Source of the DNA: Polyangiaceae bacterium | GTDB taxonomy: Bacteria > Myxococcota_A > Polyangia > Polyangiales > Polyangiaceae | Direction: 5' to 3' | Assembly: GCA_019637265.1 (NCBI GenBank) | Contig: JAHBVY010000011.1 | Location: 1 to 64,000, forward strand | DNA: 64,000 nt | In this document: positions 1 through 64,000 of the stretch, in pieces | Layout: every line of letters begins with the position of its first letter | How positions within the stretch are numbered: position 1 is the stretch's first letter | The notes under the pieces: generated by a model | What the model saw: only the letters and a program-made list of their open reading frames with translations | Databases searched by the model: none | Told to the model about the DNA's origin: nothing | Translations under genes and position numbers: made by a program

Positions 1-37
1 AACTCGACCGTGCCTTAACCTCGACCTGGCACGACCG

Positions 38-343
38 ATGCCGATCAGAGACTCCCTCAACCGTGTCACCGAGCCCACTGAGGACCAGCTCCGCGCGGAG
101 TTGGTGCAAGAGCTTCGAAACCCCAAAGCGACAGGGGAACCAGACATCGTGCTGCAGGGGAGCACCACCGGCGGTATCCACGTCTTCGTCATCTGGAGCC
201 AGTGGCTCGGGCTCGATCAAGCCGTTCGGTCTCGAATCGTCCTTGATGCCTACGAAGCGTGGAAAGGTGAGCAAGAAACACTGCGCGTCACGGTCGCCAT
301 GGGGCTAACCCCCGATGAAGCCAAGAACCTAGGGATCTCATAG
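38..343 (+). CDS. Hypothetical protein, 101 aa
   Basis: A short soluble-looking protein with no signal peptide or membrane segment. It has an acidic N-terminal third, then a hydrophobic strand (HVFVIWSQW, about residues 48-56) and an amphipathic helix. I do not recognise the family. The reading frame is closed by TAG just before a 100-bp non-coding stretch. It lies next to a defence-like ATPase/TOPRIM pair on the other strand, but nothing shows a functional link. The ATG at 38 is the first usable start; an earlier start outside the window cannot be excluded. Confidence 0.5.
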   Translation: MPIRDSLNRVTEPTEDQLRAELVQELRNPKATGEPDIVLQGSTTGGIHVFVIWSQWLGLDQAVRSRIVLDAYEAWKGEQETLRVTVAMGLTPDEAKNLGIS

Positions 344-442
344 GAGCCTGTCGGGCAGTGCGAGGAACGAGGCCTGGGCATCAACGCCCCGCGCTTGGTG
401 GAATGCTTAGGGCAGGCAGCTGACGAGCGACGCTCGCAATCA

Positions 443-1051
443 TCAACCGCCCGTGTGCTGCCTCCATCGCGCGCCGAGCTCTCTGAGCCGTTGCCGCGCC
501 TTTCGAAGGCTCGCGCTGTTCTCGCTCGCGCGATCGAGATCCCACGCGCGCTCGCCGAACTCGATGATGAGGGACTCGTACAGCGGGCCCACAGATACGG
601 ACGCCCTAGCCGCGGGGACCATGCCCCTCTGGATCCGAACGCTCGTCGAGCTGCGCGCGAGGTTCACCAGGGTCTGCGTAGGGTCAGCCTCAGCATCTGG
701 ATCCGATGGGACCGCCATCGGTCGGACCGCAAAGAACTGGGCGATGGCTTTACGATCCGCCAAGGCCCAAGCCTCAATTTCTCGTACGGCAATGCGCAGA
801 CACATCCAGGGCGCGGGGGGCAAGTCGAAGCTGGCGACGAGCGCTGACGCACACGGCGCGTCGTTGTCGAGGTCACGCAGGACGAACCACGGCGAACCGT
901 GCGCCGCGCCGTTGTAGCCTGGTAGCTCTAGATCGAGCTGGGACTTGCCACCGCAGTCGATCTCCGTCCAAGGCGAGAGCCCAGCGTCAGCGGCGAGCCG
1001 ACGCACGTAGGGGAGATCCGTATCCCCTTCGACGACGAGCGCGACGGTCAC
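443..1051 (-). CDS. TOPRIM-like protein, partner of the upstream ATPase
   Basis: A 202-aa protein with a TOPRIM-type layout: strand plus VEGDTD (residues 7-12, candidate catalytic Glu8), then RDLDND (59-64, DxD-type metal-binding acids), then an acidic helix REIEAW (90-95). This resembles the DUF4276/OLD-type nuclease domains that travel with RecF-like ATPases. GTG start; the stop of the ATPase gene (TGA) is only 2 nt upstream, so the two are translationally coupled. Role inferred: nuclease half of a two-gene ATPase-TOPRIM system, probably anti-phage or DNA-damage related. The family assignment is from motif order, not a profile search. Confidence 0.65.
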   Translation of the reverse strand: MTVALVVEGDTDLPYVRRLAADAGLSPWTEIDCGGKSQLDLELPGYNGAAHGSPWFVLRDLDNDAPCASALVASFDLPPAPWMCLRIAVREIEAWALADRKAIAQFFAVRPMAVPSDPDAEADPTQTLVNLARSSTSVRIQRGMVPAARASVSVGPLYESLIIEFGERAWDLDRASENSASLRKARQRLRELGARWRQHTGG

Positions 1052-1053
1052 GG

Positions 1054-2202
1054 TCAGTTCTCAGTCAGCAGCGAGAGTTGCTCGATGTCCTTCGGCCTGG
1101 TGATCCCCGTGACGACCTTCCCAAGCGGAATACGCGCCTCTGCAGCCAGCCGCAGCTCCTCGCGCTCACTGCCGAGCGTGACCGTCGTTCCCCCGTCGGA
1201 CGGCGAGAGGATGAGGATCTCGGACGGGTCGACACCTAGGTCTGAGATCAGCTCCTCCGCGTGTGTGCTCACGATGACTTGCCGCCCCGTCCTCAGGCTG
1301 GCTCGCGCGAACAGCCTCGGTAGTTGCCTGATCACATCTCGGTGGAGCGACAGCTCAGGCTCCTCCAGCAGGAGCGGGTCTGTCCCATGGTCAATCGACC
1401 ACAAGAGCCCGATGAACCGCAGGGTTCCATCCGAAAACTCCCGCTCGCTTTGCCAGCCGCCTGGGCGCTGCCAGTGCTCGTACCGAGCCTCCAAGTGTGG
1501 GCGTCCATGCTCGTCGCGCTCCACCTTGAGCTCGGCGAAGCGCGGGACGGCGAGCTTCAAGAGCTCCTCGATCCGTCGGAGCGCCTGCCGCTGCGAGCCT
1601 TCGCTCAGCCGCGCCAGTTGATCGATGAAGTCGGACCCTGGCGCCTCGCATCGCGAGGCTTCCTCGGCGCGCGAAGGAGCGCGCGCTACCTGGGGGACGA
1701 CATGAGCATGACTGATACTGGCGAGCGCGTCAGCCAGGGGTCTGAACGCCAAGCTCTGGCTGATCTGCTCCAGGTTCGTTTGGATGAGCGTCCTTGGGTC
1801 ACGCTCGTTCGACTCGCTACGATCCAAGAGGACCTCAGCGCCGTGGGTCACCCGCTCCCGCTCGACCCGGAGCGGATCGCCCTTCGTCTCGGCGCCTGAT
1901 ACCTCCAGCAGGTAGCCCCACTCATCGGGGTCCAGGTCCACCTGCACGCCGACTTCGATGGATACCCTGCCGACATTCGTGTGGAGACTCCGGATGTGCT
2001 CAAGGCCCCCGCGGTCGTGGGCCGCCCTCACTAAACCACCGCCGCGAGCAGCAACGTCTCGGAGGAACAGGATCGCGTCGAGCAGGTTGCTCTTCCCGGA
2101 CGCGTTCGGTCCAACGACGAAGGTGCGCTGGCTAAGCGGAACGGAGACGGTCCTGAAATTCCGCCAGTTGGAGAGCGCAAGACGCGTGAGCTGGACCGCC
2201 AC
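1054..2202 (-). CDS. RecF/OLD-type AAA (ABC-class) ATPase
   Basis: A 382-aa ATPase with the full ABC/SMC-type motif set. The Walker A is GPNASGKS (31-38). A signature-like FSDGTLR follows (256-262). The Walker B is LLLEEPELSLH (277-287) with a D-loop and the H-switch His is in VSTHAEEL (His314). The middle part is helical and family-specific. The start is the GTG at 2202. The next gene, a TOPRIM protein, begins 2 nt after the stop. In families such as OLD, Gabija GajA and PARIS, an ATPase of this class acts with a TOPRIM domain, fused or separate; here they are split. It diverges from a toxin-antitoxin operon 111 bp away. A defence function is inference. Confidence 0.75.
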   Translation of the reverse strand: MAVQLTRLALSNWRNFRTVSVPLSQRTFVVGPNASGKSNLLDAILFLRDVAARGGGLVRAAHDRGGLEHIRSLHTNVGRVSIEVGVQVDLDPDEWGYLLEVSGAETKGDPLRVERERVTHGAEVLLDRSESNERDPRTLIQTNLEQISQSLAFRPLADALASISHAHVVPQVARAPSRAEEASRCEAPGSDFIDQLARLSEGSQRQALRRIEELLKLAVPRFAELKVERDEHGRPHLEARYEHWQRPGGWQSEREFSDGTLRFIGLLWSIDHGTDPLLLEEPELSLHRDVIRQLPRLFARASLRTGRQVIVSTHAEELISDLGVDPSEILILSPSDGGTTVTLGSEREELRLAAEARIPLGKVVTGITRPKDIEQLSLLTEN

Positions 2203-2277
2203 CCCACGATCGTAGGCGGCAGCACGAGCCCAAGCAAGGCCGGCTCAGCTCCGTAGCAGCAGGAGCGCTTGACGCCG

Positions 2278-2295
2278 TTCTACAAAACCGTAGAA
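2278..2295. promoter_or_regulatory. Operator-like inverted repeat upstream of the RHH-GNAT operon
   Basis: A perfect inverted repeat, TTCTAC-N6-GTAGAA, ends 18 bp before the antitoxin ATG. A further CTAC half-site follows at about 2300. RHH antitoxins normally repress their own operon by binding such palindromes, so this is the likely autoregulatory site. Confidence 0.55.
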
Positions 2296-2313
2296 TTTCC
2301 TACCTGAGGCGCC

Positions 2314-2583
2314 ATGTCGAAAGAGACCCAAGTTTCAGCCCACATCTCGCAAGCCACGCGCGAGCTGATGGAGAAGTACGTCCGGCGAACGGGTGTCAAG
2401 AAGGGTCACCTCATCGAGCAAGCGCTCCTGCATCACTTGCAAGCCCTCGACGAGATCCCAGCTGAGTACATCATGCACCCGCGGGTCGCCGTCTCGCGCG
2501 AGACGTTTGAAGAAATGATGAAGCAAGCTGAAGAGGCGGTGCCAACAGCAGCGCTCCGCGAGCTGATGCAAAGTGGAGATTAG
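2314..2583 (+). CDS. Ribbon-helix-helix (TacA-like) antitoxin
   Basis: An 89-aa protein whose N-terminal ~50 residues fit a ribbon-helix-helix DNA-binding fold: a short strand (TQVSAHIS), a helix, a turn KKGH, and a second helix (LIEQALLHHLQAL). The acidic C-terminal tail would wrap the toxin. It overlaps the downstream acetyltransferase by 11 nt. The RHH plus GNAT order and size match TacAT/AtaRT/KacAT type II toxin-antitoxin modules. It is expected to neutralise the toxin and to repress the operon through the palindrome upstream. Confidence 0.8.
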   Translation: MSKETQVSAHISQATRELMEKYVRRTGVKKGHLIEQALLHHLQALDEIPAEYIMHPRVAVSRETFEEMMKQAEEAVPTAALRELMQSGD

Positions 2584-3097
2584 AGCGCTCCGTCCGGATG
2601 ATGATCGGTCAGCGTTCCAGTCAGGTGACGAGGCGCTTGATCGCTTCTTCCATCGCTACGCGGGTCAGAACCAGTTTCGGCACTACCTCGGCGTGACCTA
2701 CATCGCGATCCAGGGCTCGCGCGTCCTTGGCTTCGCGACCGTCGCGCCACGCCACGTCAGCGTCGACTCCCTCCCGGAGCGCCTGCAGCGGAGGCTGCCG
2801 CGCTACCCCGTGCCCATGCTCGGTCTGGGGAGGCTCGCTGTCGACCGCTCCGCCAGGTCGATGGGGATCGGTAGGGAGCTCCTGCGCTTCGTCCTCGGGC
2901 TCGCCTCGAAGATGGCTGATGAGACTGGGTGCGCAGGGGTCATCGTGGACGCGAAGCCGGACGCCGTGTCCTTCTACACGAAGTATGGCTTCACCCCCTT
3001 CGAGCCGCTCGAAGGGCAGTCCGACTCACGGCCAGCCCCGAGGCCCATGTTCCTGATGATGGCCCAGATCAAGGCGGCCTCCGTGAGCGCTCACTAG
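2573..3097 (+). CDS. GNAT acetyltransferase toxin (TacT/AtaT-like)
   Basis: A 174-aa GNAT-fold protein. Visible are the N-terminal FQSGDEALDRFF segment typical of this toxin group (residues 15-26), strand GLGRLAVD (84-91), the acetyl-CoA pyrophosphate loop RSMGIG (95-100), and VDAKPDAVSFYTKYGF (125-140) carrying the conserved Tyr near the active site. Toxins of this family acetylate the amino group of aminoacyl-tRNAs and block translation. Its start lies inside the antitoxin gene, the usual arrangement for these modules. The tRNA target is by family analogy. Confidence 0.8.
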   Translation: MEIRALRPDDDRSAFQSGDEALDRFFHRYAGQNQFRHYLGVTYIAIQGSRVLGFATVAPRHVSVDSLPERLQRRLPRYPVPMLGLGRLAVDRSARSMGIGRELLRFVLGLASKMADETGCAGVIVDAKPDAVSFYTKYGFTPFEPLEGQSDSRPAPRPMFLMMAQIKAASVSAH

Positions 3098-3122
3098 AGC
3101 GGCGATTCGCTGTCCTAAAGCG

Positions 3123-3193
3123 CACAGCGGCTCCAAGCGATCCTCCGTCGCGGCGCGGCGCCGCTCGGCTGAGCCCTCCCAACCCCTGATCCC
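3123..3193. repeat. Direct repeat copy 1 flanking the SNF2-SWIM pair
   Basis: About 71 bp that match 7370-7441 at close to 78 % by eye. The best-conserved parts are CGCGGCGCC and the end AGCCCTCCCAACCCC. The other copy covers the last codons and stop of the SWIM gene, so this copy may be a relic of such a 3' end. The surrounding 3098-3299 interval is otherwise featureless leader DNA. Confidence 0.6.
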
Positions 3194-3299
3194 GAACCGG
3201 CGCGTTGCGATCGAACCCCGCGAGGCGCTACCAGGTGGCCACGAGACCCACACGCCACGCCTCGCGAGCGCAGGCCACCCGTGGCATGGTGCCGCCGTC

Positions 3300-6325
<3,026 letters not shown>

Positions 6326-6329
<4 letters not shown>

Positions 6330-7420
6330 GCTATCGCCGCTTCCGTTGGCCTAAAGCGGCGCCCAAGAAGCCGCCCCCCGAGCATGGCATCAAGGTGAAG
6401 GGCACCAGCCATACCTGGTGGGGAGAGCGTTGGATCTCAGCGCTCGAAGAGGTGCTGCAGGGGGACTCCGCGCGCCTCGCGCGGGGCCGCACGTACGCGC
6501 GCACAGGGCGCGCGCATGATCTCACGGTGACGAGCAGCGGGGTGAAGGCGAAGGTCACGGGCTCACGCGCCCGGCCTTACACGGTCACGATCCAGCTAAC
6601 CAAGCTCACCCACGCCGTGTGGCAGCGCGCCATCCGGCTGATGGCGGAGCAGGCGGCGTTCTCGGCTGAGCTGCTCGCCGAGCAAATGCCGCGCGCCATC
6701 AATGAGATCTTCCAGGAGGCGGGCGCGAGCCTCTTCCCCGAGCACCAAGGCGATCTAACGACGAGCTGCTCGTGCCCGGACTGGGGCGACCCATGCAAGC
6801 ACGTCGCGGCCACCCACTACGTGCTCGGCGCGGCGCTCGACAGTGACCCCTTCCTCCTGTTCGAGCTGCGCGGCCGAGGGAGGAGGGAGGTGCTCGAGGC
6901 ACTGCGCGCCGCCCGCGGCGCCGAGCCACTGGCGCCCCCCCGAGCGACGAAGGCGGCCACTGCCGAACAGCTCACCACGAAGGCAGCGAAGCGCGGAGGT
7001 AAGCGAGCAGCCAAGCCCCGGAGCGAGCGCACGGCGCCAGGCGAGCGCGCTGCCGCGAAGGGCGAAGAGAGCGACCGAGCGCCACGAGCACCAGCCTTCG
7101 CGGCCCCCAGTGAACCGGCGCCCACCGTGATGCTGAGCAACGTCACTTTAGCTGACTATGATCGCCTGCGGGCGCCGCTCCCCCCTATGCACTTCAGCTT
7201 CGCCCCACCGCGCGCGCCCGGCACCACGCTCGATCAGCTCGGGCCACTGACTAACTGGACAGCCAAGGGGAGCCCAGCCAGTCTCTTGTCACCGCTCTGC
7301 CAGCTCGCCTCAGAGCTAGCAGAGCAGCTAGCGACCGCTGAAGACGAGCCTGAGGAGACGCCTGAGCCGCACGGCGCCGCTCGGCGACCTTCCGTCGCAC
7401 CGCGGCGCCATTCGGCTTAG
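6326..7420 (+). CDS. SWIM zinc-finger protein paired with the SNF2 helicase
   Basis: A 364-aa protein with a SWIM zinc finger, C-x-C-x6-C-x-H (Cys148, Cys150, Cys157, His159), preceded by a β-rich domain. The tail from about 215 is low-complexity Ala/Lys/Arg followed by an acidic end. SWIM proteins are the regular operon partner of bacterial SNF2 helicases and probably mediate DNA or protein binding. The start overlaps the SNF2 stop by 4 nt. The last codons and the TAG stop lie inside the second ~71-bp direct repeat. Confidence 0.8.
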
Positions 7421-7441
7421 CCCTTCCAACCCCCCGATCCC
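7370..7441. repeat. Direct repeat copy 2 flanking the SNF2-SWIM pair
   Basis: The counterpart of 3123-3193 in the same orientation. It begins in the coding end of the SWIM gene, contains its stop and continues into the short spacer, ending in CCAACCCCCCGATCCC. That end also belongs to the dispersed C-rich motif family of this window. Confidence 0.6.
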
Positions 7442-7604
7442 CCCCAGACAGCAGCGCTACTGACTAGACGCCTGGCTCCTCTGGCGCAGCCGCTCGCGCT
7501 CCGCACGCCTGCGACGCATACGTCAGCGCCACGAACCCAAAACTCAACCCGCAGAGCCACGTGCTCCGCAGCGCGCCAGCGCCGCGGAGCCACATCACGG
7601 CGCC

Positions 7605-8174
7605 TCAGCCGTGGGGGTTCTTCACGCGCTCTTGGTATTCGCCGGTGCGCGTGTCCACTCGCACCCACTCGCCGGGGTTGATGAACAGCGGCACGTTGAT
7701 GGTCGCGCCGGTGGAGATGGTGGCCGGCTTGGTCACGTTGCTGGCGGTGTCGCCCTTCACGCCGGGCTCGGACTCGATGATCTCCACGGTGATGTGGGGC
7801 GGTAGGCTGATGTTGATGGGGTTGCCGCGGTAAATGAGGATCCCCACCTCGATGCCGTCGATGAGGAAATCCTTGCTGTCACCCACGGCCTCCGCGCTCA
7901 CCGAGACCTGCTCGCCGGTGGTGGAGTTCATGAACACGTAGGACTCACCCTCCGGGTAGATGTACTGCATCGACCGCTCCTCGACGTCCGCCGGATCGAA
8001 CTTGTCCCCCGAGCGGATGTTGCGCTCGAGCACGTTGCCGGTGAGCAGGTTCTTCATCTTGGTGCGGGTGAACGCCTGCCCCTTGCCTGGCTTCACGAAC
8101 TGAAAGTCGACCACCACGTAGGGTTGTCCATCCCACATCATCTTGAGGCCCTTACGGATGTCGCTGCTATCCAT
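7605..8174 (-). CDS. efp: Translation elongation factor P
   Basis: A 189-aa EF-P: an N-terminal KOW-like domain with the loop KPGKGQAF, whose Lys31 takes the place of the modified Lys34 of E. coli, followed by two OB domains ending in GEWVRVDTRTGEYQERV. EF-P enters the ribosomal E site and relieves stalling on polyproline, which fits a genome rich in Pro-rich proteins. The ATG at 8174 gives the family length (188 aa in E. coli) and has AGGGAAG upstream; a GTG at 8213 would add 13 residues not found in the family. No EpmA/EpmB-type modification gene is in the window. Confidence 0.95.
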   Translation of the reverse strand: MDSSDIRKGLKMMWDGQPYVVVDFQFVKPGKGQAFTRTKMKNLLTGNVLERNIRSGDKFDPADVEERSMQYIYPEGESYVFMNSTTGEQVSVSAEAVGDSKDFLIDGIEVGILIYRGNPINISLPPHITVEIIESEPGVKGDTASNVTKPATISTGATINVPLFINPGEWVRVDTRTGEYQERVKNPHG

Positions 8175-8418
8175 GTCGTCGAAGCTTCCCTGTGGGGCGA
8201 CCCGGCGGGCCACCAGTTGACACCTGAGCCCCCCGCTGGCGGCTCGTGAGGCGGCGGTCTAACCGCAGGGCGCCCCGCGTTCAACCCCCAACCCGACCGC
8301 ACCTCCTAGCGCCGCGTTCCCGCTGGGGCGTAGCCGAGCGCCTGAGCGGCGCGCTCACACCGACAAATCCCCTGCCGCTTGCGCACCCACGGGCCCCGCG
8401 ATAGCCAAGGCTCTGGGC

Positions 8419-9279
8419 ATGGACGAGTCGGAACGGGAGCTCAGCGAGCTGCGCCGAGAGGTGGTGGAGAGCCGCTCGCTCACGATCAAGACCAACAACT
8501 TGGTCAACGCCCTCGCCGCCGATCTCAAGAGCCTGGCCAAGCGTCAGCAGCAGCGCGAACGCGCGGTGTGGCTCAACAACGCGACCATCTACGTGGTGAG
8601 CGTCGCGGTGCTGCTCGTGGTGCTGAAGATCGCGTGGGACGCGCGAGTGGAGGCGGTGACCACCAGCGCCAACGCGCGCCTGGCCAAGCTGGAGGGGGTG
8701 GAGGCCGAGCTTCAGGCGCTGAAGACGCGCAGCACCGGGCGCACCGAGACCAGCAAGCACGCGGTGGAGCTCTACGACCTGGTGCGGCAGAACAAGCAGC
8801 GCGAGCTGATCGAGCGCTGGGAGAAGAACCCGGAGGTCAGCCTGACCAAAACCGAGCGCGCCGTGATCGAGGACGCGGTCAGCCGCGCGCGCTCGGAGCT
8901 CTCGCTCGTCGCTTACCAAGATGGCCTCGACCACGTGCGCACCGCCCGCTGGCACGAGGCGCGTCAGAGCCTGGAGGAGAGCCTGCGGCTGGATCCCAAC
9001 GCGGCCCACTCCCCGCTGGCGCAGTACAACCTCGCCCTGGCGCTGAAGCAGCTCGGCGATCAACGCCGCGCCATCCCGATTTTGATGAAGCTCTCCGAGG
9101 CCTCGTCGGACAAAGAGGTGATGGACGACGCGACGTATCTCCTCGCGGAAGCGCAGATCGAGATCAAGGCCTGGAACGACGCGAAGGCCACGCTCCGGAA
9201 CTTCATCCGCCGCTTCCCGAACAGCCCCTACATCAACCAAGCGCGCACCAAGCACGCCGAGCTGAACCTGCACCACTAG
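8419..9279 (+). CDS. Membrane-anchored TPR protein
   Basis: A 286-aa protein: a short acidic cytoplasmic N-terminus with a helical/coiled segment (about 1-50), one transmembrane segment (about 55-73, TIYVVSVAVLLVVLKIAW), a second coiled-coil stretch, then TPR-type helices from about 165 to the end with LDPNAAHSPLAQYNLALALKQ and YLLAEAQIEIKAWNDA. The final helix motif (FIRRFPNSPYINQA) is typical of Tol-Pal/YbgF-like TPRs. Probably a scaffold for an envelope complex. It stands alone between EF-P and a structured intergenic region. The partner is unknown. Confidence 0.75.
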   Translation: MDESERELSELRREVVESRSLTIKTNNLVNALAADLKSLAKRQQQRERAVWLNNATIYVVSVAVLLVVLKIAWDARVEAVTTSANARLAKLEGVEAELQALKTRSTGRTETSKHAVELYDLVRQNKQRELIERWEKNPEVSLTKTERAVIEDAVSRARSELSLVAYQDGLDHVRTARWHEARQSLEESLRLDPNAAHSPLAQYNLALALKQLGDQRRAIPILMKLSEASSDKEVMDDATYLLAEAQIEIKAWNDAKATLRNFIRRFPNSPYINQARTKHAELNLHH

Positions 9280-9582
9280 CGTTGGCTGGCGTCACACTGT
9301 GCGCGCCATCGGGTGCCCGGCCGCTCGCGTGATGATCATTTCCACAAGGAAATTAACGCAGCTCAACGGCGCCTCTGAGCTCGCGCGCCAGAAGATTTTC
9401 CCTAAGGAAATTCTAGCAGCATCGACTAGGACGACGAACGGTTTACCGTTTGTCGTCCTCGAATCCGACAACCTTCGCTGTGTGAAGGGAAGCAGCACCG
9501 AACAGAGGGCCAGGGAAACCGAGCCCTCGCCTCGCATGGGAGCGGTTTCCATGGTCCGTCTGGCGGCAAGCTGATCGCCGCT
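9280..9582. other. Structured intergenic region between convergent genes
   Basis: No credible gene. It contains two near-identical small palindromes, TTTCC-N4-GGAAA, at 9339-9352 and 9397-9410 (58 bp centre to centre). A 14-bp stem with a TTTA loop is at 9428-9459 (arms 9428-9441 and 9446-9459, one G-T pair). A GGAAACCG...CGGTTTCC inverted repeat is at 9514-9550. There is no T-run after the long hairpin, so a simple intrinsic terminator is not obvious. Confidence 0.5.
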
Positions 9583-11070
9583 CTAAGGCTGGTTCGGCAG
9601 CGCCAGCACCCGAGGCCCCTGCCACCACGCCGCGGCGCTGAGCCCCGGGATGGGTCCGAACGCGACCACGGCGTAGCTCTGACCATTCGTCAGGCTCACG
9701 CCCGAAGGCAGCGCCTCGGCCCAGGTGGTGAGGGTGCCTCCGCTGCTCGCCCCGGCCATCACCGCCTGCAGATCACTCTCGGTCGCGGGGAGCCCGTAGT
9801 TGGCAGCGGCGTGCTCGAGCAGCGGCGGTCGCGGCGCGAGGCGCCCATAGCGGATCCGCGCGGCGATGGTGAGCGCCTCCCCCACGGCGCCTTCGCGCGG
9901 CGTGGAGCGCAGGTCGAGCTCACGCGCGGCGGGCGACGCGTTCAGGAACTGCATCCCCACGGCGAGCGGCCGCGTGATGCGGCTCAGCTGGACGAGCAAG
10001 AGCTCGAGCGTGGGCGCGCGCGGCGTGTAGCTCGCGCCGCACACCAGGCCCTCCGACGGGTGCGTGAACGCCGGGCCACCGACGCAGCCGGTGAGCACCA
10101 TCAGGTAGCTCCGATCGCCACGCAAGGTGCCTGCAGGGACAGCAGGGAGCTCGGCGACTCGGAGTGGGGGGGGATCGGGGGTTGGTGTGCTCCCGGCGTC
10201 GCTGCCCGCGTCATCGCCTGCCTCGGCGTCACTGCCCGCGTCCGTCAGCGGCGCGCCCCCCGCGCCCGCACCCGAAGCCCCCGCCGAAGCGCCGCCCGCG
10301 CCGCTCGTCCCCGCGGCACCACTCGCGGAGCCCGCTGCGCCGCCCGCGCCCCCGCCGCCCGTCGCTGCGCTGCCGCCAGCACCCCCTGCGCCCCCGGCGC
10401 CCGCCGAAGCGCCCCCTGCCCCCGCGGACGTACCTCCCGCGCCCCCAGCGCCCGCGCTGCCACCCACCCCTGCGCTACCACCAGCGCCACCGCTGCCGCC
10501 GACGCCCGCGCCGCCGCCGCTGCCACCTGTCCCGCCCGCGCCGCCCTGGTGCTGCTCCATCAGCGCCCGCGCGGTCGCGACCGCCTCGGGGCAAGCGAGC
10601 GACGCCACCAGCGAAAGCTCCCCCGTGATGAGCACCACCCGCAGGCCGTCAGTTATGCGATCGAACGCCAGCGCACGCAGGTCTACGATGTTTCCGTACG
10701 GTAACTCATCGACGCCCGCGGCGCTGAGCCAGGCGGGCGTCTCCCCCGCCGGCAGCCGCTGGAGGCACAAGCGCACGCGCGCTGCGTCCGGCGCGCCGTG
10801 GAGGAGCCGCAGCTCGAAGCTGCCATCCGGCTCGACGGGCGTCGGCTCCGTGCCGCCGCTGCCACCCGCCCCCGTGCCGGCGCCGCCCACGCCCGAGCCA
10901 CCGCTCCCACCACGACCACCCGCGCCCCCGTTCGGGCGCTTGGCGAGGGCGTCACTATCGGTGGAGCAGGCAGCAGCCGAGAACAGCGCCGAGAACGCCA
11001 GCACCAAGAGCGCTCCCAACCGAAGCCCCCACCCACCACGCCCAGCCGAAGACGAAACGCGACCAGGCAT
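9583..11070 (-). CDS. Gly-rich lipoprotein with DUF4397-like domains
   Basis: A secreted lipoprotein: n-region, hydrophobic helix and lipobox SAAAC, so Cys about 16 residues after the start of the hydrophobic core. After the Cys comes a short Gly-Gly linker, then a domain opening with FELRLLHGAPDAARVRLCL, which resembles the DUF4397 fold. A very long Gly/Ala/Ser linker (about 120 residues) and a second related domain (VGMQFLNASPAARELDLRS...) follow. The ATG at 11070 is chosen because it gives a normal signal peptide; an upstream ATG would add 19 residues. Surface-exposed, function unknown. The linker DNA is a degenerate GC repeat prone to length change. Confidence 0.7.
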   Translation of the reverse strand: MPGRVSSSAGRGGWGLRLGALLVLAFSALFSAAACSTDSDALAKRPNGGAGGRGGSGGSGVGGAGTGAGGSGGTEPTPVEPDGSFELRLLHGAPDAARVRLCLQRLPAGETPAWLSAAGVDELPYGNIVDLRALAFDRITDGLRVVLITGELSLVASLACPEAVATARALMEQHQGGAGGTGGSGGGAGVGGSGGAGGSAGVGGSAGAGGAGGTSAGAGGASAGAGGAGGAGGSAATGGGGAGGAAGSASGAAGTSGAGGASAGASGAGAGGAPLTDAGSDAEAGDDAGSDAGSTPTPDPPPLRVAELPAVPAGTLRGDRSYLMVLTGCVGGPAFTHPSEGLVCGASYTPRAPTLELLLVQLSRITRPLAVGMQFLNASPAARELDLRSTPREGAVGEALTIAARIRYGRLAPRPPLLEHAAANYGLPATESDLQAVMAGASSGGTLTTWAEALPSGVSLTNGQSYAVVAFGPIPGLSAAAWWQGPRVLALPNQP

Positions 11071-11134
11071 GCCCGCAACTATAGCCCGCGAAGCGCACAC
11101 ACCGGGCGAGTGCGCGGCTCGCATCAACTTATTT

Positions 11135-11152
11135 AATCATTTCAATGACTTA
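11135..11152 (-). repeat. AT-rich 18-bp repeat (copy 1)
   Basis: On the minus strand TAAGTCATTGAAATGATT. The same 18 bp with one change occurs at 63866-63883, also upstream of a minus-strand lipoprotein gene. It is an AT-rich island in very GC-rich DNA and lies about 65-80 bp before the lipoprotein ATG at 11070, so promoter or upstream-element function is possible. Confidence 0.4.
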
Positions 11153-11192
11153 CACCCAAAGCGCAGCGACTGGCTTGACGCTGCCCTCCTCG

Positions 11193-11224
11193 GGGCTCAG
11201 AACTGACATGTCAGTTCTGAGCCC
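11193..11224. promoter_or_regulatory. Perfect 32-bp palindrome, putative TetR operator
   Basis: The left half is GGGCTCAGAACTGACA (11193-11208) and the right half its exact reverse complement (11209-11224). The centre TGACATGTCA is a common TetR-type core. It ends on the base before the tetR ATG, where the ribosome binding site should be, so binding would block translation start or transcription of the adjoining gene. Confidence 0.7.
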
Positions 11225-12055
11225 ATGATGCAGCCGCCTCCCTCCTCCCAGTCCTCCGAGCCAGCCGCAGCGCGCCGCCCTGCTCAGCCCGCCCACGGTG
11301 CGCAGGACCGCCCCGCCCCCCACCCTGTGCCTGGCGCGCCGCCTCAGCGCGCCAAGCGCACTTACCAGCGCGCGGCGGCGCGCAAGGGGCACATCTTGGA
11401 GGCCGCGCTCGCGGTGTTCGCGGAGCGCGGCTACCACGCGGCCAGCGTGGCGGACATCTGCGAGCGCGCGGCGATCGGCCGTGCCACGCTGTATCAATAT
11501 TTCAGCGACAAGCACGACGTGCTCTTGGCGCTGGTAGAGCAGATCTACGAGCGCATCACCGAGCGCTTCGCGGCGCGCACCCCCGTGCGTTTCCCCGCGG
11601 ATTCGAGCGCGCCGCGCCCCACGCGCGAGGCGAGCGTGGCCTTCATGCAGCATCGCCTGCTGGGCGTGCTCCAAGCGGTGTTCGATGACGCGGAGACCAC
11701 GCGGCTCATCCTGCGCGCGGCGCGCGGCGTGGGGGGCGTGGTGGAGGGCGCGCTCCAGCGCCTGGACGCCGTGATCTTGGACGCCATCGCCGGTGAGCTG
11801 CGGGGCGCCATCGCCGCGTCCATCGTGCGCCCCTTGGACGTCGAGCTGACGGCGCGCTTCATGGTGGGGGGCCTCGAGAAGGTGGTGCTGAGCCACCTGG
11901 ATGAAGATCGCCCGCTCGAGCTCGAGCACCTGGCGCGCGAGGTCACCTTGCTCGAGGCGATCGGCATCCTCACCGAGCCGCCCAGCTCGCCTCCATCCTC
12001 CGGGGTGGACAGAAACGCGACACCGCCGAGCGCGGCTTCGGCCGCTGACGACTAG
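11225..12055 (+). CDS. TetR-family transcriptional regulator
   Basis: A 276-aa protein: a Pro/Ala-rich N-terminal extension (about 1-45), then a TetR helix-turn-helix (HILEAALAVFAERGYHAASV ... AAIGRATLYQYFSDKHDVLL), then a long helical ligand-binding domain and a Pro/Ser tail. TetR proteins are dimeric repressors released by small ligands. The ATG at 11225 abuts a perfect 32-bp palindrome and has no Shine-Dalgarno; either the mRNA is leaderless or translation begins at the in-frame GTG at 11327 that removes the extension. It heads a same-strand cluster with a diiron protein and a hydrolase, which it probably controls. Confidence 0.85.
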   Translation: MMQPPPSSQSSEPAAARRPAQPAHGAQDRPAPHPVPGAPPQRAKRTYQRAAARKGHILEAALAVFAERGYHAASVADICERAAIGRATLYQYFSDKHDVLLALVEQIYERITERFAARTPVRFPADSSAPRPTREASVAFMQHRLLGVLQAVFDDAETTRLILRAARGVGGVVEGALQRLDAVILDAIAGELRGAIAASIVRPLDVELTARFMVGGLEKVVLSHLDEDRPLELEHLAREVTLLEAIGILTEPPSSPPSSGVDRNATPPSAASAADD

Positions 12056-12164
12056 ACAGTTTCTTGAACTACCATCTTGAGCGATCCAACCCCCCCAAAA
12101 ACCCAGAACCCCAGGCGACGCCGCTCGCCACCGAAGCCCCGAGCTCACCCCACCACGAGGCCCC

Positions 12165-13136
12165 ATGCGATTCACCCCCGAGAACTTCCCTCCGTATCAG
12201 CTGCTCGATCCGGTCGCGACTGGTGAGCGCCAGGCCGACCAGAAGACGCGGCAGCTCGAGCGCCTCTACCACCTGACGCAGAAGCACAGCTGGGATGGGC
12301 GCGCGGTGCTGGGCGCGCTGATCGATCGTCACGGTCCGCCCGGCGCGGGGCTCGAGCCGCGGACGCGCGACGCGCTGCGCCGGGTGATGACGGTGCTGAT
12401 GTGGGGGGAGCTGGCGGCGTGGAACATCAGCGCGGATTTGGCGCTCGAGATCCCTGATTTGGAGGCCAAGATGGCCGCCACGGCGCAGGTGTTCGACGAG
12501 GCGCGGCACTTCTACGTGCTGCGCGACTACGTGAGCCAGCTGGGCACCTCCGAGCGCATCGGCGGGCTGCCGAACCGGCTCTTCACCAAGGTGCTGAGCG
12601 CGCCCACGCTGTGCCAGAAGCTGGTGGGGATGCAGCTCTTGTTCGAGACCAACGCCGTGGTGATGTTCCGGCGCATCGGTGAGTCGGAGCTGTGCCCCAT
12701 CTTGCACGAGCTGCTCCCCTACTTCGAGCGCGATGAGTCGCGCCACGTGGGGCTCGGGGTGATGTACGCGCCGAAGCTCATCGAGCGCATGAGCCGCGCG
12801 GAGGCGCGCGCCACGGCGCGCTTTCAGCTGGAGTGCACGCTGCTGCTCATGGCGTCGGGCTTTGTTTTCCGTGAGGATTTTGCGGCGCTGGGGCTCGACC
12901 AGCGGCAGATGGCGATCCGCGTCTCCAGCATGCAAGACGAGGTGGTGAAGCAGATGGTGGAGGTGAGCGGGCGCAGCGTGCTGCGCGCCGTGGCGAGCCC
13001 ACGCGCGGGGGTGGGCCCGAAGATCCTCGACTTCATCCACCCGGCGGACGGCATCGCGTCAGCGCCGGCGTGGCACCAGCGGGTGCACGGCGCTATCATC
13101 CGCGCCGCCCACCGCCTCGATCGCGCTTACAGCTGA
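12165..13136 (+). CDS. Ferritin-like diiron protein (putative oxygenase/oxidase)
   Basis: A 323-aa all-helical protein with a complete ferritin-type diiron set: Glu82 (GELAAW), Glu112-x2-His115 (DEARHFY), Glu161 (LFETNAV), Glu191-x2-His194 (DESRHVG). The two halves are evenly spaced (82/112/115 and 161/191/194). It could be a long-chain hydroxylase, N-oxygenase or desaturase-like enzyme; the substrate is unknown. A GAGG Shine-Dalgarno lies 4 nt before the ATG. The neighbours are a TetR regulator upstream and an α/β hydrolase downstream, suggesting a small lipid or xenobiotic pathway. Confidence 0.75.
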   Translation: MRFTPENFPPYQLLDPVATGERQADQKTRQLERLYHLTQKHSWDGRAVLGALIDRHGPPGAGLEPRTRDALRRVMTVLMWGELAAWNISADLALEIPDLEAKMAATAQVFDEARHFYVLRDYVSQLGTSERIGGLPNRLFTKVLSAPTLCQKLVGMQLLFETNAVVMFRRIGESELCPILHELLPYFERDESRHVGLGVMYAPKLIERMSRAEARATARFQLECTLLLMASGFVFREDFAALGLDQRQMAIRVSSMQDEVVKQMVEVSGRSVLRAVASPRAGVGPKILDFIHPADGIASAPAWHQRVHGAIIRAAHRLDRAYS

Positions 13137-13137
13137 C

Positions 13138-13166
13138 GCCCAGCGGAGCTCGTGGTGGCGCTGGGC
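13138..13166 (+). terminator. Stem-loop after the diiron gene
   Basis: An 8-bp perfect stem GCCCAGCG / CGCTGGGC with a 13-nt loop, starting 2 nt after the stop codon. There is no T-run, so it is a weak terminator candidate or an attenuator before the hydrolase gene that starts 23 bp later. Confidence 0.35.
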
Positions 13167-13188
13167 TCGCTCACTTCACCGCGTTATC

Positions 13189-14205
13189 ATGAGCTCACCT
13201 GACAATCACCTCACGTCGGCTCCCAGCTCCAGCGCAGCCGAGCCCGAAGCAGCCAGCCCCAGCGCAGCCGGGTCCGGCGCCGCCGACTCGAGCGCCCCCG
13301 AGTCCGTCAGCTCGGGGCACAGCAGTTTGGGGCCTGGCAGCTCGGGGTTTGGCGCGGCTCCTCTGGCCACCGAGCACGGCGCTCGCGTCATCAGCGAGCG
13401 GCGTGGCGTGGCCCTCGGGGTAGGCGGTGTGCGGCTCCACTACGAGCTGCGCGGCGCGGAAGACAGCCCACCGCTCTTGTTGATTCGGGGCTTGGCGAGG
13501 CACCTGCTCCACTGGGGCGAGCTCACCCCGCTGTTGGAGCGCGATTTCCGCCTGATTTTGTTCGATAACCGCGGCATGGGGCGGAGCGACGTGCCACCGC
13601 CGCCCTACACCACGCGGGTGATGGCGGATGACGCCGCGCGCCTGCTCAATCAAGTGGGCTATGGGCAGGTCGATGTGTTCGGGATGTCGCTCGGCGGGAT
13701 GATCGCGCAGGAGCTGGCGCTGCGGCACCCGAAGCGGGTGCGGCGGCTGGTGCTCGGGTGCACGCGCTCAGGGCCTGGCGGTGGGCCGCGCATCGCGCCG
13801 CGGGTGATCTGGCGGATGCTGAGCGCCGGGCGGCTCCCACCGGATGAGGCCATGGCGCGCACCGCGAGCCTGGCGCTCACCCGCGACTTCATCGCGCGGC
13901 GGCCGGAGGTCGTGGAGAGCTGGCGCGACTTGGCGCGGGAGCTGCCGCCGTCGAAGCGCGGCTTCTTGGGGCAGCTGCTCGCGGGCGCGACCCACCGCAC
14001 CACGGGGCGCCTGCACCAGCTCACGCAGCCCACCCTGGTGCTCACGGGGGACGCGGACGAGCTGATCCACGCAGATCACTCGCGGAGCCTCGCGCGCGCC
14101 ATCCCCGGCGCGCGCCTCGAGCTATTGCCCGGCGCCGGCCACGACTTCAGCACGGAGCAGCCGGAGCGCACCGCCGAGCTGCTGCGCGAGTTCTTGCTGA
14201 GCTGA
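13189..14205 (+). CDS. α/β-hydrolase fold protein
   Basis: A 338-aa protein. The first ~70 residues are a low-complexity Ser/Ala/Gly segment not seen in the family; the fold begins at about 75 (GVRLHYELRG). The catalytic set is visible: nucleophile Ser167 in GMSLGG, acid probably Asp290 in TGDADELI, and His318 in GAGHDF. LFDNRGMGRSD is the typical strand after the oxyanion loop. Likely an esterase, lactonase or haloperoxidase-like hydrolase. It follows the diiron gene on the same strand, with a stem-loop between. The true start may be downstream of the ATG at 13189. Confidence 0.8.
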   Translation: MSSPDNHLTSAPSSSAAEPEAASPSAAGSGAADSSAPESVSSGHSSLGPGSSGFGAAPLATEHGARVISERRGVALGVGGVRLHYELRGAEDSPPLLLIRGLARHLLHWGELTPLLERDFRLILFDNRGMGRSDVPPPPYTTRVMADDAARLLNQVGYGQVDVFGMSLGGMIAQELALRHPKRVRRLVLGCTRSGPGGGPRIAPRVIWRMLSAGRLPPDEAMARTASLALTRDFIARRPEVVESWRDLARELPPSKRGFLGQLLAGATHRTTGRLHQLTQPTLVLTGDADELIHADHSRSLARAIPGARLELLPGAGHDFSTEQPERTAELLREFLLS

Positions 14206-14264
14206 GCGGCGGCGCACAAAGTCAAGATGACTGACCACTGCTGTGCGCACAGCTACCCTAGCTA

Positions 14265-14290
14265 GGGCGGGTTTGAAACCCGCCCCTACC
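14265..14290. repeat. REP-like palindrome, type GGGCGGG-TTTGAAA-CCCGCCC
   Basis: A perfect hairpin with 7-bp GC stems (14265-14271 and 14279-14285) closing on TTTGAAA, followed by CTACC. The 18 bp TTGAAACCCGCCCCTACC recur exactly at 63242-63259. It sits between the convergent hydrolase and aldehyde dehydrogenase genes, a usual place for REP elements, and may act as a bidirectional terminator. Confidence 0.55.
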
Positions 14291-14311
14291 GCCACAGCAG
14301 CAGACGGCGCG

Positions 14312-15862
14312 TCACACCTGGAGGTAGCGCGCGATCAGCGGGCCGTTGCCTTGAACGGCGACGCGCTGTTGGTACAGCGCGAGGCCGCGCAGGCCTCCGA
14401 GCTCCTCACCGCCGCCGGCGCGCCCTGGCCCGCCGTGCAGCAGATCGGGCAACACCAGGCTCGGCGCGGGTGAGCGGTCCGCCACCTTGGCGTCCACCAC
14501 CACCACGCGACCGCTGTGCGGGAGCAGCTCGAGCAGGAGCCTCCCCACCTGCTCGCGGTCGTCGCCGTACACGCTGGTCACCAGGCTCCCCTCCCCCAGC
14601 CGAACCAGCTCCGCCGCTCGCTCGGCGCTGCCGTCGTAAGGCACCAGCGTGGCCACGGGGCCAAACGCCTCCACCCGATGCACGGCGCTCGCCGCGCTCA
14701 CGTCCTCCGCCACGAGCAAGAGCGGCGCCACGAACGCTCCCTCACTGGCGCTCGCCGACGTCAGCTCGAAGCCATCCAATTTCCCCCAGGCAATGCGCGC
14801 GCCGGTCAAGAGCTGCTCTACCGCGGCGCGCACGCGGCCCTGCTGCTCCTTCGTGGTGAGCGGCCCCACGCGCACGCCCTCCACCGACGGGTCGCCCACG
14901 CGGATCTCCGCGAGGCGCTCGCTCAGCGCCTCCGTGACCCGCTGAAGGTCAGCTTCAGGGACCAGTACGCGGCGCACCGCCGTGCACTTTTGCCCCGCTT
15001 TTTGCGTCATGTCGCGCACCACGTCGCGGAGCAGCGCCTGGAAGGTGGCCTCCTCCGCGTCCGGCACCAGCACCGCGGCGTTCAGGCTGTCCGCCTCGAC
15101 GTTGACGCGCACGCCGCGGTCGAGCAGCGCCGCGTGCCCGCGCACGACGCGCGCGGTGCGGCTACCGCCGGTGAACGCCACCACGTCCTCGTGACGCAAG
15201 TGGTCAAGCAGGCTACCCACGTCGCCCGACAGGAGCGACAGCGCGCCGCGCGGCAGCTCGGCGCGCTCGATCACCGGGCGCAGGCTCCGATAGGCGACGA
15301 GCGCGGTCGCTGGAGCAGGCTTGGTGAGCACCGGCATCCCCGCGAGCAGCGCGCAGGCGGCCTTCTCGGCCCAGCCCCACGCCGGGAAATTGAACGCGCC
15401 GATGTGCACCGCCACGCCGCGGAGCGGCACGAGCACGTGACGCCCTTGGAGCCGCGAGCCGGAGCCGATGTCCACCGGCTCACCGTCTTCGAGCACCCGG
15501 CGCGCGCCGAGGCGACGCCCGAGCTCGGCGTAAGCCATCAAGGTGCCCGAGGCGCCGTCGAGATCGAACTTGGCGTCGCTGCGGGTGTTGCCGCCGTTCT
15601 TCACCGCGACCTCGATCAGCGCCTCGCGCTCCGCGTGGAGCGCCTGGCTCATGCGCGCGAGCAGCTCGCCGCGCTCCGCGAAGGTGAGCGCGCGAAGCCG
15701 TGGACCACCCTCGGTGCGCGCGTACTCGAGCGCCGCCGCCAAATCGAAGCCGCCCGGCGCGCACTCGGCGAGCACCTCCCCGGTGGTGGGGTTACGGAGC
15801 TGCCACGGGGCGCCGCTGCCCTGCACCCACTGCCCATTCAAATAGCTCTCAAGCTCGTCCAC
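14312..15862 (-). CDS. BoxD/PaaZ-type CoA-linked semialdehyde dehydrogenase
   Basis: A 516-aa aldehyde dehydrogenase with catalytic Cys293 (GQKCTAVRR), the cofactor motif [25 protein letters not shown] and FTGGSRTA, and [11 protein letters not shown] in place of the usual ELGG. These features and the length match 3,4-dehydroadipyl-CoA semialdehyde dehydrogenase (BoxD, aerobic benzoyl-CoA pathway) and the N-terminal half of PaaZ (phenylacetate pathway). No C-terminal MaoC hydratase domain is present, which favours BoxD. It oxidises a CoA-bound semialdehyde to the acid. GTG start with AGGAGGTG 6 nt upstream. No other box or paa genes are in the window. Confidence 0.8.
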
Positions 15863-16134
15863 GCTTCACCTCCTGCTCACCCTCGCGCTCTCGACGCGGT
15901 GTCGCTTGAACCCGCAGGCTGCGTCAAGCGGCTACGCCGCAGCCCATCATCTGAGCGCGCCAGCGCGTGGCAAGGGCTGGCTGGAGCCGGGCAGCGCAGG
16001 GCGTCATCGCGTTGCGACGGGTGACCCACTATCAGGCAAGGCGCGCGTGTACCGTGGAGCAACGACTACCCGTCCAACCCCAAAAAATCCCGCCCTTCGC
16101 GACGACTGATCATTCGCCCCGACCCATCGACACA

Positions 16135-16968
16135 TCAGGGCGACGTCGCGCCAGCCCGGCACGCGAAGGCGTGGTTCAGCGGGCCGTGTCCATTCCCGAA
16201 GCCGGGCGCGGCGAGCATCGCCTGGCGCACGTACTCGCGCGCGAGGCGCACCGCGTGGCTCAAGGTGTGCCCCTCCCCCAAGTTGGTGGCGATGGCCGAG
16301 GCCAAGGTGCAGCCGGTGCCATGGGTGGAGCGCGTGACGATGCGCTCGTCCTCGAACCACACCTGCTCCCCGTCCGCCGTGCGGAGCAGATCGCAAATGG
16401 TGTCGCCAGGCAGGTGCCCGCCCTTGATCAGCACCGCGCCCACGCCCGTCGTGAGCAGCGTGTCCGCCGCGCGCTCGAAGTCCTCACGACACTCGATGTG
16501 GACCCCGCTCAGCGCCTCCGCCTCGGGCAGATTCGGCGTGACCAGCGACGCGCGCGGGATGAGGTCCATCAAGAGCGCCCGCGCCACGTCGCTCTCCGCC
16601 AAGCGACCGCCGCTCGTGGCCACCAGCACCGGATCGACCACCAGGGGCACGCTGTGGCTGCCAAGGCTCGCCGCCACCGCCTTCACCGCGCCGCGTGTAG
16701 GCAGCATCCCTGTCTTGATCACGTCGGCGCCCAGATCGCTCAGCACCACCTCGATCTGCCGCTGGATGAGCCACGGCTCGATCGCCTCCACCTCCGCGAC
16801 CTCGCAGGTGTTCTGCGCCGTGATCGCGGTGATGGCCGTCATCGCGAAGCCCCCCAGCACGGTCACCGTCTTGATGTCCGCTTGGATCCCCGCGCCACCG
16901 CCCGAGTCGCTGCCCGCGATGATCAACACCCGGGGCGGCTTCGCCTCGTCATCCATGCTCACGCTCAT
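16135..16968 (-). CDS. thiD: Hydroxymethylpyrimidine (phosphate) kinase
   Basis: A 277-aa ribokinase-fold kinase: the N-terminal IAGSDSGGGAGIQAD loop binds HMP, VDPVLVATSG lies mid-protein, and HGTGCTLASAI near the C-terminus carries the anion hole and catalytic Cys typical of ThiD. It phosphorylates HMP and HMP-P to HMP-PP for thiamine synthesis. The start at 16968 has GAGGG 5 nt upstream; an upstream start would add 23 atypical residues. It is not next to other thiamine genes, and no TPP riboswitch is evident before it. Confidence 0.92.
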   Translation of the reverse strand: MSVSMDDEAKPPRVLIIAGSDSGGGAGIQADIKTVTVLGGFAMTAITAITAQNTCEVAEVEAIEPWLIQRQIEVVLSDLGADVIKTGMLPTRGAVKAVAASLGSHSVPLVVDPVLVATSGGRLAESDVARALLMDLIPRASLVTPNLPEAEALSGVHIECREDFERAADTLLTTGVGAVLIKGGHLPGDTICDLLRTADGEQVWFEDERIVTRSTHGTGCTLASAIATNLGEGHTLSHAVRLAREYVRQAMLAAPGFGNGHGPLNHAFACRAGATSP

Positions 16969-17092
16969 CTGACCCTCAGAGCAAAGCGAGCCGAGCGCCG
17001 CAAGGGGGATCTCGCGTGGCTCGGCACGCACCAGCACCGAACGGCGTCAGCGCCGATTGACCTGACCCGCGGCGCGAGATATCCCGCGGCCG

Positions 17093-17602
17093 ATGCGCGC
17101 TACCGGCTGGCTCTTCCTCGTCCCGTCCCTCCTGCTCGCCTGCGCCGGCAGTCCGCCGCCACCCGCCAACACGGCGGCGCCGGAGGTCACCGCGGAGGAG
17201 CTGACGGGGAAGCCAGGACACCTGACGCTCGGTCAGCTCAGCATGACCCACGGCGACAAGACCATCACCCTCCACCCCGACGGTCGCGTGGGGCTGATGG
17301 GCGGCGCTGAGCTCGGCACCCTCGAGCGCAGCGGGCGCTTCGTGAACGCGAGCGGGGAGGTGCTGGCCGAGTTGACGGAGGAGGGTGAGATCATGACGGG
17401 TGAGGACGACTACCTCCCGCTGCGCCTGAACCAGGACGGCGAGCTGCACGTCCTCGATCGGGATCAGCGGCTCCACATCCTGGAGGACGGGCGCCTCAGC
17501 GATCCATCCATGGAGGTGACCTTCACCGGCGTCACGCCCGAGACGCGGCGCGCCGCGATGTTCCTCTTGGTGATGGCTGCCTACCCCATCAGCTCCAGAT
17601 GA
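17093..17602 (+). CDS. Small lipoprotein
   Basis: A 169-aa protein with a short signal peptide and lipobox LLLAC (Cys17), a Pro-rich spacer, then a β-rich domain with repeated DGxxxLxxxG turns (HPDGRVGLMG, NASGEVLAEL, NQDGELHVL, LEDGRLSD). This looks like a small β-meander. It ends with a hydrophobic segment. It overlaps the following gene by ATGA and so is coupled to the DUF4105 protein. Likely a periplasmic partner. Family not recognised. Confidence 0.7.
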   Translation: MRATGWLFLVPSLLLACAGSPPPPANTAAPEVTAEELTGKPGHLTLGQLSMTHGDKTITLHPDGRVGLMGGAELGTLERSGRFVNASGEVLAELTEEGEIMTGEDDYLPLRLNQDGELHVLDRDQRLHILEDGRLSDPSMEVTFTGVTPETRRAAMFLLVMAAYPISSR

Positions 17603-19716
17603 AGCGGCTCGCGCTCGCGCTCTCACTGCTGCTCACGGCCTCAGCGCACACCGCGAGCGCCGCTCCTGAAGCGTCACCCGCCGCGGCTCCGAGTGACGCG
17701 GCTCCGAGTGACGCGACGCCGCGCGCTGCGAAGCCCCAACGCAAGCCGAACGCCAAGCGCCAAGCGGACGCCAAGCAGCGACCGAACGCCAAGCGCCAAG
17801 CAGGCGCCAAGAAGGCACGCGCGCCCGATCCTCACGCGAAGGGTCGCCAGGCGGCGGTGGAGGCGCTGGTGCGGCGCGCGAAGTCAGCCAAACTGGCTGA
17901 CGACTTGATGTGGCGCCGCCTGCTGCGCTACCGCGGCACCCTGTTCGGTGGTGTCCGCAGCGAGGCCGACGGCAAGCACTTCTTCTTGGCTGCGGACGGC
18001 AAGACGAACCCCGAGGCCGAGCTCGAGGCAACGCTGCGCGCCTTCTTCGACCCGCACTGGTCATCCCCCATCAGCGACCTGGAGCACCCCTACTGCCGCT
18101 TCCCGGCGCGGCTCGCCTGGCTCAACGCACGCCTCGGCTTCGACTTCAGCCAGCTGCCGCGCCGTGAGTGCCCCAGGTTCCAAGAGTTCGTCCTTCGCCT
18201 CGACGCGGACGCCCTGGTGCTGGTGTTCTCGTCCTATTACCTGAACAACCCCGCGAGCGCCTTCGGGCACACCTTCCTGCGCGTGAACAAGCGCCACCGG
18301 GGCGGCGCTCGAGGCGGCGTGGAGCTGCTCGACTATGGCATCGACTACGCCGCGATCGCCGACACCTCGAACGCGCTCATCTACGGCATCCGCGGGCTGA
18401 CAGGCCTCTTCCCCGGGGTGTTCAGTCAGATCCCGTATTACGTCAAGGTGCGCGAGTACAACGACTACGAGTCGCGCGACTTGTGGGAGTACGAGCTCGA
18501 CCTCTCCCGCGCCGAGCTCAGCATGGTGATCGCCCACCTGTGGGAGATGGGCTTCAACCACTTCGACTACTTCTACCTCAGCGAGAACTGCTCCTATCAC
18601 ATCTTGGGGCTGCTCGAGGTCGCGAGCCCGCGGCTGAACCTGCTGTCGCGCGTCGGTTGGCCCGTGATCCCGGCGGACACCGTCAAAGCAGCTTACCATC
18701 AACCAGGCCTGGTGCGCCGGGTGCACTACCGCCCCTCGAATCGCAGCCAGTTTCACGCGCGGCTCGACTCACTGACGAGCGATGAGCGCGACGTGCTCGC
18801 GCGCCTGATGGCAGACGCCAGCGCGCCATTCCCCGCGGAATATGACGAGGCGCGTCAGGCGAAGGTGCTCGACGTGGCGCTCGATCTGTTCGACTTCCAG
18901 CTCGCGCGCGACTTGGTGCGCGCGCCAGGCGAGGAGGGGGACCGCATCGGGGCGGAGCGCAAGCACCAGCTGCTGGAGCGGCGCGCGGCCTTGCTCATCG
19001 AGAGCGAGGAGCACGTCATGGATCCCCCGCTGAGCAAGATGCCGCATCGGGGCCACGGCTCCACCCGCCTCGGCCTGGGCTCGGGCTACCAAACCGAGCG
19101 CGGCTACCAACATCGCTTGAACCTACGGCTCGCGCTCCACGACCTCGCGGATCCAAGCGCCGGCTACCCCGATTTCGCCGCCATCGAGTTCTTACCGCTC
19201 GAGCTCCGCTATCAGGTGGAAAATCCCTCCGTTTCGCTCGAGCACCTGAGCCTGGTGAAGATCACCTCGCTGTCCCCGCTCGGGCGCTTTCAAGGCGGTT
19301 GGTCATGGGCCCTGAACGTCGGCGCGCGGCGGACTTACGACGCGGGCTGCGACGGCTGCCTCTCGGGCGTGCTCCAGTTCGGCGCGGGCTTCGCCGTGGC
19401 CCCGTTCGGCGACGCGCTGACGACCTGGGTGCTCGCGGACGCGCGGCTGCTCGCCCCGGTGGATCGCGACGGCTTGTTCGACTGGCTGCGCGCCGGCATC
19501 GGCCCCACGGGTGGGCTGCGCCTGCGCCTCACGGAGGACCTCGCGCTGCTCGGCGCGGGCGAGCTCAGCTACCTGCCGGCTCAAGAGCCGCACTTCACCT
19601 GGCGCGGGGACGGCACGCTGCGCTGGCAGTTGGTCAGGGATTTTGCCTTGAGCCTCGAGGGCAGCCTCTCCCCCGAGTCGCGGTCGGCCCACGCCATGAG
19701 CCTGATGTACTTCTAG
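17599..19716 (+). CDS. DUF4105 (Lnb N-terminal-like) envelope protein
   Basis: A 705-aa protein: a signal peptide (about 1-22), then a low-complexity Lys/Ala/Gln stretch with repeated PNAKRQA units (about 45-75), then the DUF4105 domain with FSSYYLNNPASAFGHTFLRV and later YFYLSENCSYHILGLLE, whose Asn-Cys is the conserved core. The C-terminal ~230 residues look like a β-barrel or β-rich module ending in aromatic MSLMYF, as outer-membrane proteins do. DUF4105 domains are related to the lipoprotein N-acyltransferase Lnb; enzymatic activity here is inference. Start overlaps the upstream lipoprotein stop. Confidence 0.75.
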   Translation: MKRLALALSLLLTASAHTASAAPEASPAAAPSDAAPSDATPRAAKPQRKPNAKRQADAKQRPNAKRQAGAKKARAPDPHAKGRQAAVEALVRRAKSAKLADDLMWRRLLRYRGTLFGGVRSEADGKHFFLAADGKTNPEAELEATLRAFFDPHWSSPISDLEHPYCRFPARLAWLNARLGFDFSQLPRRECPRFQEFVLRLDADALVLVFSSYYLNNPASAFGHTFLRVNKRHRGGARGGVELLDYGIDYAAIADTSNALIYGIRGLTGLFPGVFSQIPYYVKVREYNDYESRDLWEYELDLSRAELSMVIAHLWEMGFNHFDYFYLSENCSYHILGLLEVASPRLNLLSRVGWPVIPADTVKAAYHQPGLVRRVHYRPSNRSQFHARLDSLTSDERDVLARLMADASAPFPAEYDEARQAKVLDVALDLFDFQLARDLVRAPGEEGDRIGAERKHQLLERRAALLIESEEHVMDPPLSKMPHRGHGSTRLGLGSGYQTERGYQHRLNLRLALHDLADPSAGYPDFAAIEFLPLELRYQVENPSVSLEHLSLVKITSLSPLGRFQGGWSWALNVGARRTYDAGCDGCLSGVLQFGAGFAVAPFGDALTTWVLADARLLAPVDRDGLFDWLRAGIGPTGGLRLRLTEDLALLGAGELSYLPAQEPHFTWRGDGTLRWQLVRDFALSLEGSLSPESRSAHAMSLMYF

Positions 19717-19735
19717 CGCTGACTATCCAGACCGC

Positions 19736-19965
19736 GCCAGATCGTGAGGTACATTCACTATCTATGGTGCGGACCACAAAAAACGAACCGCGCCAATCCG
19801 AATCGTGAGGCGTACTCACTACCCAGGTGGCGCGGCTCGCCCACGCGGGCATCAGCCCGCCTGGATCGCCTGATACCGCGGCTCAGATGACGCTACGGCT
19901 CAGCTTACACTGCAGCTCAGCTTACAGTGCAGCTCAGCTTACAGTGCAGCTCAGATGATGTGAGT
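19736..19965. repeat. Direct and tandem repeats between convergent genes
   Basis: Two direct copies of a ~30-bp stretch beginning ATCGTGAGG (about 19741 and 19803), each holding a GTGA...TCAC palindrome. They are followed by five phased 17-bp units (19881-19897, 19898-19914, 19915-19931, 19932-19948, 19949-19965), the central ones GCTCAGCTTACAGTGCA. The last unit runs over the stop codon of the minus-strand DUF3015 gene. Confidence 0.6.
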
Positions 19966-20472
19966 GCAGGCGAGGGACTTGTCCTCCTTCAGCACCCGCA
20001 GCACGTTCTCGCTGATCTCGGCGTCGCTCGCGGCGGCGCTCGAGAACACCGTCTTGAACTGACGCTGCAGCGAGCGGCCCACGGCCTTGGCGCTCTTACA
20101 GCCCGCGACGCTCGTGAGCCCCGCGATGGTCGCGCCCTTGCCGCGCGCGGCGTCCTTGGCCAGCGCCGAGCGGTTCGTCTCCACGAACACCGCCGCGCTG
20201 CCGCCAGAGTAGCCGGAGCCATCGCAGTTGCTGGTGCCCGAGGTGATGCCGAACGTCTGAGTCCCTGACGTACCGTTGGTCGTCGCCGCGAAGATCTGCG
20301 TGATCTCGTTGCTGGGCTCGAACAAGAGGCTGCCGAGGCCACAGCCCGCGGAGCCATACCCCGAGCTCTTGCGGAGGCCCGCGCTCTCCTCGAACGAATC
20401 ATCCGTCTCGGCCACTGCCTGTGACGTCAGGCACAGCAGCGCCGCACCCACCAATGCTCCAAGCTTACGCAT
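19951..20472 (-). CDS. DUF3015 family secreted protein
   Basis: A 173-aa protein with a clear signal peptide (MRKLGALVGAALLCLTSQAVA), then the DUF3015 hallmark YGSAGCGLGSLLF, QIFAATTNGTSGTQTFGITSGTSNC and a helical second half ending ...LACTHII. Periplasmic or outer-membrane associated, function unknown. The start at 20472 is supported by the signal peptide and AGGTGG 8 nt upstream; an upstream start would place charged residues before it. The 3' end is overlapped by a 17-bp tandem array. Confidence 0.85.
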   Translation of the reverse strand: MRKLGALVGAALLCLTSQAVAETDDSFEESAGLRKSSGYGSAGCGLGSLLFEPSNEITQIFAATTNGTSGTQTFGITSGTSNCDGSGYSGGSAAVFVETNRSALAKDAARGKGATIAGLTSVAGCKSAKAVGRSLQRQFKTVFSSAAASDAEISENVLRVLKEDKSLACTHII

Positions 20473-20555
20473 CCTAGAAACCACCTTTCGTGAGCGAGCC
20501 CAACGCCCGCGCGGCGAGGCTAGCGCCTCCACCCTCGCCCCGTCAACCCAAGCCG

Positions 20556-22226
20556 TCAGTCGAGCGTCATAGGCCTCCTGAAGGGCGGTGGGCGCCTCGG
20601 GCGCACCCAGCCGAGCATCGCCTCCACGCCCAGGCGCCGCCCGGTCAGCTTCACGAGCTTCTCATCACCGCCCTGGCTCATTCCCACAGAGAAAATATGA
20701 TCGCGCAGCAGGGCGCTGGCTGAGCGCCCGTCACCCGACGCGGTGCTCGCGGCGTACGTCAGCGAGCCTGACGCCAGGCCCTGCGCCGCTCGGCCAGAGG
20801 TCGCACCCCGAGCACCAGGCGTCGCATCCTGCGACTGCTTGGCACCCGTCTTACCTGGGTGACTCGCCGGTCGATTTTTTTGGGGGTTCGCCCCCACCGC
20901 GAGCACCTCGAGGATCTGCGTGCCGACGAGCGCGCCGAGCGCTTCGCACTGGGAGACGAGCGGCGCGCGGAGCAGGCGCGGGTGCTCCGTCCACAGCAAC
21001 ATGCCGTCGACGCCCGTGAGGCGCCGGTGCAAGCCGGCCGCGGTGCGCACCAGATCTTGCTGAGGGTTCTGCAGCGCGCGCTCTTCGAAGGCCGCCCAAG
21101 CGACGTGACGGCGCGCCTCGAACAGCGCGCGGGCGCGCGCGTTCGCCGCGGCGCGCTCAGCGTCGCGGGGGGACAGCCCCAGGCGCTCCTTCAGCACCTG
21201 GGAGTCGGCGAGCAGCGCGGTGAACGCGAAGGCGACGCCCGCATCGAACGCCGGCTCACTCAGGCCCAGCGCGCCGGGGTAGCCCTGCAACAGTGGGTCC
21301 GTTTCACTGACGGAGTCGCGCAGCGCCGCGGCGGAGAGCTCACGCAGCGCCGCCTCGTAGCCGGCGCGCCCGGCGACCGAGGGCGCCTGGGGCACCGCCG
21401 CGAGCGGCAGCTCGAGATCGCGCGCCACGCCTTGGACGAAGGGCGGGAGCCGCTCGGCGGGGAACCAGGGAGCGGGGCTCGAGGTCGCGCGCTCGAGCAG
21501 CCAGTCGGCGTGCTCCGCCGCCAGGCGCGGGGGGCGCGCCGCGACCCTCATGCGATGCACGAGCGCCTGGAGCTCTCGCTCAGTGCCACGAACGAAGCGC
21601 TGGGTCAGGCCGCGGGTGCGCTCACCCGGCAGGTGGCGGAGCCTCATCAGCGCGCGGAAGGTGTCCTCACCCAGCTCGCGCGCCGCGACGCGACGGCGCA
21701 ACAAGAGCCGCGTGGTCAGCGGCGCCACGGCTTCATGGCGCGTCAGCCGCGACTGCCACGCGGCGTCTCGCAGCTTGGCGTCGGGTGAGGTGACGAGCTC
21801 CGTCAGTTGAGCTGTCGTGAGCGGCTCCCCATCGAGCACCGCTTGGGAGCGCTCGCGGATCGCCTCGGTGAGCGCGCGAGTCTCGGCGTCGGACTCGAGG
21901 CGCGCGCCGAGCGCGCCGAGCTGCCACAACAGCCGCCGCCGCGGGGTGAGCAGCGCCTCGTGGTACTCGAGCAGCCGCTCCGCCTCGAACAGCACCCGCG
22001 CGACCTCCTGATGAGCCGCGGCGCGCGCCGCCTCGGGAGCGTCGCCCGCCTCGAGCGCCGAGTAGCGGAGCCAGAGGCGACGGTGCTCATAGGCTAGCTC
22101 CGTGAGCTGCCGCCGCGCGGCGGCGCGCGAAGGCACCGCCTCGAAGCGCTCCTCGGGCGCGCGCACCACGCAGCCACACGGCGCCACCGCGAGCAGCCCC
22201 AAGAGCGCGCGGCGGCTGCACCTCAC
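20556..22226 (-). CDS. Peptidase M2-like lipoprotein lacking the zinc motif
   Basis: A 556-aa helical lipoprotein (lipobox near Cys17-Cys19). The region RDAAWQSRLTRHEA ... LLLRRRVAARELG resembles the AW...LvxLRNxxAxxLG helices of peptidyl-dipeptidase A-type (M2) enzymes. GYPGALGLSEPAFDAGVAFAF resembles the segment around their third zinc ligand. Where HExGH should be, the protein reads RELSAAAL (around Glu296), and no HExxH exists anywhere. So it is probably a catalytically dead peptidase fold, or a distant relative. The C-terminus adds a Ser/Ala/Gly-rich tail with a basic end. GTG start overlaps the previous stop (GTGA). Confidence 0.6.
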   Translation of the reverse strand: MRCSRRALLGLLAVAPCGCVVRAPEERFEAVPSRAAARRQLTELAYEHRRLWLRYSALEAGDAPEAARAAAHQEVARVLFEAERLLEYHEALLTPRRRLLWQLGALGARLESDAETRALTEAIRERSQAVLDGEPLTTAQLTELVTSPDAKLRDAAWQSRLTRHEAVAPLTTRLLLRRRVAARELGEDTFRALMRLRHLPGERTRGLTQRFVRGTERELQALVHRMRVAARPPRLAAEHADWLLERATSSPAPWFPAERLPPFVQGVARDLELPLAAVPQAPSVAGRAGYEAALRELSAAALRDSVSETDPLLQGYPGALGLSEPAFDAGVAFAFTALLADSQVLKERLGLSPRDAERAAANARARALFEARRHVAWAAFEERALQNPQQDLVRTAAGLHRRLTGVDGMLLWTEHPRLLRAPLVSQCEALGALVGTQILEVLAVGANPQKNRPASHPGKTGAKQSQDATPGARGATSGRAAQGLASGSLTYAASTASGDGRSASALLRDHIFSVGMSQGGDEKLVKLTGRRLGVEAMLGWVRPRRPPPFRRPMTLD

Positions 22227-22687
22227 GGCAGCGCTCCGCAGCTCGGCGGGCGCCCCGCCGTGCCCCGACCGCAGCGCACCGGGCCGTGACAGGTATAGCG
22301 CCCATCGTCACAGCTCAGGGTGCAGCTGAGCGCGCACCACTCCGCCTCCTCCTCACCTCCGACGTCGCTCCCGTCGCCCCCTGCGTCACCACGCCCCTCC
22401 GATGGCTCGGCGCCCGCCTCGGCGTCGCCCCAGTCACTCGCGTCACCCGAGCCCGCGTCATCCAGCTGATCCGCGTCACCCGAGCCGGCATCTGACGGTG
22501 CCTCATCGCCCAGCACGCAGAGCGTGGCGCGCGCCTCACCGCACGGCGCGCCGGGGTACGGCCGGTGCGGCGGCGGCCCGGCGTCGCGCGCAGAGCTGGG
22601 CTCCTCCTCCAGGTCGATCGGGATCGCCGACTGCACGATCTCGCAGCCGACCAGCGCGCTCAGCAAGCCAATGGATAGCCAGCGCAC
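22223..22687 (-). CDS. Asp/Gly-rich Cys-containing lipoprotein
   Basis: A 154-aa lipoprotein: short signal peptide with lipobox ALVGC, then an acidic low-complexity region of Asp-Ala-Gly-Ser-Gly-Asp repeats, then a compact Cys-rich end (six Cys in the last 45 residues, probably three disulfides). The GTG at 22687 directly follows the stop of the GTPase gene (TGA, 1 nt, GTG), and its own stop overlaps the start of the peptidase-like lipoprotein, so all three are coupled. Function unknown. Confidence 0.65.
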   Translation of the reverse strand: MRWLSIGLLSALVGCEIVQSAIPIDLEEEPSSARDAGPPPHRPYPGAPCGEARATLCVLGDEAPSDAGSGDADQLDDAGSGDASDWGDAEAGAEPSEGRGDAGGDGSDVGGEEEAEWCALSCTLSCDDGRYTCHGPVRCGRGTAGRPPSCGALP

Positions 22688-22688
22688 C

Positions 22689-23999
22689 TCAACCCCGCGC
22701 GCGCTTCTTGAGGGAGAGCCGCGGCTTCGCCGCCGACTTCGCAGGCTTCGCGGCGGGCTTCGCCGCCAAGCCACGATTCGTACGAACCACTGACTTGGCC
22801 GTGGGCTTCGCCGCGCGCGCTCTCGGTGACGGGGAGCCGTCTGTCGCACGGCCGCCTGTCGTACGGCCAGCTGACTTGGCCGCCGCGCGCCGCGCTTCGG
22901 CGCGCGCGGCGCCTCGGTCCCGCGCGTGATCGCGCGGCGGGGGCGGCGGTAACACCAGCCGCTTCTCGTCCGGCACGTCCAAGCTCACGCCGCCAAGCTG
23001 CCCGCTGCGCAAATCCGTGAGGAAAATACGCGCGGCCTTGGTCAGGTCCACCTCACCGCCGCGCACCAGGCAGCCCCGCGCGCGGCCCAGCGCCACCAGC
23101 AGCAGGTGGGTGTCCACCGAGCGCTGCCGCTCGAGGGCGCCGACGACGTCGAACACCCCGAGCGGCGCTGCCCCAACCCCCAAAACCCCTGGATCCCCAA
23201 GCGAATGACTGGGCGGGAGCTCCCCGCTCGACCCACCCGAGGCGCCCTCGCTCGGCTCGGCCCCGCGGGCCTCCCACACGCCGTCGCCCGCCGCCTTGCC
23301 CTGACTCGGCGCCTCACCACGCAGCGCCGCTTCGATGAGCGGCCCGTAGCGCTCCACCAAGCGCGCTGGGTAGCGCTGCGCGAGCAGCCCCAGGCCGTAG
23401 CGCGCGACGCTCTCCACCTCGAGGGTGATCTCCTTGATGGCGCCGCTCAGCGCGAGCCGGGTCGCGGCCTCTTGATCGTCGAGCCGCGGCCACAGCACGC
23501 CGGGCGTGTCCACCACCGAGAGATCGTCCGTCGCCTCACTGCGCTGCGTGCGCTGGGTCACCGCCGGGCGGTTCTCCACCTTCGCGACCTTGCGGCGCAC
23601 CAGGCTGTTCAACAGCGTGCTCTTGCCCACGTTCGGGATCCCGACCACCAGCGCCGACGTGGGGCGGCCCGGGCGGCGCCTTGGCAAGGCAACCTGACGA
23701 CACAGACCGAGCAGCCGCGCCGCGTCCGCCTGGCGGCTCGCCACCAGCGCGACGGCGGCCTGACCGCGCCGCGCGTAGTGCTGAAGCCAGGCGTCGGTCA
23801 CCGCGGGATCAGCCAAATCTGCCTTGGCCAACACCCGCACCACGGGTGCTCGTGAGGTGAGCTGACCAAGCATGGGGTTGTGACTCGAGCGCGGCAACCG
23901 GGCGTCGAGCACCTCGATCACCACGTCCGTCTGGCGCATGGCCTCGCGGATCTCCCGACGGGCCTTGTTCATGTGCCCGGGGAACCAGTTGATGCGCAT
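22689..23999 (-). CDS. RbgA/YlqF-like ribosome biogenesis GTPase
   Basis: A circularly permuted GTPase: the family opening NWFPGHMNKAR (3-13), the G4 region VRVLAKADLA (54-63), G1 GIPNVGKST (120-128) and G3 DTPG (164-167). In most relatives G4 reads NKxD; here it is AKAD. RbgA helps mature the 50S subunit. The usual ~290-aa core is followed by a Gly/Ser insertion (about 255-285) and a long Lys/Ala/Arg tail (about 365-436). The insertion DNA contains the dispersed CCAACCCCCAAAACCCC motif. The ATG at 23999 gives the family N-terminus. It heads a three-gene coupled operon with two lipoproteins. Confidence 0.85.
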   Translation of the reverse strand: MRINWFPGHMNKARREIREAMRQTDVVIEVLDARLPRSSHNPMLGQLTSRAPVVRVLAKADLADPAVTDAWLQHYARRGQAAVALVASRQADAARLLGLCRQVALPRRRPGRPTSALVVGIPNVGKSTLLNSLVRRKVAKVENRPAVTQRTQRSEATDDLSVVDTPGVLWPRLDDQEAATRLALSGAIKEITLEVESVARYGLGLLAQRYPARLVERYGPLIEAALRGEAPSQGKAAGDGVWEARGAEPSEGASGGSSGELPPSHSLGDPGVLGVGAAPLGVFDVVGALERQRSVDTHLLLVALGRARGCLVRGGEVDLTKAARIFLTDLRSGQLGGVSLDVPDEKRLVLPPPPPRDHARDRGAARAEARRAAAKSAGRTTGGRATDGSPSPRARAAKPTAKSVVRTNRGLAAKPAAKPAKSAAKPRLSLKKRARG

Positions 24000-24084
24000 C
24001 GCGCACTTCTGCCAGCACCCGGGGCACCTGGCCAGGGGAACCACCCCGCTCAGGGGCTCACGTAGCCCTGCGACCCAGTGAGGC

Positions 24085-24489
24085 TCAGTGGAGCAGCGGC
24101 GCCAGGCTCTCGCAGCGCTCGGGCCACGCGCGCTTCGCTTGCGTGGGCCTCCGCCCGAGCCAGCCGGCGAGGCGGATCCGCTCGTCCAAGCTCAGGCCCT
24201 GGAACGCGACCGCCATCCCCAACGCCATCGCGCCCGCGACGCACCGCCGCTCGGCCCGCTGCACCTCACCAAAAATCTGCAGCTCACCGCCGCGCCAGCT
24301 GATGCCCGGCTGCACGCACACCACCAGCTCCTCCCCCACCGAGAGCGGCTCCGGCGTCTCGATCCACGCGCCCGTGCGGCTCAGATCGAGCGCCCACCCC
24401 AGCTCCGGCGCCTCACTGTGGCCCGCGATCAGCCCACACGGCAGCTCCACCGCGCGACGCGCCCCGCGCCGCCATCCTCGGTCCTTCAC
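24085..24489 (-). CDS. PilZ-domain protein
   Basis: A 134-aa single-domain protein with RRAVELPCGL at the N-terminus (the RxxxR-like start of PilZ domains is partly kept as RRGARR), the core DLSRTGAWIETPEPLSVGEELVV and GMAVAFQGLS near the end. PilZ domains bind cyclic di-GMP or serve as adaptors. GTG start with AGGAGGT about 6 nt upstream. No neighbouring diguanylate cyclase, so its target is unknown. Confidence 0.75.
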   Translation of the reverse strand: MKDRGWRRGARRAVELPCGLIAGHSEAPELGWALDLSRTGAWIETPEPLSVGEELVVCVQPGISWRGGELQIFGEVQRAERRCVAGAMALGMAVAFQGLSLDERIRLAGWLGRRPTQAKRAWPERCESLAPLLH

Positions 24490-24550
24490 TCAGCACCTCC
24501 TTGCCTGCGCACATCATGCTACATGCGCGCACCCTGAGTGAAATACCTGG

Positions 24551-26515
24551 TCAGAACCGCACGGCGACGACCTGCGTCTGGCCCGCGTTCACCCGCACGG
24601 AGCGCACCTGGCGCCCATTGGGCCCCACGAACACCACCGTGTGGTTCCCCGGCGCCACGCTCACGACCTTGGGGGTGCTCCCGAGCGGCCTCCCATTCAC
24701 CAGCACGTTGGAGGCGGGCACCGAGTTGATCCGCAAGGTGCCCTTCCCCGCAGCTGCGGCGGCCGGCGCGGCGCCCGTTTTGGCGACGCCTGGCGCAGCG
24801 CCCGTCTTGGGGGCGGCCGCCTTCGGCGCTGGCCCCGAGGCGGGGGTGGGCTTGGCCGCGGGTGTATCCGCAGGGAAATCCGTGGCGCTCAAGGCCCCGG
24901 TCGCGGTCGCCTCCGCGCTTGGAGCCGCGGCGCCGGGCTGCTCGCTCGGCGGCTCCGCGCCGGGCTGCGCTGCCTCGCCAGGCTGCGCTGCCTCACCAGG
25001 CTGCGCTGCCTCGCCGGGCTCGGCGCCCGCGCTCGCCACGGCCTGGCCGCCGCTGGCGGGGACCATATCCACACGCAAAACAGCATCCTCGCCGCGCGCG
25101 ACGTTCACCACCAAGTCCGTCGTGGTTTGGTAGCCAGGCGCCTGAACCCGCACGAACTGAGGCCCCACCGCGAGGTTGGCGAGGCGGCACGGCGAGGCTT
25201 CACAGCTCAGCTGACCGTTCACGAAGATCTTGGGAGCGTCCACCGCGGCCTGCCCGGGACCAGCGACGCTGATGATGAGCTCCCCCGGGCCACCCCGCAG
25301 CGCCCGGGCCGCAGCGCCCAGCGCCACCAACGTGAGCGCGAGCGCCCCCAGCCCCACCCAGAGCCCGACGCGCGAGCTGGGCTTATACGGCGGGATGCTG
25401 TGCTGTGTGGGGATGCCGTGCGGTAGGGCGCTGCGCTGCGTGGGGATGCTGTGCGGCATCACCGCGGGGGGCGCGACTTGCGGCTCTTGCGCCACCACCA
25501 CCGAGGGGACGGCGGGCGCAGGGGGCACACTAGGGCCAGGTACACTGACTGCCGACGCGGCCAGCGCGGCGATGGCCCCAGGAACGGCGGGCAGCGTGGG
25601 CGGAACGCTCGGCGGAGGCAGGGCACCTGACGCCCCGATGGGGCGCAGCGAATCCAGCTCGACCACCCGCGTCGGCGCGTCGTCGGCCTCATCGTAGTCC
25701 GAGGGGATGATGGGCCCGAGGCCCACCTGCGTCGGCTGCTGCGGGCGGAGGGGCATGGGGCCGCGCGGCGGAGCGCTCGGCGAGCTGCTCGCGCCCAGCA
25801 TTTGCGGTGCCGGCAACTGAGGGAGCGGATCCCAATCGCCGAAGTCGTCCTCCTCGGCGACGTTCGCCGGCGCGCTGGGCTGTTCGTGGAGATTGGGTGG
25901 AGGGGCAGCCAGCGGTTGAGTGTGCTGAAGCCGCGGGGTACTAGGCGCTGCCTGCGCACCACCCACCGCGGTGGGCGCCGACGGCCACTGCTGCTCGGGA
26001 CCGCGGCTCGAGCTGGGGTCAGGCGCTCCCCCTGGCAGGCCCCCCCAAGGCACGGCCGCGGGCGGTGGCGGCGCCCCAGCGGAGGTGGCGGGCATCGCCG
26101 CGAGCCCTGGCGCGACCAGCGGCGGGAGCGGGTTCACGCGCTGACTCGGCGGCGGGAACCGCAAGCTAGGTGGCGCCGGAGGACCCGACGAGCGCGGGGC
26201 GCTACTCAACGCAGACGACCTGAGCGATGGGGGCGGCGGGGGGCCCGCCGAATGGGGCGCGCTGCGCAGCGAAGGCGGAGGGGGCGGCGGCCCAGCGGAA
26301 ACGGGCCCCGAACGCGGGGGGGGTGGGGGTGGCGGAGCAGCTGAGTGGGGAGCCGAGCCGGGGCTCCGCAAGCTCGGCGGCGCCAAGCCCACCTGGGTGG
26401 GCCGCGGCGGAGGGGGCGGCGGCGGGAGCCGACGCGAGGGTGGGCCATCGCTACCCGACGCGGGGAGCGGCTGACTCCAGGTGGCGGAGTCCTCGGAATC
26501 GCGCGGATCGCTCAT
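24551..26515 (-). CDS. Pro-rich membrane protein with PEGA domains
   Basis: About 654 aa. The N-terminal ~380 residues are disordered and Pro-rich, with repeated PPPPPSLRS blocks and two PTQVGL motifs. One transmembrane segment follows (VGLWVGLGALALTLVALGAA). Then comes a PEGA-like domain (IFVNGQLSCEASPCRLANL...), an Ala/Pro linker with AQPGEA repeats, and a second PEGA domain ending the protein (NVLVNGRPLGSTPKVVSVAPG...). The cytoplasmic Pro-rich part and exported PEGA part recall kinase-linked myxobacterial membrane proteins. Start ambiguous: ATG 26515 or ATG 26554. Confidence 0.7.
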   Translation of the reverse strand: MSDPRDSEDSATWSQPLPASGSDGPPSRRLPPPPPPPRPTQVGLAPPSLRSPGSAPHSAAPPPPPPPRSGPVSAGPPPPPPSLRSAPHSAGPPPPPSLRSSALSSAPRSSGPPAPPSLRFPPPSQRVNPLPPLVAPGLAAMPATSAGAPPPPAAVPWGGLPGGAPDPSSSRGPEQQWPSAPTAVGGAQAAPSTPRLQHTQPLAAPPPNLHEQPSAPANVAEEDDFGDWDPLPQLPAPQMLGASSSPSAPPRGPMPLRPQQPTQVGLGPIIPSDYDEADDAPTRVVELDSLRPIGASGALPPPSVPPTLPAVPGAIAALAASAVSVPGPSVPPAPAVPSVVVAQEPQVAPPAVMPHSIPTQRSALPHGIPTQHSIPPYKPSSRVGLWVGLGALALTLVALGAAARALRGGPGELIISVAGPGQAAVDAPKIFVNGQLSCEASPCRLANLAVGPQFVRVQAPGYQTTTDLVVNVARGEDAVLRVDMVPASGGQAVASAGAEPGEAAQPGEAAQPGEAAQPGAEPPSEQPGAAAPSAEATATGALSATDFPADTPAAKPTPASGPAPKAAAPKTGAAPGVAKTGAAPAAAAAGKGTLRINSVPASNVLVNGRPLGSTPKVVSVAPGNHTVVFVGPNGRQVRSVRVNAGQTQVVAVRF

Positions 26516-26657
26516 GGGCAACACGTGGCGCGACGAGACGTCGCAGCGCCCCATGGTGTCGCAGAAACGCCCTCTGGACGCCAGACGGAAGCCTCTCGCC
26601 GGCGCCCAAGTTCAAGCCAGGCCGCAAGGTTCTACGAGACGCGGCCAGCCGAGCGGC

Positions 26658-27545
26658 TCAGCGACACTCCTTCGGCGCGACGGCCTCCGTGACCTGGTCG
26701 CACACCACGCCATTGACACGGCAGGAGACGAGCTTGTTGCTCCCGCACAGCGGGTTGCCTGGCCGGTTGAGACCAGCGAAGCCCTTGCCGCCCGGGCAGT
26801 TGAGGAAAGTGGAGCCACAGACCGGCGCCGCGCCGTACTGACTTGGGTTGCCTTCCTCACTACCGCTGCAGTCGTAGTCATACGACTCACCGCCCACCAT
26901 CGGCGTGTAGGGCGTACCGAAGTACCGGGTCTGCCCCGGGTTCACGTCAACGTTGTCGTCGTTGCAGTCACCACCTTGGGTGACCCAAACGTCGCCCCCG
27001 CTCAGCGGTGGCTCGTCACATGACCTCACCGCCCCGCTGTCGCGCCCATAACCATCGCCATCACGGTCAGGATACCAGAACACTTCAGCGCAACCCCCAG
27101 TGCCCGCGGCACCCGCAGCGCCACCCGTACCCGCGGCACCACCCGTGCCCGCCGCACCGCCTGTGCCCGCGCTACCGCTAGTCCCCGCAGCGCCCGCGGC
27201 ACCACCAGCGCCCGCAGCGCCGCTCACACCACCTGCGCCAGCAGTACCCGCAGCGCCCGCTGTACCCGCGGCTCCAGCAGCACCCGCCGCACCGCTCGCA
27301 CCCGCGACGCCGCCCGCGCCCGCAGCGCCTGGAGTGCCCCCAGTCCCACCGCTGCCACTCACGCCCGCGGTGCCACCCGCTGCGCCGCTCGCGCCGGCTC
27401 CAGCGTCACCCCCCGTCCCTCCATTGCCACCACCTGCGGTGCCACCCGTGCCCCCCTGGCCACCGCTGAACTCACCGCCAGAGCAAGCAGCGAGCAGACA
27501 CAGGAGCGGGAGCACGCAAAGTGAGCTTCTCAAGGTGGACCTCAT
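26658..27545 (-). CDS. Gly-rich lipoprotein with MopE-type metal-binding motif
   Basis: A 295-aa lipoprotein: signal peptide with lipobox LLAAC, an extremely regular Gly-Ala-Gly/Ala linker (about 120 residues), then WYPDRDGDGYG ... GGDCNDDNVDVNPG, the Asp-rich calcium or copper site of the MopE-like putative metal-binding motif family. Cys-containing segments follow that probably form disulfides. Surface-exposed. The linker is encoded by a near-tandem GC repeat on this strand. The ATG at 27545 gives a normal lipoprotein signal. Confidence 0.75.
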   Translation of the reverse strand: MRSTLRSSLCVLPLLCLLAACSGGEFSGGQGGTGGTAGGGNGGTGGDAGAGASGAAGGTAGVSGSGGTGGTPGAAGAGGVAGASGAAGAAGAAGTAGAAGTAGAGGVSGAAGAGGAAGAAGTSGSAGTGGAAGTGGAAGTGGAAGAAGTGGCAEVFWYPDRDGDGYGRDSGAVRSCDEPPLSGGDVWVTQGGDCNDDNVDVNPGQTRYFGTPYTPMVGGESYDYDCSGSEEGNPSQYGAAPVCGSTFLNCPGGKGFAGLNRPGNPLCGSNKLVSCRVNGVVCDQVTEAVAPKECR

Positions 27546-27845
27546 GCAGCGTCTATTGCAGCCAATGTACCAGCACCCCCAAGGTACCACATCCCGCGTT
27601 CAGTCTCTGGCCGTGCCCCCCTTCGCATCGCCCACCTCCGTTTCCTCATGCTTTTCAGCACTCACGTCGAGGGGCGCTACCTCGAGGTATTCGCCCGACG
27701 TAGCTGTCGTTCACCGACACCCCGGACGCTGTAGCCAGGGGGCGACACCTGTGTCGCAGCCGCCTCACCGCGCACGTCAATATCTATACGGATATCATCG
27801 CGCGCATCACCGGTCGACGCATCGACGAACGCAGCGGATCCCTCC

Positions 27846-30422
27846 TCAACCCTCCTCCACCCTCGTCAGCCGCAGCACCACCTGCGCGGCGCGCGCGCTC
27901 GCCTCCAAGTCCACCTCGAGGCAGAGCGCCCAGGCGAGGTCCTCCTCCGGATCCACCAGCGCGCGCCGCGCGCGCCAATGGGAGCCTTGCGCCTGCACCA
28001 CGAGGTGCGCTGGGCTGCGCGCCTTCGGATCCGTGCGGATCTCCCCGTAGGCCTCGAAGTACGGCGCGAGCGCCTGCGCCAGGCGCTCCTCCGTCCAACG
28101 CACGCCGTCCGCGTCCAACGCCTCACCCGAGGGCGCCTCCGCCAAGTCGCTCAGGTGGCTCAATGCCGCGTGGTAATCCTGCCGCGCCAGCTGCTGCACC
28201 AGGCGCCACGCGGCGTTCTGGAGCAGCGCCGTGAAGGCGCGGCGGTCACTCGTGATGTCGCGCTCCGCCGGCGGCTCCGGGGCGCGCTCGAGGGGGCGCT
28301 CGCCGCTCAGCGCCTCCCACTCGGCGAGCAGGCTCGCGTCCACGCGGCGGAGCTCGGCGCCGAGCCACAGCACCACGTCATCCACCGCTTCCGTGCGGTA
28401 ACGCTCGGGCACCATCTGATTCAAGGCGCGGTAAGCGTCCGAGAGGTACCTGAGCAGCACGCCCTCCGCGCGGGAGAGCCCGTACGTCTTCACGTAGCCG
28501 TTGAACGTCTCCCCCTGCTCGTACAGATCGCGCACCACGCTCTTCGGCGTCACCGCGTGCGCCACCGCCCAAGGGTAGCGCTCACGGAACACCTCGTACG
28601 CGCCGTAGATGAAGTCGGCCTCCGGCTTCGGGTACGTCACCTGATCGAGCCGCGCGAGGCGCTCCTCATACTCCACGCCCTCCGCCTTGAGCTCCCGCAA
28701 GAGCCGCTCGCGCGCCACCGCCACCTGACGCAGCAGCACCTGGGTCGGCTGCTCCAGCACCGACTCCACCACGCTGAGCAGACTCAGGGCGTAGTTTGGG
28801 TCCTCTGGATCGAGCGCCCCGATCGCCTCCACCGCGAACAAACCGAGCGCGCGGTTCAAGGAGAAGTCATCCTGGAGATCGCCCGCCAGGCGCGGCCCCT
28901 CCGGCGTGAGCACCACGATGTGCGCGTCGATCAGCGAGCGCAGCAGCGCGATCGCCTCACGCCCCTGCGCGCGCTGCCTCACCCGCGGCTCATGACTCGA
29001 GGCGATCAGCCGCTTCAATGCCTGACAGCCATCCTGACCACGCCCCAGCACCGAGAGCAGCATGCCGTGGCTCACCCGGAAGCGGGAGACCAGCGGCTCC
29101 GGCTCGCCCTGCGAGAGCCGCGTCAGTGTCTCCCCGCTCCACGGCACGTAGCCGCGCTCCGGCGGCTTCCTTAGGTGAAGCTTCTTGTTCTTCTTCGGGT
29201 TCTCGGCGGCCTTGGCGCGGATCCGGATGTTCTCCACCACGTGCTCGGGCGCCTGCACCACCACGCTGCCCTGAGTGTCGAAGCCGCGGCGCCCCGCGCG
29301 CCCGGCGATCTGCTGGAACTCACGCACCGTGAGCAGCGTCGTCTTGTCGCCGTCGAACTTGCAGAGCTGGGTGAACAGCACGGTGCGGAGCGGGATGTTC
29401 ACCCCCACGCCGAGCGTGTCCGTCCCGCAGATCAAGCGGAGCAGGCCGCGCGCCGCCAGGCGCTCCACCAGGCGCCGATACTTCGGCAGCATCCCGGCGT
29501 GGTGCACGCCAATTCCATGAGGTAAAAAGCGCGCCAGCTCCTTACCGAACGGGCTGTCGAGCCGCGTGCCCTTGAGCTCGTCCCTCAAGATCTGCTTCTC
29601 GGCCTTGGTGAGGAAATCCAAGCTGGTCAGGCGCTGCGCCTCCTCGCTCGCCGCGCGCTGCGAGAAGTGCACGATGTAGACTGGCGCCTTCCCCTGGGAG
29701 AGCAGCTCTTGAATCGTCTCGAGCAGCGGGCGCTCGCGGTACTCGTAGTCGAGCGGCACCGGACGCTCGCGGGTGCGCACCAAGGCGGCGGGCTGACCGG
29801 TGAGCTGCGTCAGCTGCTCCACGTAGCGCTCCGGCTCCGCCAGGGTGGCGCTCATGAGCAGGAACCGCGCCTGAGGCAGGGTGATGAGCGGCACCTGCCA
29901 GGCCACCCCCCGATCCCGATCGCCATAGAAATGGAACTCGTCCATCACCACGGACTGCACGTCGGCTGCCTCACCCTCACGCAGCGCCAGGCTCGCGAGG
30001 ATCTCCGCGGTGCAGCAGATGATCGGCGCGTCGCGGTTGATGCTCGCGTCCCCCGTCATCATCCCGACCCGGCTCGGCCCGAACAGCCGCGCCAGGTCGA
30101 AGAACTTCTCGCTCACCAGCGCCTTGATCGGCGCGGTGAAGAACGCGCGCTCGCCGCGCGCCAGCGCGTAGAAACAGGCAGCCAGCGCGACCAGTGACTT
30201 GCCCGAGCCGGTCGGGGTGTTGAGCACCACGCTCTTCCCCGCGAACAGCTCGAGCACCGCCTCCTCCTGCGCCGGGTACAGCGTGAGGCCGGTCTCCTCC
30301 ACGTAGGCGAGGAAGGCCTCGAGCAGCGCGTCCTCAGTCGCTTGCGAGGCGTGGCGCGGGAGCCGACGCCCGAGCGGCGCGAGCTCCTCGGGCGTGGCCG
30401 CGCTCGGGGCGGCTTCGGTCAT
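27846..30422 (-). CDS. Ski2-like DEAD/DEAH RNA helicase with DUF3516
   Basis: An 858-aa superfamily 2 helicase: Walker A TPTGSGKS (69-76), DEFH box (161-164), motif III MSATL, motif VI QIAGRAGRRG, then a long C-terminal region of the DUF3516 type (EPLVSRFRVSHGMLLSVL, FNGYVKTYGLSRAEGVLLRYLSDAYRAL). Relatives in actinobacteria and myxobacteria are thought to remodel or unwind RNA. ATG start; the downstream 255 bp (27591-27845 on the map) hold no gene I can see. Expressed alone or with the short basic protein gene further upstream. Confidence 0.85.
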   Translation of the reverse strand: MTEAAPSAATPEELAPLGRRLPRHASQATEDALLEAFLAYVEETGLTLYPAQEEAVLELFAGKSVVLNTPTGSGKSLVALAACFYALARGERAFFTAPIKALVSEKFFDLARLFGPSRVGMMTGDASINRDAPIICCTAEILASLALREGEAADVQSVVMDEFHFYGDRDRGVAWQVPLITLPQARFLLMSATLAEPERYVEQLTQLTGQPAALVRTRERPVPLDYEYRERPLLETIQELLSQGKAPVYIVHFSQRAASEEAQRLTSLDFLTKAEKQILRDELKGTRLDSPFGKELARFLPHGIGVHHAGMLPKYRRLVERLAARGLLRLICGTDTLGVGVNIPLRTVLFTQLCKFDGDKTTLLTVREFQQIAGRAGRRGFDTQGSVVVQAPEHVVENIRIRAKAAENPKKNKKLHLRKPPERGYVPWSGETLTRLSQGEPEPLVSRFRVSHGMLLSVLGRGQDGCQALKRLIASSHEPRVRQRAQGREAIALLRSLIDAHIVVLTPEGPRLAGDLQDDFSLNRALGLFAVEAIGALDPEDPNYALSLLSVVESVLEQPTQVLLRQVAVARERLLRELKAEGVEYEERLARLDQVTYPKPEADFIYGAYEVFRERYPWAVAHAVTPKSVVRDLYEQGETFNGYVKTYGLSRAEGVLLRYLSDAYRALNQMVPERYRTEAVDDVVLWLGAELRRVDASLLAEWEALSGERPLERAPEPPAERDITSDRRAFTALLQNAAWRLVQQLARQDYHAALSHLSDLAEAPSGEALDADGVRWTEERLAQALAPYFEAYGEIRTDPKARSPAHLVVQAQGSHWRARRALVDPEEDLAWALCLEVDLEASARAAQVVLRLTRVEEG

Positions 30423-30483
30423 GGCTCAGGCTCGCCGCGCGGGCATTTCGTCAGGTCAATGGCCCACACCGGTCGACGAGGAC

Positions 30484-30675
30484 CTACTCGTCCTCGTCCT
30501 CGACGGGCTGTGGGCCGGGGACGATGTGGGCGATGTCGGGATCCACGCCCTCTTCGGTGGGTGTCGCGGTGTCGCGCTCGGCGCGCCGCTCCGCTCGCTT
30601 CACCGCCTTCTCCTGCTTGCGCTCCGCTCGCTCACGCTCGCGCTGACGCTTGGCAAAAGTGACGTTTCCTCTCAA
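30484..30675 (-). CDS. Small basic/acidic protein, TTG start
   Basis: A 63-aa protein with a very basic helical N-terminal half (FAKRQRERERAERKQEKAVKRAERRAERD) and an acidic end (PVEDEDE). No signal or membrane segment. The TTG start is set by a strong GAGGAGGT sequence 5 nt upstream. Short proteins beginning near FAKRQRE are common in myxobacterial and related genomes; their function is unknown but RNA or ribosome binding is plausible from charge. Confidence 0.65.
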   Translation of the reverse strand: MRGNVTFAKRQRERERAERKQEKAVKRAERRAERDTATPTEEGVDPDIAHIVPGPQPVEDEDE

Positions 30676-31335
30676 TGTGACCTCCTCGGCTAGTGGGCCC
30701 AGCGTACGGCGCGGCGCCCAGCTCGAGCCGGGAGCCCACCCTCACGGGAGGGCGGCCGTATCCTCTGCTCGGCGTGGACGAGGAGCCCTGCCACCTTCCG
30801 GTGCCGTCCCGCGAGCGCTTGGCGCCGGCCATACCACATCCACCCCAGAGCGCCCGCCAAACCCCCAATCCCCACACCGCAGCGAACGATTTCAGCGAAA
30901 TCGCGCAGTTTTATCGCCAGATTCTTTGACCACGCATGGCTTGCGCGATCCTGCGCGACCTCGAGCCGCAAGCCAGGGTGGGGCTCGGCTCCTGACGGCT
31001 CACGGAGATGGGCCCGGCGTGACCTGCGGCTGGATGCCGCGCGTCAGGTAGGCAGCGCGATGATAGGTTTCTCCGGCCCGTTTGCTCGCGGTGGGCTCGC
31101 AGGGGCTGAGGGAGCCACCCAGCGGGGGCGAACCGGCTCTTCGACGCCTCCGGAGACCCCCCGACGCTGTTCAGGGCCAGACGGAGACGCTCATGAGGAC
31201 GAGGACCGTCCCACAGCGACGCCCCACACATGAACCGCGCCTGACAGTGACCCGATTTCGTGCACGAAGAGGGAGTCGAACCCCCAACCCTAGAAGCATC
31301 CAGCGCGCGGCCCCGCCTTTGCATGACGTAACGTC
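30676..31335. other. 660-bp non-coding region before nnrS
   Basis: No convincing gene on either strand. It contains a copy of the C-rich dispersed motif (GCCAAACCCCCAATCCCC, 30856-30873) and one copy of a diverged repeat shared with 47855-47975 (about 31165-31290). It ends in a tRNA T-arm-like piece, minus strand GGGGGTTCGACTCCCTC, overlapping the palindrome TTCGTGCACGAA. There is no matching acceptor or anticodon arm, so no tRNA is called. Confidence 0.5.
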
Positions 31336-31338
31336 ATG
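31322..31338. promoter_or_regulatory. Palindrome overlapping the nnrS start codon
   Basis: CATGACGT-A-ACGTCATG, a perfect 17-bp palindrome; its last three bases are the nnrS ATG. There is no Shine-Dalgarno sequence between it and the start. Probably a repressor site for a nitric-oxide or redox regulator, or part of a leaderless transcription start. Confidence 0.5.
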
Positions 31339-32538
31339 TTTCTGCCGATTGAGGACCTCACCGCCCCTGCGGCTGCCGACCCCCGCCCCGCGTGGCTGCG
31401 CAAGGGGTTCCGGCCGTTCTTCCTTGGGGCGGCGCTGTTCACCTGGCTGACTATCCCGGCGTGGGCGCTGAGCTTCACGGGCCACGCGCCGTCCCAGGTC
31501 GCGAACATGGGCTGGCACGCTCACGAGATGCTGTTCGGGTTCACCGCGGCGGTGATCGCCGGCTTCCTGCTCACGGCGGTGACCAACTGGACGCAGCGTG
31601 ACACCGTGACCGGCTACCCGCTGCTCGCGGTGTTCTTGCTCTGGGTGCTGGGGCGCGTGGTGTGGCTCCTGCCCGACCTGAGCCCCGCGCTGCGCGCGGT
31701 GGTGGACGGCGCCTTCTTACCCGTGGTGGCGATCGCCATCGCGCGGCCGATCCTCGCGGCGAAGAACACGCGCAACCTGCCGATGGTGGGCATCCTCGCG
31801 CTACTCTCGATCGCGAACATCGCCTGGCACGTGGGGATTATCATGGATGCCTCCGTGGTGACGCGGCGGGCTCAGATGGGCAGTTTGGCTGTCATCTTGC
31901 TGCTCATCGTGATCATGAGCGGGCGCGTGTTCCCCATGTTCACGCGAAACGGCATCCGCGATCCTCGGGTGGAGGGCTCGCCGCGCGCCGACAAGCTGAG
32001 CGCCGCGTTGATGCTGCTGGTGGTGCTCGGCGAGGTGACGGGCGTGATCGACGCCTGGCCGAAGCTCGCGGCGGGGTTATTCGGTGTGCTGACGATCTCG
32101 CTGGTGTGGCGGAGCCTGGGGTGGCGCACGCACCGCACCTCGTCAGTGCCGCTGGTGTGGGTGCTGCACGCGGCGCACCTGTGGCTCATCATCGGGGTGG
32201 CGCTGCGCGGGCTCAGCGCGCTGGGGCTCGCGCCGGCGACCTTGGCGCTCCACGCCTTGACCGTGGGGTGCCTGGTCACGGTGTGCTTCGGGATGATGGC
32301 GCGGGTGAGCCTGGGGCACACCGGGCGCATGCTGTCGGCGCCGACCACCGCCACCGCCTGCTTCTGGCTCTTGATGGTCGCGAGCTGGGTGCGGGTGCTC
32401 GGGCCGCTCGTGGCGCCCACGCAATACTTCGTGTGGGTGCTCATCTCGGGCACGCTGCTCAGCCTGGCGGCGCTGGCGTTCGTGATAGGTTACGCGGTGG
32501 TGCTGACCAGCCCGCGGGTGGATGGTCGGCCAGAGTGA
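31336..32538 (+). CDS. nnrS: NnrS family membrane protein
   Basis: A 400-aa polytopic protein with about 12 hydrophobic helices. Family marks are the opening RPFFLGAALF, GWHAHEMLFGFTAAVIAGFLLTAVTNWTQR (His residues for haem/copper) and LHALTVGCLVTVCFGMMARVSLGHTGR near the C-terminus. NnrS proteins belong to the nitric-oxide response and protect against nitrosative stress. The start codon is embedded in a perfect palindrome. A lipoprotein gene follows 22 bp downstream. No nitrite or nitric oxide reductase genes are in the window. Confidence 0.9.
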   Translation: MFLPIEDLTAPAAADPRPAWLRKGFRPFFLGAALFTWLTIPAWALSFTGHAPSQVANMGWHAHEMLFGFTAAVIAGFLLTAVTNWTQRDTVTGYPLLAVFLLWVLGRVVWLLPDLSPALRAVVDGAFLPVVAIAIARPILAAKNTRNLPMVGILALLSIANIAWHVGIIMDASVVTRRAQMGSLAVILLLIVIMSGRVFPMFTRNGIRDPRVEGSPRADKLSAALMLLVVLGEVTGVIDAWPKLAAGLFGVLTISLVWRSLGWRTHRTSSVPLVWVLHAAHLWLIIGVALRGLSALGLAPATLALHALTVGCLVTVCFGMMARVSLGHTGRMLSAPTTATACFWLLMVASWVRVLGPLVAPTQYFVWVLISGTLLSLAALAFVIGYAVVLTSPRVDGRPE

Positions 32539-32560
32539 GCGGGGTGCTACGCTGCGCGCG

Positions 32561-34105
32561 ATGGCACTCCCCTCCGCGCGTCGCCCTGCTTCGCTGAGTC
32601 GTTCGGCTCCCTGTCGGCTCGTCGTGGCCGGGGCGCTCGCCTCGCTCGTTGGCTGCGGCGGCGAGGACACCGCGACCAACCAGGGCTTCGGGGGCACGAG
32701 CGGCGCGGGGGGCACCAGCGCGGGGACGGGCGGCGTGGGCGCCAGCGGTGGGCTCGCTGGCAGCGCGGGGACGGGCGGGTCCGCCGGGGCGGGAGGCCTG
32801 GCGGGGGCAGGAGGCGTGGCTGGGGCAGGAGGCGTGGCTGGGGTTGGGGGCGCGTCACCTGACGATCGGTTCGCGCGCTATTTCCACGATGAAATCGCCT
32901 CGCCCATCACCCAGGGCGTCCTGAGCCGCGCCCAAGCCATCCGCGCGGCGCGCCCAGGCGCCGCGGAGGACGTGTTCATGAAGGTGGGCGCCTCCGGCAC
33001 CGTGAGCACCCACTTCCTCTACTGCTTCGCCGGCCCCGCGCGCCCGGGCTACCGCCTGGAGCTCGCGGAGCACACCGAGCTCCTGCCCGGCATCGAGTAT
33101 TTCCGCGGTGGCAACGCGGCAGGCGCCACCCCCTTCGACCGCGCCACGCTCGCCGCCGTCGTCGGGCGCAGCGCGAGCTGGGCCATCACTGGTAACCCCT
33201 CCCCGCTCGACCAAGAGATCGCCGCCATCAACCCGCGTTTTGCCTTCGTCAACTACGGCACCAACGACATGGGGCAAGGCGCCACGCACTTGAGCGCCCT
33301 GTTCCCCTTCTACGACCACCTCGCGACCTTGCTGGATGAGCTCGAGGAGCAAGGCATCATCACCATCGTCTCGGGGTTGAATCCGCGCGGAGACAGCGCG
33401 GTGGCCGCGCGCTGGGTCCCCACCTACGACGTGGTGACGCGCGGCTTGGCCGAGGCTCGTCAGCTGCCCTACCTGAGCCTCTACCTGCTGGTGAAAGATC
33501 TACCCAATCAGGGCCTCATCTCGGACGGCATCCACGGCAACGCTTACTCGAGCGGCGGCACCCAACCCTGCGTGTTCGAGCCGCCTGGGCTCCAGTACAA
33601 CTACAACCGGCGCAACCTCGCGAGCATGCAGGCGCTGGACGCGCTGCGCCGCGGGGTGCTCGAAGGCGAGCCCGCGCTGGTCACGCCGCCTGCCGGGTAC
33701 CAGGGGCGCGGCACCGCCGCCGATCCGCTGATCATCGATCGCCTCCCGTTCACCCATCACGGCGACAGTCGCGCCAGCGCCGAGTCGCAGATAGACAGCT
33801 ACCCTGGCTGCAACGCCAACCAGGACGAGTCCGGCCCGGAGGTGGTGTACCGCCTGGAGCTCACGGAGACGACGTCGCTCCGCGCGGTGGTGCTCGATCG
33901 CGGCGACGTGGACATCGACCTACACCTGCTCAGCGCACCCAGCGGTGACGCCTGCCTCCAGCGCGCCGACCGCGCCATCCAAGTGACGCTCGGCCCCGGC
34001 AGCTACACCTGGGTGCTGGACAGCTTCGTCGCGAGCGGCGTCGCGCGGAGCGGTGAGTACCTGTTCGCCTTGCTCGAGTGCGAACCAGGGGACCCCGATT
34101 GTTAG
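32561..34105 (+). CDS. SGNH/GDSL-type lipoprotein hydrolase
   Basis: A 514-aa lipoprotein: signal peptide with lipobox SLVGC, a Gly/Ala linker (about 70 residues, AGAGGVAGVGG repeats), then an SGNH-like domain. FMKVGASGTVS is the candidate block I, VNYGTNDMGQG block III (Asn), and SDGIHGNAY block V with the Asp-His pair. The C-terminal ~110 residues are a β-sandwich-like domain (VVLDRGDVDIDLHLL...) ending in Cys. Substrate probably an ester in polysaccharide or peptidoglycan. ATG at 32561 is chosen over 32522, which would overlap nnrS and spoil the signal. Confidence 0.75.
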   Translation: MALPSARRPASLSRSAPCRLVVAGALASLVGCGGEDTATNQGFGGTSGAGGTSAGTGGVGASGGLAGSAGTGGSAGAGGLAGAGGVAGAGGVAGVGGASPDDRFARYFHDEIASPITQGVLSRAQAIRAARPGAAEDVFMKVGASGTVSTHFLYCFAGPARPGYRLELAEHTELLPGIEYFRGGNAAGATPFDRATLAAVVGRSASWAITGNPSPLDQEIAAINPRFAFVNYGTNDMGQGATHLSALFPFYDHLATLLDELEEQGIITIVSGLNPRGDSAVAARWVPTYDVVTRGLAEARQLPYLSLYLLVKDLPNQGLISDGIHGNAYSSGGTQPCVFEPPGLQYNYNRRNLASMQALDALRRGVLEGEPALVTPPAGYQGRGTAADPLIIDRLPFTHHGDSRASAESQIDSYPGCNANQDESGPEVVYRLELTETTSLRAVVLDRGDVDIDLHLLSAPSGDACLQRADRAIQVTLGPGSYTWVLDSFVASGVARSGEYLFALLECEPGDPDC

Positions 34106-34274
34106 TCTGTCGCAGGCAGCGGCGACGATAAGTCAGTTATCCATCTTCGAGCGCCGCTCACCACGGAGCGCGGACGCGGTCCCCATCGATGCAGCGAACG
34201 GGAGGTGGGGGCGAATCATCACTCTGATGGAGCCATGATCCGGTGGGAGGTAGTGGCGGAATCATCATTCGCCC

Positions 34275-35243
34275 TTACTTGAGCGCCGTGAGGAGCGCGG
34301 CTGCCTCCGCTTGGCGATAGCCGCCGTAGCGCCCTTCGGCGAAGGGGGTGAGCGCGGCGCGCGCCTCGGCGTGACGCCCCAAGCGCACCAGGCACAGGGC
34401 GCGGTTGTACGCCGCCTCCGTCGCGAAGCGGCCACGCGGGTGCTCCTTCAAGTAGGCGTCCCACAGCGCGAGGGCTCGCGCGTGATCCTGTGCGCCGAAG
34501 TGGGCTCGATGCGCCGCCAGGTAGCGCTGGTGGGCTAGGTCCGCCTCACTGACTGAATCTGGATCCGGTGTTTCAGTCCCCGCCATGCGCTTGGCCGAAT
34601 CGTCAGCTTCACCCTCTTTAGCTGCTGGTGCGCCCGTGGGACTTGGTGCTTTGCCAGCCGGCGCTTTAGCGGAGGCGACCTTCGCCGCGCCCGACAGCTC
34701 ACCCGCCGATGGGGCGTGATGACCAGGTAGGGGCAGGCCCCTGTGCCTGCCCCCTTCAGGAGCTTGGGGATCACCGCTTGGCGCTTCAGCTAAATCATCA
34801 GCTGATGTGTCTGAATCCGCTCGAGCCTTATCGTCAGGTAACGTATCTACGCCGTCCGCAGCGCCTGGGGTCTCGTCCTCAGGCGATGGATCCTCATCGG
34901 CGGGCGCTGCTCCCAGGGGATCGGGGGGTTGGGTAGCGCCGGGCGTGACGCGCGGCTGGGCCCCAGCGCCTGGGTCCACCTGGGGCGCCTCCGCTGAGGT
35001 CACCCCCAGCGCGCTGAGCGCGCGCTGAGCCACCTGAGGCAGCACGCCGCTCACCTGCGCGGCCGCCGCGCTGGCGACGAACACCGCCGCGAGCGGCACG
35101 CCCACCGCCAAGCGTCGACCGCGCGCGCGACGCGCACCCTGGACCTCGCGCAGGACGCGCGCCCGAGTGAGCTCGCTCGCCGCGGCTCGATCTCCCACCT
35201 CACGCAACGCGCGGGTGGCCTCCTTCAGCAGATCATCCTTCAC
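34275..35243 (-). CDS. Sigma-factor partner: membrane protein with TPR end
   Basis: About 322 aa: a helical cytoplasmic head (about 1-45, DLLKEATRALREV...), one transmembrane segment (LAVGVPLAAVFVASAAAA), a long Pro/Asp/Ala low-complexity linker (about 85-230), then TPR-like helices at the C-terminus (HRAHFGAQDHARALALWDAYLKEHP, YNRALCLVRLGRHAEARAAL). The GTG at 35243 overlaps the sigma gene stop by 11 nt and has GAGGTG upstream. The layout suggests a membrane partner or anti-sigma factor of the ECF protein encoded just upstream. A REP-like hairpin lies in frame in the linker. Confidence 0.65.
   Translation of the reverse strand: MKDDLLKEATRALREVGDRAAASELTRARVLREVQGARRARGRRLAVGVPLAAVFVASAAAAQVSGVLPQVAQRALSALGVTSAEAPQVDPGAGAQPRVTPGATQPPDPLGAAPADEDPSPEDETPGAADGVDTLPDDKARADSDTSADDLAEAPSGDPQAPEGGRHRGLPLPGHHAPSAGELSGAAKVASAKAPAGKAPSPTGAPAAKEGEADDSAKRMAGTETPDPDSVSEADLAHQRYLAAHRAHFGAQDHARALALWDAYLKEHPRGRFATEAAYNRALCLVRLGRHAEARAALTPFAEGRYGGYRQAEAAALLTALK
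34730..34753. repeat. REP-like hairpin inside a coding region
   Basis: 8-bp arms GGGGCAGG (34730-34737) and CCTGCCCC (34746-34753), preceded by GTA, the same family as the hairpins near 47738-48073. It sits in frame in the disordered linker of the sigma-partner protein, where it adds Gly/Leu/Pro residues. Confidence 0.55.
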
Positions 35244-35838
35244 CGCCCACCTCACTCCCTGCCTCGGAGGCCAACAGCTCGCGTAGCTTGCGCTTGGCGT
35301 GCATCAGCCGCGTGCGCACGGTGCCCTCCGGGACACCCACGATGGCCGCCGCCTCACGGCTCGTCCGCTCCTCCACCTCACACAACACGAAGGCCACGCG
35401 CTGGTCGACGGGGATGGCATCGAGCGCACGGGTGAGCTGCGCCGCGAGCTGACGACGGCGCGCCTCGTGCTCCGGGTCCACGGCGTGCGGCGGCTCCGGC
35501 TCGCGCCCGAGGCGCTCCACCGCCGCGCGCCGACGCACCGCCGAGCGCACGTGGTGACGCGCGTGGTTCACCGCGATCGAGATCAAGAAGGTGCGCAGCG
35601 ACGCGTCGCCGCGATAGCGCCGGATCGCCTTGGGCAAGGTGATGAACACCTCGTGCACCAAGTCCTCCGCCGCCGCCGCGTCCCCGAGCAGCCGCGCGGC
35701 GAACGCGCGCACCGCCCGGTGATGCAGGTCGTACACCTCCCCCACCGCCGCCGGCTCGCCCTGCGCCAGCCGCACGACGAGCGGATCACCTGTGGCCGTG
35801 GACTCGAGTAGGCGAACGCTCACGCTGGACCAAGTCAT
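35233..35838 (-). CDS. ECF-type RNA polymerase sigma factor
   Basis: A 201-aa sigma-70 family protein: region 2 with AVGEVYDLHHRAVRAFAARLLGDAAAAEDLVHEVFITLPKAIRRYRGDASLRTFLISIAVNHARHHVR and region 4 with LDAIPVDQRVAFVLCEVEERTSREAAAIVGVPEGTVRTRLMHAKRKLRE. ECF factors direct envelope or stress regulons and are normally held by a membrane anti-sigma factor; the coupled downstream gene fits that. The ATG at 35838 is the likely start; an earlier one would add 18 residues. Confidence 0.88.
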   Translation of the reverse strand: MTWSSVSVRLLESTATGDPLVVRLAQGEPAAVGEVYDLHHRAVRAFAARLLGDAAAAEDLVHEVFITLPKAIRRYRGDASLRTFLISIAVNHARHHVRSAVRRRAAVERLGREPEPPHAVDPEHEARRRQLAAQLTRALDAIPVDQRVAFVLCEVEERTSREAAAIVGVPEGTVRTRLMHAKRKLRELLASEAGSEVGGEG

Positions 35839-35976
35839 ACCGGGTGCGCTCAGTGCCCGCACCCACCCCCCGTGTTCAAACGCCGCCACCACCGCGCGGC
35901 GCGAGCCCAGCCGTCGCCCCCAATACCCAATGATTTCGGATAGTTACCGGTACGCCACCCGTTCCTGAGCAGACGC

Positions 35977-36312
35977 TCAACTAGCGCTGAAGTCCTCATT
36001 CAGGCCGCACACCTTGAGCACCTGACGGATGTAGGCCTCAGACACCTGGATCTTGCCAGCCTCGCTCTTGCTCACCGTGGTCTGCGCGCGGCGCAGCTTC
36101 TTCGCGAGCTGAGCCTGGGTGAGACCTGCGTGGACCCGAGCAGCCTTCAGATCGCGACCCACCTTGGCTCGCACCAAGTCGTCGAACTGTTCGAGCGAGA
36201 GCGCTTCGCTCTCGGCCGCGGCGCCTCCGAAATGGCGCAGGTACTCCGCCCGAGGAAGGGCGACGTACTCAGTGCCGTCAATAGTGAGGAGAACGGTGTG
36301 GGTAGGTGCCAT
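35977..36312 (-). CDS. XRE-family antitoxin (HigA-like)
   Basis: A 111-aa protein: N-terminal half MAPTHTVLLTIDGTEYVALPRAEY (toxin-binding or structural), then a helix-turn-helix LTQAQLAKKLRRAQTTVSKSEAGKI (about 73-97). It begins 2 nt after the toxin stop. Expected to bind the toxin and repress the operon. The toxin-first order is that of HigBA modules. Confidence 0.8.
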   Translation of the reverse strand: MAPTHTVLLTIDGTEYVALPRAEYLRHFGGAAAESEALSLEQFDDLVRAKVGRDLKAARVHAGLTQAQLAKKLRRAQTTVSKSEAGKIQVSEAYIRQVLKVCGLNEDFSAS

Positions 36313-36314
36313 GA

Positions 36315-36560
36315 CTAGTACGCTTCCTTACGGTCATCAATCGAGGTGACGGTCAACACGTCATCAGCAACCGTGAACAGAATACGATGGACGCCAACGC
36401 GGACGCGGTAGATGCCCCGCAGTTTCCCCTTGAGGGCCTTGACGCCAGCGACGTGGGGGTAGTTCGCTAGGTTGTGAACCGCGGCCTGAATACGCACCGC
36501 AGCCTGGGCACTCAGCTTCTCAAGGTCCTTCGCCGCAGACTTGGTGACCAAAACCCTCAC
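36315..36560 (-). CDS. RelE/HigB-type mRNA interferase toxin
   Basis: An 81-aa RelE-fold protein: LVTKSAAKDLEKLS at the N-terminus, GVKALKGKLRGIYRVRVGVHRILFTVADDVLTVTSIDDRKEAY at the C-terminus, with the basic strand RVRVGVHRI and final Arg/Lys/Tyr that cleave mRNA on the ribosome. The GTG at 36560 is the family start; the open frame upstream belongs to antisense of the neighbouring gene. A GACTACT / AGTAGTC inverted repeat lies just before it. Confidence 0.8.
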   Translation of the reverse strand: MRVLVTKSAAKDLEKLSAQAAVRIQAAVHNLANYPHVAGVKALKGKLRGIYRVRVGVHRILFTVADDVLTVTSIDDRKEAY

Positions 36561-36563
36561 AAG

Positions 36564-36594
36564 GACTACTTTATTACTACCATTTTCAGTAGTC
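36564..36594. promoter_or_regulatory. Operator-like inverted repeat before the RelE/XRE operon
   Basis: GACTACT (36564-36570) and AGTAGTC (36588-36594), 17 bp apart in an AT-rich island, immediately before the toxin GTG on the minus strand. A likely binding site for the XRE antitoxin. Confidence 0.5.
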
Positions 36595-36670
36595 GTCAAG
36601 CGGTCGCAACGGTGACGATCGACCAGCACGCCTCTAGCGCGAAGCGAGCCAAGCCTCACGTGCGGTGTAG

Positions 36671-38359
36671 TCAGAACACCTGAATACCAAAGTGGCTCTC
36701 GACCGTGAGGTCTTTGAGCTCGGTGGTGCGGGTGCCGGCGCCGGCGAAGAGGGTGAGGGTGCGCGGCACCACCTCCACGCCGAGCAGCGCGCGGGCGCGT
36801 TCGATGGGGGTGATGGCGGTGTCGAGGCGCTCTTGCTCGGAGCCGTAGCCCGCGTCGATGGCGCCCCACGCGGGCCCCAGGCGCGCCTTGAGGCCGAGGT
36901 GGTAGCCCCACTCGAAGCGCTGCTCGTCACCCCACAGATCGGCGCCGACGTAGGGCACGGAGTAGATGGGCCCCACCTCGAGGCTCACCCCCAGGTGGCT
37001 ACGCTGACCAGCCGACACCCACGCCATCGGCTGCTGGCGTCCGTTCTTGGCGAGGCTCACGACGCCGATCGCCAGGCCGTCCACCTCCTCCGCGACGTTC
37101 ACGGCGCCGAGCTGGACCCCGCTGACCCGCCGCGCCACGTTCACCGCGCCGATCTGCGCGCCATCGATCTGCTCGGTCACGTTCACCGCCGCGAGCTGAC
37201 CGCCGCTCACGGAGCCCGCGACGTTCACGCTGCTGAGCTGGAGCCCGTCTACCCGAGCCCGAGCCACGTTCAGGCCACCTGACAGCTGAGCGCCCGTGAC
37301 GAAGCTCGCGTAGCTGAACGCGCCGGCGAGCTGCACGCCTTCGACATCCCCAGCGTAGCTGGCGGCGCCGGCGAGCTGAAACCCACTGACAGGACCCTTG
37401 ACGATACCCACCGCGCCCGCCACCTGGACGCCCTCCGCGCGCCCGCCCACGTAGCCCAGCACGCCGGCGAGCGAGAGCCCCTCGAGGGCGCCGGCGCCCG
37501 TCGTCAGCCCCCCGAGCTGAAGCCCCTGCACCTCACCCCCCGCCCAGGCCACGAGGCCACCTAGGTGCAGGCCCGTGGCTCCGTGCTCATGGCGGCTCAC
37601 CAAGGGATTGAACGAGAGCACCCGCGTCTCGCCGATGTAGCTATAAAAGAGGCCGAGCTCCACCGACACGCTCAGCGACTCGCTGTGGCTATCGAGGGCG
37701 ATGGGGTGAAACAGGCTGAGGTGCAGCGCGCCTGGGCGGAGCGCTGGGGGTGAGCCTTCAGCGGCTTCGCTGCCTTCACCCTCCGCGTCACTCCTACCGT
37801 CCGTTTTGCTGTCTTTTTCCTCTGCAGCGGGTGAAGCGCCACCCACCGCGCTCTCATCAGCGACACTGCCTTCACTGGCAGCGTCCACGGCGCCCTCCGG
37901 ATCACCCCCCGGGTCTCCCTCGCCCTGCTTGGCAGCGCCCTCCCCCGCCAGCTGCGCGAGCAGCGCGCGCGCCTCGTTGCGCACCAGGTTCCCCGCCAGG
38001 AGCGCCAGCACCTCGGGCGTCGCCGCGGGCTCCGGGCGCGCGATGGTGCGCGCCGTACGGCGCCCCTGGGCGTCGACGAACGAAGCGACCACGTGCCCCG
38101 GGCTCGACACCCAATCGAAGCTCAGGGTGTCCGCGGCGGCCCCAGCGCCGAGCTGCACTGGGATGCCGAGCTCCCGCTCGACCGCCTGACTGATGGCCGC
38201 CGCGTCCACCGCGTGGGTCCCCGTTTGGAGCACCAAGCGGAGCGCGCTCGGCGTGGCGCGCGCGCTCGCATCAGGAGCAGGCGCAGCCAAGGCGACGCCG
38301 GCACTACACAGCAAGGGCAGCGCGAGCAGCGCCGCGCGGGGAAACCGAGACCAACTCAC
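36671..38359 (-). CDS. Surface protein with repeated GxQLAG/NVA β-repeats
   Basis: A 562-aa exported protein: a signal peptide (about 1-26), an N-terminal domain (LRLVLQTGTHAVDAAAISQAVEREL...), an acidic Glu/Gly/Ala linker, then at least nine ~21-residue repeats of the form GVQLAG-x2-x-YAGDVEG, changing to GxQLxxVNVA units, as in LA_2272-type surface repeat proteins. They should build a β-helix or barrel-like stack. The C-terminal part (YHLGLKARLGPAWGAIDAGYG ... FGIQVF) looks like a small outer-membrane barrel end. Function unknown. Confidence 0.7.
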   Translation of the reverse strand: MSWSRFPRAALLALPLLCSAGVALAAPAPDASARATPSALRLVLQTGTHAVDAAAISQAVERELGIPVQLGAGAAADTLSFDWVSSPGHVVASFVDAQGRRTARTIARPEPAATPEVLALLAGNLVRNEARALLAQLAGEGAAKQGEGDPGGDPEGAVDAASEGSVADESAVGGASPAAEEKDSKTDGRSDAEGEGSEAAEGSPPALRPGALHLSLFHPIALDSHSESLSVSVELGLFYSYIGETRVLSFNPLVSRHEHGATGLHLGGLVAWAGGEVQGLQLGGLTTGAGALEGLSLAGVLGYVGGRAEGVQVAGAVGIVKGPVSGFQLAGAASYAGDVEGVQLAGAFSYASFVTGAQLSGGLNVARARVDGLQLSSVNVAGSVSGGQLAAVNVTEQIDGAQIGAVNVARRVSGVQLGAVNVAEEVDGLAIGVVSLAKNGRQQPMAWVSAGQRSHLGVSLEVGPIYSVPYVGADLWGDEQRFEWGYHLGLKARLGPAWGAIDAGYGSEQERLDTAITPIERARALLGVEVVPRTLTLFAGAGTRTTELKDLTVESHFGIQVF

Positions 38360-38597
38360 GGCACCTGGTGCCCGCTCGGGGGGAAGGCGTTCAGTGCGCC
38401 GTGTGCGCTCTGCAAGGACGCGGCGCGCGGCGCTCCCGCGGCGTCGACGCCCCCCTCAGGGGTGCGGGCCGCGTACGGCGCGCCGCGAGCCGCGGTGAGG
38501 CGGCCGCGGCTCATGACGACGTCGTGAGCAGGCACGAGGCCCTTGTATCGCCGTCCTAGCGCGCCGGGTAGCTGGCGCTACCGAGCCTGACGCTGGC

Positions 38598-40985
38598 TCA
38601 CAGGCTCCGGACGCAGCGACCAGCCCAGGGATTCGTGGCAGTGCCGGACGTGAGGTCAGCATCTGAGAAGCGCAGAACCCATTTCCTCACAGGATTACTC
38701 ACGAGGTCAGTAGCTGACCAGTAGTACACCGACTCCGTCGGGAAGATCGTCGTGAGGGTATAGGGCGAGCCACCCTTTCGGCCGTCGATCAGCGTGAGGA
38801 GCTCCGAGAGCTCCGGTAAACGCCAGCCCACTCCCTCCAGATCCAGGGTATTGCAGTAATCACCCTGATTCACCCAGCTCCTTGAAGTGGTCTGTACCCG
38901 TTGCCACTCCAGGCCCGCCGCGACGTCCGTCACGATGGTGTCGCTGGCGTTCACTTCGAAGAAGTGGCCTTCGCTCGGGATCGGGGGCATCGAGCGACCT
39001 TCAGTCACACAGCGTACGACTTGGCTCGTACCCCTGGTGGCTGAGGACACATCACCATCACTGAATTGAACGTACCATTGGTAGCTTGCAGACTGAGGTG
39101 TGTTGGCCCAGTACCTATTGCCCAAATTGAGCACGTTCGGGAAGCTGACGCCATCGACGGCCGGGTTGTTCTTGGTGTAGTCCACCAAGGACACGAGCTC
39201 GATGCGCTCAGGCAGCCGCCAGTCGTCACGGCCCCCCAAGACCAGGCCGTCGCAGTAGCTTCGAGCGTTCGCCCAAGTGAGGGTTGTCAAGGCGGTCGCG
39301 CGCTGCCACAGGAGGCCGGTCACGTTGTCCAGCACCGTGCCGTCAGCTGCATTCACGGTGTAGTCGAGGGCGTGGCCGGGCGTCCCGGGCATCGGCCAGC
39401 GGGGGTAGTCCACCATCTCGCAGCGGCCGCCCTGGCACGTGCCCTCGCAAGCCTCCCGGCTGAGCTCGCTCAACCCATCGCTAGCGCAGGTCACTAGCTC
39501 TCTCCCATCACAGCTCACGGCATCGGGTAGGCAGACGAGCGGGACGCAGGACCCAGCCTGACAGACCGAGACCCCATTCACGCAAGGAGCGCCGTTGTTT
39601 ACGTAGCTCATGCCATCTGATTGGCAGCGGCGCGGCTGCTGCCCATTGCAGCTCAGCTCGTCGGGCGTGCACACCGTGCACGCTCCATTCACGCACGTGT
39701 CAGCGCAGGCGGCGCCCACGTCCTCATACCCCATGCCGTCCGCGCGGCAGCGCTGCGGCTGCAAGTCATCACAGCGCGAGGGCGTGGACTCAGGCGTGCA
39801 CACCTGCGGCTCGCACACGCCGGCCACGCAGGTCTCCCCCGACGCGCAGGGGGTGCGGCTCACCTCGCTCATCCCATCCGCCGCGCACACCACGCGCTGG
39901 TTGCCCTGACAGAACGTGCTGCCCGGCTGACACACGAAGGGCTCGCAGGCGCCAGCCACGCAGGCCTCCGGGCAGACCGCGCCGTGGTTCTCGTAGCCGT
40001 CGCCGCTCGCGTTGCAGCGCCGCGGCTGAGCGCCGCTGCAAGTCAGCGTGCCTGCCACGCACTCGGTCAGCTCACAGTGGCCATTCTCCACGCAGCGCTC
40101 CGTCGCCGCGCAAGGGATCCGGCTCGCCTCGCTCAGGCCATCGGCCGCGCAGGTGACGCTGCTGTTTCCATCACAGAACACCGAGCTCGGCTCGCACACC
40201 CAGGGCTCACAGGCGCCGGCCACGCAGGCCTCGGCGCAAGGCTGTCCGACGGCCTCCAGGCCCAGGCCGTCAGCCTGGCAGCGCATGGGTTGGCTGCCCT
40301 CGCACCTGGACGCGGTCGCCTCCGGGGTGCACACGTGGGGCTCGCAAGCGCCGTCCAGGCAGGTCTCCGCGGTGTTGCAGCGCCGCTGCTCCGCCCAGCC
40401 CACCCGGCTGTCGTGGCAGGCCATCACCACCTCACCCTCACAGCGGACCGCGCCTCCCTCACAGGATTGCCACTCGGAAAAGTTCTCTTCGGAGTCGCTC
40501 ACGCACACGTTCGCGATGCAGGCGTGCTCGTTGCGCGGGCATTGCGCCGTGGCGCTGCAGGGCATGCGACACTTCCCGTCCGGCGCGCAGGCCAGGCTAT
40601 TCCGGCACGGCTGGTGGCTGGAGCAGGCCAGCTCGCTCGGCAGCGAGCAGCCGTAGGGCCTGCGATCGCCCAGGCACAGCGCGCCTTGAGCGCACTCCGC
40701 GTCGGTGGAGCACCCGTGGCGGCAAACCCCCAGCACGCACACCCCACCTGGGCCGCAGCCCGTGTCCTCCGGGCCGTCACACTGCTTGCCCACGTCCACT
40801 TGGTTCGACTGGCTGACGTTATTGTCCTTGCTGCAGCCGCCCGCGCTGAGCGACGCCAGCGCCAGGATCGCCGCGGCGCCAGCCAAGCTGAAGGGGCGCG
40901 CAGAGGAGCGGGGCGCGCGGGGTGGGCTGCTCGAGCCGCTCGGTTCACTGCCAAACACCCCAAAACCCTGGACTTCCTTGGTCAT
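38598..40985 (-). CDS. Cys-rich lipoprotein with two DUF1566 domains
   Basis: A 795-aa lipoprotein. N-terminus: a Ser/Pro segment, a hydrophobic helix and lipobox SAGGC. Then come about ten Cys-rich modules of two alternating kinds, each around 40 residues (VCTPEATASRCEGSQPMRC..., VCEPSSVFCDGNSSVTC...), giving roughly 60 Cys, so heavily disulfide-bonded. The last 260 residues contain two DUF1566 (Lcl C-terminal-like) domains: TGLLWQRATALTTLTWANARSYC...WRLPERIEL and AGLEWQRVQTTSRSW...WRLPELSEL. Probably a surface adhesin or matrix protein. The first codons overlap a copy of the C-rich dispersed motif. Confidence 0.8.
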   Translation of the reverse strand: MTKEVQGFGVFGSEPSGSSSPPRAPRSSARPFSLAGAAAILALASLSAGGCSKDNNVSQSNQVDVGKQCDGPEDTGCGPGGVCVLGVCRHGCSTDAECAQGALCLGDRRPYGCSLPSELACSSHQPCRNSLACAPDGKCRMPCSATAQCPRNEHACIANVCVSDSEENFSEWQSCEGGAVRCEGEVVMACHDSRVGWAEQRRCNTAETCLDGACEPHVCTPEATASRCEGSQPMRCQADGLGLEAVGQPCAEACVAGACEPWVCEPSSVFCDGNSSVTCAADGLSEASRIPCAATERCVENGHCELTECVAGTLTCSGAQPRRCNASGDGYENHGAVCPEACVAGACEPFVCQPGSTFCQGNQRVVCAADGMSEVSRTPCASGETCVAGVCEPQVCTPESTPSRCDDLQPQRCRADGMGYEDVGAACADTCVNGACTVCTPDELSCNGQQPRRCQSDGMSYVNNGAPCVNGVSVCQAGSCVPLVCLPDAVSCDGRELVTCASDGLSELSREACEGTCQGGRCEMVDYPRWPMPGTPGHALDYTVNAADGTVLDNVTGLLWQRATALTTLTWANARSYCDGLVLGGRDDWRLPERIELVSLVDYTKNNPAVDGVSFPNVLNLGNRYWANTPQSASYQWYVQFSDGDVSSATRGTSQVVRCVTEGRSMPPIPSEGHFFEVNASDTIVTDVAAGLEWQRVQTTSRSWVNQGDYCNTLDLEGVGWRLPELSELLTLIDGRKGGSPYTLTTIFPTESVYYWSATDLVSNPVRKWVLRFSDADLTSGTATNPWAGRCVRSL

Positions 40986-41304
40986 GCGCTGCCTCCCACT
41001 CTAAGCTCTCATCAGGCGCAGGTGACCCCCAGGGCCACCTGTCCTACTCCCAGATGGCCTCACAGGTCACCCGACGGCCTGTCCCGTTTAGACAGGACAG
41101 GCCACATTCGCCGGATGGGAACAGGTGTCCGCGAGCAGCGCAAGCGGATTCTCGAGGCCCTCTCCCCGAGGCCCTGAATCCGCGAGGAACCGCCGCCGGC
41201 GTCGCCTTGGAACGCTCGATTGGAGACACCGTTTACAAGCAGCGCCCCGTTTACAAGCGCCCTGCCTAGTCGAGGGCTGTCTACGCCAGATCCCTACTCC
41301 CCCC
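40986..41304. other. 319-bp intergenic region with hairpin and direct repeats
   Basis: No gene seen. It holds a 9-bp perfect stem GGCCTGTCC / GGACAGGCC (41076-41084, 41095-41103) with a 10-nt loop, and two direct CCGTTTACAAGC copies (41229-41240 and 41247-41258) 18 bp apart. The hairpin is a possible promoter-proximal operator for the Cys-rich lipoprotein, whose start is at 40985. Confidence 0.4.
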
Positions 41305-44365
<3,061 letters not shown>

Positions 44366-44369
<4 letters not shown>

Positions 44370-45346
44370 GGCATCACGCACACGGCGCGCTCGAGGTGCG
44401 AGCTGCCACCGCGCCGGTCGCGCGCCACCACGAACAGCCGCGCCCAGACAGGCTCACTCACCTCCGGCGCGCGCCAGCTGGCCTGCACCTCGGAGTCAGC
44501 GAGCGGCGCGTCCGCCTCGATGAAGCTCGCAGCAGGCGTCAGCCTGCCGAGCGTCGCGTACCAGTCCACGCGCAAGGCCTCGTGCTCGCCCAGCGCATCG
44601 AAGCCGCGGCGGTCAGCCGGCAGCTTCTCCCGCATCGACGCTCCTAGCTCGAGCCGCAAGGTGGCGCGCGCATTCGACGCGATCCGCGGCGCCTCGGCCA
44701 CTTGGTCACATGGTCTGTCTGTCTGCTCCGCGCTGAGCGGCGTGCCATCCAAGGTGAAGGCCCCCTCGGTGATCTCGGGGATGCGGTTCTGCACCTCCCC
44801 GGCGATCCCGAGTCGCACGGCGGCGTCCAGGCGCCGCCCGCTCTCACACTCGAGCCCGCGCGCCGCGAGCCGACCGGTCTCACACAGCACCCCACGCACG
44901 CCGAGCTGCGCCGCGCCTCCCGCCGCGAGCGGCAGCTCCACCCTGAAGCTCGGCGTGCCCTCCCCTTCCCGCTCCACGAACGCCTCCTCGCGACAGAGCA
45001 CGCTCCCGTCAGGGCTCGCGTCCATCAAGCAGGCCTCGAAGCGCCACACGAGCTCCGGCAAAGCGCCGGGCGCCGCCAACAAGAAGCGGATGTCCACCGC
45101 CTCACCTGGCTCTGGCCAGGCGTAGCCTGGGCGCGCGCTCACCTCGGCGCGGGCGCCCAGCACCCGGAGCTCGACGATGTCCTGAGGGTAGCTCATCGGG
45201 TCGTCACACCCCATCGTCAAGAGGGCGCACCAGAGCGCGAGTCGCGGCGCGCGAGGGCCGCGACTCGCGGTGACTCGCCGTTCGAGGCCTGACGGCTCGG
45301 TGCCGTCCAACCCCCAAACCCCTCGAACGAGCGGTGACGCGGCCAT
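44366..45346 (-). CDS. Lipoprotein between TonB receptor and TonB genes
   Basis: A 326-aa lipoprotein: extended n-region, hydrophobic core and lipobox LTMGC, then a β-sandwich-rich protein with several Cys (LCREEAF, LCETGR, GLECESG, CVMP end). No family recognised. Two starts are possible: ATG 45346, or GTG 45385 overlapping the receptor stop (GTGA). The alternative would put the C-rich dispersed motif further inside the frame. Its position between receptor and TonB suggests an outer-membrane substrate-binding or accessory subunit. Confidence 0.65.
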
Positions 45347-45381
45347 CGCGACTTGTGCCCCAGCGCCGGCCTGCGGCGCCG

Positions 45382-47535
45382 TCACAGCTCCCCCCGCACG
45401 CCCAGGCTGGGGAAGATGGGCAGCCCGCTCACCGCCTCGCTCTTCCGGTAGTCGTAGCTGTAGCGCGTGCCCTCGCGGGTCTGTGCGGCGTACGCGTTCA
45501 AGAGATCCAAGTAGGCGGCGAGCGTGCCTTGACCGATGCTCCATTGTTTTTCCACCCGTAAATCAAGCCGATGATGCGTGGGGTAGCGTTCGGAGTTCAC
45601 CGCGCCGAACACCGGCACGTACTGCCCCGTGGTGGCGTCGAACACGGCGCGCGTCACCGGCGTGAACGGATCGCCGCTCGTCAATCGGAAGCGCGCGCCC
45701 ACCTCCCAGCCGCGCCCCAGCCCCTGGCTCAAGGCCGCCGAGAGCACGTGCGTCTGATCGCCATCGAACAGCCGCGTCGGCTCCGCGCGATCTTCACGCT
45801 CGCTCCTCGAGAGCGTGTACGCGAAGTAGCCTTGGGTGGCGCCCGCCGCGAGCCTCGCGCTCAGCTCGGCGCCATAGACCCGCCCCTGGCCCTCGTTGAC
45901 GAAGTAGGGTGACTGACCACCTCCCGTCGCGACCACCCGATCTTCGAGGTGCTTGAAGAAGCCCTCCGCGCTCACCGACAACACGTCGAAGGTCTGCTCG
46001 ACCCCGAGGCTTACGTGGATGGCATAGTAAGGGTCAATGTCTGGATTGCCGATCCCGCGCACCGAGTAGTAGTAGAGCGGCTCCTGCGAGTAGCGCCCCA
46101 CGCCCGCCTTGAGCGTCGTGCGCTCGCTGACGGCGAAGCGCGCCGAGAGCCGCGGATCGAAGGTGGCGTGGCGGAGGTGGGCGTAGTAGTCGCCGCGCAG
46201 CCCCGCGGTGACGGACACTGGCGTGACGGGGCGCAGCGTGGCCTCCAGGTAGGCTCCGAAGCGCGTGTTGTGGATCGTGTCGACGACCTCGACGAGCTGA
46301 CGGCTCGCCTCATCCACCCCCGGGTCCCCTTCGTTCGGCGGCGGTCGACCCCCCTGGTAGTCGCCGTCGAGCGCGCTGTACTCGGTGTCGGTCCCCAGCG
46401 AGAGCTCGAGGCTGGGCGACGCGCGCCAAGTGAGGTCACCGCGAGAGAAGACCTCATGGGTCGCGAAGCCGCTCATGAGCGGCCCCACTTGGACCTCGAA
46501 CCGTTGGCGGCCGTAGGTCGCCTGCACGCGGCTCGTCACCGAGCTGGAGTGCTCACTCGAGAGCGCCAGCTGCACCCGGTGGAGCTCCGCCGCGCCGCCG
46601 AGGGTGCCGCGCAGCGATGGATCCTTTTCGTCAGGTTCGCTGAATAGGAGCGAGAAGCTATCACGGCTGCCATAGCTCGAGAGGTAGAGCGCGTGGCGCC
46701 GATCGATCTGATGACTGACTTGAGCCTGATAATCCCAGTAGACCGGCGCCGCCACCACGCTGTAGGCGTCCTCCGGCACCAGCTGCTCGAAGAAGAAGTC
46801 GAGGTTGCTGCGGCGAGCGGCGAGGGACACCGCGGTCCTTCCCCCGAGCGGCGACTCGACGGAGAACGCGCTCTCGAGCAGCGAGAGATCGAGCATCAAG
46901 TGCAGCCGATCGCTCCGCGGCGCGCGGCTCTCGAGCGCGATGATGCCACCGCTCACGCGGCCGTAGCGCGCCGAGAAGTTCCCCGGCTCATAGTCCACGC
47001 GGCCAATCAGGTGGCCCTGGAACGCGCTGGTGAGCCCGCCTAGGTGATACAGTGACGGCACCGGCACCCCGTCGTAGTACACGCGGCTCTCATCGCTCGC
47101 GGCGCCGCGGAGGATGGGGTCCCCGCCGCTCCGAGACACACCCGGCATCACCTCCACGGCGCGGATCGGGTCGCCGCGCGTGCCTGGGATCCGCCGCAGC
47201 GACCCCCCGCTCAGGCGGTGACGAGTGACGCCCGTCGGCGCCGCCTCGATCTCAGCGGTCGCCTCGTAGATGAGCTCGTCGTCGAAGAGCGCGTCGTCCA
47301 CAGGCCCTTCAGCCCAAGCGTCGCTCGAGAGCTCCGCGTCGTCCGGTGTTTCAGCGTCGCTCGGCGCCCCACTGGAGCCCTCAGAGCCGCTCGGCGCCTC
47401 ACCGTCGTGCTCCGCTGCGGCATCACTCGCGTCGCTCGGCGCCTCCACACCTTCGCCACCCTGAGCGGCCGCCAACGACTGAGCGCTCAGCGCCGCGAGC
47501 AGGGCGCCGGTGGCGACGCGCGCGCGGCGCATCAT
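45382..47535 (-). CDS. TonB-dependent outer-membrane receptor
   Basis: About 717 aa: a signal peptide (LLAALSAQSLAAAQ), a long acidic Ser/Ala/Glu/Asp linker, then a plug domain (SGGSLRRIPGTRGDPIRAVEVMPGVSRSGGDPILRGAASDESRVYYDGVPVPSLYHLGG) and a β-barrel with alternating aromatic strands ending in the classic region YDYRKSEAVSGLPIFPSLGVRGEL. The linker between signal and plug might carry the contact to TonB. Imports or exports an unknown ligand. The operon continues with a lipoprotein and a TonB-like gene, and then ligA. Confidence 0.85.
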   Translation of the reverse strand: MMRRARVATGALLAALSAQSLAAAQGGEGVEAPSDASDAAAEHDGEAPSGSEGSSGAPSDAETPDDAELSSDAWAEGPVDDALFDDELIYEATAEIEAAPTGVTRHRLSGGSLRRIPGTRGDPIRAVEVMPGVSRSGGDPILRGAASDESRVYYDGVPVPSLYHLGGLTSAFQGHLIGRVDYEPGNFSARYGRVSGGIIALESRAPRSDRLHLMLDLSLLESAFSVESPLGGRTAVSLAARRSNLDFFFEQLVPEDAYSVVAAPVYWDYQAQVSHQIDRRHALYLSSYGSRDSFSLLFSEPDEKDPSLRGTLGGAAELHRVQLALSSEHSSSVTSRVQATYGRQRFEVQVGPLMSGFATHEVFSRGDLTWRASPSLELSLGTDTEYSALDGDYQGGRPPPNEGDPGVDEASRQLVEVVDTIHNTRFGAYLEATLRPVTPVSVTAGLRGDYYAHLRHATFDPRLSARFAVSERTTLKAGVGRYSQEPLYYYSVRGIGNPDIDPYYAIHVSLGVEQTFDVLSVSAEGFFKHLEDRVVATGGGQSPYFVNEGQGRVYGAELSARLAAGATQGYFAYTLSRSEREDRAEPTRLFDGDQTHVLSAALSQGLGRGWEVGARFRLTSGDPFTPVTRAVFDATTGQYVPVFGAVNSERYPTHHRLDLRVEKQWSIGQGTLAAYLDLLNAYAAQTREGTRYSYDYRKSEAVSGLPIFPSLGVRGEL

Positions 47536-48074
47536 TTGGTGCGTGACACTGACTTTCTGGAACACGAACGTCTCCCGCGCGCAGCGACAGCCGCGCGACG
47601 CAACACGCCGCATCCAACTCGAGTCAGTTAATCTGACTGAAGCCGATGCGCGGTACCCGCCTGCCAAAGCAAGGCGTGGGTCGACGTGGGTACCCAGAGC
47701 CTCCCCGAGTGTTCACCCAACCCAGAAAAAAGCCCTGCACCGAACCGTAGGGGCAGCCCCCCGTGGCTGCCCTCAGCGCGCGCGGTGCTACCTCGCAAAC
47801 CCTCGCAGCGCGGTGCCGTCCAACCAGCTCTTCAACGTCCCGAGGCTGCGGGCGATGTTCTTCAAGGCCGCACGAAGACGCCCATGAGGTCGAGGACCGT
47901 GACAAGAGCGACGCTCGGCGCATGAACAGCATCTCTCAAAGACCACGTCACACACCGGGAGGGAGTGAACCCCCCCCAAAAAGCCCAAAGCCCCCCTACA
48001 CCGAACCGTAGGGGCAGCCCCCCGTGGCTGCCCTACACCGAACCGTAGGAGCACAGCCCCCCGTGGCTGCCCTC
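47536..48074. other. Repeat-rich intergenic region
   Basis: No gene. It carries a copy of the dispersed repeat also at 31165-31290 (here about 47855-47975) and GGTGCCGTCCAAC (47812-47824). Three REP-like hairpins are at 47738-47773, 47999-48034 and 48036-48073, each opening with CACCGAACCGTAGGRGC and folding as GGGCAGCC...GGCTGCCC or a close variant. The last two abut the 3' end of the VWA gene and could terminate it. Confidence 0.55.
47999..48073. repeat. Tandem pair of REP-like hairpins
   Basis: Two adjacent copies of the element CACCGAACCGTAGGRGC... , the second with AG GAGCACAGCC instead of GGGGCAGCC. They end 1 nt before the VWA gene stop codon on the minus strand, where they probably form its transcription terminator. 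A third copy is at 47738-47773. Confidence 0.6.
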
Positions 48075-49406
48075 TCAGCGCGCGCGGCGACGACGGAGGC
48101 CGAGCAGCGCGGCGCCGAAGAGCGCGATGGCGCCGAAGCCGCCGCTCGATGAAGCGCCTACCTGACGACAACCACAAGCGCCCTCGTCACCCACGTCTTG
48201 GTTGGCGCTCGCGGCGCTGCCGCCTTGGCCGTTCGCGGCGCTGCCAGCCGCGCCACCCGCGCTCGATGCAGCCTCACCCCCAGTGCCGCCCGCGGCGCTG
48301 CCGCTCACGCCGCTGCCCCCGGTGCCGCCCGCGGCGCTGCCACCGGTGCCACCTGAGCCGCCCGCCTGACTACCGCCCGTGCCACCTGCACCGCCTGCCT
48401 GACTACCGCCGGTGCCGCCCGCGCCACACGCGGTGCTGCACTCGCTGAGCTCGCCCTGAGCGCAGGTCTGGATGCCGGTGCCGCAGTCCGTCACGCAGGC
48501 CACGGTGTCGGGCGCGTCGCAGCCCGTCCACCCAGAGGAGGTGCACTGACGCGTCCCCTCGATGCCGCACTCCCCGGTGCACGTCTCGGTGACCAGGCTG
48601 GCCACGATGGTGTCGAGCGCCGTCGTGAGATCGGTGGGGCTGGTCGCCTGGAAGTAGCAGCTCGGCGTGCTGGCGTTTGGATCGCAGCCGGCGGGCGCGA
48701 TGCCGCTCGCGTGCCCCGCGCGGTTCAAGGTGACGACGTCCGTGGCGGACCCGAAGCCAACCACGAAGGGCGTCACGCCCACGTTCACCAGCGCCTCCAC
48801 CCCGAGCACCGGCCAACTCCGCACGCAGTAGCAGCCATCCGCGTTCTGCCCGACGCACGCAGGATCACTGGTGCCGCCCTGACAGGAGTTGCAGGTGGGG
48901 CAGGTGCTGACGCCCATCAGCGCGCAGTCGCTCGACGTCGCGCAGCGCGGCGCACCGGAGGTGTCGATGTCGCAGAACTGCCAGCCGTCCGTCATGAAGA
49001 TGACGTAGTCCGGCAGCTCGGCGAGCTGCGAGGCCTTCATCAGCGTCTGCCCCGCGGGGGTGGCATTGTCAGAAGGGATGACCAGGCTCTGCAGCGCGCT
49101 CACGATGGTCGGGCCCGAGTCGGCCCCCATCGGCACCAGCATGTCGCCCGGCGCGCAGCCGCCCGCCGCGCCCGGGAACGTCATCAAGCCATACTGCGCT
49201 GCGTCACCGTGGGCGGCGAACACCGCCTCCGCCGCGGACTGCACCGCCTCCCACTTCGTGATGCCACCGACCGCTTGGTGCATCGACGACGAGGCGTCCA
49301 TCACCAGCAAAATCTTGGGAGGATCGCAGCTCTGCGCTGCCGCCTCCTGAGCATGAGCCAAGCCAACCAGCACCGCGAGCGCGGGCACCCAAAGTCCAGA
49401 ACGCAT
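48075..49406 (-). CDS. von Willebrand (VWA) protein with MYXO-CTERM-like tail
   Basis: A 443-aa protein: signal peptide (about 1-25), VWA domain with the MIDAS motif DASSS (Asp37) and later TGQTLM...IFMTDG, a Cys-rich middle (CATSSDCALMGVSTCPTCNSC..., ECGIEGTRQC...), a long Gly/Ser/Ala linker, and a C-terminal sorting signal: CGCRQVGASS, a hydrophobic helix (FGAIALFGAALLGL) and RRRRAR. That is the MYXO-CTERM arrangement, normally processed at Cys for surface display. Likely a surface-anchored, metal-dependent adhesion protein. Confidence 0.85.
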   Translation of the reverse strand: MRSGLWVPALAVLVGLAHAQEAAAQSCDPPKILLVMDASSSMHQAVGGITKWEAVQSAAEAVFAAHGDAAQYGLMTFPGAAGGCAPGDMLVPMGADSGPTIVSALQSLVIPSDNATPAGQTLMKASQLAELPDYVIFMTDGWQFCDIDTSGAPRCATSSDCALMGVSTCPTCNSCQGGTSDPACVGQNADGCYCVRSWPVLGVEALVNVGVTPFVVGFGSATDVVTLNRAGHASGIAPAGCDPNASTPSCYFQATSPTDLTTALDTIVASLVTETCTGECGIEGTRQCTSSGWTGCDAPDTVACVTDCGTGIQTCAQGELSECSTACGAGGTGGSQAGGAGGTGGSQAGGSGGTGGSAAGGTGGSGVSGSAAGGTGGEAASSAGGAAGSAANGQGGSAASANQDVGDEGACGCRQVGASSSGGFGAIALFGAALLGLRRRRAR

Positions 49407-49764
49407 CCGGTCACACTAACAAATTCAACTGGCGCGCTCACGCGACATTTGCGCACGGATGACGCGCTGCGTGCAATCAGGCCCGCTGGCCGGCGTGTGC
49501 CACGCGGTGACATGCCAAACCGCTCCCTTTCGCCCCCCCTAAAGAACACGGAGATAAAGGTGAGCGGAGCGACTGCGGTGGGGAACGAGGCGGCGGGGAT
49601 GCGGGGCGATGCGAGCGCCGACAGGACGCGAGAGGGGCGTTCGGGGGGGTGTTGGGAACCCAGGGCTTTCGGGGAGGGGTTTGACGGATCGGGTTTTGGG
49701 GGTTTGGCAGCGCGCTGCGCAAGGCGTCATGGCTCGCGCGCTGCGAGGCGGTTAGCGTCGCGGG
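49407..49764. other. Non-coding region upstream of the pterin dehydratase
   Basis: 358 bp between divergent genes, with no reading frame I trust. The right part is G-rich and contains GGGTTTTGGGGGTTTGGCA (49691-49709), an exact 19-bp reverse-complement match to 63805-63823 and a member of the dispersed motif family. It may form a G-quadruplex. Promoters for both flanking genes should lie here. Confidence 0.5.
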
Positions 49765-50052
49765 ATGGACGCCGCCGAGCTCACGACTGCCCTCGAAGCG
49801 CTGCCGAGTTGGCGCCTCGAGGGAGACCGCATCCACCGTCAGTTTAGCTTCCCAGACTTCGCGCACGCGTTCCACTGGATGACCCAGGTCGCTGAGGTGG
49901 CCGAGCGCCTGAACCACCACCCGGAGTGGAAGAACGTGTACAGCCGAGTGGAAGTCACCCTGACCACCCACGATGCAGGTAGGCTGACTAGGCTCGACTT
50001 CGAGCTGGCGCGGGCGATGGACACGCTGGCGGAGGCGCTCACACCGCGATGA
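49765..50052 (+). CDS. phhB: 4a-hydroxytetrahydrobiopterin dehydratase (PCD)
   Basis: A 95-aa pterin-4a-carbinolamine dehydratase: it has the N-terminal helix and strand WRLEGDRIHRQFSF, then the active-site motif NHHPEW (His-His-Pro) and YSRVEVTLTTHD. It dehydrates the carbinolamine formed by aromatic amino acid hydroxylases; no such hydroxylase is in the window, so it may serve another pterin or molybdopterin-linked role. It overlaps the next small gene by ATGA. Confidence 0.9.
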   Translation: MDAAELTTALEALPSWRLEGDRIHRQFSFPDFAHAFHWMTQVAEVAERLNHHPEWKNVYSRVEVTLTTHDAGRLTRLDFELARAMDTLAEALTPR

Positions 50053-50321
50053 TGTACCTGTGGCTGGCGCTGCCGCTCGCGCTGTCGATCGCCATCAGCC
50101 TGCTGTCGCAGATGGAGCGCAAGCGGCTGAAGCAGGTGCCATTGCCCGAAGATTTAGGTGAATGGCGCGTCGAAGCGGGGGGCTGGGAGCAACGTGAGAT
50201 CGTGGTCACGGGCTCCCTCTTGTTCGGCGATTCGCTGGTGCTGCAGCGCCGGCGCCGTGATGAGACGGGCGCCATCTGCGAAGTGGCGCCCGAGCGGCGC
50301 CTCAGGCGTGTGTGGCGCTGA
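50049..50321 (+). CDS. Small membrane-anchored protein
   Basis: A 90-aa protein with an N-terminal hydrophobic helix (LWLALPLALSIAISLL) and a basic, β-like cytoplasmic or periplasmic remainder ending RLRRVWR. It is coupled to the PCD gene by an ATGA overlap. Family not recognised; function unknown. A REP-like GGGCCGCC...GGCCGCCC hairpin (50329-50349) follows its stop. Confidence 0.55.
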   Translation: MMYLWLALPLALSIAISLLSQMERKRLKQVPLPEDLGEWRVEAGGWEQREIVVTGSLLFGDSLVLQRRRRDETGAICEVAPERRLRRVWR

Positions 50322-50327
50322 GGACGC

Positions 50328-50350
50328 AGGGGCCGCCTCGTGGCCGCCCT
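50328..50350. repeat. REP-like hairpin after the small membrane gene
   Basis: AGGGGCCGCC...TGGCCGCCCT, a shortened relative of the hairpins near 48 kb. It starts 7 nt after the stop codon, so it probably acts as terminator of the PCD operon. Confidence 0.45.
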
Positions 50351-50399
50351 AAAGAATGACGAGCCGTGGCGCGCTCGCATGCAACGTTCGACTGACCAG

Positions 50400-50482
50400 T
50401 GGCCCCTCCCGGACTCGAACCGGGACGCCCTCACGGGCAAAGGATTTTAAATCCCCTGCGTCTGCCATTCCGCCAAGGGGCC
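50400..50482 (-). tRNA. tRNA-Leu (anticodon TAA)
   Basis: 83 nt, a type II tRNA with the long variable arm of leucine tRNAs. Acceptor GGCCCCT pairs with AGGGGCC; the D arm contains GGCGGAATGGCAGACGC; the anticodon loop is TTTAAAA (anticodon TAA, reads UUA); the T arm is CCCGGTTCGAGTCCGGG. The discriminator base is A; CCA is not encoded. Confidence 0.93.
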
Positions 50483-50800
50483 GTCCTGCGAGGCGCTCGA
50501 ACCTCGGGGGCGCGGAGTGTCGTCCACGAGGCGTGGCACGGCAAGCGCTGGCTCAATCTGCTGGCTCACTCCGGTGGCTCACCCGCTGGGCGAGCGCGAG
50601 CGAGCGCCCGAGCCCGCGAGCTTAGGCGCTGGCCTCCCTGGTGAACGCGCGTGGGGTGCGACCCTTGAGCGCAGGGCACGCCCTTGCTGAAAACGAGAAT
50701 CAGGTCCAGGATCGCCCCATCGCGCCCACGCCGCACGGTCCCCCGCGCTGAAAAGTGCCGCCAGGGTCGCCGAGCGCGCCCTACCCTCCCCTCCGCGCTC
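50483..50800. other. Leader region of feoAB
   Basis: 318 bp with no convincing gene. A Fur-box-like sequence TGAAAACGAGAATCA (50688-50702) matches the core of the consensus only partly but is symmetric (TGA...TCA) and lies about 100 bp before feoA, as expected for iron control. Confidence 0.4.
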
Positions 50801-51088
50801 ATGTCTGAAAGGCCCCAACCCAGCTCCGGGTGCTGCGCGAGCCCACCTGCGCCGTGCACCCTCGACGCGGCGCCGCGCGGCGCGCGGCTGCGGCTGGAGC
50901 GCGTCGACGGGGAGCGCGCGTTCCGGCGCCGGCTGCTCGAGCTGGGGCTCCTACCCGGCACCCTGCTCCAGGTGGTGCGCGTCGCGCCGCTCGGCGACCC
51001 GCTGGAGCTCAGCGTCCGCGGCACGCGACTCTCCATCCGCAGCGCCGAGGCGCGTCAGCTCTTGGTGACGGTGCTCGAGCCTGCGTGA
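50801..51088 (+). CDS. feoA: Ferrous iron transport protein A
   Basis: A 95-aa SH3-like protein: GARLRLERVDGERAFRRRLLELGLLPGTLLQVVRVAPLGDPLELSVRGTRLSIRSAEARQLLV is the FeoA core. The ~25-residue N-terminus is Cys/Pro-rich (CCASPPAPC). FeoA assists the FeoB permease. ATG at 50801 fits the family. It precedes feoB by 28 bp. Confidence 0.9.
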   Translation: MSERPQPSSGCCASPPAPCTLDAAPRGARLRLERVDGERAFRRRLLELGLLPGTLLQVVRVAPLGDPLELSVRGTRLSIRSAEARQLLVTVLEPA

Positions 51089-51116
51089 GGCTCCCCGACG
51101 TGGCTCCAGTTTCAAC

Positions 51117-53408
<2,292 letters not shown>

Positions 53409-53468
53409 GGCTGCGCCGCGAGGCGACGCTGTACCGCTCCCACGAACTCCGATACCTTCGCGCATGGT

Positions 53469-53573
53469 ATGCGCGAGCAGATGTCATCCGAGACACGCAA
53501 CCGTCTCCAGAAGTACCGGCTGACCACCCAGGGTCAGGCGCTCGCGTCGAGCCTCGAGAGGAAGGCGACGTAG
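53469..53573 (+). CDS. Orphan 34-aa relic of a Fic C-terminal end
   Basis: Reads MREQMSSETRNRLQKYRLTT then QGQALASSLERKAT, ending 2 nt before the Fic-like gene. YRLTxQGQALA also closes that downstream protein (EYRLTEQGQALAAAND). So it is either the scar of a deleted paralogous copy or a short coupled leader frame. Too short for confident function. Confidence 0.4.
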   Translation: MREQMSSETRNRLQKYRLTTQGQALASSLERKAT

Positions 53574-53575
53574 TC

Positions 53576-55795
53576 ATGAGCTACGCACCCCATTCCTCAC
53601 TCGACGCGCTGTCACTGGCACTAGAAGTCGCGGAGCGTGTGAGGCAGCTCAGCGCACGACCCGAGCTGGTGGACAGCCTGCGCGCGACGCACGCGGCGCA
53701 TATCCAGGCCGTCACCTGCTCCCTGGCGCTCGAAGGCAGCAAGCTGACCGAAGCGCAAGTGGCTGCGCTGCACGCGGGCGAGCAAGTATCAGCGCCGGTG
53801 GGGGACATCCTGGCGACGCGTAACGCGCTCGCGGCGTATGGTCGCCTGCCTCATTGGGTTGAACGACACGAGGGCGACCTCATGACCGCTCACCGCCTGA
53901 TGATGACGGGCTTGGCGCGGAACGCCGGGCGCTATCGAGGGTTCGACGTGACGCACTTCGAAGTGACCCGCGTCGCCGACTCGGTGCCTCTCCCGGGCCA
54001 AGTCCCGCGGCTGATGAAGGAGCTCTTCGCGTGGCTCGGCTCGACGCACCATCATCCGTTGATCACCAGCTCCGTCTTCCACTACCAGCTCGTGAGCACC
54101 CGTCCTTTCGATGGCGGTAACGAACGCCTGGGGCGGCTCTGGCAAACGGCGCTCTTGGCGCGCTACAGCGAGCTGTTCCACTGGCTACCGCTCGAGAGCG
54201 TCGTGTATCGACACCGCCTCGACTATCTCCGGACCCTCAAGGCCAGCACGGAGACCGCAGATGCGCTCCCCTTCGTCGGCTTCATGCTGTCGTGCATCGA
54301 TGAGGCGCTGCGGGAGGTGCCGAACCTCGCTGCGGCGCCCGTCGCGTCGAAGGGCAGCCCGCCTGTCCTCGAACCTACCCCGGAGGTCTCCCAGGCGCCC
54401 ACCCCGGTCGTCGGGGTCTCCTCGAGCGCTGACGCGACGCCCCATCTCGTCCGTGGTTCTGACGTCGCGGCCAGCGCGCTAGCAGACGCGGAGCACGCCG
54501 CGCCGAAGGCGCCGACGGAGCCCAAGCCACCAGTAGTTGGCCTAGCGAACGTTTCAGAGGCGAAGGTCTCCACACAGGGTGAAGCGCGTGGTGAAGCGCC
54601 GCGCGCACCCCGTCAGCCCCCGTCAGCTTCCGAAGGCTGGACGCCTCCGTTCTCCTTCACCCAGGATCTCGCGCTGAAGCTCGAGGGACTCACGGCGCGT
54701 GTCACCCAGCTCGAGCATCAGCCTGCGAACGCCGATGCCACGCGGCTCTGGTATGAGATGTATGTTCGGGCTCTGGCTGGGACCCTCAACCTGGCGGGGA
54801 ACCCACTGCCCCACACTGAGCTCGACCGACTCCTCTCCGGCGATACGTTTCGTGCCCCCAAGAAACAGCTCTTGGAGGCGCGGAACGCGACCCTTGCCCA
54901 TGGCTCGCTCGATGGGTGGGAAGGAGGCAGGGAGCTCGATCTTCTGAGCGCGCACGGGGTGTTGATGGCGAAGCTCGCTGAGGCGCCCGGGCGCTACCGA
55001 ACATCGCCTTTCAACGTCCTTCGCGGTGAGGAGGTGGCGTACGCGGCGCCGCCCGCGGATGAGGTGCCTCACTTGATGGGACAGCTCTTCACCTGGTTGC
55101 GGCGCTGCGAGTATCACCCACTGATAGCGAGCTCACTCTTTCACTACGAGGTGCTCCGTATCCTGCCGTTCAACGATGGCAACGGACGCATCGCACGCCT
55201 GTGGCAACGGCTGCTACTCGTGAGGTGGCGAGAACCTTTCAGCTGGCTGCCTGTCGACGGCGTGATTCATCAGCGCCGGGGCGACTACTTCGGCTCCTTG
55301 CAAGCGAGCATCCAAGCCTCGGACGCTGCCCCCTTCGTGCGGTTCATGGTGTCCTGCGTGGCTGACGCGCTGCATGAAGTGCAGGTCGTCGCGCGCCCGG
55401 TGCCACTGAAAGTCAGACGCAAGCCCACTACGCGCGTACCGGTGTTGACCCAAGCGAGCAGGCCGAGCGGGCCGAGCAGACCGACGAGCTGGAGGCCTCC
55501 TCCGAAGCCGAGCAGACCGAGCAAAGCAGCGCGACGCGACCCAAAGGAGATTCGCCCGACGACCGTTCGACTGACGGCGCTACTGCGACAGGGTGCGAAG
55601 ACCCGCGCGGAGCTCGGGATGCTGCTCAGGGAAGACGGCGCGGATCCTTCGTTCTACATGCGCTACATCTACCCAGCCCTCTCCCAAGGGTACATCAAGG
55701 CGTCCGGGCGTCACGGGCAACACAACAAGGAATATCGACTGACCGAACAAGGCCAGGCGCTCGCGGCTGCCAACGACGGGCAGGAGGAGCGATGA
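53576..55795 (+). CDS. Tandem Fic-domain protein, both domains lacking the catalytic His
   Basis: A 739-aa protein. Fic unit 1 has an inhibitory-helix motif SLALEG (49-54) and a core RPFDGGNER (176-184). Unit 2 has a degenerate TLNLAG (403-408) and a core LPFNDGNGR (530-538). The canonical core is HPFxDGNGR; His is replaced by Arg and by Leu, and unit 1 also loses the second Gly. FHYQLVS / FHYEVLR and RLWQxxLL flank both, so the units are paralogous. They are joined by a ~100-residue Pro/Ala linker. The C-terminus (about 655-739) looks like a winged helix (TRAELGMLLREDG ... EYRLTEQGQALA). Fic proteins AMPylate with that His; activity is unlikely. Confidence 0.8.
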   Translation: MSYAPHSSLDALSLALEVAERVRQLSARPELVDSLRATHAAHIQAVTCSLALEGSKLTEAQVAALHAGEQVSAPVGDILATRNALAAYGRLPHWVERHEGDLMTAHRLMMTGLARNAGRYRGFDVTHFEVTRVADSVPLPGQVPRLMKELFAWLGSTHHHPLITSSVFHYQLVSTRPFDGGNERLGRLWQTALLARYSELFHWLPLESVVYRHRLDYLRTLKASTETADALPFVGFMLSCIDEALREVPNLAAAPVASKGSPPVLEPTPEVSQAPTPVVGVSSSADATPHLVRGSDVAASALADAEHAAPKAPTEPKPPVVGLANVSEAKVSTQGEARGEAPRAPRQPPSASEGWTPPFSFTQDLALKLEGLTARVTQLEHQPANADATRLWYEMYVRALAGTLNLAGNPLPHTELDRLLSGDTFRAPKKQLLEARNATLAHGSLDGWEGGRELDLLSAHGVLMAKLAEAPGRYRTSPFNVLRGEEVAYAAPPADEVPHLMGQLFTWLRRCEYHPLIASSLFHYEVLRILPFNDGNGRIARLWQRLLLVRWREPFSWLPVDGVIHQRRGDYFGSLQASIQASDAAPFVRFMVSCVADALHEVQVVARPVPLKVRRKPTTRVPVLTQASRPSGPSRPTSWRPPPKPSRPSKAARRDPKEIRPTTVRLTALLRQGAKTRAELGMLLREDGADPSFYMRYIYPALSQGYIKASGRHGQHNKEYRLTEQGQALAAANDGQEER

Positions 55796-55848
55796 TGGCG
55801 GGCGCTGGATGCGCAGCCCTTCAGCATCGGACATCAGCCGGGGGGTCG

Positions 55849-56271
55849 TCAAGTCTGACCGTCAAGCTGACTTCTCAGGTGCTCGTACTTCTGGAGGAGG
55901 TTGCCGTAGATGTCGTGATCGACAGCGAACTTGTCGATGTGGTCGATCACGTAAGCGATGAGCTCCATGGCGCAGTCGTGAGCCAACACGAACTCCTGTT
56001 CTTGCCGGCGGAAGCTGATGACATCGAGGATGCAGGCGACGAAGTGGTCGTCGCCTGTGGCGTCGTCGCTCTTCATGTAGTTGAACGCTGACTGCAGGTA
56101 GAACGCGAAAGCGCGTGGTCCCATCCACATGAGATCTTCTTGATAGTAGGCGCTGTTGTCTCGGAACAGGGCCTCACCCTCATCGATGGACTTGTTCAGG
56201 AAATGATCCCTGGCGACGATCTCGTCCAATGAGCCATGCACATTGATCTCGCCTTCAGTTGGAACACTCAT
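55849..56271 (-). CDS. Hypothetical acidic helical protein, 140 aa
   Basis: A soluble, mostly helical protein: acidic start, ALFRDNSAYYQEDLMWMGPRAFAFYLQSAFNYMKSDDATGDDHFVACILDVISFRRQEQEF, and a helical end. No motif I can name; it may belong to one of the small uncharacterised families with an YxxDxxxMG-x-A-x-xYY pattern. ATG start. It converges with the Fic-like gene, 53 bp apart. An interaction or immunity role is pure speculation. Confidence 0.6.
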   Translation of the reverse strand: MSVPTEGEINVHGSLDEIVARDHFLNKSIDEGEALFRDNSAYYQEDLMWMGPRAFAFYLQSAFNYMKSDDATGDDHFVACILDVISFRRQEQEFVLAHDCAMELIAYVIDHIDKFAVDHDIYGNLLQKYEHLRSQLDGQT

Positions 56272-56663
56272 GCTTGAATCCCCTCACGTCGCCGGTGGGC
56301 TCGCGCGCCTCGCCAGCATTGCTCGAGGGTCGGAGTCAGCTGGGGACCCCGAGAGCAAGCGACGCGCCACGCGCCGCCGAGGGGAGCTGGCTTGCTCGGC
56401 GCAGGGCTGGACGCGTCGCTGATCGGTCACGAGGCTCATCATCTGACCCTCACCTTGCCGCGCCTCCGCGACATCCGCCCGAAGGCCTGCACCCGCGCGC
56501 TCCGCCACACCACCGCCGGCACCCCGTGAACGGTAGATTTATCAATGATTACGAGTAGTTGCACGTTCAAAGAGCATCGCCTGCGGGGCGCCGCGAGCAG
56601 CGGCTCAGAGCCGAAACGTCGCGCCGCGGCGATGGGGCCGGCGTTGAGGTAGGGTGGCGCGCC
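56272..56663. other. Non-coding region between the hypothetical gene and coaBC
   Basis: 392 bp with no convincing gene. It contains a short AT-rich patch around 56535-56560 (ATTTATCAATGATTACGAG) that could be the coaBC promoter. Nothing else stands out. Confidence 0.35.
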
Positions 56664-57932
56664 ATGAGCCATGAGAGCGCCTCACCTCGTCAGTCAGCGG
56701 CGGAGAAGTACTTGCCGGCGCGCGGGAAGCGGGTCGCGCTGTGCGTGACGGGTAGCGTCGCTGCTTACAAGGCGGCGCTGCTCGCGCGCCTGCTGGTGCG
56801 CGCGGGCGCCGAGGTGCAGGTGGTGCAGAGCCGCTCGTCGCGGGAGTTCGTCGGGCCCGCCACCTTCGCGGGGATCACGGGGCGTCCCCCGCTCTGCGAG
56901 CTGTTCGACGCCGACACTGGGGGCGAGCTGCACGTGGAGCTGGCAGCGGAGAGCGACGCCGTGGTGGTGATGCCAGCCACCGCCGACTGTTTGGCGCGCC
57001 TCGCGACGGGGCGCGCCGATGATTTAGTCACTGCGACTGTCTTGTGTGCGACCGGTCAGGTGATCGTCGCGCCGGCGATGCACCCGAGCATGTGGAGCCA
57101 CCCGGCGACGCAACGCAACGTGCGGCAGCTCACGGAGGACGGCCGGGTGACGTGGGTGGGCCCGGTGAGCGGTGAGGTGGCGTCGGGTGATTTCGGCGAG
57201 GGGCGGATGGCGGAGCCGGAGGCGGTGTACGGCGCCATCATTCGACAGCTGTCGCTCGACGCCTGGCAGGGGCGGCGGCTCCTGATCAGCGCCGGGCCCA
57301 CGGTGGAGGACGTGGATCCGGTGCGCTTCATCAGCAACCGCTCCACGGGGAAGATGGGGTTCGCGCTCGCGGAGCGCGCGGCGGCGCGCGGCGCCGAGGT
57401 GACGCTCGTCGCGGGGCCCACGGAGCTGCCCACGCCGTTCGACGTCACGCGGGTGGACGTGCGGAGCGCGCTCGAGATGCAAGCGGCGCTCTCGGAGGCG
57501 GCGGGCCCAGCGCTCTCGGGCACGGACGCCCTCATCATGTGCGCGGCGGTCGGCGACTACCGGCTCGAGCAAGCGCACGCGACGAAGCTCACCCGAGGCG
57601 GCGAGGGCCTGACGCTGGAGCTCAAGGAGAACCCGGACATCATCCGCGCCCTCGCCAGCGAGCGCGGCGGCAAGCGTCCGGTGCTGGTGGCGTTCGCGGT
57701 GGAGACGGAGGAGACGGAGCTGGTGCTCCGCGCGCGGCGCAAGCTGGAGAGGAAGGGCGTCGACCTCGTGGTCGCGAACCTGGCGCGCGACAGCTTCGGG
57801 CGCGAGCACAACGTCGCGGTGCTGGTGAGCGAAGCGAGCCACACCGCGCTGCCCGAGCTCCCGAAGCCCGCCGTCGCCGACCACGTCCTCGATTGGGTGC
57901 TCGCGCGCCTCGTCGGTTCTGCCGTCGCTTGA
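56664..57932 (+). CDS. coaBC: CoaBC bifunctional enzyme with altered CoaC residues
   Basis: A 422-aa protein. The CoaC half keeps the flavin fold and the catalytic His (LHVEL, His90) but reads APAMHPSMW (His140) where the family has PxMNxxMW, and VASGDFGEGRM (Ser174) where it has ACGxxGxGRM. So Asn and the active-site Cys of the decarboxylase are both changed. The CoaB half has RFISNRSTGKMG, ALIMCAAVGDYRL, KLTRGG and KENPDI, and looks normal. It joins 4'-phosphopantothenate to Cys (CoaB) and decarboxylates it (CoaC) in CoA synthesis. ATG at 56664 chosen on the family N-terminus. Confidence 0.9.
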   Translation: MSHESASPRQSAAEKYLPARGKRVALCVTGSVAAYKAALLARLLVRAGAEVQVVQSRSSREFVGPATFAGITGRPPLCELFDADTGGELHVELAAESDAVVVMPATADCLARLATGRADDLVTATVLCATGQVIVAPAMHPSMWSHPATQRNVRQLTEDGRVTWVGPVSGEVASGDFGEGRMAEPEAVYGAIIRQLSLDAWQGRRLLISAGPTVEDVDPVRFISNRSTGKMGFALAERAAARGAEVTLVAGPTELPTPFDVTRVDVRSALEMQAALSEAAGPALSGTDALIMCAAVGDYRLEQAHATKLTRGGEGLTLELKENPDIIRALASERGGKRPVLVAFAVETEETELVLRARRKLERKGVDLVVANLARDSFGREHNVAVLVSEASHTALPELPKPAVADHVLDWVLARLVGSAVA

Positions 57933-58067
57933 CCCTGCTAGGGATCCGCGGAACCCTCCAGAGCGCTTCGCGGTGACGCGCGCCGCTTGAGAGCGTTCGT
58001 TCGTCGCAGCTCGCCGTCACACACAAGCGCCTCGCTCCCCTCACCCTCCGCCTGATCTCCTGAGCTG

Positions 58068-58736
58068 ATGCCCCTCGTTGCTCTCGTCGTGCTGGTGGTC
58101 GGCGCCAGCCACGCTTACTTCCTGCGGCTCGACTTCGCGGGCAGCGCCACCATGTACCTCGGCATCGGGCTGCCTTACCTGCTGCTCGGCTCGCTCACGC
58201 TGCATCACCTCTGGTCCGAGGGCACTTTGTCAGAGCGCCTGACGCCGCGCTGGGGCGACGTGGGGCTCGGCGGGCTGCTGGGGCTGGGGCTGGTGGGCGC
58301 CTCGTGGGTGGTGCGCGAGCAGCTGCTGCCAGCGACGGCGATGGAGCGGGTGTGGGTGCTGCGGCTCTTCGCGCAGATTGGGGACTCGAAGGTCATTCAG
58401 TCGAGCCTCACGCTGACGCTGCTGCTCTTCAGCGTGGCCCTGCTGGAGGAGCTGGTGTGGCGCGGGCTGGTGCTGGGGCAGCTCGAGCAGCGGTTCGGCC
58501 TGCGCCGCGGGTGGATCCTCACCGCGCTGCTCTACGCGGCCTCACTCTTACCCGCGATGTGGGCCACGCGCGTGGAGCCCGTCGGCCTGAACCCGCTCTT
58601 GCCCCTGGCCGCCCTGGGCTGTGGCCTGGTGTGGAGCTTCACGGCGGCGCGCTTGGGGCGCCTGCCGCCCGTGCTGATCAGCCACGCCGTGTTCACCTAC
58701 TTCGCGGGCGTCGTGTTCCGCGTGCCGGGCAGCTGA
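58068..58736 (+). CDS. CPBP-family intramembrane metalloprotease
   Basis: A 222-aa membrane protein with about six hydrophobic helices. The glutamate motif is EELVWRG (Glu127, Glu128, Arg132) and a later HxxxF is HAVFTYF near the C-terminus. This is the Abi/CPBP fold, which cleaves membrane peptides or prenylated proteins. Stands alone between coaBC and the tRNA/YebC region. Confidence 0.8.
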   Translation: MPLVALVVLVVGASHAYFLRLDFAGSATMYLGIGLPYLLLGSLTLHHLWSEGTLSERLTPRWGDVGLGGLLGLGLVGASWVVREQLLPATAMERVWVLRLFAQIGDSKVIQSSLTLTLLLFSVALLEELVWRGLVLGQLEQRFGLRRGWILTALLYAASLLPAMWATRVEPVGLNPLLPLAALGCGLVWSFTAARLGRLPPVLISHAVFTYFAGVVFRVPGS

Positions 58737-58771
58737 GCGCCCGACCCCGGGCCAAACGTCAGCCTGGCGAA

Positions 58772-59524
58772 TCAATCGCCGGAGAGGCGCGCTAGCTCTT
58801 CGTCGGAGACGTCGAAGTCCGCGAACACGTTCTGCACGTCGTCGTGGTCGTCGAGCGCCTCGAACAGGTTGAGCGCCACCTCGGCGTCCCGCCCGGTGAG
58901 CGGCTTCTTGTTCTTGGGCACGTACACGAGGCTCGACTCGCGCACCGGGAGCTTCGCGTTCTCCAGCGCCGTGCTCACTTTGTCGAGGTCAGTCACCGGG
59001 GTGTACACCACCCAGGCGTCCCCCTCGTCGCGGTAGTCCTCGGCGCCGGCGTTGACCACGAGCTCCATCAGCTCGTCCTCCGTCACCGGCTCACGCTCGA
59101 TCACGATGGAGCCCAGGTGATCGAAGGCCCAGCCAGCGGTGCCCGACTGCCCCATCTGCCCGTTGTGACGCTCGAACACCTTGCGGAGCTCCGGCGCGGT
59201 GCGGTTCCGGTTGTCCGTCGCGCCCTCCACCAGGAACAGCGTGCCGCCGGGGCCGGTGCCCTCGTACAGCACCTCTTCATAGATGGCGCCCTCGATCTCC
59301 CCGGTGCCGCGGTTGATCGCGCGCTGGATACCGTCAGCTGGCACACCTTGCGACTTCGCCGCGAGGATGGCCTTGCGCAGCCTCGGGTTGCCGCTCTCGT
59401 CGCCGCCGCCGATCCGCGCGGCGATGGCGATCTCTCGGTTGAGCTTGGTGAAGAGCTTGCCGCGCGCCGCGTCCTTCGCGCCCTTCTTCCGCTTGATTGT
59501 GGCCCACTTGGAATGGCCGCTCAT
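58772..59524 (-). CDS. yebC: YebC/PmpR family protein
   Basis: A 250-aa protein with all three YebC domains: MSGHSKWATIKRKKGAKDAARGK (start), IYEEVLYEGTGPGGTLFLVEGATDNRNRTAPELRKVFERHNGQMG and the acidic C-terminal domain (LFEALDDHDDVQNVFADFD). YebC proteins act as transcription or translation factors, recently linked to resolving ribosome stalling on polyproline, which fits the Pro-rich coding of this window and the efp gene. ATG start. Confidence 0.95.
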   Translation of the reverse strand: MSGHSKWATIKRKKGAKDAARGKLFTKLNREIAIAARIGGGDESGNPRLRKAILAAKSQGVPADGIQRAINRGTGEIEGAIYEEVLYEGTGPGGTLFLVEGATDNRNRTAPELRKVFERHNGQMGQSGTAGWAFDHLGSIVIEREPVTEDELMELVVNAGAEDYRDEGDAWVVYTPVTDLDKVSTALENAKLPVRESSLVYVPKNKKPLTGRDAEVALNLFEALDDHDDVQNVFADFDVSDEELARLSGD

Positions 59525-59622
59525 GAAACCTCACGTGCTGATCGCAGCCACGCGAGAGGGCGCGGCCGCTTCGGGGCGGACGATACCCAACCCAGGCGGC
59601 CCATGGGAAGCCAAGGCCGCTC

Positions 59623-59671
59623 GAAAACCCAACCGGCTCGAAACCCAGCCGACCCGAAACCCAGCCGGCCA
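59623..59671. repeat. Short tandem repeat, GAAACCCAGCCG type
   Basis: Three 16-17-bp units (59623-59639, 59640-59655, 59656-59671) based on GAAACCCAGCCGRCC, upstream of yebC on the opposite side of its start. Non-coding. Confidence 0.4.
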
Positions 59672-59743
59672 GTCGAACGTGAGGGCGGCTCGACCGCCCG
59701 TGCTGTTACTCGAGCGACGCCCGCTCGAGCGGCGCCCAGTCAG

Positions 59744-59827
59744 TGCGAAGGGGGGGACTCGAACCCCCACGAGAGTTACCCCACTAGCACCTCAAGCTAG
59801 CGCGTCTGCCAATTCCGCCACCTTCGC
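59744..59827 (-). tRNA. tRNA-Leu (anticodon GAG)
   Basis: 84 nt, type II. Acceptor GCGAAGG / CCTTCGC; D arm GGCGGAATTGGCAGACGC; anticodon stem CTAGC / GCTAG around loop TTGAGGT (anticodon GAG); variable arm GGGGTAACTCTC; T arm GGGGGTTCGAGTCCCCC. Discriminator A, no encoded CCA. Confidence 0.93.
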
Positions 59828-60180
59828 GTGGTGTGTCCTGCTGGGCCCTCACGGGCACTTGGACTTGGGCTGGGAGGCCGGAAGCTAGGCGAAACCTAAA
59901 AATTGTCAAGCGAACTCCGCTCGCCGCCGCGAAAGTCTCTCGCCTTCGAGGCCGCGCGACGCTTCCCGGCGCCAAGCATCGCCTCTCGATGCTCGCGCCC
60001 CGACTCGAGCCAGCGCGGTGCCGTCCAACCCCCATCCCCCCACGCTCGTCACGTGAGGTCAGGTCCTGGCCCAAACGACCCACCGCACCCGGCGAGCGGA
60101 GGAGCGGCGAGCAGCGGCCTACTGGCACCGAGCGGCAAACAGCAACCCTACCAGTGGCACCGAGCAGCGACCCTGTCTGG
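59828..60180. other. Non-coding region after tRNA-Leu
   Basis: 353 bp with no gene. It contains the dispersed motif GGTGCCGTCCAACCCCC (60017-60033) and a direct repeat TGGCACCGAGCRGC (about 60122 and 60151). It separates the tRNA from the 3' end of the kinase gene. Confidence 0.4.
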
Positions 60181-61290
60181 CTACCAGCTGGCTTCCACCA
60201 GCTCGCACAGCGCGGTCACCACCTCACCCACCTCGAAGGGCTTGCGCACCCACGCGAGGCGCTCACCGCCGAGCCCTGGCACCTCCAGCGCCGTCCCGGT
60301 GATCATCACCACCGGCAGCCCCGGCGACACCTCCCGCAGGCGCCCGAGCCAGCCGCCTGGGTCCGCCGCGATCGGCGATAGGTCGACCAGCGCCGCGTCG
60401 AAGCGCGACGCACCCAGCAGCGCCGCGAGCTCCTCTTGAGACCGCGCGGCGCACACGCTCACCCCACGGCCCGAGAGCGCCAGCTCGAGCAGCTGGATGA
60501 TGTTCGGGTCGTCCTCCACCACCAGCACCGAGCAGCCCGCGAGCCCCGCGTTGCCTGCCAAGAGCGGGCGACTCTGAAACGAGTGCCGCGTGGAGGAGCG
60601 CACGGCGCTCGCTGGCCAACGGAGGTCGAAGCGCGCTCCGTCACCCCCGCTCGTGCCCGGCGAGCCGAGCGTCAGCGCACCCCCGCGCGCCGCCGCGACG
60701 TCCGCCGAATGGCAGAGCCCGATCCCCGCGCCGCCTTCCCGTGTGGAAACACCGCTGGTCAGCAGCGTCGCCCGCATCTCCTCGGGGACGCCCGCGCCTT
60801 GATCGAGCACCGAGAACCGCACCGCCTCCCCATCCCCCGCCACCGAGAGCGCCACCACGCCGCCCGGCGGCGAGAAGGCCACCGCGTTGAGCAGCAAGTT
60901 GGTGAGCACCTGCTGCGCGCTCGCCGCCTCCAGCACCACGGCGTCATCCACCTCGGCGTCGTCCACGTGGATCCGCACGCCGCGCCGCGCGGCTTCGATC
61001 GACACCGCCTGGGCGGCGTCACGCGCCACGCAGCGCACGCTGCGATCGAGCAGCTCACCTGACCGTACCTCGGCGCCGATCGCGCGCCGCGCCAGCGCGT
61101 GCCCGAGCCGCGCGTTCTCCTGCGCGATGGCCAGCGCCTCGCGAGCCTCACCCGGGCCCAGCTCCGCGGCGGCGGCGTCGAGCCAGCCGAGCACCACCGT
61201 CATCGCGTTGGAGACGTCGTGCAGCGCCCCCGCGAGGGCCCGCTCGCGCTCCGACGCGGGCTCATCCTGAGGGAGGCGGCTCGGTTCCAC
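60181..61290 (-). CDS. Hybrid histidine kinase with receiver domain
   Basis: A 369-aa protein: a DHp helix with ALHDVSNAMTVVLGW (His24), an HATPase_c domain with N-box LTNLLLNAV, GxG motifs DQGAGVP and GAGIGLCHS, then a C-terminal receiver VEDDPNIIQLLELAL with the phospho-Asp303 in ALVDLSPI and a final KPFEVGEV. No sensor domain or membrane segment, so it is cytoplasmic and acts on another input protein. GTG start. No response-regulator output gene adjacent. Confidence 0.85.
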   Translation of the reverse strand: MEPSRLPQDEPASERERALAGALHDVSNAMTVVLGWLDAAAAELGPGEAREALAIAQENARLGHALARRAIGAEVRSGELLDRSVRCVARDAAQAVSIEAARRGVRIHVDDAEVDDAVVLEAASAQQVLTNLLLNAVAFSPPGGVVALSVAGDGEAVRFSVLDQGAGVPEEMRATLLTSGVSTREGGAGIGLCHSADVAAARGGALTLGSPGTSGGDGARFDLRWPASAVRSSTRHSFQSRPLLAGNAGLAGCSVLVVEDDPNIIQLLELALSGRGVSVCAARSQEELAALLGASRFDAALVDLSPIAADPGGWLGRLREVSPGLPVVMITGTALEVPGLGGERLAWVRKPFEVGEVVTALCELVEASW

Positions 61291-61378
61291 GTCACTACAT
61301 TATTATAGTCACCCGCGACCAACCAGCCCCGGCCGGCCGAAAAGTCGAACCACCCGGTTGGTGTCGACGTGAGCCACG

Positions 61379-63292
61379 TCAACGCGACGGGAGCGCCAAC
61401 ACGAAGCCTCCGCGCGCGTCCGTGTAGGCCTCACCCACCGCGACCACGCCGACCGCCCGCGCGCGCTCCGCGACGAACCCGTCCTCACCGAGGTAGGCGT
61501 AAGCCTTCACGCTCGCACCAGCGACCGGCTGGCCCCCGATGCTCACGGTGCCTGGTTGCAGCACCGGCGCGTGAATCGAGAGCTCCCCCAGCGTGCTCTG
61601 CGTCAGCGGGACCGCGACGCGCGTCCGCACCAGCCACGGCAAGTTCGAGCCAGCCGGGGGGCGCACGGAGAGATCGTAAGTCCCAGGATCCGCGTCGAGC
61701 TTGAAGGTGCCCTCGCTGGTCGTGATCCCTGACGACGCGCGCGGCACGAACGGTCGCTCCCCGAGCGCCGCGCGGAACGCCTGGAACTCCACCTGCCGCG
61801 GCATCGCGACCGCGTGCACCGTGGCGCCCGCCACCCCCGGCCGCCCCGGCTGATCGAAGACCACGCTGCCCGAGATGGGCGCCAGCGCCTCCAGCACGAT
61901 GGTGGCGCCCCCCTGCCCCTTGCCGGTCACCTCGATCTCCACCTCCTTGGCGCCGAGACCGCTGCCCTCCGCCGGCGTCACGTGGACGCGGTAGGTGCCG
62001 AGCGGCAACGCCGAGATGGAAAACGCCCCTGACTCATCCGCCTCCGCGGTGGCGTTGAACACCCCGAACAAACCGCCGCCGAGCCCGGTCAGCGAGAGCG
62101 ACGTGAAGCGCAGGCGACCTGCCTGCTGACGTCGATCAGGCCCCTCGATGAAGCCAGCGTAGCTGCCCATCTCCAGATCCACGCCGCGCAAATCCATCGC
62201 GAGCTGGCCCGGCTGGAACACCTCCAAGCCCTCACGCTTCCACACCAAGGTCGGCGCGAGGACCCCCTCCGGCGGCGCCAGCTGGATCAGCTCTTGCCCC
62301 GTGAGCGCGTCACCCGCCACCGGGTTGAACTCGATCTCCGCGACGTAGCTCTGATCTTTCCACAGCTCGGCGCTCAAGCTGCGCTCCCCCGAGAGGCGCC
62401 GGCCCGTCACCGAGTCGAGCACCACCGCGCGCCACCCCGCGAGATCCATCCCGCCCACCTTGAACTCCAGGTGGAGCCGCTGACTGCTGCCGAAGCTCAG
62501 CGGCAGCTCGAAGGCGCCCGCGCCGACGCTCACCTCGCGATGGAGCCGCGGCGCCAGATCGCAGGCGAAGGTGGGCTCCTTGGTGGGCTGCACGTACACC
62601 TCGTAGCTGCCCGCCGGGATGCTCGCCTCGAGCTTCCCAGACGCCGTCCGCACCGTGTGCTCATCGGGCGGCAGCCCCCGCACGCGATCGACCGGGGTGA
62701 AGGTGACGTGCACGTCGCAGGCGAGCGCGCGATCATCCACCGTCACGGTGCCGCGCACCACCGAGGGCGGCGCCAGCTCCAGATCCAGCGAGGGGCGCGG
62801 CTCCGCGAGGTGCTCTTGCGGCACCAAGAAGCGCACCCCGCCGACGCCCATCGTGGTGCTGCCGGGCGTCACCACCAAGAGCAGCGAGTCGTGGACGCCG
62901 CGACTCGCGCGGCAGGTGTTCGACCAACAGGTGGCGTTGGCGCCGCACTCGTCAGTGGACTCGCAGCTGTTCTTCGAGGGCGCGTGGTCGCCATCTTCCA
63001 GCGTGGAAACGCCGCAGGAGCTCAGCGCGAGCAAGGCCAGCGCGCCGAGCCATGACGAGGCACTGCGCCATGACGAGGCACTGCGCCATGACGAGGCACT
63101 GCGCCATGACGGGGCACCGCGCCATGACGAGGCACTGCGCCATGACCGCCGTGAGACGCGGCGGGCCTTAGATTCCTCGCGGAAATTGACGTGCGCGCGC
63201 GCTTCGGTGTGCACGTCCCCACGACCTGACGGCGGGCGAGCTTGAAACCCGCCCCTACCCGCGAGCACGTGAACCGACTTGGGCGCGCTCAT
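61379..63292 (-). CDS. Lipoprotein with carboxypeptidase-regulatory-like domains
   Basis: A 637-aa lipoprotein. The N-terminus holds an Arg/Trp/Ser array (RSASSWRSASSWRSAS) encoded by an 18-bp tandem repeat, then a hydrophobic stretch and lipobox ALSSC (Cys93). After a Cys-rich segment (CESTDECGANATCWSNTC) come several β-sandwich modules of the prealbumin / carboxypeptidase regulatory-like type (PAGSYEVYVQP, LPLGTYRVHVTPA, DPGTYDLSVRPPAGS). Surface-exposed. The ATG at 63292 overlaps the upstream stop (ATGA). A shorter N-terminus from an internal GTG is possible. Confidence 0.7.
   Translation of the reverse strand: MSAPKSVHVLAGRGGFQARPPSGRGDVHTEARAHVNFREESKARRVSRRSWRSASSWRGAPSWRSASSWRSASSWRSASSWLGALALLALSSCGVSTLEDGDHAPSKNSCESTDECGANATCWSNTCRASRGVHDSLLLVVTPGSTTMGVGGVRFLVPQEHLAEPRPSLDLELAPPSVVRGTVTVDDRALACDVHVTFTPVDRVRGLPPDEHTVRTASGKLEASIPAGSYEVYVQPTKEPTFACDLAPRLHREVSVGAGAFELPLSFGSSQRLHLEFKVGGMDLAGWRAVVLDSVTGRRLSGERSLSAELWKDQSYVAEIEFNPVAGDALTGQELIQLAPPEGVLAPTLVWKREGLEVFQPGQLAMDLRGVDLEMGSYAGFIEGPDRRQQAGRLRFTSLSLTGLGGGLFGVFNATAEADESGAFSISALPLGTYRVHVTPAEGSGLGAKEVEIEVTGKGQGGATIVLEALAPISGSVVFDQPGRPGVAGATVHAVAMPRQVEFQAFRAALGERPFVPRASSGITTSEGTFKLDADPGTYDLSVRPPAGSNLPWLVRTRVAVPLTQSTLGELSIHAPVLQPGTVSIGGQPVAGASVKAYAYLGEDGFVAERARAVGVVAVGEAYTDARGGFVLALPSR
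63050..63139 (-). repeat. 18-bp tandem repeat in the signal region of a lipoprotein
   Basis: Five 18-bp units on the plus strand reading CCATGACGAGGCACTGCG (63050-63067, 63068-63085, 63086-63103, 63104-63121 with two changes, 63122-63139), with a truncated sixth. On the minus strand each unit encodes a Trp-Arg-Ser-Ala-Ser-Ser hexapeptide. The unit is a multiple of three, so copy-number change keeps the frame. Confidence 0.8.
63242..63259. repeat. REP-like element, degenerate copy
   Basis: TTGAAACCCGCCCCTACC, exactly as at 14273-14290, but the left stem arm is disturbed (GGCGGG then a 5-nt spacer). It lies inside the 5' coding end of the lipoprotein gene at 61379-63292. Confidence 0.5.
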
Positions 63293-63990
63293 GGCTCACC
63301 TCCGCAGCTCTCCACGGTGGTGCTGCCGGGGCTGGTGTCGTCGACGTTGGCCCACCAGGTGACGAAGGCGACGTCATCATTGCTGCGCGGCAACCCGAGC
63401 ACGTTCAAGTTGCTCGAGTGGGTGAGGAGCAGCGTGTAGCTGTTGCAGCCCGCGTCCCCGGCGCCGAAGGTGTGCGGGATGGTGACCTCGGTGGGGTCGC
63501 CCTCATCCGGGTACAGGTTCGAGCTGGGCTCATACTCGTTGCCGGCGACGCGCGTCGGCAGCGCGCCATCCACGCGGAAATTGCGGATCAGGATGGCCGC
63601 CATCGCCTCCCCCGCGTCCTCCGAGCGGTAGAGCAGGCGAAACTCCACGAACTCGGACTGCCGGGCGCGGATCACCCGCGTGGGGGTGGGCTCGGCGCTG
63701 GCGGTGAGGATCACCGGCGGCGTCCGCCGCCGCGACTGGTACTCCGGTGGGTCGCCGAGCAGGCAGGCGGACTGAGCCATCGCCAGCACCACTAGCCATA
63801 GCCATGCCAAACCCCCAAAACCCCCACCCCTGGCTGAGCCCGAGCGCCCTTTCAGAGAATTCACCAATGATTTCAATGACTTAAGAACACGGCGCCGCTG
63901 CCCTCCCTCGACCTCGGCGCGCGCGACTGGGCCGTCAGCCGGGGGGGACCACGACATGGCTGCCTCGTCGGGACGCGCGAAGGGAGACAT
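63289..63990 (-). CDS. Lipoprotein coupled to the repeat-domain lipoprotein
   Basis: Up to 233 aa: lipobox AQSAC, then a β-rich domain (FVEFRLLYRSEDAGEAMAAILIRNFRVDG, NSYTLLLTHSSNLNVLG, VTWWANVDD, end CGG). Its TGA overlaps the next gene's ATG. Start uncertain: ATG 63990, or GTG 63864, which gives a normal signal peptide and lies right behind the AT-rich 18-bp repeat. The hydrophobic signal region is partly encoded by the C-rich dispersed motif (GFGGLAWLWL). Function unknown. Confidence 0.65.
   Translation of the reverse strand: MSPFARPDEAAMSWSPPADGPVARAEVEGGQRRRVLKSLKSLVNSLKGRSGSARGGGFGGLAWLWLVVLAMAQSACLLGDPPEYQSRRRTPPVILTASAEPTPTRVIRARQSEFVEFRLLYRSEDAGEAMAAILIRNFRVDGALPTRVAGNEYEPSSNLYPDEGDPTEVTIPHTFGAGDAGCNSYTLLLTHSSNLNVLGLPRSNDDVAFVTWWANVDDTSPGSTTVESCGGEP
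63866..63883 (-). repeat. AT-rich 18-bp repeat (copy 2)
   Basis: On the minus strand TAAGTCATTGAAATCATT, 17 of 18 identical to 11135-11152. It is 2 bp upstream of the GTG at 63864, or in frame if the ATG at 63990 is used. Confidence 0.4.
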
Positions 63991-64000
63991 CAGGCTCAGG

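Follow-up and report, generated by a model that had tools for sequence, protein, structure and literature searches.

The part of the analyzed window between positions 20556 and 23999 (the window is the whole stretch of 64,000 nucleotides, from genome G000) carries three co-directional genes on the reverse strand: rbgA/ylqF, the gene of a small acidic Cys-rich lipoprotein and the gene of a 556-aa protein (Table 1). The positions and the common direction of the three genes were found as the original prediction had given them. The same prediction stated that the genes were joined by stop-start overlaps. We observed an overlap at the junction of the small gene and the 556-aa gene, which have the four bases GTGA in common, while between rbgA and the small gene a single base separates the stop TGA from the start GTG, which makes a 1-base gap rather than an overlap.

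Such tight spacing is common in the window: 7 out of 32 same-strand neighbor pairs were separated by 5 bp or less according to a simple gene caller, which itself places the start of the small gene too late. The promoter scan produced no promoter. Two terminator-like sites were found, both inside genes, compared to 0.9 expected by chance, and none was situated at the rbgA/small gene or the small gene/556-aa gene junction. It is plausible that rbgA and the lipoprotein genes are located on one transcript, as the spacing fits; this would mean co-expression, not joint function. On the opposite strand, between the 556-aa gene and thiD, positions 17599-19716 encode a 705-aa protein in which the domains Lnb_N, DUF7840 and DUF7843 were recognized.

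Table 1. Genes and sites at the locus and around it (coordinates in the window).
Feature	Position	Strand	Evidence or remark
thiD	16135..17037	-	PF08543, 288.3 bits
DUF3015 gene, downstream of the 556-aa gene	19951..20472	-	PF11220, 140.6 bits, scored on the longer frame 19951-20532; ATG start chosen by eye
556-aa protein, probable lipoprotein of an M2/M32/M3-type group, catalytic site lost	20556..22226	-	Alignment with site-keeping relatives; structural matches of the AlphaFold model in the PDB
Former third zinc ligand Glu, now Ala329	21240..21242	-	Alignment A6, column E370 of L015; both PF01401 rows have Glu here
Former HExxH site, residues 295-299, now RELSA	21330..21344	-	Relatives have HELGH/HEIGH/HEFGH in the same alignment columns
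Small acidic Cys-rich lipoprotein, 154 aa	22223..22687	-	9 Cys; lipobox LVGC
rbgA/ylqF, ribosome biogenesis GTPase, 436 aa	22689..23999	-	TIGR03596, 275.7 bits, cut-off 208.2
PilZ-domain gene, upstream of rbgA	24085..24489	-	PF07238, 25.1 bits, cut-off 22.5

The first gene was correctly described as coding for an RbgA-like GTPase, as its TIGR03596 score is well above the cut-off. Its product matched the B. subtilis RbgA (1puj) with an E-value of 4.6e-58 and has its GTPase motifs in the same permuted order. The window protein differs from the B. subtilis one in the G4 motif (AKAD instead of NKAD), in a long insertion before the C-terminal part and in a basic tail rich in K, R and A. The G4 motif deviates from NKxD in two other genomes as well, being AKSD in G001, a genome of the same genus, and SKSD in G019. 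The Asn of G4 normally contacts guanine. Judging from the sequences, the change might alter the nucleotide specificity of the enzyme. Among the 183 genomes of the order, 57 have an rbgA gene over the TIGR03596 cut-off.

For the second gene, the description as an acidic Cys lipoprotein was borne out by 29 Asp and Glu residues compared to 9 Lys and Arg, by the nine cysteines and by the lipobox, found by eye at residues 12-15. Searches of Pfam, NCBIfam and PHROGs with this protein gave no family over the cut-off. The protein is present in only two of the 183 genomes of the order, the window genome and G001. Neither the small protein nor the rbgA product contains HExxH.

The 556-aa protein had been called M2-like. 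The sequence of the window protein did not yield this assignment by Pfam or NCBIfam: the single Pfam match, to PF07631 with E 0.035, was below the cut-off, there was no NCBIfam match, and neither PF01401 (Peptidase_M2) nor PF02074 (Peptidase_M32) was listed with E-values up to 10 requested (the filters drop most matches above 0.1). Nothing convincing appeared in PHROGs, and a phmmer search of PDB sequences gave a weak match to an oligopeptidase (E 0.9). The assignment did emerge from the relatives of the protein and from structure prediction, as described below. Members of the group mostly stay under the Pfam cut-offs; of seven full-length members, each scanned singly, one passes (the member of G036, with M32, 31.7 vs 25.1 bits), while NCBIfam matched none of the eight rows of alignment A1. 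The group is an unnamed one of M2/M32/M3 type, for which the copies of Pfam and NCBIfam searched contain no dedicated model.

The N-terminal lipobox of the 556-aa protein reads PCG followed by C and is atypical at position -3. Its Cys is aligned in all nine rows of alignment A6, which comprises seven members of the 556-aa protein group and two PF01401 proteins. The 556-aa protein is probably lipid-anchored, although a lipobox of this atypical form does not prove it.

The AlphaFold model of the window protein, built from six sequences that included site-keeping relatives, had a pLDDT of 71.3 and a pTM of 0.74; the predicted structure is a two-lobed, mostly helical cleft fold. In Foldseek, the model matched M32 carboxypeptidases and ACE, with the M32 carboxypeptidase 5e3x as the best match (E 3.0e-5). 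Superposition on ACE2 (7fc3_A) gave a Z-score of 26.4 and an rmsd of 3.6 with 467 of the 556 residues aligned. The model of a site-keeping relative (pLDDT 82.2, pTM 0.84) matched the same families, with the best E-value 5.4e-11 and the best Z-score 26.3. A predicted fold shared over nearly the whole chain with M2 (ACE), M32 (carboxypeptidase Taq) and M3 (oligopeptidases) supports, by prediction, the ACE-type fold that had been expected. In a comparison of profiles, five site-keeping members matched two PF01401 proteins with 99.6% probability over 502 columns.

The 556-aa protein or its relatives were found in 7 of 59 genomes, the window genome included. A profile search over the 183 genomes of the order produced matches at E 0.001 or better in 39 genomes. 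Nine of these have close members of the group, with E-values of 4.7e-145 or better (G000, G001, G007, G014, G019, G022, G036, G115 and G116); two matches, in G016 (1.8e-40) and G131 (6.7e-32), were proteins over the PF01401 cut-off, and the remaining 28 genomes had distant matches with E-values of 1.6e-10 or weaker. A draw of 377 genomes from the phylum gave 28 genomes at E 1e-20 or better. Five of them were already known, and one, G347 from another order, added a close member (E 1.2e-108), while the 22 others (E 1e-20 to 4e-36) are outside the counts of close members given here. A scan of genome contigs with the window protein as a query gave no relative; with an alignment of five site-keeping relatives as a query, the scan gave five loci. 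The records of five members are metagenome-assembled genomes labeled Polyangiaceae, Polyangia or Myxococcales. Assembly completeness was 77% for G036, 81% for G019 and 82% for G001, the latter being fragmented and having 7% contamination. In G115 (L062:8474-12508), the lipoprotein and thiD are both spread over several frames, which may be due to assembly errors with indels or to frameshifts. Among the literature matches listed, titles and abstract openings did not describe this lipoprotein group.

With respect to the zinc site, the close members fall into two kinds. HExxH is kept in 7 of the 10 genomes with close members (G007, G014, G022, G036, G115, G116 and G347); the site-keeping members carry the motifs HE[LIFT]GH, EGxAE and YPxYxQ[SN]Y. 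They have HExxH, a downstream Glu and a PxYxxxY region in common with the two PF01401 proteins. The copies of the window, G001 and G019 lack HExxH. We found no HExxH anywhere in the 556-aa protein of the window, as had been stated originally, and no HxxxH either. In the columns of the zinc site that read H, E, H, E in the site-keeping members, the window copy has R, E, A, A, the G001 copy A, E, R, R and the G019 copy R, A, H, D, with the third zinc ligand replaced by Ala, Arg and Asp, respectively. Two tyrosines, Y469 and Y473, are present in all four site-keeping rows of the group and in both PF01401 rows of A6 and are lost in the same three copies. Next to the site, a stretch of about 25 residues (counted by eye in the alignments) is missing from the window copy; in the model of the site-keeping relative, this stretch holds the strands 297-302, 308-314 and 317-322, which are absent from the window model.

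We see, therefore, homology to peptidases with an intact site combined with the loss of catalytic residues, the combination by which a pseudopeptidase is recognized; the zinc site of the active gluzincin peptidases of M2, M32 and M3 is lacking in the window protein. The earlier view of the protein as catalytically dead appears right on these sequence comparisons, given the loss of HExxH, of the third ligand, of two tyrosines and of about 25 residues and the presence of the site in relatives. Since G347, which belongs to another order, has an intact site, the loss is probably the derived state. Although the best tree needs two changes, a tree with a single loss common to the window genome, G001 and G019 could not be rejected (p-AU 0.111); therefore, we do not claim two separate losses.

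The possibility that has to be weighed most seriously against a protein with a present role is decay under relaxed selection, in which the 556-aa gene would be a relict of a peptidase gene, without present function, left open by chance or because the loss is recent. Several active-site positions have been lost, as such decay would have it, and the constraint on the gene is weak. Between the window and G001, identity is 41% for the 556-aa protein compared to 61% for RbgA and 72% for a partial ThiD. For these two genomes, the 556-aa gene has dN 0.68 and dS 1.18, a value near saturation, and the ratio is 0.57, higher than for the small gene (0.42) and for rbgA (0.24); with dS above 1 for all three genes, these ratios are rough. 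For the lipoproteins of G014 and G116, a pair with an intact site, dN/dS is 0.18. The end branches of the window and G001 copies are 0.94 and 0.82 and that of G019 is 1.11, compared to 0.08-0.66 for the intact-site rows of the group. On the other hand, in spite of a divergence to 41% identity, both congeners have full open frames of 552-556 codons with the base composition by codon position typical of coding sequence, while base-shuffled copies of the window gene contained 8.2 stops on average and were open in 1 of 2000 trials. These observations fit a constraint that is relaxed yet not absent, and we regard pure decay as rather doubtful, though worth keeping in mind.

The location of the 556-aa gene beside rbgA is a separate matter. 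The original prediction had a cytoplasmic ribosome factor coupled to two envelope lipoproteins, and this coupling did not hold up across genomes: rbgA adjoins a lipoprotein gene of the 556-aa type only in the window, i.e. in one of the three genomes holding both. In both others, G001 and G019, the genes lie in separate units, an outcome that the original prediction had itself named as refuting. In G001, rbgA is on contig C561 behind a PilZ gene and is followed by a convergent gene, and both lipoproteins are on contig C806, in the order AMP-ligase gene, small gene, MATE gene and 556-aa homolog. In G019, rbgA is on C365, again followed by a convergent gene, and C483 carries the lipoprotein. The pair of PilZ and rbgA is kept in G001, the PilZ homolog upstream of rbgA (in L029) having 51.5% identity.

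The usual neighbor of the lipoprotein is thiD: of the 8 genomes that could be judged, 7 have it nearby on the same strand (the count leaves out G019, where only 0.3 kb of contig follows the lipoprotein). In G014 and G116, thiD directly adjoins the lipoprotein gene; in G007 and G115, the distance is at most about 0.9 kb, and in G036, one kinase gene lies in between. The distance is about 1.1 kb in G001 and 3.5 kb in the window; the exception is G022, with no thiD in the 18 kb covered. Other genes of the lipoprotein neighborhoods of G014, G007 and G036 have homologs elsewhere in the window. In a search of five other genomes, the MATE gene of G001 had its best homolog (56%) in G007, on the same contig as the G007 lipoprotein piece, while its best match in the window genome was at 32%; the AMP-ligase matched the window genome at best with 33% over most of its length. 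As these two G001 genes have no close homolog in the window genome, the gene order of the window is probably derived. The location of the 556-aa gene next to rbgA thus seems to stem from a rearrangement at this locus and not from a partnership conserved among relatives.

Other genomes showed still other neighbors. In G019 (L018:10985-14022), the degenerate lipoprotein gene is behind a class II (D/K/N) tRNA synthetase gene and overlaps its end by one base; the neighbor is again a housekeeping gene, differing from that of the window. The intact-site lipoprotein of G022 (L013:5071-9140) is directly upstream of a hypC-type gene and apparent hydrogenase maturation genes, of which the Pfam check covered HypC only. 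In G347 (L115:2384-3757), the gene just upstream of the lipoprotein resembles by eye an M20-type peptidase.

A real operon, in which expression of rbgA would set the level of two envelope lipoproteins and so tie growth to the envelope, could be read from the 1-bp gap, the 4-bp overlap and the lack of a terminator-like site at either junction. In addition, among the nine genomes of the order holding a 556-aa-type lipoprotein, three have rbgA over the cut-off, and these are the three with dead copies (G000, G001 and G019), compared to none of the six with intact copies (G007, G014, G022, G036, G115 and G116; G036 is only 77% complete). However, G001 and G019 have these genes apart, closely spaced genes are frequent in the window, and the match of dead copies and rbgA, which comes from at most two lineages and in part from incomplete assemblies, may be due to chance; as a meaningful link we have set it aside. 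We consider such an operon very unlikely. That the protein is an enzyme using an altered metal site or a different chemistry is scarcely credible, as the two His, the third ligand, the two conserved tyrosines and the strand segment have all been lost and no HxxxH is present, even though the window and G001 copies retain the Glu of HExxH.

Altogether, the 556-aa protein is most likely a decatalyzed member of the unnamed M2/M32/M3-type group, paired with a small lipoprotein specific to the genus. We think it probable that it is an exported pseudopeptidase with at most a binding or scaffold role, which came to lie beside rbgA through rearrangement in its lineage. Its predicted two-lobed helical cleft is that of the ACE, M32 and M3 peptidases, and its ancestors would have been zinc peptidases. 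With three zinc ligands, two conserved tyrosines and about 25 residues lost, the protein presumably no longer cuts peptides. By analogy with known pseudoenzymes, its present role would be at most that of a binding or scaffold protein of the envelope, perhaps acting together with the small Cys-rich lipoprotein of the same genus, while the position behind rbgA would have been acquired in the lineage of the window.

Pseudopeptidases of metallopeptidase families are described in the abstract of a review (PMC11266112) as having roles in protein interaction, regulation and scaffolding. The 556-aa protein resembles them in being an inactive homolog of an active family. Unlike it, those in the headings of the review belong mainly to M12 and M14, with a single section for other families, and a term search of its text gave no match to 'M2 family', 'M32' or 'M3 family'.

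A stronger version of the same idea is that the 556-aa protein and the small Cys-rich lipoprotein form an obligate envelope pair in the genus, in which the empty cleft would bind the acidic segment of the partner or a peptide ligand, making the protein a receptor or scaffold; at present, this is unlikely. Titles and abstract openings among the literature matches listed contained no description of a dead ACE-type peptidase serving as an envelope receptor or scaffold in bacteria. The window genome has one M2 and one M3 peptidase with HExxH elsewhere, so these families are not missing from the cell. Regulation of these active peptidases by the 556-aa protein is possible for this reason, but nothing ties them to it.

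The analysis of this locus brings to light a group of proteins of ACE-type fold, probably lipoproteins, in bacteria labeled Polyangiaceae, Polyangia or Myxococcales. The tight gene spacing observed in one genome proved to be a poor guide to function and calls for caution. Since members with and without the zinc site share their genomic place in part, the cost and the use of losing the site can be compared directly within the group.
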